Of a stretch of DNA of 13,784 bases, positions 1 through 13,784 are shown one piece after another. Each line of letters begins with the position of its first letter. Within the stretch, counting starts at the first letter, position 1. The DNA lies in contig CAMJHJ010000038.1 in assembly GCA_946405485.1 (NCBI GenBank), forward strand, positions 1 through 13,784, written 5' to 3'. The position numbers and the translations under genes were made by a program. The notes below the pieces were generated by a model. It was not told the DNA's origin. It worked only from the letters and a program-made list of their open reading frames with translations, and searched no databases. The DNA is from an uncultured Bacteroidales bacterium. GTDB lineage: Bacteria; Bacteroidota; Bacteroidia; Bacteroidales; UBA932.

Positions 1-3000
1 GCGCGGTAGTGCGGAGCGTAGAGCGACTCAATCGAGACGACCGGTGCAGTAAACAGGCCCGCCTGTGTCACGAAGAACTCCTCCCGCACCGTGGTATTCT
101 CCTCCGGATAGGTGTCGAAATAATAATCCGTATGGTCTGCCTTCACATCGCGGTAACCCTGGGGCTGGAAGGTCCACCAGCCGTCAACCCGCAAAGGACG
201 GATACCCCAGCCATAGTGGCCGGACAACTGCTCCACAGGCCTCAACGAAGCCTCGCGTGGCGCGGACAGTTTGACGAAACTGCGGTTCTCCGCATTCCAG
301 ATGCGATACTCCACGGCGATCTTGTCGCCGACCTGCACCGGAGCGCCCGGGGCTATCTCCTGCCACTCGAGCACCTCGCGGTTCTGTTCCTCCGTCCGGT
401 TGTTGTACTTCTCCTCCACGGCCTTCGCCCGCAGGAAGCGGCGCGACACCGTAAAGCCATTGCCTGTCGCAACAATCTCAGAGAAGGGCTTATCGAAAGT
501 CTTCTTCAGTGCGATCACCCGCGTCTGCAACACTTCCCCGGGGCCGGAAAGTACGCTATGGATGGCATCCACGAACGCCGGATCCGTATCCCAGTGCTGG
601 GTCTCCTTCTGCAGCATCAGCCACAGCCGGATCCCGTCGGCGACATCAGCTGCCGCCTGCTTTTGCGCGGCAGGCACGGATACGACCCGGGACAGGCCGG
701 ACAACAGGTCGCAGAGCAACGAATGGGCATAGGCCTCACTCTCCAGCAAACCCCGCCAAGGCATGACGGCATTGGGATAATACTTGCCGCCATCGCGATG
801 GTCCACCGCATACTCCAGCAGACTGAGCACATCGGCGTTGAGCGAGCGCTGCATCTTGCTCTCAGTCCCGAAACTCACGCCCCAGGCCTTCGCCAGAGCG
901 ATGCCGTCCGGTCCGGAGACCAGGTTCTGCAAGGTCCGCAGCCGGCGCGCCTTCGGCAGGATGGCCCCGTTCAGGCCACGCTCCTTCTTGGGTACCAGGT
1001 ACTCGGAGACATATTTCTTGAACTCCTTCATCCGCTTGTTGAACACGGTCACATTGCCCGAAGGTTTGACTTCGAAGGCCACCCGGGGATAGAAAGAACG
1101 GATGTACAGGTAACAGTCCGTGGACAGGCCGCCGCACCAGAAGGGCCATTCATAATCGAACTGGTTGCGGTCCAGGAAACGTACGGCCGTCGCCTTGATG
1201 TCGTCCGACACGCCATCCTGCAAGCCCTGGTCCGTGATTTTGGCAAAACGTTCCAGCAGCACGGCAGTGATTACCGGCGAAGACTTCATCCCTTCGAACC
1301 ATCCGAATCCGCCGTCACCGTTCCGGCAGGCCAGGATGCGCTGCAACAGCTTCTCCGTCGGGGTTTCCGGATCGAAGGAGACGCCCAGCGAGCCAGCCAC
1401 CAGCCGCACATACCAGGCTTCGGAAAGCGAGAGCACGTCGTCTCCTTCAGGTTCCACCTTGGAGGGAAGCGCTTCGCGCACCATATCCAGGATAGAAATC
1501 TCCCGCATTTCGGCATCTGCGCCGGAAGTATTGACAAAGGAAGAGCGCAGGCGCGTGATCAGAGCCTCCCGGTCCATACCGGCCAGAAGGACGGCGGAGT
1601 GCGCCTCGGTCAGGGTCTGTACTGCAGCGCGTACCGGTACGGTCAGGAATACGCCGTCAGACACACCGTCCGCAACATAGGACGCCTGGATACCCAGGAT
1701 TCCTGCTTTCAGCAACTCTTCGGAAGCCTCAATCTCATAGTCCACCGTCTCCGTAGCGCCGTCGGCAAGCAGCGGCAGTGCCCCGCTCAGCGTCTTGAAC
1801 GGTGTGGAAGAACGGTCTGCGGAACCGAAGAGCTTCAGGATGACACGGCCGTCCCGGAGGTCGCGGCCGGCACTGTTGGCCACCGACACTTTCAACACAT
1901 ACTTATCTCCGGCATAGAGATACTTCGGCTCCACGACAGAGACCTTGACCGGCGTCGTGACCACCATCTCCTGATGCGCATAGGCATTGCGCATGGATGG
2001 GTCGTGGGCATATACCGACACGTGATAGGTCGACAGCTTGTCGGAAGTCCGGAAGGAGAACGACAGGTCTCCCGACGCATCCGAGCGAAGGAAGGGTTGG
2101 AAGGTGAGGGCGCTCTCGAAACGCTCGCGTACCGGCACGTCAGGTCCGGCCTCTCCAGCCTCCTTCATTGACATGAAGACCGACTCATTCGCAGACATCG
2201 GCGCCTCCATCGCCATTTCCTCTGCCACCGCATCCGACATCAGCATCGCATCCGCAGAGGCAGCCTTCGCCATCCCCAAACCACGGACGCGGATACCGTT
2301 CGACCGGGTGGCGCCATAACCGACCACCACGACATCATCCAGCGACTGCTCATCCTCTTCCAATACGACCCGCATCACGCTCATGGCCGTGACAGTGAGC
2401 GTTTTGAAACCGATGCTGGACACGACAAGCTGTGTGCCTGAAGGAACGACATCCAGTACGAACTTGCCATCCATGTCCGTCACGCCTCCCTTGGTCGTAC
2501 CTTTGACCATCACGCTGGCTCCGGCGACAGGTTCGCCGTCCTGATCCACCACCAAGCCGACGATCTTGCCGGGCTGAGCCTTCGGCAGCGGAGCCTCGAA
2601 CTTCGGAGAAGAGCCGAAAGGATCGACACCCGTCACCGATCCGGCCACCGAGTTGCATGACACATACGCAGGCGAGAACTGTCGCAGCGTCACCGTCGGC
2701 CAGGAATTACGTCCAAAGGCATCCAGACTCTTGTCATAGACGGCGGCGACGGCTTCCACGCCCGGAAGCGTCTTCAAGCTGAATGTATACTCCGTGCCCG
2801 GCATCGTCCGATCCGTGAAGGAAGCGAACGAAAGAGGCAGGTCCAGAGTCTTGCGGACCCGGTGGAACTCGTGGTCATATTCGACGGCCTCGCCGTACTT
2901 GAAATAAAACACTTGCACGCGAACGGCTTCCGGCCAGGCCGGATCATAGGCCCATTCCAGGGTCTCCAGCGATCCCGGTTTGCCGCAAACTCCCGACAGG

Positions 3001-5660
3001 TGGATCTTGCGCGTGGCAAGGACTTCCCGGTCACGGCCGAATACCGTTGCCACGGCCCATTCCTCACCGTCCGCCGTACCCATACGGACCCTGATCTTTT
3101 CCCCAGGCTCCAGCTGGTCCTTTTCCGTCAGGAAGAAGCGGCGGACCGGAGCCGCCAGAGCCTTATCCCTGGCACTGACTTTGAGGATACGGCAACGCTT
3201 GTCTTCACCGATCTCCTTACCCGGAACCTTGGCGGCAACCTGCAGGTCATACAGGCCGGAGGATGGCAAAGCCAGTTTCACGACCGTCCCGGAAAGGACG
3301 GATGCGGAATCCACGACCGCTCCTTTCCCGTCATGAAGGACATAGGAAAGTTGCATCGGGACAGGGTCCCCCTGCGTATTGCGGGCGGTCATCTCGACCC
3401 TGACCGTGTCCGCATCCACCAGGTAACGGGCGGCTTGTTCACGGTATGGCATATAGCGGCGACGGGGACGGAAAGTACCCTGCACCGGCTCATCAGCCGG
3501 CACGAAACTGCCGTCTGCAGCATTCAGGACGTTCATTTCCACCCGAACCTCATCCGCGACATATACGGCGGTCTGGAAATCCAGGGTCTCCCCCGTCGCA
3601 TCGAGGACTTTGACCGTCGTCTGATGAAGACCGGACTGCTTCGGAGTGAAACGGACGACGAAAGAGCCGTCCGCTTCCGGCCGCACCTCCTGCTCGGAAA
3701 CGACCTCCCCATAGCGGAGCACCTGCGCCGTCACCTTGGCGCCGGACAGATTGTGCCCGGAGTAAGAAGTGATCCGGCCTCGTACTTCCGCCTCCTCACC
3801 GACGAGGAAGAGTTTGTCCACAGGTTCGAACTGCAGCGTGAAGGTCGGCAGCACGAATTCATCCACCCGGAAATGCCGGATGCCGATCGTATTCTTGCCT
3901 TTCTTGATCCGGAGCAAGAAGACGCCGCCCCGCTGGCCTTCCGGCAGCGGGAAGGAGCCGGCGACCGAGCCGAAGGCATTCGTCTTCAACTGCTCACGGG
4001 CAATCTCCTCTCCCTGCGCATTGACCAGTACGGCCTCCAGGGAGGCATCCGGAATCACGGAAGCAGACTCCGTCAAATCTCCCTTGAAGTACACTGCCTT
4101 GAACTGCAGGGTATCACCGGGGTTGTAGGCACCACGGTCCATATAGATATTGCAGAACGTATCGACGCGCTGGTCCCGGATGACCGGTTGGAAGCGTCCG
4201 ATCGCCACCTCACCGCTGCGGCGGGTCCGGCCCTTCTCTCCGGGGGTTTCAGCCACCAGGGTATAATAGATGTTGCGGTTCCCGGAGAGCAGCGTCTGCA
4301 TCGAGGCAGGCAGTGGAGTAAAACCATCCAGCCGGACAGATTCCTCCGCAACAGCTTTGTCACCTTTGCGAAGGACCAGTTTGCAGCGGTCCAGCGGCTT
4401 GCCGCTGATATAGTCCGTCACATAGACCGAATAGCCTTTCGCTTCATTCCGATGCGCCAGAGACAGGGTATGGCGGTTGTACGAAGTGGAGGAAAAAAGC
4501 TTTCCGGAACTGGCTTCAATCCGGTAACTCCCGTCATCCAGGTCCGGAAGCGGAACGGCAACGCGGTCCAGGGCGTAAAAGCTCCCGACTCCGTTGCGCA
4601 CCGGAATCCTGGATCCCACCTGAGTCTGTCCCTGATAAATCTTCAGGTCCGCAAGTCCATGGTTCCGGAAGTTCACAATGATGGAATCTTTCCCGACGGA
4701 AACAAACAGGGCCTTATCCTCCAAAGTCCCCGTCAACGCTTTCACACCCTCGCAGGACTTGGCGATACGGGCTTCGGAACCTGTCAGTTTCGCTTTGTCG
4801 GCAAGATATTGCTTGCAGTCGGCGAGCAGGGATTTATAGTCGTCAGACTTCCCGCCATTGCGGTTCAGTTCGGAGAAGCGCAGCTCAAGCAGATCCTCCC
4901 TGGGGTAAAAAGCAACGGCGCCCATCGCAGGATCAGCTGCCATCGCTTCCAGGGCCGGTTTGCGGAGGTCCTTTTTCTCCGCGTCCTGTTCCGGAAGCCG
5001 GCTGGCGATATAATAACGCAACGTGGGAGAGACCGGATAGCGGTCTCCAACCTCAGCCTTAAGGGCAATATAGACTTCATCCTTGTCCGGTTCCTCGAAG
5101 GACATCGAACGGCCACGGAGCAGGTCCCAAAGGGCATACTCCCTGTCATTCCGGACAAATTCCTTCAAGGCTCCGCCGAGATAAGCGCTCAGGTTACGGT
5201 AGAACTCCGGATGGTGGCCTTTAGAGAAACTCTCCCCCTTGGAACGTACATATTCCCAGCGCTCCTCGGTGGATTTGTGGCCGAATTCGCCCATCCAGGT
5301 ATAGGTCACGATCGGCTCGTCAAAACGTTTCACGAGGTCTGCGAATCCGGTCCGCAGGGAATCCTGCAATTTCCAGTTACGGCTCACCATGACGTCGATA
5401 TACGATTTGCCGGCATCATAGAAATCGGCCGGAAGATGCTTCTCCAACGCCTCATCCCGGATATCCTGGAGGATTTCGGCGGCTTTCTGGGGCCTGTCGG
5501 CCTGATGCATCTTTTCGTATTCCGCCCAACGGGCGGTGAGGACGTGTCCGTTCGATTCCATAAGCATATCTTTGGTCAGGGTATTCTTTCCTTGCGCGAG
5601 GAGCAGGATCGTTCCTGCCGCCAGAAGCAGGGTGGCGAGGAGGAAGGGTTTCGTTTTCAT
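1..5660 (-). CDS. Alpha-2-macroglobulin family protein with embedded carboxypeptidase-regulatory domain (C-terminus cut by window edge)
   Basis: The frame is open from ATG 5660 to the left edge: 1886 residues are visible and the true end is probably close. The N-terminus is a signal peptide (MKTKPFLLATLLLAAG..., cleavage probably near LLLAQG), so the protein is exported to the periplasm or surface. Macroglobulin-type segments follow: an MG2-like stretch near residues 503-520 (DRGAYNPGDTLQFKAVYF) and FVLPTFTLQFEP near 600. Residues about 1028-1117 form a carboxypeptidase D regulatory-like domain ending in LDDVVVVGYG, followed by a Met/Ala/Glu-rich linker (about 1124-1168). The A2M/MG7 signature (FLRSDASGDLSFSFRTSDKLSTYHVSVYAH region) is near 1185-1215. 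An alpha/alpha-toroid resembling the thioester domain begins near 1380 and contains NGDGGFGWFEG, but I see no CxEQ thioester. The start overlaps the folC stop (ATGA), implying translational coupling. By family, such proteins are thought to trap proteases; here that is inference. Confidence 0.9.
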   Translation of the reverse strand, partial: MKTKPFLLATLLLAAGTILLLAQGKNTLTKDMLMESNGHVLTARWAEYEKMHQADRPQKAAEILQDIRDEALEKHLPADFYDAGKSYIDVMVSRNWKLQDSLRTGFADLVKRFDEPIVTYTWMGEFGHKSTEERWEYVRSKGESFSKGHHPEFYRNLSAYLGGALKEFVRNDREYALWDLLRGRSMSFEEPDKDEVYIALKAEVGDRYPVSPTLRYYIASRLPEQDAEKKDLRKPALEAMAADPAMGAVAFYPREDLLELRFSELNRNGGKSDDYKSLLADCKQYLADKAKLTGSEARIAKSCEGVKALTGTLEDKALFVSVGKDSIIVNFRNHGLADLKIYQGQTQVGSRIPVRNGVGSFYALDRVAVPLPDLDDGSYRIEASSGKLFSSTSYNRHTLSLAHRNEAKGYSVYVTDYISGKPLDRCKLVLRKGDKAVAEESVRLDGFTPLPASMQTLLSGNRNIYYTLVAETPGEKGRTRRSGEVAIGRFQPVIRDQRVDTFCNIYMDRGAYNPGDTLQFKAVYFKGDLTESASVIPDASLEAVLVNAQGEEIAREQLKTNAFGSVAGSFPLPEGQRGGVFLLRIKKGKNTIGIRHFRVDEFVLPTFTLQFEPVDKLFLVGEEAEVRGRITSYSGHNLSGAKVTAQVLRYGEVVSEQEVRPEADGSFVVRFTPKQSGLHQTTVKVLDATGETLDFQTAVYVADEVRVEMNVLNAADGSFVPADEPVQGTFRPRRRYMPYREQAARYLVDADTVRVEMTARNTQGDPVPMQLSYVLHDGKGAVVDSASVLSGTVVKLALPSSGLYDLQVAAKVPGKEIGEDKRCRILKVSARDKALAAPVRRFFLTEKDQLEPGEKIRVRMGTADGEEWAVATVFGRDREVLATRKIHLSGVCGKPGSLETLEWAYDPAWPEAVRVQVFYFKYGEAVEYDHEFHRVRKTLDLPLSFASFTDRTMPGTEYTFSLKTLPGVEAVAAVYDKSLDAFGRNSWPTVTLRQFSPAYVSCNSVAGSVTGVDPFGSSPKFEAPLPKAQPGKIVGLVVDQDGEPVAGASVMVKGTTKGGVTDMDGKFVLDVVPSGTQLVVSSIGFKTLTVTAMSVMRVVLEEDEQSLDDVVVVGYGATRSNGIRVRGLGMAKAASADAMLMSDAVAEEMAMEAPMSANESVFMSMKEAGEAGPDVPVRERFESALTFQPFLRSDASGDLSFSFRTSDKLSTYHVSVYAHDPSMRNAYAHQEMVVTTPVKVSVVEPKYLYAGDKYVLKVSVANSAGRDLRDGRVILKLFGSADRSSTPFKTLSGALPLLADGATETVDYEIEASEELLKAGILGIQASYVADGVSDGVFLTVPVRAAVQTLTEAHSAVLLAGMDREALITRLRSSFVNTSGADAEMREISILDMVREALPSKVEPEGDDVLSLSEAWYVRLVAGSLGVSFDPETPTEKLLQRILACRNGDGGFGWFEGMKSSPVITAVLLERFAKITDQGLQDGVSDDIKATAVRFLDRNQFDYEWPFWCGGLSTDCYLYIRSFYPRVAFEVKPSGNVTVFNKRMKEFKKYVSEYLVPKKERGLNGAILPKARRLRTLQNLVSGPDGIALAKAWGVSFGTESKMQRSLNADVLSLLEYAVDHRDGGKYYPNAVMPWRGLLESEAYAHSLLCDLLSGLSRVVSVPAAQKQAAADVADGIRLWLMLQKETQHWDTDPAFVDAIHSVLSGPGEVLQTRVIALKKTFDKPFSEIVATGNGFTVSRRFLRAKAVEEKYNNRTEEQNREVLEWQEIAPGAPVQVGDKIAVEYRIWNAENRSFVKLSAPREASLRPVEQLSGHYGWGIRPLRVDGWWTFQPQGYRDVKADHTDYYFDTYPEENTTVREEFFVTQAGLFTAPVVSIESLYAPHYR
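1028..1280 (-). other. Thioester-domain segment of the A2M-like gene, thioester motif not visible
   Basis: This stretch encodes roughly residues 1461-1545 of the A2M-like protein, within the helical toroid that in classical A2M follows the thioester. The diagnostic sequence CxEQ would be expected about 40-60 residues before the DGGFGWF motif (near position 1300). In that place the protein reads MVREALPSKVEPEGDD, without Cys-Glu-Gln. The fold is inferred from the family; the absence of the motif is seen directly in the translation. The call is low confidence as a domain boundary. Confidence 0.4.
2310..2578 (-). other. Carboxypeptidase-regulatory-like domain with SusC-style terminal motif, inside the A2M gene
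   Basis: The encoded segment (about residues 1028-1117) runs GKIVGLVVDQDGEPVAGAS, then TDMDGKFVLDV, then SSIGFKTLTV, then EQSLDDVVVVGYG. This is the pattern of the CarboxypepD_reg-like domain normally found at the N-terminus of SusC/RagA outer-membrane receptors, where the VVVVGYG segment abuts the TonB box. Here it lies in the middle of a macroglobulin protein, just before the A2M/MG7 domain. Domain identity is strong by motif. Any TonB contact is speculation. Confidence 0.8.
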
Positions 5661-7018
5661 TTCGTTTCGAAATAGGTGATGGCTTCACTTACAACAAAAG
5701 TACTGCCACCGATGTAGATCAGAGAGTTTTCGGTCGCATTTTTTTCGGCTTGCCGTATCCCGTCTGCTACAGAGCCGCAGATGTCGGCCCCCTTGGGGAA
5801 TTGGGCGGCTATCTGCGCGGCAGGGAGCGCACGGGGAGTATTCGGGGTGACGAAATAATACTCGGCGTCGCGGGGCATCAAGGGGATGATATCATCGAGA
5901 GCCTTGTCGGCCATGATGCCATAGACGATGAGAAGGCGGTCGTAGCGGCCGCTATCCATCATAGCTCTCAGTTGCGCGAAGTTCTCCCGGAGGGCGGGAG
6001 GATTGTGACCGATGTCGCAGACCGTCAGGGGTTTCAACTGCAAGGTCTCCCAACGGCCGCGAAGACCGGTTCGGGCGGCGGTATGCGCAAGGGCGTCCCA
6101 ATCAGGTTCAATACCCAGCAAGTCCAGCGCCGCCAGGACGGTCCGAAGGTTCTTCCACTGATACTCGCCCCGCAGGTCCATTGCCATTGCTTGCACAGGA
6201 GGGCGGTCGAAGGCTGTGAACTTTGGACTGCATTCCCCCGAAGGGGTTAAACTCTCCGCAGTCCGAAGTTCACAGCCTTCGACCGTCCCGCGCATGCCCG
6301 CGGCCGGACCGTCCAGCGGAACCAAATCCTCTGCAAAGAACAACGGACACGGAGCGGAAGCGGCAGCAGACTCAAAGACAGGCGCCGTTTCGGAGTCCCT
6401 CTCCCCCACCAACGCCGGTACACCCGCCTTGAAGATGCCGGCCTTCTCCCCGGCAATCGCGGAACGGGTCGATCCCAACTGCGCGCAATGGTCCAAACCG
6501 ATCGAAGTCACAAGGGACAGTTCCGGCACCAGGATGTTGGTGCTGTCCAGACGTCCTCCCAGCCCCACCTCGACCACGGCAATATCCACTTCCTCCCGGA
6601 CGAACCAGTCGAAAGCCATCCCCGTCGTGATTTCGAAAAACGAGAGCGACAATTCATCAAAAACGGCATTCCACCGATCCACGAAGGATAAGACGTCTTC
6701 CCGCGCAATCATCCGGAACCCATCCGGCTCCACGATCTTGATGCGCTCCCGGAAATCCAGCAGATGCGGCGATGTGAACAATCCCACCCGCAACCCTCTG
6801 GCTGCCAGGACAGAGGCAAGCATCGACGACACGGACCCCTTACCGTTCGTCCCTGCCACGTGGATGGTCTTCAGCGCCTCGGAAGGATGCCCCAGACGCG
6901 CATCGAATGCATACATATGCTCCAGCCCCGGCTTGTAGGCATCGGCGCTGAAACCCGCTTTCGACACAGATGGAAAGCGGACGAAGAGGGCGGAAAGGAT
7001 TTCGTCGTATCGATCCAT
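5657..7018 (-). CDS. folC: Bifunctional folylpolyglutamate synthase / dihydrofolate synthase
   Basis: A 453-residue cytoplasmic Mur-ligase-family enzyme that adds glutamate to dihydropteroate and to reduced folates using ATP. The ATP-binding loop HVAGTNGKGS is at residues 53-62, TSPHLLDFRERI at 82-93, VVEVGLGGRLDSTN at 148-161, GEKAGIFK at 190-197, and DIGHNPPA (start of the C-terminal ligase domain) at 335-342. Length is somewhat above the usual 420-430. The excess is explained by residues 245-272, which are encoded by a palindromic element inserted in frame (6204-6285). The ATG at 7018 gives the standard N-terminus. The stop overlaps the start of the A2M-like gene by 4 bases (ATGA), so the two are probably one operon. 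Function is secure from the motifs; whether the insertion affects activity is unknown, but catalytic motifs on both sides are intact. Confidence 0.97.
   Translation of the reverse strand: MDRYDEILSALFVRFPSVSKAGFSADAYKPGLEHMYAFDARLGHPSEALKTIHVAGTNGKGSVSSMLASVLAARGLRVGLFTSPHLLDFRERIKIVEPDGFRMIAREDVLSFVDRWNAVFDELSLSFFEITTGMAFDWFVREEVDIAVVEVGLGGRLDSTNILVPELSLVTSIGLDHCAQLGSTRSAIAGEKAGIFKAGVPALVGERDSETAPVFESAAASAPCPLFFAEDLVPLDGPAAGMRGTVEGCELRTAESLTPSGECSPKFTAFDRPPVQAMAMDLRGEYQWKNLRTVLAALDLLGIEPDWDALAHTAARTGLRGRWETLQLKPLTVCDIGHNPPALRENFAQLRAMMDSGRYDRLLIVYGIMADKALDDIIPLMPRDAEYYFVTPNTPRALPAAQIAAQFPKGADICGSVADGIRQAEKNATENSLIYIGGSTFVVSEAITYFETK
6204..6285. repeat. Palindromic element copy 1, in frame inside folC
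   Basis: Left arm 6204-6231 and right arm 6258-6285 form a 28-bp stem, perfect except for one T6224/G6265 pair. The apical segment 6232-6257 is ATTCCCCCGAAGGGG followed by TTAAACTCTCC, flanked on both sides by GC. The apical part can form a small nested hairpin (CCCC-CGAA-GGGG on plus, CCCC-UUCG-GGGG on minus). Just outside, GGG (6201-6203) and CCC (6287-6289) extend the stem past a one-base bulge (T6286). Read with folC it encodes residues 245-272 (centre ESLTPSGEC) without a stop. The same apical core recurs in the copies at 9614-9696 and 9715-9795. Confidence 0.9.
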
Positions 7019-7020
7019 GG

Positions 7021-7060
7021 CACTTTGAACTGAATGTAAAATTAACTATTTTTACAATCC
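7021..7060 (+). promoter_or_regulatory. Candidate Bacteroidota promoter for the PurL-like/phoH pair, with inverted repeat
   Basis: TTG at 7025-7027 and TATTTTTA at 7047-7054 are 19 bases apart, close to the Bacteroidota housekeeping promoter (TTG, about 19-21 bases, TAnnTTTG). Transcription would start near 7061, leaving a leader of about 15 bases. An inverted repeat, TGTAAAA (7035-7041) and TTTTACA (7050-7056) with 8 bases between, overlaps the -7 box. It could be an operator or could place a -7-like TAATTTTA on the minus strand for folC. The folC side has no well-spaced TTG, so a folC promoter here is weak. Confidence 0.45.
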
Positions 7061-7075
7061 GATACTATACCGGCT

Positions 7076-8215
7076 ATGGAAAAGATTTCCGCATTGTATG
7101 CGCGATACGTCATCGACGGCATCCCCCAGGAGCTCTCCCCCGGAGAGATGCTGGACGAGTGCCTGGCCAGCAAAGACTGGCGGGACACCCCTGTTTCCGC
7201 GGAAACCATCCTGGATGAGACCGTAGACCCCCAGCCCCGAAACGACAGTTTTGACAGTTGGCGGATCCGGGATTATCTGGCATTGACCGGCAACGCACCG
7301 GAACGGGAGCTCCCCGTCCTGTTCTCCGCACCTTATACGAAGATCCTGATCGAGCGGGCGCTGATCGATGCGGTCTGGCAGGAAGGTAACTTCCGGCTCG
7401 GAGACCTCAGTCTCAAGGCGGAATGGACCTGGGACCTCGGCCGTATCGGCAATGCGGCCGCCTTTCACGCTTCCGCACAAGCTGCGAGCGAAATCCTGAC
7501 CGGGCTTTCCCTCAAGCTTTCCTCCTATGGTTTCACCGAAGGGGAGAAATGCGGTCTTCATCTCTCAACATCTGTTTTCGGAGATGAATACGAAGCCGAG
7601 GAGTTCCAGTTCGAACTCCCCTACCGTACCGCGCATCCCACTTTCCTGCCCGTAAGACGCCCTACGCTCGCATTTGTGGACGATCCGGATTCCTGGCTCA
7701 TCTACATTCCGATGGATAACTGCGAGTTCCGTCTCGGCGGATCGCTGCTCTCCGATTGCCTGCAGCAAGGAGGCGATATCGCACCCGATCCGGCCGATCC
7801 CGATTATTTCATCGACTGTTATGAGGTACTCCGGGAAATGGTGGAGGACAATGTGATCATTGCGGGTGCCACGGTCGGCGACGGAGGTTTGCTGACCACC
7901 TTGAAAAAAATGGCCGCCGCTGCCGGGGATAAGGTAGGTGCCAGGATCAGCATCGGCGACCTGATGCAAGCCTCCGGCGAACAGGACATCGTCCGCCTGC
8001 TCTTCGCCGAGGTCCCGGGCGTGGTCATCCAGATCCGGGATGAAGATTATGACTACCTGGACGCCGAGTTCATGCTCCAGGACGTGGTCTTCTATCCTTT
8101 GGGCCATCCGGTACACGGAAAGGGTGAGATCAAGGTCGACACAAGCGGAAAATCCGGCATCCAAACCATCCTGGAGTCCATCATCCGCAGCCAATCCTCC
8201 GAAGGAGAAGATTAA
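7076..8215 (+). CDS. PurL/AIR-synthase-related protein, probable non-catalytic paralog, function unknown
   Basis: A 379-residue soluble protein without signal peptide or membrane segment. Residues about 108-150 (LSLKAEWTWDLGRIGNAAAF onward) resemble the PurL stretch before its GKDSxSM substrate motif, but that motif reads LKLSSYGF here. Residues 219-345 match the C-terminal AIR-synthase domain of phosphoribosylformylglycinamidine synthase: LGGSLLSDCLQQ (220-230), DPDYFIDCYEVLREMVEDN, IIAGATVGDGGLLTTL (261-276; the family usually has a HD/SxGGL pattern, and the His is absent), and LFAEVPGVVIQI (309-320). It corresponds to about a quarter of a full PurL and lacks the glutaminase domain, so normal purine synthesis activity is unlikely. 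It precedes phoH by 15 bases and is probably co-transcribed. Family assignment is from motif comparison by eye; role unknown. Confidence 0.72.
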   Translation: MEKISALYARYVIDGIPQELSPGEMLDECLASKDWRDTPVSAETILDETVDPQPRNDSFDSWRIRDYLALTGNAPERELPVLFSAPYTKILIERALIDAVWQEGNFRLGDLSLKAEWTWDLGRIGNAAAFHASAQAASEILTGLSLKLSSYGFTEGEKCGLHLSTSVFGDEYEAEEFQFELPYRTAHPTFLPVRRPTLAFVDDPDSWLIYIPMDNCEFRLGGSLLSDCLQQGGDIAPDPADPDYFIDCYEVLREMVEDNVIIAGATVGDGGLLTTLKKMAAAAGDKVGARISIGDLMQASGEQDIVRLLFAEVPGVVIQIRDEDYDYLDAEFMLQDVVFYPLGHPVHGKGEIKVDTSGKSGIQTILESIIRSQSSEGED

Positions 8216-8230
8216 AGACAACATATCCAT

Positions 8231-9595
8231 ATGGCTCGAATCCCAAAACCCGTCGGAAAAAAACCGAAGATATTCGTCCTGGACACCAACGTGATCCTTC
8301 ACGACCATCGGGCGATCCGGAAATTCCAGGATAATGACCTGGTCATCCCCGTCGCCGTCATCGAAGAACTCGACAAATTCAAGAAAGGCACGGATGCGCT
8401 AGCGTACAATGCGCGCGGCTTCCTGCGCGAACTGGACAAGTTGACGGAAGGTCGTCTTTTCGGACCTCGCGGCGTCCCGTTGGGCAAGAATCTCGGAATG
8501 ATCAAGATCGAGCCCAACCACCCCTTCCCCAGCGAGATGAAGGACCTCTTCATCGACGATATCCAGGACCACCGTATCCTGTCAACCGCTATCTGGGTAC
8601 GGGACAACAACCCCGACCGATTCGTCGCCCTCGTGACCAAGGACATCAATCTCCGGATGAAGTCCAAGGCCGCCGGCATGATGGTCCAGGATTATCTGAG
8701 TGACAAATTGGATGACGAGCGTGTGGAAGGAACCCAGCGTGAGGTCCAGGAGATCCGCATCGGGGACGATGTGGCCCAGGACCTGCTCTACGGGCCTGAG
8801 ACCGCCGTAGACTGGGAGGATGTGACCGAAAAACAGCCCGCGCCCAATACGCTCTTCAAATTGCGCAGGCAATCCGACGACAGCGAAACCATCTGCGCCC
8901 GATTCGATCACCACCAGGGCCGCATCATCCTGGTCAAGAGCCGCAGCGCCTACGGCATCCGTCCCCGCAACGAAGAGCAGAAGTTTGCGATGGATGCCTG
9001 CCTGAACCCCCACATTCCCCTGGTTTCACTCACCGGCGGCGCAGGCACCGGCAAGACCCTCATCGCCCTGGCCTCCGCCCTGGAGCAGGAGCGGGACTAT
9101 GACCAGATCATCCTTTCCCGTCCTACCGTAATCCTGGGCAATCAGGACATCGGTTTCCTTCCCGGCGACCAGAAGAGCAAGATGAGCCCTTATCTGCAGC
9201 CTCTGATGGACAATCTGAACGTCATCAAGGCGCAGTTCCGCCCCGGAAGCAAGGAGGCCCTCAAACTCGAGGCCATGGTGACCAGCGAGAAGCTGATGAT
9301 CACGCCCTTGGCTTACATCCGCGGCCGCAGTCTGGGCAAATGTTTCTTCATCATCGACGAGGCGCAGAACCTGACGCCGCATGAGATCAAGACCATCATC
9401 ACGCGCGCCGGCGAAGGGACCAAGATGGTCTTCACGGGCGATATCTTCCAAATTGACCAGCCTTATCTGGACCAGTGGTCCAACGGTCTGAGTCATCTGG
9501 GTGAGAAAATGACGGGGCAGAAGCTTTTTGAACATGTTTTCCTCCGCAAGGGTGAGCGAAGCGAACTGAGCGACCTGGCCGCCAAGCTGCTTTAG
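8231..9595 (+). CDS. phoH: PIN domain-PhoH ATPase fusion (PhoH2-type RNA helicase/ribonuclease)
   Basis: 454 residues, the usual length for PhoH2-type proteins. The N-terminal PIN nuclease domain (about 12-150) begins FVLDTNVIL, with acidic residues D18, E45/E46, D113 (DIQDHRILSTA) and D138 (LVTKDINLR) in the positions expected for metal binding. The C-terminal PhoH domain (about 240-454) has Walker A GGAGTGKT (269-276), LSRPTV (295-300), and Walker B CFFIIDEAQN (371-380; D376, E377), followed by the sensor-like MVFTGDIFQID. The family couples ATP hydrolysis to RNA unwinding and cleavage; in mycobacteria PhoH2 is encoded with an upstream antitoxin-like partner. Here the upstream partner is the PurL-like protein, 15 bases away. 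The ATG at 8231 is the first start giving the PIN strand. No clear Shine-Dalgarno is present, as is common in this phylum. Confidence 0.95.
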   Translation: MARIPKPVGKKPKIFVLDTNVILHDHRAIRKFQDNDLVIPVAVIEELDKFKKGTDALAYNARGFLRELDKLTEGRLFGPRGVPLGKNLGMIKIEPNHPFPSEMKDLFIDDIQDHRILSTAIWVRDNNPDRFVALVTKDINLRMKSKAAGMMVQDYLSDKLDDERVEGTQREVQEIRIGDDVAQDLLYGPETAVDWEDVTEKQPAPNTLFKLRRQSDDSETICARFDHHQGRIILVKSRSAYGIRPRNEEQKFAMDACLNPHIPLVSLTGGAGTGKTLIALASALEQERDYDQIILSRPTVILGNQDIGFLPGDQKSKMSPYLQPLMDNLNVIKAQFRPGSKEALKLEAMVTSEKLMITPLAYIRGRSLGKCFFIIDEAQNLTPHEIKTIITRAGEGTKMVFTGDIFQIDQPYLDQWSNGLSHLGEKMTGQKLFEHVFLRKGERSELSDLAAKLL

Positions 9596-9613
9596 CGGTC
9601 GCCAAGTTTAGAT

Positions 9614-9696
9614 AGTCTGAGGCCCGCTGTATTTTTAAGGAGCATTCCCCGAAGGGATAAAACTCTCGCTCCTTAAAATACAGCGGGCCTCAGACT
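9614..9696. repeat. Palindromic element copy 2
   Basis: Left arm 9614-9643 and right arm 9668-9696 pair over 29 bp with one extra T in the left arm (T-run 9632-9636). All other positions are Watson-Crick. The apical segment 9644-9667 begins ATTCCCCGAAGGGATAAAAC and ends CTC, flanked by GC on both sides, matching copy 1 in folC. The minus strand offers CCC-UUCG-GGG. Further out, CGGTCG (9596-9601) and CGACCG (9703-9708) also face each other, as they do at the base of copy 1. Confidence 0.9.
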
Positions 9697-9714
9697 TACG
9701 TACGACCGTCGCAA

Positions 9715-9795
9715 AAGCCGCGGGCCCAGCCATTTTTGGAAGCATTCCCCGAAAGGGTTCATTTCTGCTTCCGAAAATGGCTGGGCCTGCGGCTT
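9715..9795. repeat. Palindromic element copy 3, downstream of ppdK
   Basis: Left arm 9715-9743 and right arm 9767-9795 form a 29-bp stem with two G/T pairs (G9722/T9788, T9737/G9773) and no bulge. The apical segment 9744-9766 begins ATTCCCCGAAAGGG and ends TTCATTTCT, flanked by GC, so the core is shared with copies 1 and 2 while the 3' part has drifted. It starts 18 bases after copy 2 ends and lies 10 bases beyond the ppdK stop. Four T residues follow on the ppdK strand, so it may act as a weak terminator or an mRNA 3' end stabiliser. Confidence 0.9.
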
Positions 9796-9805
9796 CTAGG
9801 CGAGC

Positions 9806-12523
9806 CTATGCCTGCTTGATGGCAGCCTGGGCGGCGGCAAGGCGGGCGATCGGCACGCGGAACGGCGAGCAAGACACATAGTCCAGGCCGATCTTGTTGA
9901 AGAAGTCGATCGAATCCGGATCTCCACCGTGCTCTCCACAGATACCGCACTTCAGATCGGGACGCTTGCTGCGGCCGGCCTGCACGCCATACTCGACGAG
10001 CTTACCGACGCCCTTGGTATCGATCGTCTGGAACGGATCCGCATCGAGGATCTTGTTGCCCAGATAGTCACCCATGAAAGTACCCACATCGTCACGGCTG
10101 AAGCCGAGCGTCATCTGGGTCAAGTCGTTGGTACCGAAGCTGAAGAATTCAGCCGTACGGGCCATGCGGTCAGCGGTCAGCGTTGCGCGAGGGATCTCGA
10201 TCATCGTACCGAAATGATAGGTGATGCCGACGCCGTAAGCGCCTTCCACCTCTGCCTTGATACGGTCGCAGATCGCTTTCTGGAAACTCAACTCGCGGGC
10301 GGAAATCGTCACAGGGATCATGATCTCCGGCATCGGGGTGAAGCCTTCCTGCATCAACTCAGCCGTAGCGGAGAAGATGGCGCGATACTGGGTCTCAGCG
10401 ATGAGCGGATACGTGACATGCAGACGGACGCCACGGTGACCCATCATCGGGTTGGTCTCGTGCAGTTTCTCTCCTCTCTTTTCGATTTCCCGGACACTGA
10501 TACCCAGCTCCTTGGCCAGTTCCTGCTCTTTATCGATTCCCTTCGGGACAAACTCATGGAGCGGCGGGTCAAGCAGACGGAAGACGACGGGCTTATGGTC
10601 CATGATCTTCATCGTGCTCTTGACGGCGGCCTTGATATAAGGCTCCAGTTCATCGAGGGCGGACTTGCGCTCTTCCTCGGTGTCGCAAAGGATCATCTTG
10701 CGGAGCTTGGCGAGCGGCGTCTCAGAATTGCGGCCGTAGAACATATGCTCGATACGGAAGAGACCGATGCCCTCGGCGCCGAAGGAAAGCGCGCGCTGCG
10801 CATCCTCCGGGGTGTCCGCATTGGTGCGAATGCCCAGGCGGCGATATTTGTCGACGATCGACATGAACTTGATGAAGAGCGGATTCTCGGAAGCATCCTT
10901 GGTTTCGATCTTCTCACCATAGACATAGCCCTTGGAGCCATTGAGGCTGAGCCAGTCACCTTCCTTGAGGACGGCCTCGCCGAAACGGACGGTCTTGTCG
11001 GCGAAATTAATCTTCATGGACTCACAGCCGACGATGCAGCATTTACCCCAACCACGGGCCACAAGGGCGGCGTGGGAAGTCATGCCACCACGGGTGGTCA
11101 GGATACCTGCGGAAGCACGCATGCCCTCGATATCCTCCGGGGAGGTCTCCTCACGGATGAGAATGACGTTCTCACCACGGGCATTGGCAGCCATGGCTGC
11201 CTCGGAAGTGAAGACGATCGTGCCGACAGCTCCACCCGGAGAAGCGGGCAGGCCCTTCGCCAGGACGGCAGCCTTCTTCTCGGAAGCCGTATCGAGGATC
11301 GGGTGCAGGATCTCATCCAGCTGGCTCGGGGAAACACGCATCACTGCGGTCTTCTCGTCGATCATGCCTTCATCAAGCATGTCCATCGCCATCTGAAGGG
11401 CAGCCAGTCCCGTGCGCTTGCCGATACGGCACTGCAGCATGTAAAGCTGACCATCCTGGATCGTGAACTCGATATCCTGCATGTCGTGGAAGTGGTTTTC
11501 CAGCAGGGTGCGGATGCTGTCAAGCTCCTTATAAACCTTGGGCATCGCGGTCTCAAGGGACTCGAGATGCTTGTTATGCTCGGTCTTGGTGGCCTCATTG
11601 AGCGGGTTCGGGGTACGGATACCGGCGACCACATCTTCGCCCTGGGCATTGATCAGCCACTCACCATAGAACTTGTTGTCACCGGACGCAGGGTTACGGG
11701 AGAAAGCGACACCCGTTGCAGACGTCTCACCCATGTTGCCGAATACCATCGACTGGACATTGACAGCCGTGCCCCAATCATCGGGAATCTTCTCGATGCG
11801 ACGGTAAGCGATAGCGCGCTTGCCGTTCCAAGACTTGAACACGCCACCGATGGAACCCCACAGCTGCGCTTCCGCAGTGTCAGGGAACTCGACGCCAAGC
11901 ACTTCCTTGACCTTGGCTTTGAACTGGTCGCACAGGGTCTTGAGTTCATCTGCCGTAATCTCGGTGTCGGACTTGTAGCCGCGCGCCTCCTTGAGCTCGC
12001 CCATCATGCGGTCAAGCTGCTGGCGGATACCCTGGCCATCCTCAGGCTCAATGCCTTCGGCTTTCTCCATCACGACGTCGGAATACATCATGATGAGACG
12101 ACGGTAAGCGTCATATACGAATCGGGGATTACCCGTCTTCTTGATCATGCCAGGCAAGGTCGCAGAGCAAAGGCCGATGTTGAGGATGGTGTCCATCATA
12201 CCGGGCATCGAGCTGCGGGCACCGGAACGGCAGCTGACGAGGAGCGGATCCTCGGCATCGCCGAATTTCTTGCCCATCAGGGTCTCGGTAGCTTTCAGCG
12301 CAGCCGCAACCTCTCTCTTCAGGCTGTCGGTATAGCCGCCACCCAGGGAGTAGTACTCCGCACAGCACTCGGTAGTGATGGTGAATCCTGCAGGGACCGG
12401 GAGTCCCAGCTTGCTCATTTCGGCGAGGTTGGCACCCTTACCGCCGAGAAGCTCGCGCATCGAGCCATCGCCTTCGGCAGTCTTGCCACCGAAACGGTAA
12501 ACTCTCTTTTTGTTGTCTTCCAT
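9806..12523 (-). CDS. ppdK: Pyruvate, phosphate dikinase
   Basis: A 905-residue cytoplasmic enzyme that interconverts pyruvate, ATP and phosphate with PEP, AMP and pyrophosphate, at the pyruvate/PEP node of glycolysis and gluconeogenesis. The N-terminal ATP-grasp domain starts with LLGGKGANLAEMSKLGLPVPAGF (split here by family as GGKGANLAEM, 27-36). It includes SCRSGARSSMPGMMDTILN (97-115) and the DIEFTIQDGQLYMLQCR segment near 350-366. The swivelling phosphohistidine domain has GGMTSHAALVARGWGKCCIVG with catalytic His484. The C-terminal PEP domain has MMGHRGVRL, GTMIEIPRA, SFGTNDLTQMTLGFSRDD, and CGICGEHGGDP with catalytic Cys862. Length is normal for the family and all catalytic motifs are intact. 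It has its own candidate promoter upstream and ends facing phoH. The start at 12523 is the first Met ahead of the conserved VYRFGGKTAEGD. Confidence 0.98.
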   Translation of the reverse strand: MEDNKKRVYRFGGKTAEGDGSMRELLGGKGANLAEMSKLGLPVPAGFTITTECCAEYYSLGGGYTDSLKREVAAALKATETLMGKKFGDAEDPLLVSCRSGARSSMPGMMDTILNIGLCSATLPGMIKKTGNPRFVYDAYRRLIMMYSDVVMEKAEGIEPEDGQGIRQQLDRMMGELKEARGYKSDTEITADELKTLCDQFKAKVKEVLGVEFPDTAEAQLWGSIGGVFKSWNGKRAIAYRRIEKIPDDWGTAVNVQSMVFGNMGETSATGVAFSRNPASGDNKFYGEWLINAQGEDVVAGIRTPNPLNEATKTEHNKHLESLETAMPKVYKELDSIRTLLENHFHDMQDIEFTIQDGQLYMLQCRIGKRTGLAALQMAMDMLDEGMIDEKTAVMRVSPSQLDEILHPILDTASEKKAAVLAKGLPASPGGAVGTIVFTSEAAMAANARGENVILIREETSPEDIEGMRASAGILTTRGGMTSHAALVARGWGKCCIVGCESMKINFADKTVRFGEAVLKEGDWLSLNGSKGYVYGEKIETKDASENPLFIKFMSIVDKYRRLGIRTNADTPEDAQRALSFGAEGIGLFRIEHMFYGRNSETPLAKLRKMILCDTEEERKSALDELEPYIKAAVKSTMKIMDHKPVVFRLLDPPLHEFVPKGIDKEQELAKELGISVREIEKRGEKLHETNPMMGHRGVRLHVTYPLIAETQYRAIFSATAELMQEGFTPMPEIMIPVTISARELSFQKAICDRIKAEVEGAYGVGITYHFGTMIEIPRATLTADRMARTAEFFSFGTNDLTQMTLGFSRDDVGTFMGDYLGNKILDADPFQTIDTKGVGKLVEYGVQAGRSKRPDLKCGICGEHGGDPDSIDFFNKIGLDYVSCSPFRVPIARLAAAQAAIKQA

Positions 12524-12576
12524 TTGATTTACGTTTTAGTTATTTGACTATTACTAACTGTCTTACAAACAATCAG

Positions 12577-12607
12577 GTAAATTTACTGAATTTTCGCAAC
12601 AAAACAA
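12577..12607 (-). promoter_or_regulatory. Candidate ppdK promoter
   Basis: On the minus strand TTG lies at 12607-12605 and TAAATTTA at 12585-12578, 19 bases apart, fitting the Bacteroidota TTG/TAnnTTTG pattern with one mismatch in the -7 box. Transcription would begin about 48 bases before the ppdK ATG. The TTG overlaps the T-run of the upstream terminator, so the two genes are packed but probably transcribed separately. The -7 box is itself palindromic (GTAAATTTAC, 12577-12586). Confidence 0.4.
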
Positions 12608-12636
12608 AAAATGGCCGCCTTAACAGGGCGGCCATT
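12599..12636 (-). terminator. Intrinsic terminator of the OmpA-family gene
   Basis: On the minus strand, a 10-bp GC-rich perfect stem (AATGGCCGCC class; arms 12627-12636 and 12610-12619) encloses a 7-base loop (12620-12626). It is followed by a T-rich run, TTTTTGTTTTG, over 12609-12599. It lies about 20 bases beyond the OmpA stop at 12656 and has all elements of a Rho-independent terminator. Confidence 0.93.
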
Positions 12637-12655
12637 GTCTAAGTCAGAAGGAATA

Positions 12656-13784
12656 CTAGCGGGTGACGCAGATGGAGACACGGTTTTCTTCAGGGATCTC
12701 GGAAACCTGCTTGGTGTCACCGTAGTAGTTGGTGGTGATGCGATCCTGGGAGATGCCGGCGTCGAGGAGGCACTGGCAGACCACGGCGGCACGCTGCTCG
12801 GAGAGGAACAGGTTGCGCTTGGCGGTACCCGTAGCCTTATCAGCATAACCGGTGATGGAAACAACAGCCTCAGGATACTGCTTCATGACAGCAATGATGT
12901 GGTCGATCTTCTCAACCTCGGAAGGATTGATATTGTACTTGTTGATCGTGAAGTACACATTCTCGACAGCAGCGCGGGCCTTCGCACGGGCAGCCTCAGC
13001 AGCAGCCTTCTCAGCGGCAAGACGGTCAGCGGCAGCCTTCTCGGCAGCGGCCTTCTCAGCGGCAGCACGCTCCAGGGCAGCCTTCTCGGCAGCAGCCTTC
13101 TCAGCGGCAGCCTTAGCAGCAGCGGCAGCGGCAGCCTCAGCGGCAGCAGCCTCAGCAGCAGCGAGAGCTGCGGCACGACGCTTGGCAGCACCGAAGGAGA
13201 ACTTCAGGCCGGCAAGGGCGGTCAGCTGGTAGTCGAAATCAACGACACCGCCGAAGAGCGTCCAGGCGTCACCCACCTTCGAATTGAAGTGGTCGGTCAG
13301 GACATTGTCGGTCAGCTCGAGGGAAAGGGCGAGACCATCCGTCAGACGGAAGTCGGCGCCGAGACCGAAGCGACCGCAGAAGGAGAGGACGGGATTGTCC
13401 CACAGCCAGTTCTTCTCAGGGAAGTCAGCCTTGATAGCCTGAGCCTCCTTGTTGTTGAACCGGGTGTTGAAACCGATACCGGCGAAGAGATAAGGATTGA
13501 CAACACGGTTGTATTTATACTTCCCGAAAAGGTTGCACAGGTCAAACATGGCGTCCAGGTTCAGCTGGCCGAAGTTGAACTTATACTTCTCATCATAGAG
13601 AGGCAGGGCACCCTTACCTTCCCAAGCGGAGAGCTGGCCACGGAGACCGAACACAGGAGTAAACTGGTAACCAAGATCCAGCGCAGCACGGGGAGAAAGG
13701 AGGTTATTGGCGTGGGTCTCACCGGCGGTCAGGGAGATACCACCCTTGGCACCGAGATACCAGCCCGGGAAGAACTCATCTGCA
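12656..13784 (-). CDS. OmpA-family outer-membrane protein with Ala-rich helical linker (N-terminus beyond window)
   Basis: 376 residues are visible. The frame stays open to the right edge, and a GTG at 13654 that could be taken as a start is internal, since the upstream codons (FFPGWYLGAKGGISLTAGE...) are a typical first barrel strand. Visible parts in order: a beta-barrel (about residues 1-200, ending ALAGLKFSFGAAKRR), an Ala/Glu/Lys-rich helical linker of about 60-70 residues (repeated AAAEKA), and an OmpA C-terminal peptidoglycan-binding domain starting near ENVYFTINKYNINPSE. That domain contains ITGYADKATGTAKRNLFLSEQRA, and ends NRVSICVTR. The family anchors the outer membrane to the cell wall. 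The gene has its own terminator. The missing part should be a signal peptide and a few residues. Confidence 0.93.
   Translation of the reverse strand, partial: ADEFFPGWYLGAKGGISLTAGETHANNLLSPRAALDLGYQFTPVFGLRGQLSAWEGKGALPLYDEKYKFNFGQLNLDAMFDLCNLFGKYKYNRVVNPYLFAGIGFNTRFNNKEAQAIKADFPEKNWLWDNPVLSFCGRFGLGADFRLTDGLALSLELTDNVLTDHFNSKVGDAWTLFGGVVDFDYQLTALAGLKFSFGAAKRRAAALAAAEAAAAEAAAAAAAKAAAEKAAAEKAALERAAAEKAAAEKAAADRLAAEKAAAEAARAKARAAVENVYFTINKYNINPSEVEKIDHIIAVMKQYPEAVVSITGYADKATGTAKRNLFLSEQRAAVVCQCLLDAGISQDRITTNYYGDTKQVSEIPEENRVSICVTR
12989..13172 (-). repeat. Degenerate tandem repeats encoding the OmpA Ala-rich linker
   Basis: On the plus strand, units such as GCGGCAGCCTTCTCAGCGG and GGCAGCCTTCTCGGCAGC recur many times. 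On the coding strand they give AAAEKAAAEKAALERAAAEK-type helix. The low-complexity DNA is prone to slippage in multiples of 15 bases (AAAEK units), which would change linker length without breaking the frame. This is a feature of the gene, not a separate element. Confidence 0.8.

What the first reader, a model, noticed from the sequence alone, without database searches (positions are those of the whole stretch)
6201..9795. Undescribed-looking family of three palindromic elements with a shared apical core and different arms
Three inverted repeats (6204-6285, 9614-9696, 9715-9795) each have a 28-30 nt arm, a closing GC on both sides, and an apical segment starting ATTCCCC(C)GAA(A)GGG; copies 1 and 2 continue with AAACTCTC. 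Finding the same 23-26 nt cap at the tip of three long hairpins within 3.6 kb cannot be chance. One copy is inside a gene and two are intergenic, which points to a dispersed, mobile or formerly mobile repeat. I do not recognise a named family; Rickettsia palindromic elements and REP sequences are the closest behaviours known to me.
Basis: seen in the sequence. Interest (0 to 1): 0.85.

Follow-up and report, generated by a model that had tools for sequence, protein, structure and literature searches.

The report
Dispersed hairpin repeat with fixed cap
These three hairpins belong to a family of about 80-letter DNA palindromes scattered through some rumen Bacteroidales, lying mostly just past the ends of genes or in frame inside them; the two arms of a copy often change together while the tip stays similar, which makes them a good case for asking how small palindromes stay paired as their letters change.

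Summary
Observation confirmed; interpretation partly supported. The three hairpins are real and belong to a dispersed family: the closest genome held (G001, 95% PhoH identity) has 26 model matches in the 1.58 Mb I read. A covariance model finds copies in 13 of 300 genomes of the genus, abundantly in three.

Anatomy: 76-87 nt; two ~30-nt arms, about 90% paired (G-T included) but differing between copies; closing GC/GC; ~22-nt tip, typically ATTCCCCGAAGGGTTnnnTCCT.

Of 77 copies, 26 lie inside open reading frames and 51 are intergenic, 31 of these between convergent genes; 40 of 47 lie within 25 nt of a facing stop codon. Several sites are shared between species with both arms changed; one tip is inverted. 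Three G001 copies with near-identical arms lie in genes otherwise unlike, suggesting copying.

Best reading: an old, occasionally mobile REP/RPE-like element whose arms are kept complementary, possibly by template switching; intergenic copies probably serve as shared 3' ends of convergent genes. Not a classical REP or REPIN: arms are not self-palindromic and no family hairpin flanks the Y1/RAYT genes examined. No Rfam match; my searches of open-licence papers showed no description.

The parts
6201..6288 (+). Hairpin copy 1 (arms 6201-6231 and 6258-6288, cap 6232-6257); in frame inside folC, between the two Mur-ligase domain matches
   Evidence: CM R1 76.3 bits, a member of the model's own alignment
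9614..9696 (+). Hairpin copy 2 (left arm 9614-9643, cap 9644-9667, right arm 9668-9696, one bulged base); starts 18 nt after the phoH stop
   Evidence: CM R1 73.2 bits, a member of the model's own alignment
9715..9795 (+). Hairpin copy 3 (arms 9715-9744 and 9766-9795, cap 9745-9765); 10 nt from the ppdK stop
   Evidence: CM R1 88.2 bits, a member of the model's own alignment; same-site copies in G001, G165 and G156
5657..7018 (-). folC (dihydrofolate/folylpolyglutamate synthase), host gene of copy 1
   Evidence: Pfam Mur_ligase_M and Mur_ligase_C; homologues with and without the insert
8231..9595 (+). PhoH-like ATPase with PIN domain, upstream neighbour of copy 2
   Evidence: Pfam PhoH, PIN_4
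9806..12523 (-). ppdK, pyruvate phosphate dikinase, convergent neighbour next to copy 3
   Evidence: Pfam PPDK_N, PEP-utilizers

Best explanation
A family of old, non-autonomous, occasionally mobile palindromic elements of about 80 bp (shared cap, closing GC, variable 30-nt arms). Shown: dispersal, pairing, shared sites between species, presence inside open reading frames, clustering just behind stop codons, one inverted cap at DNA level. Inferred: (1) copies spread rarely, by an unidentified enzyme; (2) after insertion, template switching between the arms during replication copies changes from one arm to the other and sometimes flips the cap, so arms drift while staying paired; (3) copies survive where they do little harm, in tolerant parts of proteins (read in frame) and just behind genes, where the stable hairpin, often with a somewhat U-rich foot, serves as a shared terminator or 3'-end protector of convergent transcripts.
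For: Dispersal. Pairing despite sequence change: 93.6% of cells paired, 28 of 30 pairs with a change on both sides, 0 of 500 shuffles reach the covariation score. In seven same-site pairs that align without gaps (210 stem positions; I left out other shared sites, among them the decayed L252/L269 and the shifted L176:19332/L249:4036), 23 positions changed from one Watson-Crick pair to another on both sides, against 29 one-sided changes and 9 others. Cap flip: window copy 2 against G165 L261:4062. Arm homogenisation plus spacer inversion is the described signature of template switching (PMC8604942, abstract). Copying: G001 L176:19332, L136:1708 and L152:3872 share 17-18 of 20 outer-arm bases; the L176 and L152 proteins resemble each other only in the 37 residues of the insert (65% identity), and the L136 and L152 proteins, though both carry MFS domains, give no match better than E = 0.03. 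Position: 31 convergent, 16 co-directional, 1 divergent, 3 without a called gene on one side, 26 in ORFs; 40 of 47 within 25 nt of a facing stop; 13 of 31 convergent gaps leave 25 nt or less on both sides of the hairpin. T content at the distal foot 3.4 of 12 (n = 54) against 1.5 in in-gene copies (n = 26), p about 5e-6.
Against: Among one-sided changes at shared sites G-T outnumbers mismatch 19 to 10, as RNA selection would also give; over all intergenic copies mismatches outnumber G-T 110 to 52 of 1490 positions, but that count includes the ragged outer ends, so the choice between template switching and RNA selection stays open. The terminator scan finds no site at copies 2 and 3, though it allows loops of 3-8 nt only; copy 2 has no T-run behind it. 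No target duplication or clean empty site was recovered; the MFS orthologue in G156 has other sequence there. Some same-site copies have lost pairing (G165 L269, 16 of 30 ungapped). The cap flip rests on one DNA case and one protein-level case.
Confidence: 0.5

Rival explanations
1. It is a REPIN-like element moved in trans by one of the genus's Y1/RAYT proteins, which would recognise the GCA-cap-TGC tip.
For: Y1/RAYT-like genes are common in the genus (110 of 151; 37 of 41 with a RAYT protein query). They are present in the seven main carriers tested by handle (G001, at E 2.9e-4 below the curated cut-off and confirmed by protein; G156, G165, G225, G059, G237, G008) and in G064. Several are flanked by paired palindromes; the best-formed pairs total 87-88 nt, often with TGCTCCC...GGGAGCA ends around a 14-16 nt spacer, which resembles GGGAGCA-cap-TGCTCCC and the 76-87 nt length here.
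Against: 0 of 59 fetched Y1 stretches (about 1.5 kb each side or less, some overlapping) hold a family hairpin, including all six Y1 places of G001 found. G119, with one weak family match, is not among the genomes with a PF01797 match. Family arms are not self-palindromic (mean z -0.07, 2 of 76 below -2) while eight RAYT-flanking REPs, picked as hairpins, are (mean z -6.45). No fixed tag outside the arms.
Confidence: 0.25
2. Not mobile: a vertically inherited class of bidirectional transcription terminators whose tip is conserved because a protein or RNA polymerase recognises it.
For: Convergent location and short gaps; same-site copies across species; L045 has an ordinary bidirectional terminator in the convergent phoH-ppdK gap; G-T exceeds mismatch among one-sided changes at shared sites (19 to 10).
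Against: 26 of 77 copies are inside open reading frames; near-identical arms in genes otherwise unlike; patchy presence, 13 of 300 genomes (strict filters, so a lower bound).
Confidence: 0.15
3. A structured regulatory RNA or RNA-protein binding element whose conserved cap is the functional part.
For: The cap is much more conserved than the arms between copies, though the 21 model copies were picked by CATTCCCC; among 76 model matches 57 have CATTCCCC and 71 a relaxed form.
Against: Cap orientation relative to the adjacent gene is mixed (21 sense, 33 antisense next to stops); no Rfam match above threshold for the window or six related loci.
Confidence: 0.06
4. Assembly artefact: hairpins made by fold-back errors in metagenome assembly.
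For: The named genomes of the related loci are nearly all metagenome assemblies.
Against: Same-site copies in several assemblies with different but paired arms; in-frame copies in homologous proteins from other sources; shared cap.
Confidence: 0.02

Closest known systems
Rickettsia palindromic elements (RPE)
   Same: Palindromic, dispersed, many copies read in frame inside unrelated genes; no known mobilising enzyme (the last recalled).
   Different: RPEs are described as about 150 bp with a conserved encoded peptide (PMC10969869, passages); here 76-87 nt, arms differ from copy to copy, and the cap is read in either orientation (18 opposite, 8 same).
REP sequences (GTAG/CGTC families)
   Same: Behind gene ends; in two species most convergent copies lie within 20 bp of both ORFs; some inside ORFs (PMC3733652, section 15).
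   Different: REPs are 20-40 bp with stems of 6-13 bp and a GTAG or CGTC tag (PMC3733652, passages, and listing); here about 30-nt arms and no fixed outer tag.
REPINs (REP doublets linked to RAYT)
   Same: Two inverted arms around a conserved spacer form one long hairpin, of a length like that of RAYT-flanking pairs in this genus.
   Different: REPINs are doublets of REP sequences with a proximal relation to specific RAYTs (PMC3116915, abstract); arms here are not self-palindromic and no RAYT is linked.
Bidirectional intrinsic terminators of convergent genes
   Same: Single hairpin between two facing stop codons, with compensated stem changes.
   Different: Longer stem, about 22-nt conserved cap, weak or absent U-tract, and a third of copies inside open reading frames.

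Membership tests
REP (GTAG/CGTC) | 20-40 bp palindrome with 6-13 bp stem | tested here: not met
   76 full copies are 76-87 nt; 21 copies support a 30-pair stem
REP (GTAG/CGTC) | Conserved GTAG or CGTC tag at one end | tested here: not met
   Positions 31-36 from the cap carry no information in 21 copies, left side
REP (GTAG/CGTC) | Located behind genes, often between convergent ORFs | tested here: met
   31 of 51 intergenic copies convergent; 40 of 47 within 25 nt of a facing stop
REPIN | Two inverted arms with conserved spacer forming one hairpin | tested here: met
REPIN | Each arm is a self-palindromic REP | tested here: not met
   Arm z mean -0.07 over 76 copies, against -6.45 for eight RAYT-flanking REPs
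REPIN | Proximal relation to a cognate RAYT gene | tested here: not met
   0 of 59 Y1 stretches carry a family hairpin; most Y1 genes of the genus were not fetched
Rickettsia palindromic element | In-frame insertion into unrelated protein genes | tested here: met
   26 of 77 copies inside ORFs called by my own script; hosts with Pfam matches include folC, MFS, DnaX, phosphoglucomutase, GH65
Rickettsia palindromic element | About 150 bp, with a conserved encoded peptide | tested here: not met
   Length 76-87 nt; left arms average 45% identity in 21 copies
MITE | Terminal inverted repeats matching an autonomous transposon, and target-site duplication | tested here: inconclusive
   No cognate transposon identified and no clean empty site recovered
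Intrinsic terminator | GC-rich hairpin followed by a U-tract | tested here: inconclusive
   T at distal foot 3.4 of 12 against 1.5 in in-gene copies, but no terminator-like site at copies 2 and 3 (scan allows loops of 3-8 nt only)
Intrinsic terminator | Stops transcription in vivo | not testable with these tools
   Needs RNA 3'-end data

The most novel reading that the evidence does not exclude
A self-repairing palindrome: a dispersed element whose most constant part is its cap, while the stem is continuously rewritten but kept paired by template switching that also flips the cap. The lineage persists as a shape rather than as a sequence, and doubles as a ready-made bidirectional terminator and as a source of new protein segments.
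Probability: 0.25. Interest if true: 0.75.

Novelty: new variant of a known kind. Interest (0 to 1): 0.52.

Why it matters
A dispersed palindrome with a constant cap and changing but paired arms lets one ask directly whether DNA-level arm copying or RNA selection keeps palindromes paired: the same element sits behind genes and inside reading frames, in several related species. It also explains odd in-frame inserts in conserved proteins such as FolC, DnaX and phosphoglucomutase in rumen Bacteroidales. That REP-type families are known mainly from other groups is recalled, apart from PMC3733652, which lists CGTC repeats in Bacteroidetes (passage).

Tried and rejected
Arms copied from the target at each insertion: rejected. 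In the printed rows the folC homologues P0008, P0010 and P0012 have only a short linker, so both arms are inserted, and some copies do share arms.

Loop inserted into pre-existing terminator hairpins: neither supported nor refuted; in most of the 73 loci compared ppdK is co-directional with phoH, so few convergent gaps were comparable.

G071 as a second carrier (4 exact cap matches): rejected. The four lie in non-palindromic sequence; the model gives one fragmentary match at E = 0.41.

G001's best Y1 gene as mobiliser: its own flanking palindromes are CCATTGGG-type, not this family.

Subfamily with CCCCCGGAAGCATTTCCC arms as an abundant source: low copy, 9 of 400 genomes, at most 4 places per genome at up to 3 mismatches.

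Rfam: only sub-threshold matches to hairpin families. Literature (searches; open-licence PMC only): no description of this family seen in the listings.

On the second reading I lowered two odds (best explanation 0.55 to 0.5, novel case 0.3 to 0.25) and raised the terminator rival to 0.15, because the 19-to-10 excess of G-T over mismatch at shared sites had not been weighed.
Full report
CHECK. The three hairpins exist at the stated places, fold far better than shuffles on both strands, and 100 mononucleotide shuffles of the window gave no hairpin with arms of 22 nt or more. Rfam has no match in the window at its own thresholds, and only sub-threshold matches for six related loci. The window resembles rumen and gut Bacteroidales metagenome genomes; the closest is L001 (MAG RGIG1509, goat abomasum, 95% PhoH identity; 83-90% nucleotide identity). 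No whole genome is held for the window, so I worked with the genome of L001 (G001).

FAMILY. G001 holds 15 exact CATTCCCCNAAGG sites against 0 for the reversed pattern. 12 of the 15 loci have a long hairpin there; L082 has unpaired flanks, L085 pairs weakly (found by the model as L135:9675, 50 bits) and L095 is cut by a contig end. A hairpin search without a motif in 1.50 Mb of G001 gave 39 hairpins (arm 18 or more), of which 17 carry the cap by my filter. A covariance model from 21 copies finds 22 places in those 1.50 Mb (one cut by a contig end, both-strand duplicates counted once) and 4 more in 84 kb of further G001 sequence. In 300 genomes of the genus, 13 have a match at E 0.001 or better; G001, G156 and G165 have 14-15, a lower bound because only 15 candidates per genome were scored and the filters were strict. 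The four cap matches in G071 are not hairpins.

ANATOMY. Copies are 76-87 nt (76 full copies). The 21 model copies were chosen with CATTCCCC in them, so that part of the cap is constant by choice; among 76 model matches 57 have CATTCCCC and 71 a relaxed GC.TT..CCC. The G before it is constant in all 21 and its partner C too; the C-G pair next to the cap holds in 20 of 21. Left arms average 45% identity between copies; inner positions and a T-run are conserved, and positions 31-36 from the cap carry no information. Pairing: 93.6% of cells, 28 of 30 pairs with double changes, covariation 0.934 against 0.221 shuffled; slid controls fall to 38-49% paired. I call the arms variable but homologous, since some copies share them.

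POSITION. Of 77 copies in the loci fetched from eight genomes and the window (one partial match dropped), 26 lie in open reading frames called by my own script, 31 between convergent genes, 16 between co-directional genes, 1 between divergent genes and 3 without a called gene on one side. 40 of 47 intergenic copies lie within 25 nt of a facing stop. In G001 7 of 12 are convergent against 20% of intergenic bases (p = 0.0035). These loci were chosen because the model hit them, so the counts describe found copies. L045, lacking the family, has an ordinary bidirectional terminator in the convergent phoH-ppdK gap. T content at the distal foot is higher beside stops than in in-gene copies (3.4 against 1.5 of 12), but the terminator scan finds nothing at copies 2 and 3 (it allows loops of 3-8 nt only).

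IN GENES. Copy 1 lies between the Mur-ligase matches of FolC (137-224 and 321-439). In the rows printed, P0002, P0004 and P0006 have it while P0008, P0010 and P0012 have a short linker. P0006 reads ...CELWTAFPRRG..., the other strand of the cap (compare the + strand ORF 5750-6250), so its cap is flipped relative to the window; this is inferred from protein only. I scanned ten host proteins against Pfam; eight have matches. By the approximate insert positions, the insert lies outside the best matched stretch in seven (FolC, MFS-cellulase junction, ROK, just before phosphoglucomutase domain I, behind DnaX domain III, near the N terminus of a GH65 protein, between FGE-sulfatase and BNR) and inside it in one (the MFS protein L136). 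G156 folC carries three copies; G001 and G165 folC carry none by the model.

EVOLUTION. [quoted passage not shown] the phoH-side copy of the window matches one in G165 with the cap inverted, and is missing in G001. Other shared sites: L138/L240 and, inside genes, L136/L268, L176/L249 (two) and L177/L250; at L252/L269 the G165 partner has decayed to 16 of 30 pairs. Over seven pairs that align without gaps: 23 double Watson-Crick switches, 19 one-sided with G-T, 10 one-sided mismatches, 9 other, 149 unchanged; other shared sites were left out. Over all copies, intergenic ones show 110 mismatches to 52 G-T and in-gene ones 72 to 62. In B. cereus terminators most single changes give GU (PMC5381666, passages). 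My two counts point different ways, so template switching is favoured mainly by the double switches and the cap flip: template switching between inverted repeats homogenises arms and inverts the spacer (PMC8604942, abstract; PMC8794818 seen only in the listing). Three G001 copies share 17-18 of 20 outer-arm bases; the proteins of L176 and L152 are alike only in the insert (65% over 37 residues), and those of L136 and L152 give no match better than E = 0.03. I read this as copying of the whole element.

MOBILISER. Y1/RAYT-like proteins are present in the seven carriers tested by handle and in G064, not in the rows of G119 (one weak family match), and in 110 of 151 genus genomes overall, so co-occurrence is uninformative; carriers G177, G187, G205 and G300 were not tested. 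Several Y1 genes are flanked by paired palindromes, the best-formed totalling 87-88 nt, recalling REPINs (PMC3116915, abstract). None of 59 fetched Y1 stretches (some overlapping) has a family hairpin, and family arms lack the self-palindromy of those REPs. The mover is unknown.

VERDICT. A new palindromic repeat family, RPE/REP-like in behaviour, not a member of either by tested features. Mobility is likely, the terminator role plausible, template-switch maintenance possible but unproven, the mover unidentified.

Noticed in passing
L206, L301, L304, L308, L309, L320, L333 (flanks of Y1 genes): RAYT-like Y1 genes of this Bacteroidales genus carry their own REPIN-like palindrome pairs, the best-formed totalling 87-88 nt (REP about 37 nt, spacer 14-16 nt), mostly different from gene to gene.
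   Followed up: partly
L180 233-1051 and L132 10623-11478: Two further Y1 genes of G001 have long similar sequences on both sides in the same orientation (flanks printed; 71 nt at 91.5% for the second, while one search reported none for the first in the shorter locus L349).
   Followed up: no
L136 5439-5523; folC linker of L001: A second repeat with a core like CTCAGCCGCAGC...AGGATG appears in a hairpin and in the folC linker of the sister species; few exact copies of its pieces in G001.
   Followed up: partly
proteins P0014 and P0018 (FolC homologues), C-terminal part: Tandem copies of an LDRT-type peptide (as in LDRTDQGSAV) near the C terminus of FolC in relatives; possibly yet another in-frame repeat.
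   Followed up: no
L082 around 1513 (G001 C4:48553): A cap with two long flanks that do not pair with each other, as if halves of two elements had been joined or the arms replaced.
   Followed up: no
L152 2458-5004: One open frame joins an MFS sugar transporter to a GH5 cellulase domain, with a family hairpin in the stretch between them.
   Followed up: no
window 12957-13165: Repeats at 15-nt steps in the OmpA-family gene 12656-13654, encoding an alanine-rich stretch.
   Followed up: no
window 7076-8215: A 379-aa protein between folC and phoH with no Pfam match at E 1e-5.
   Followed up: no
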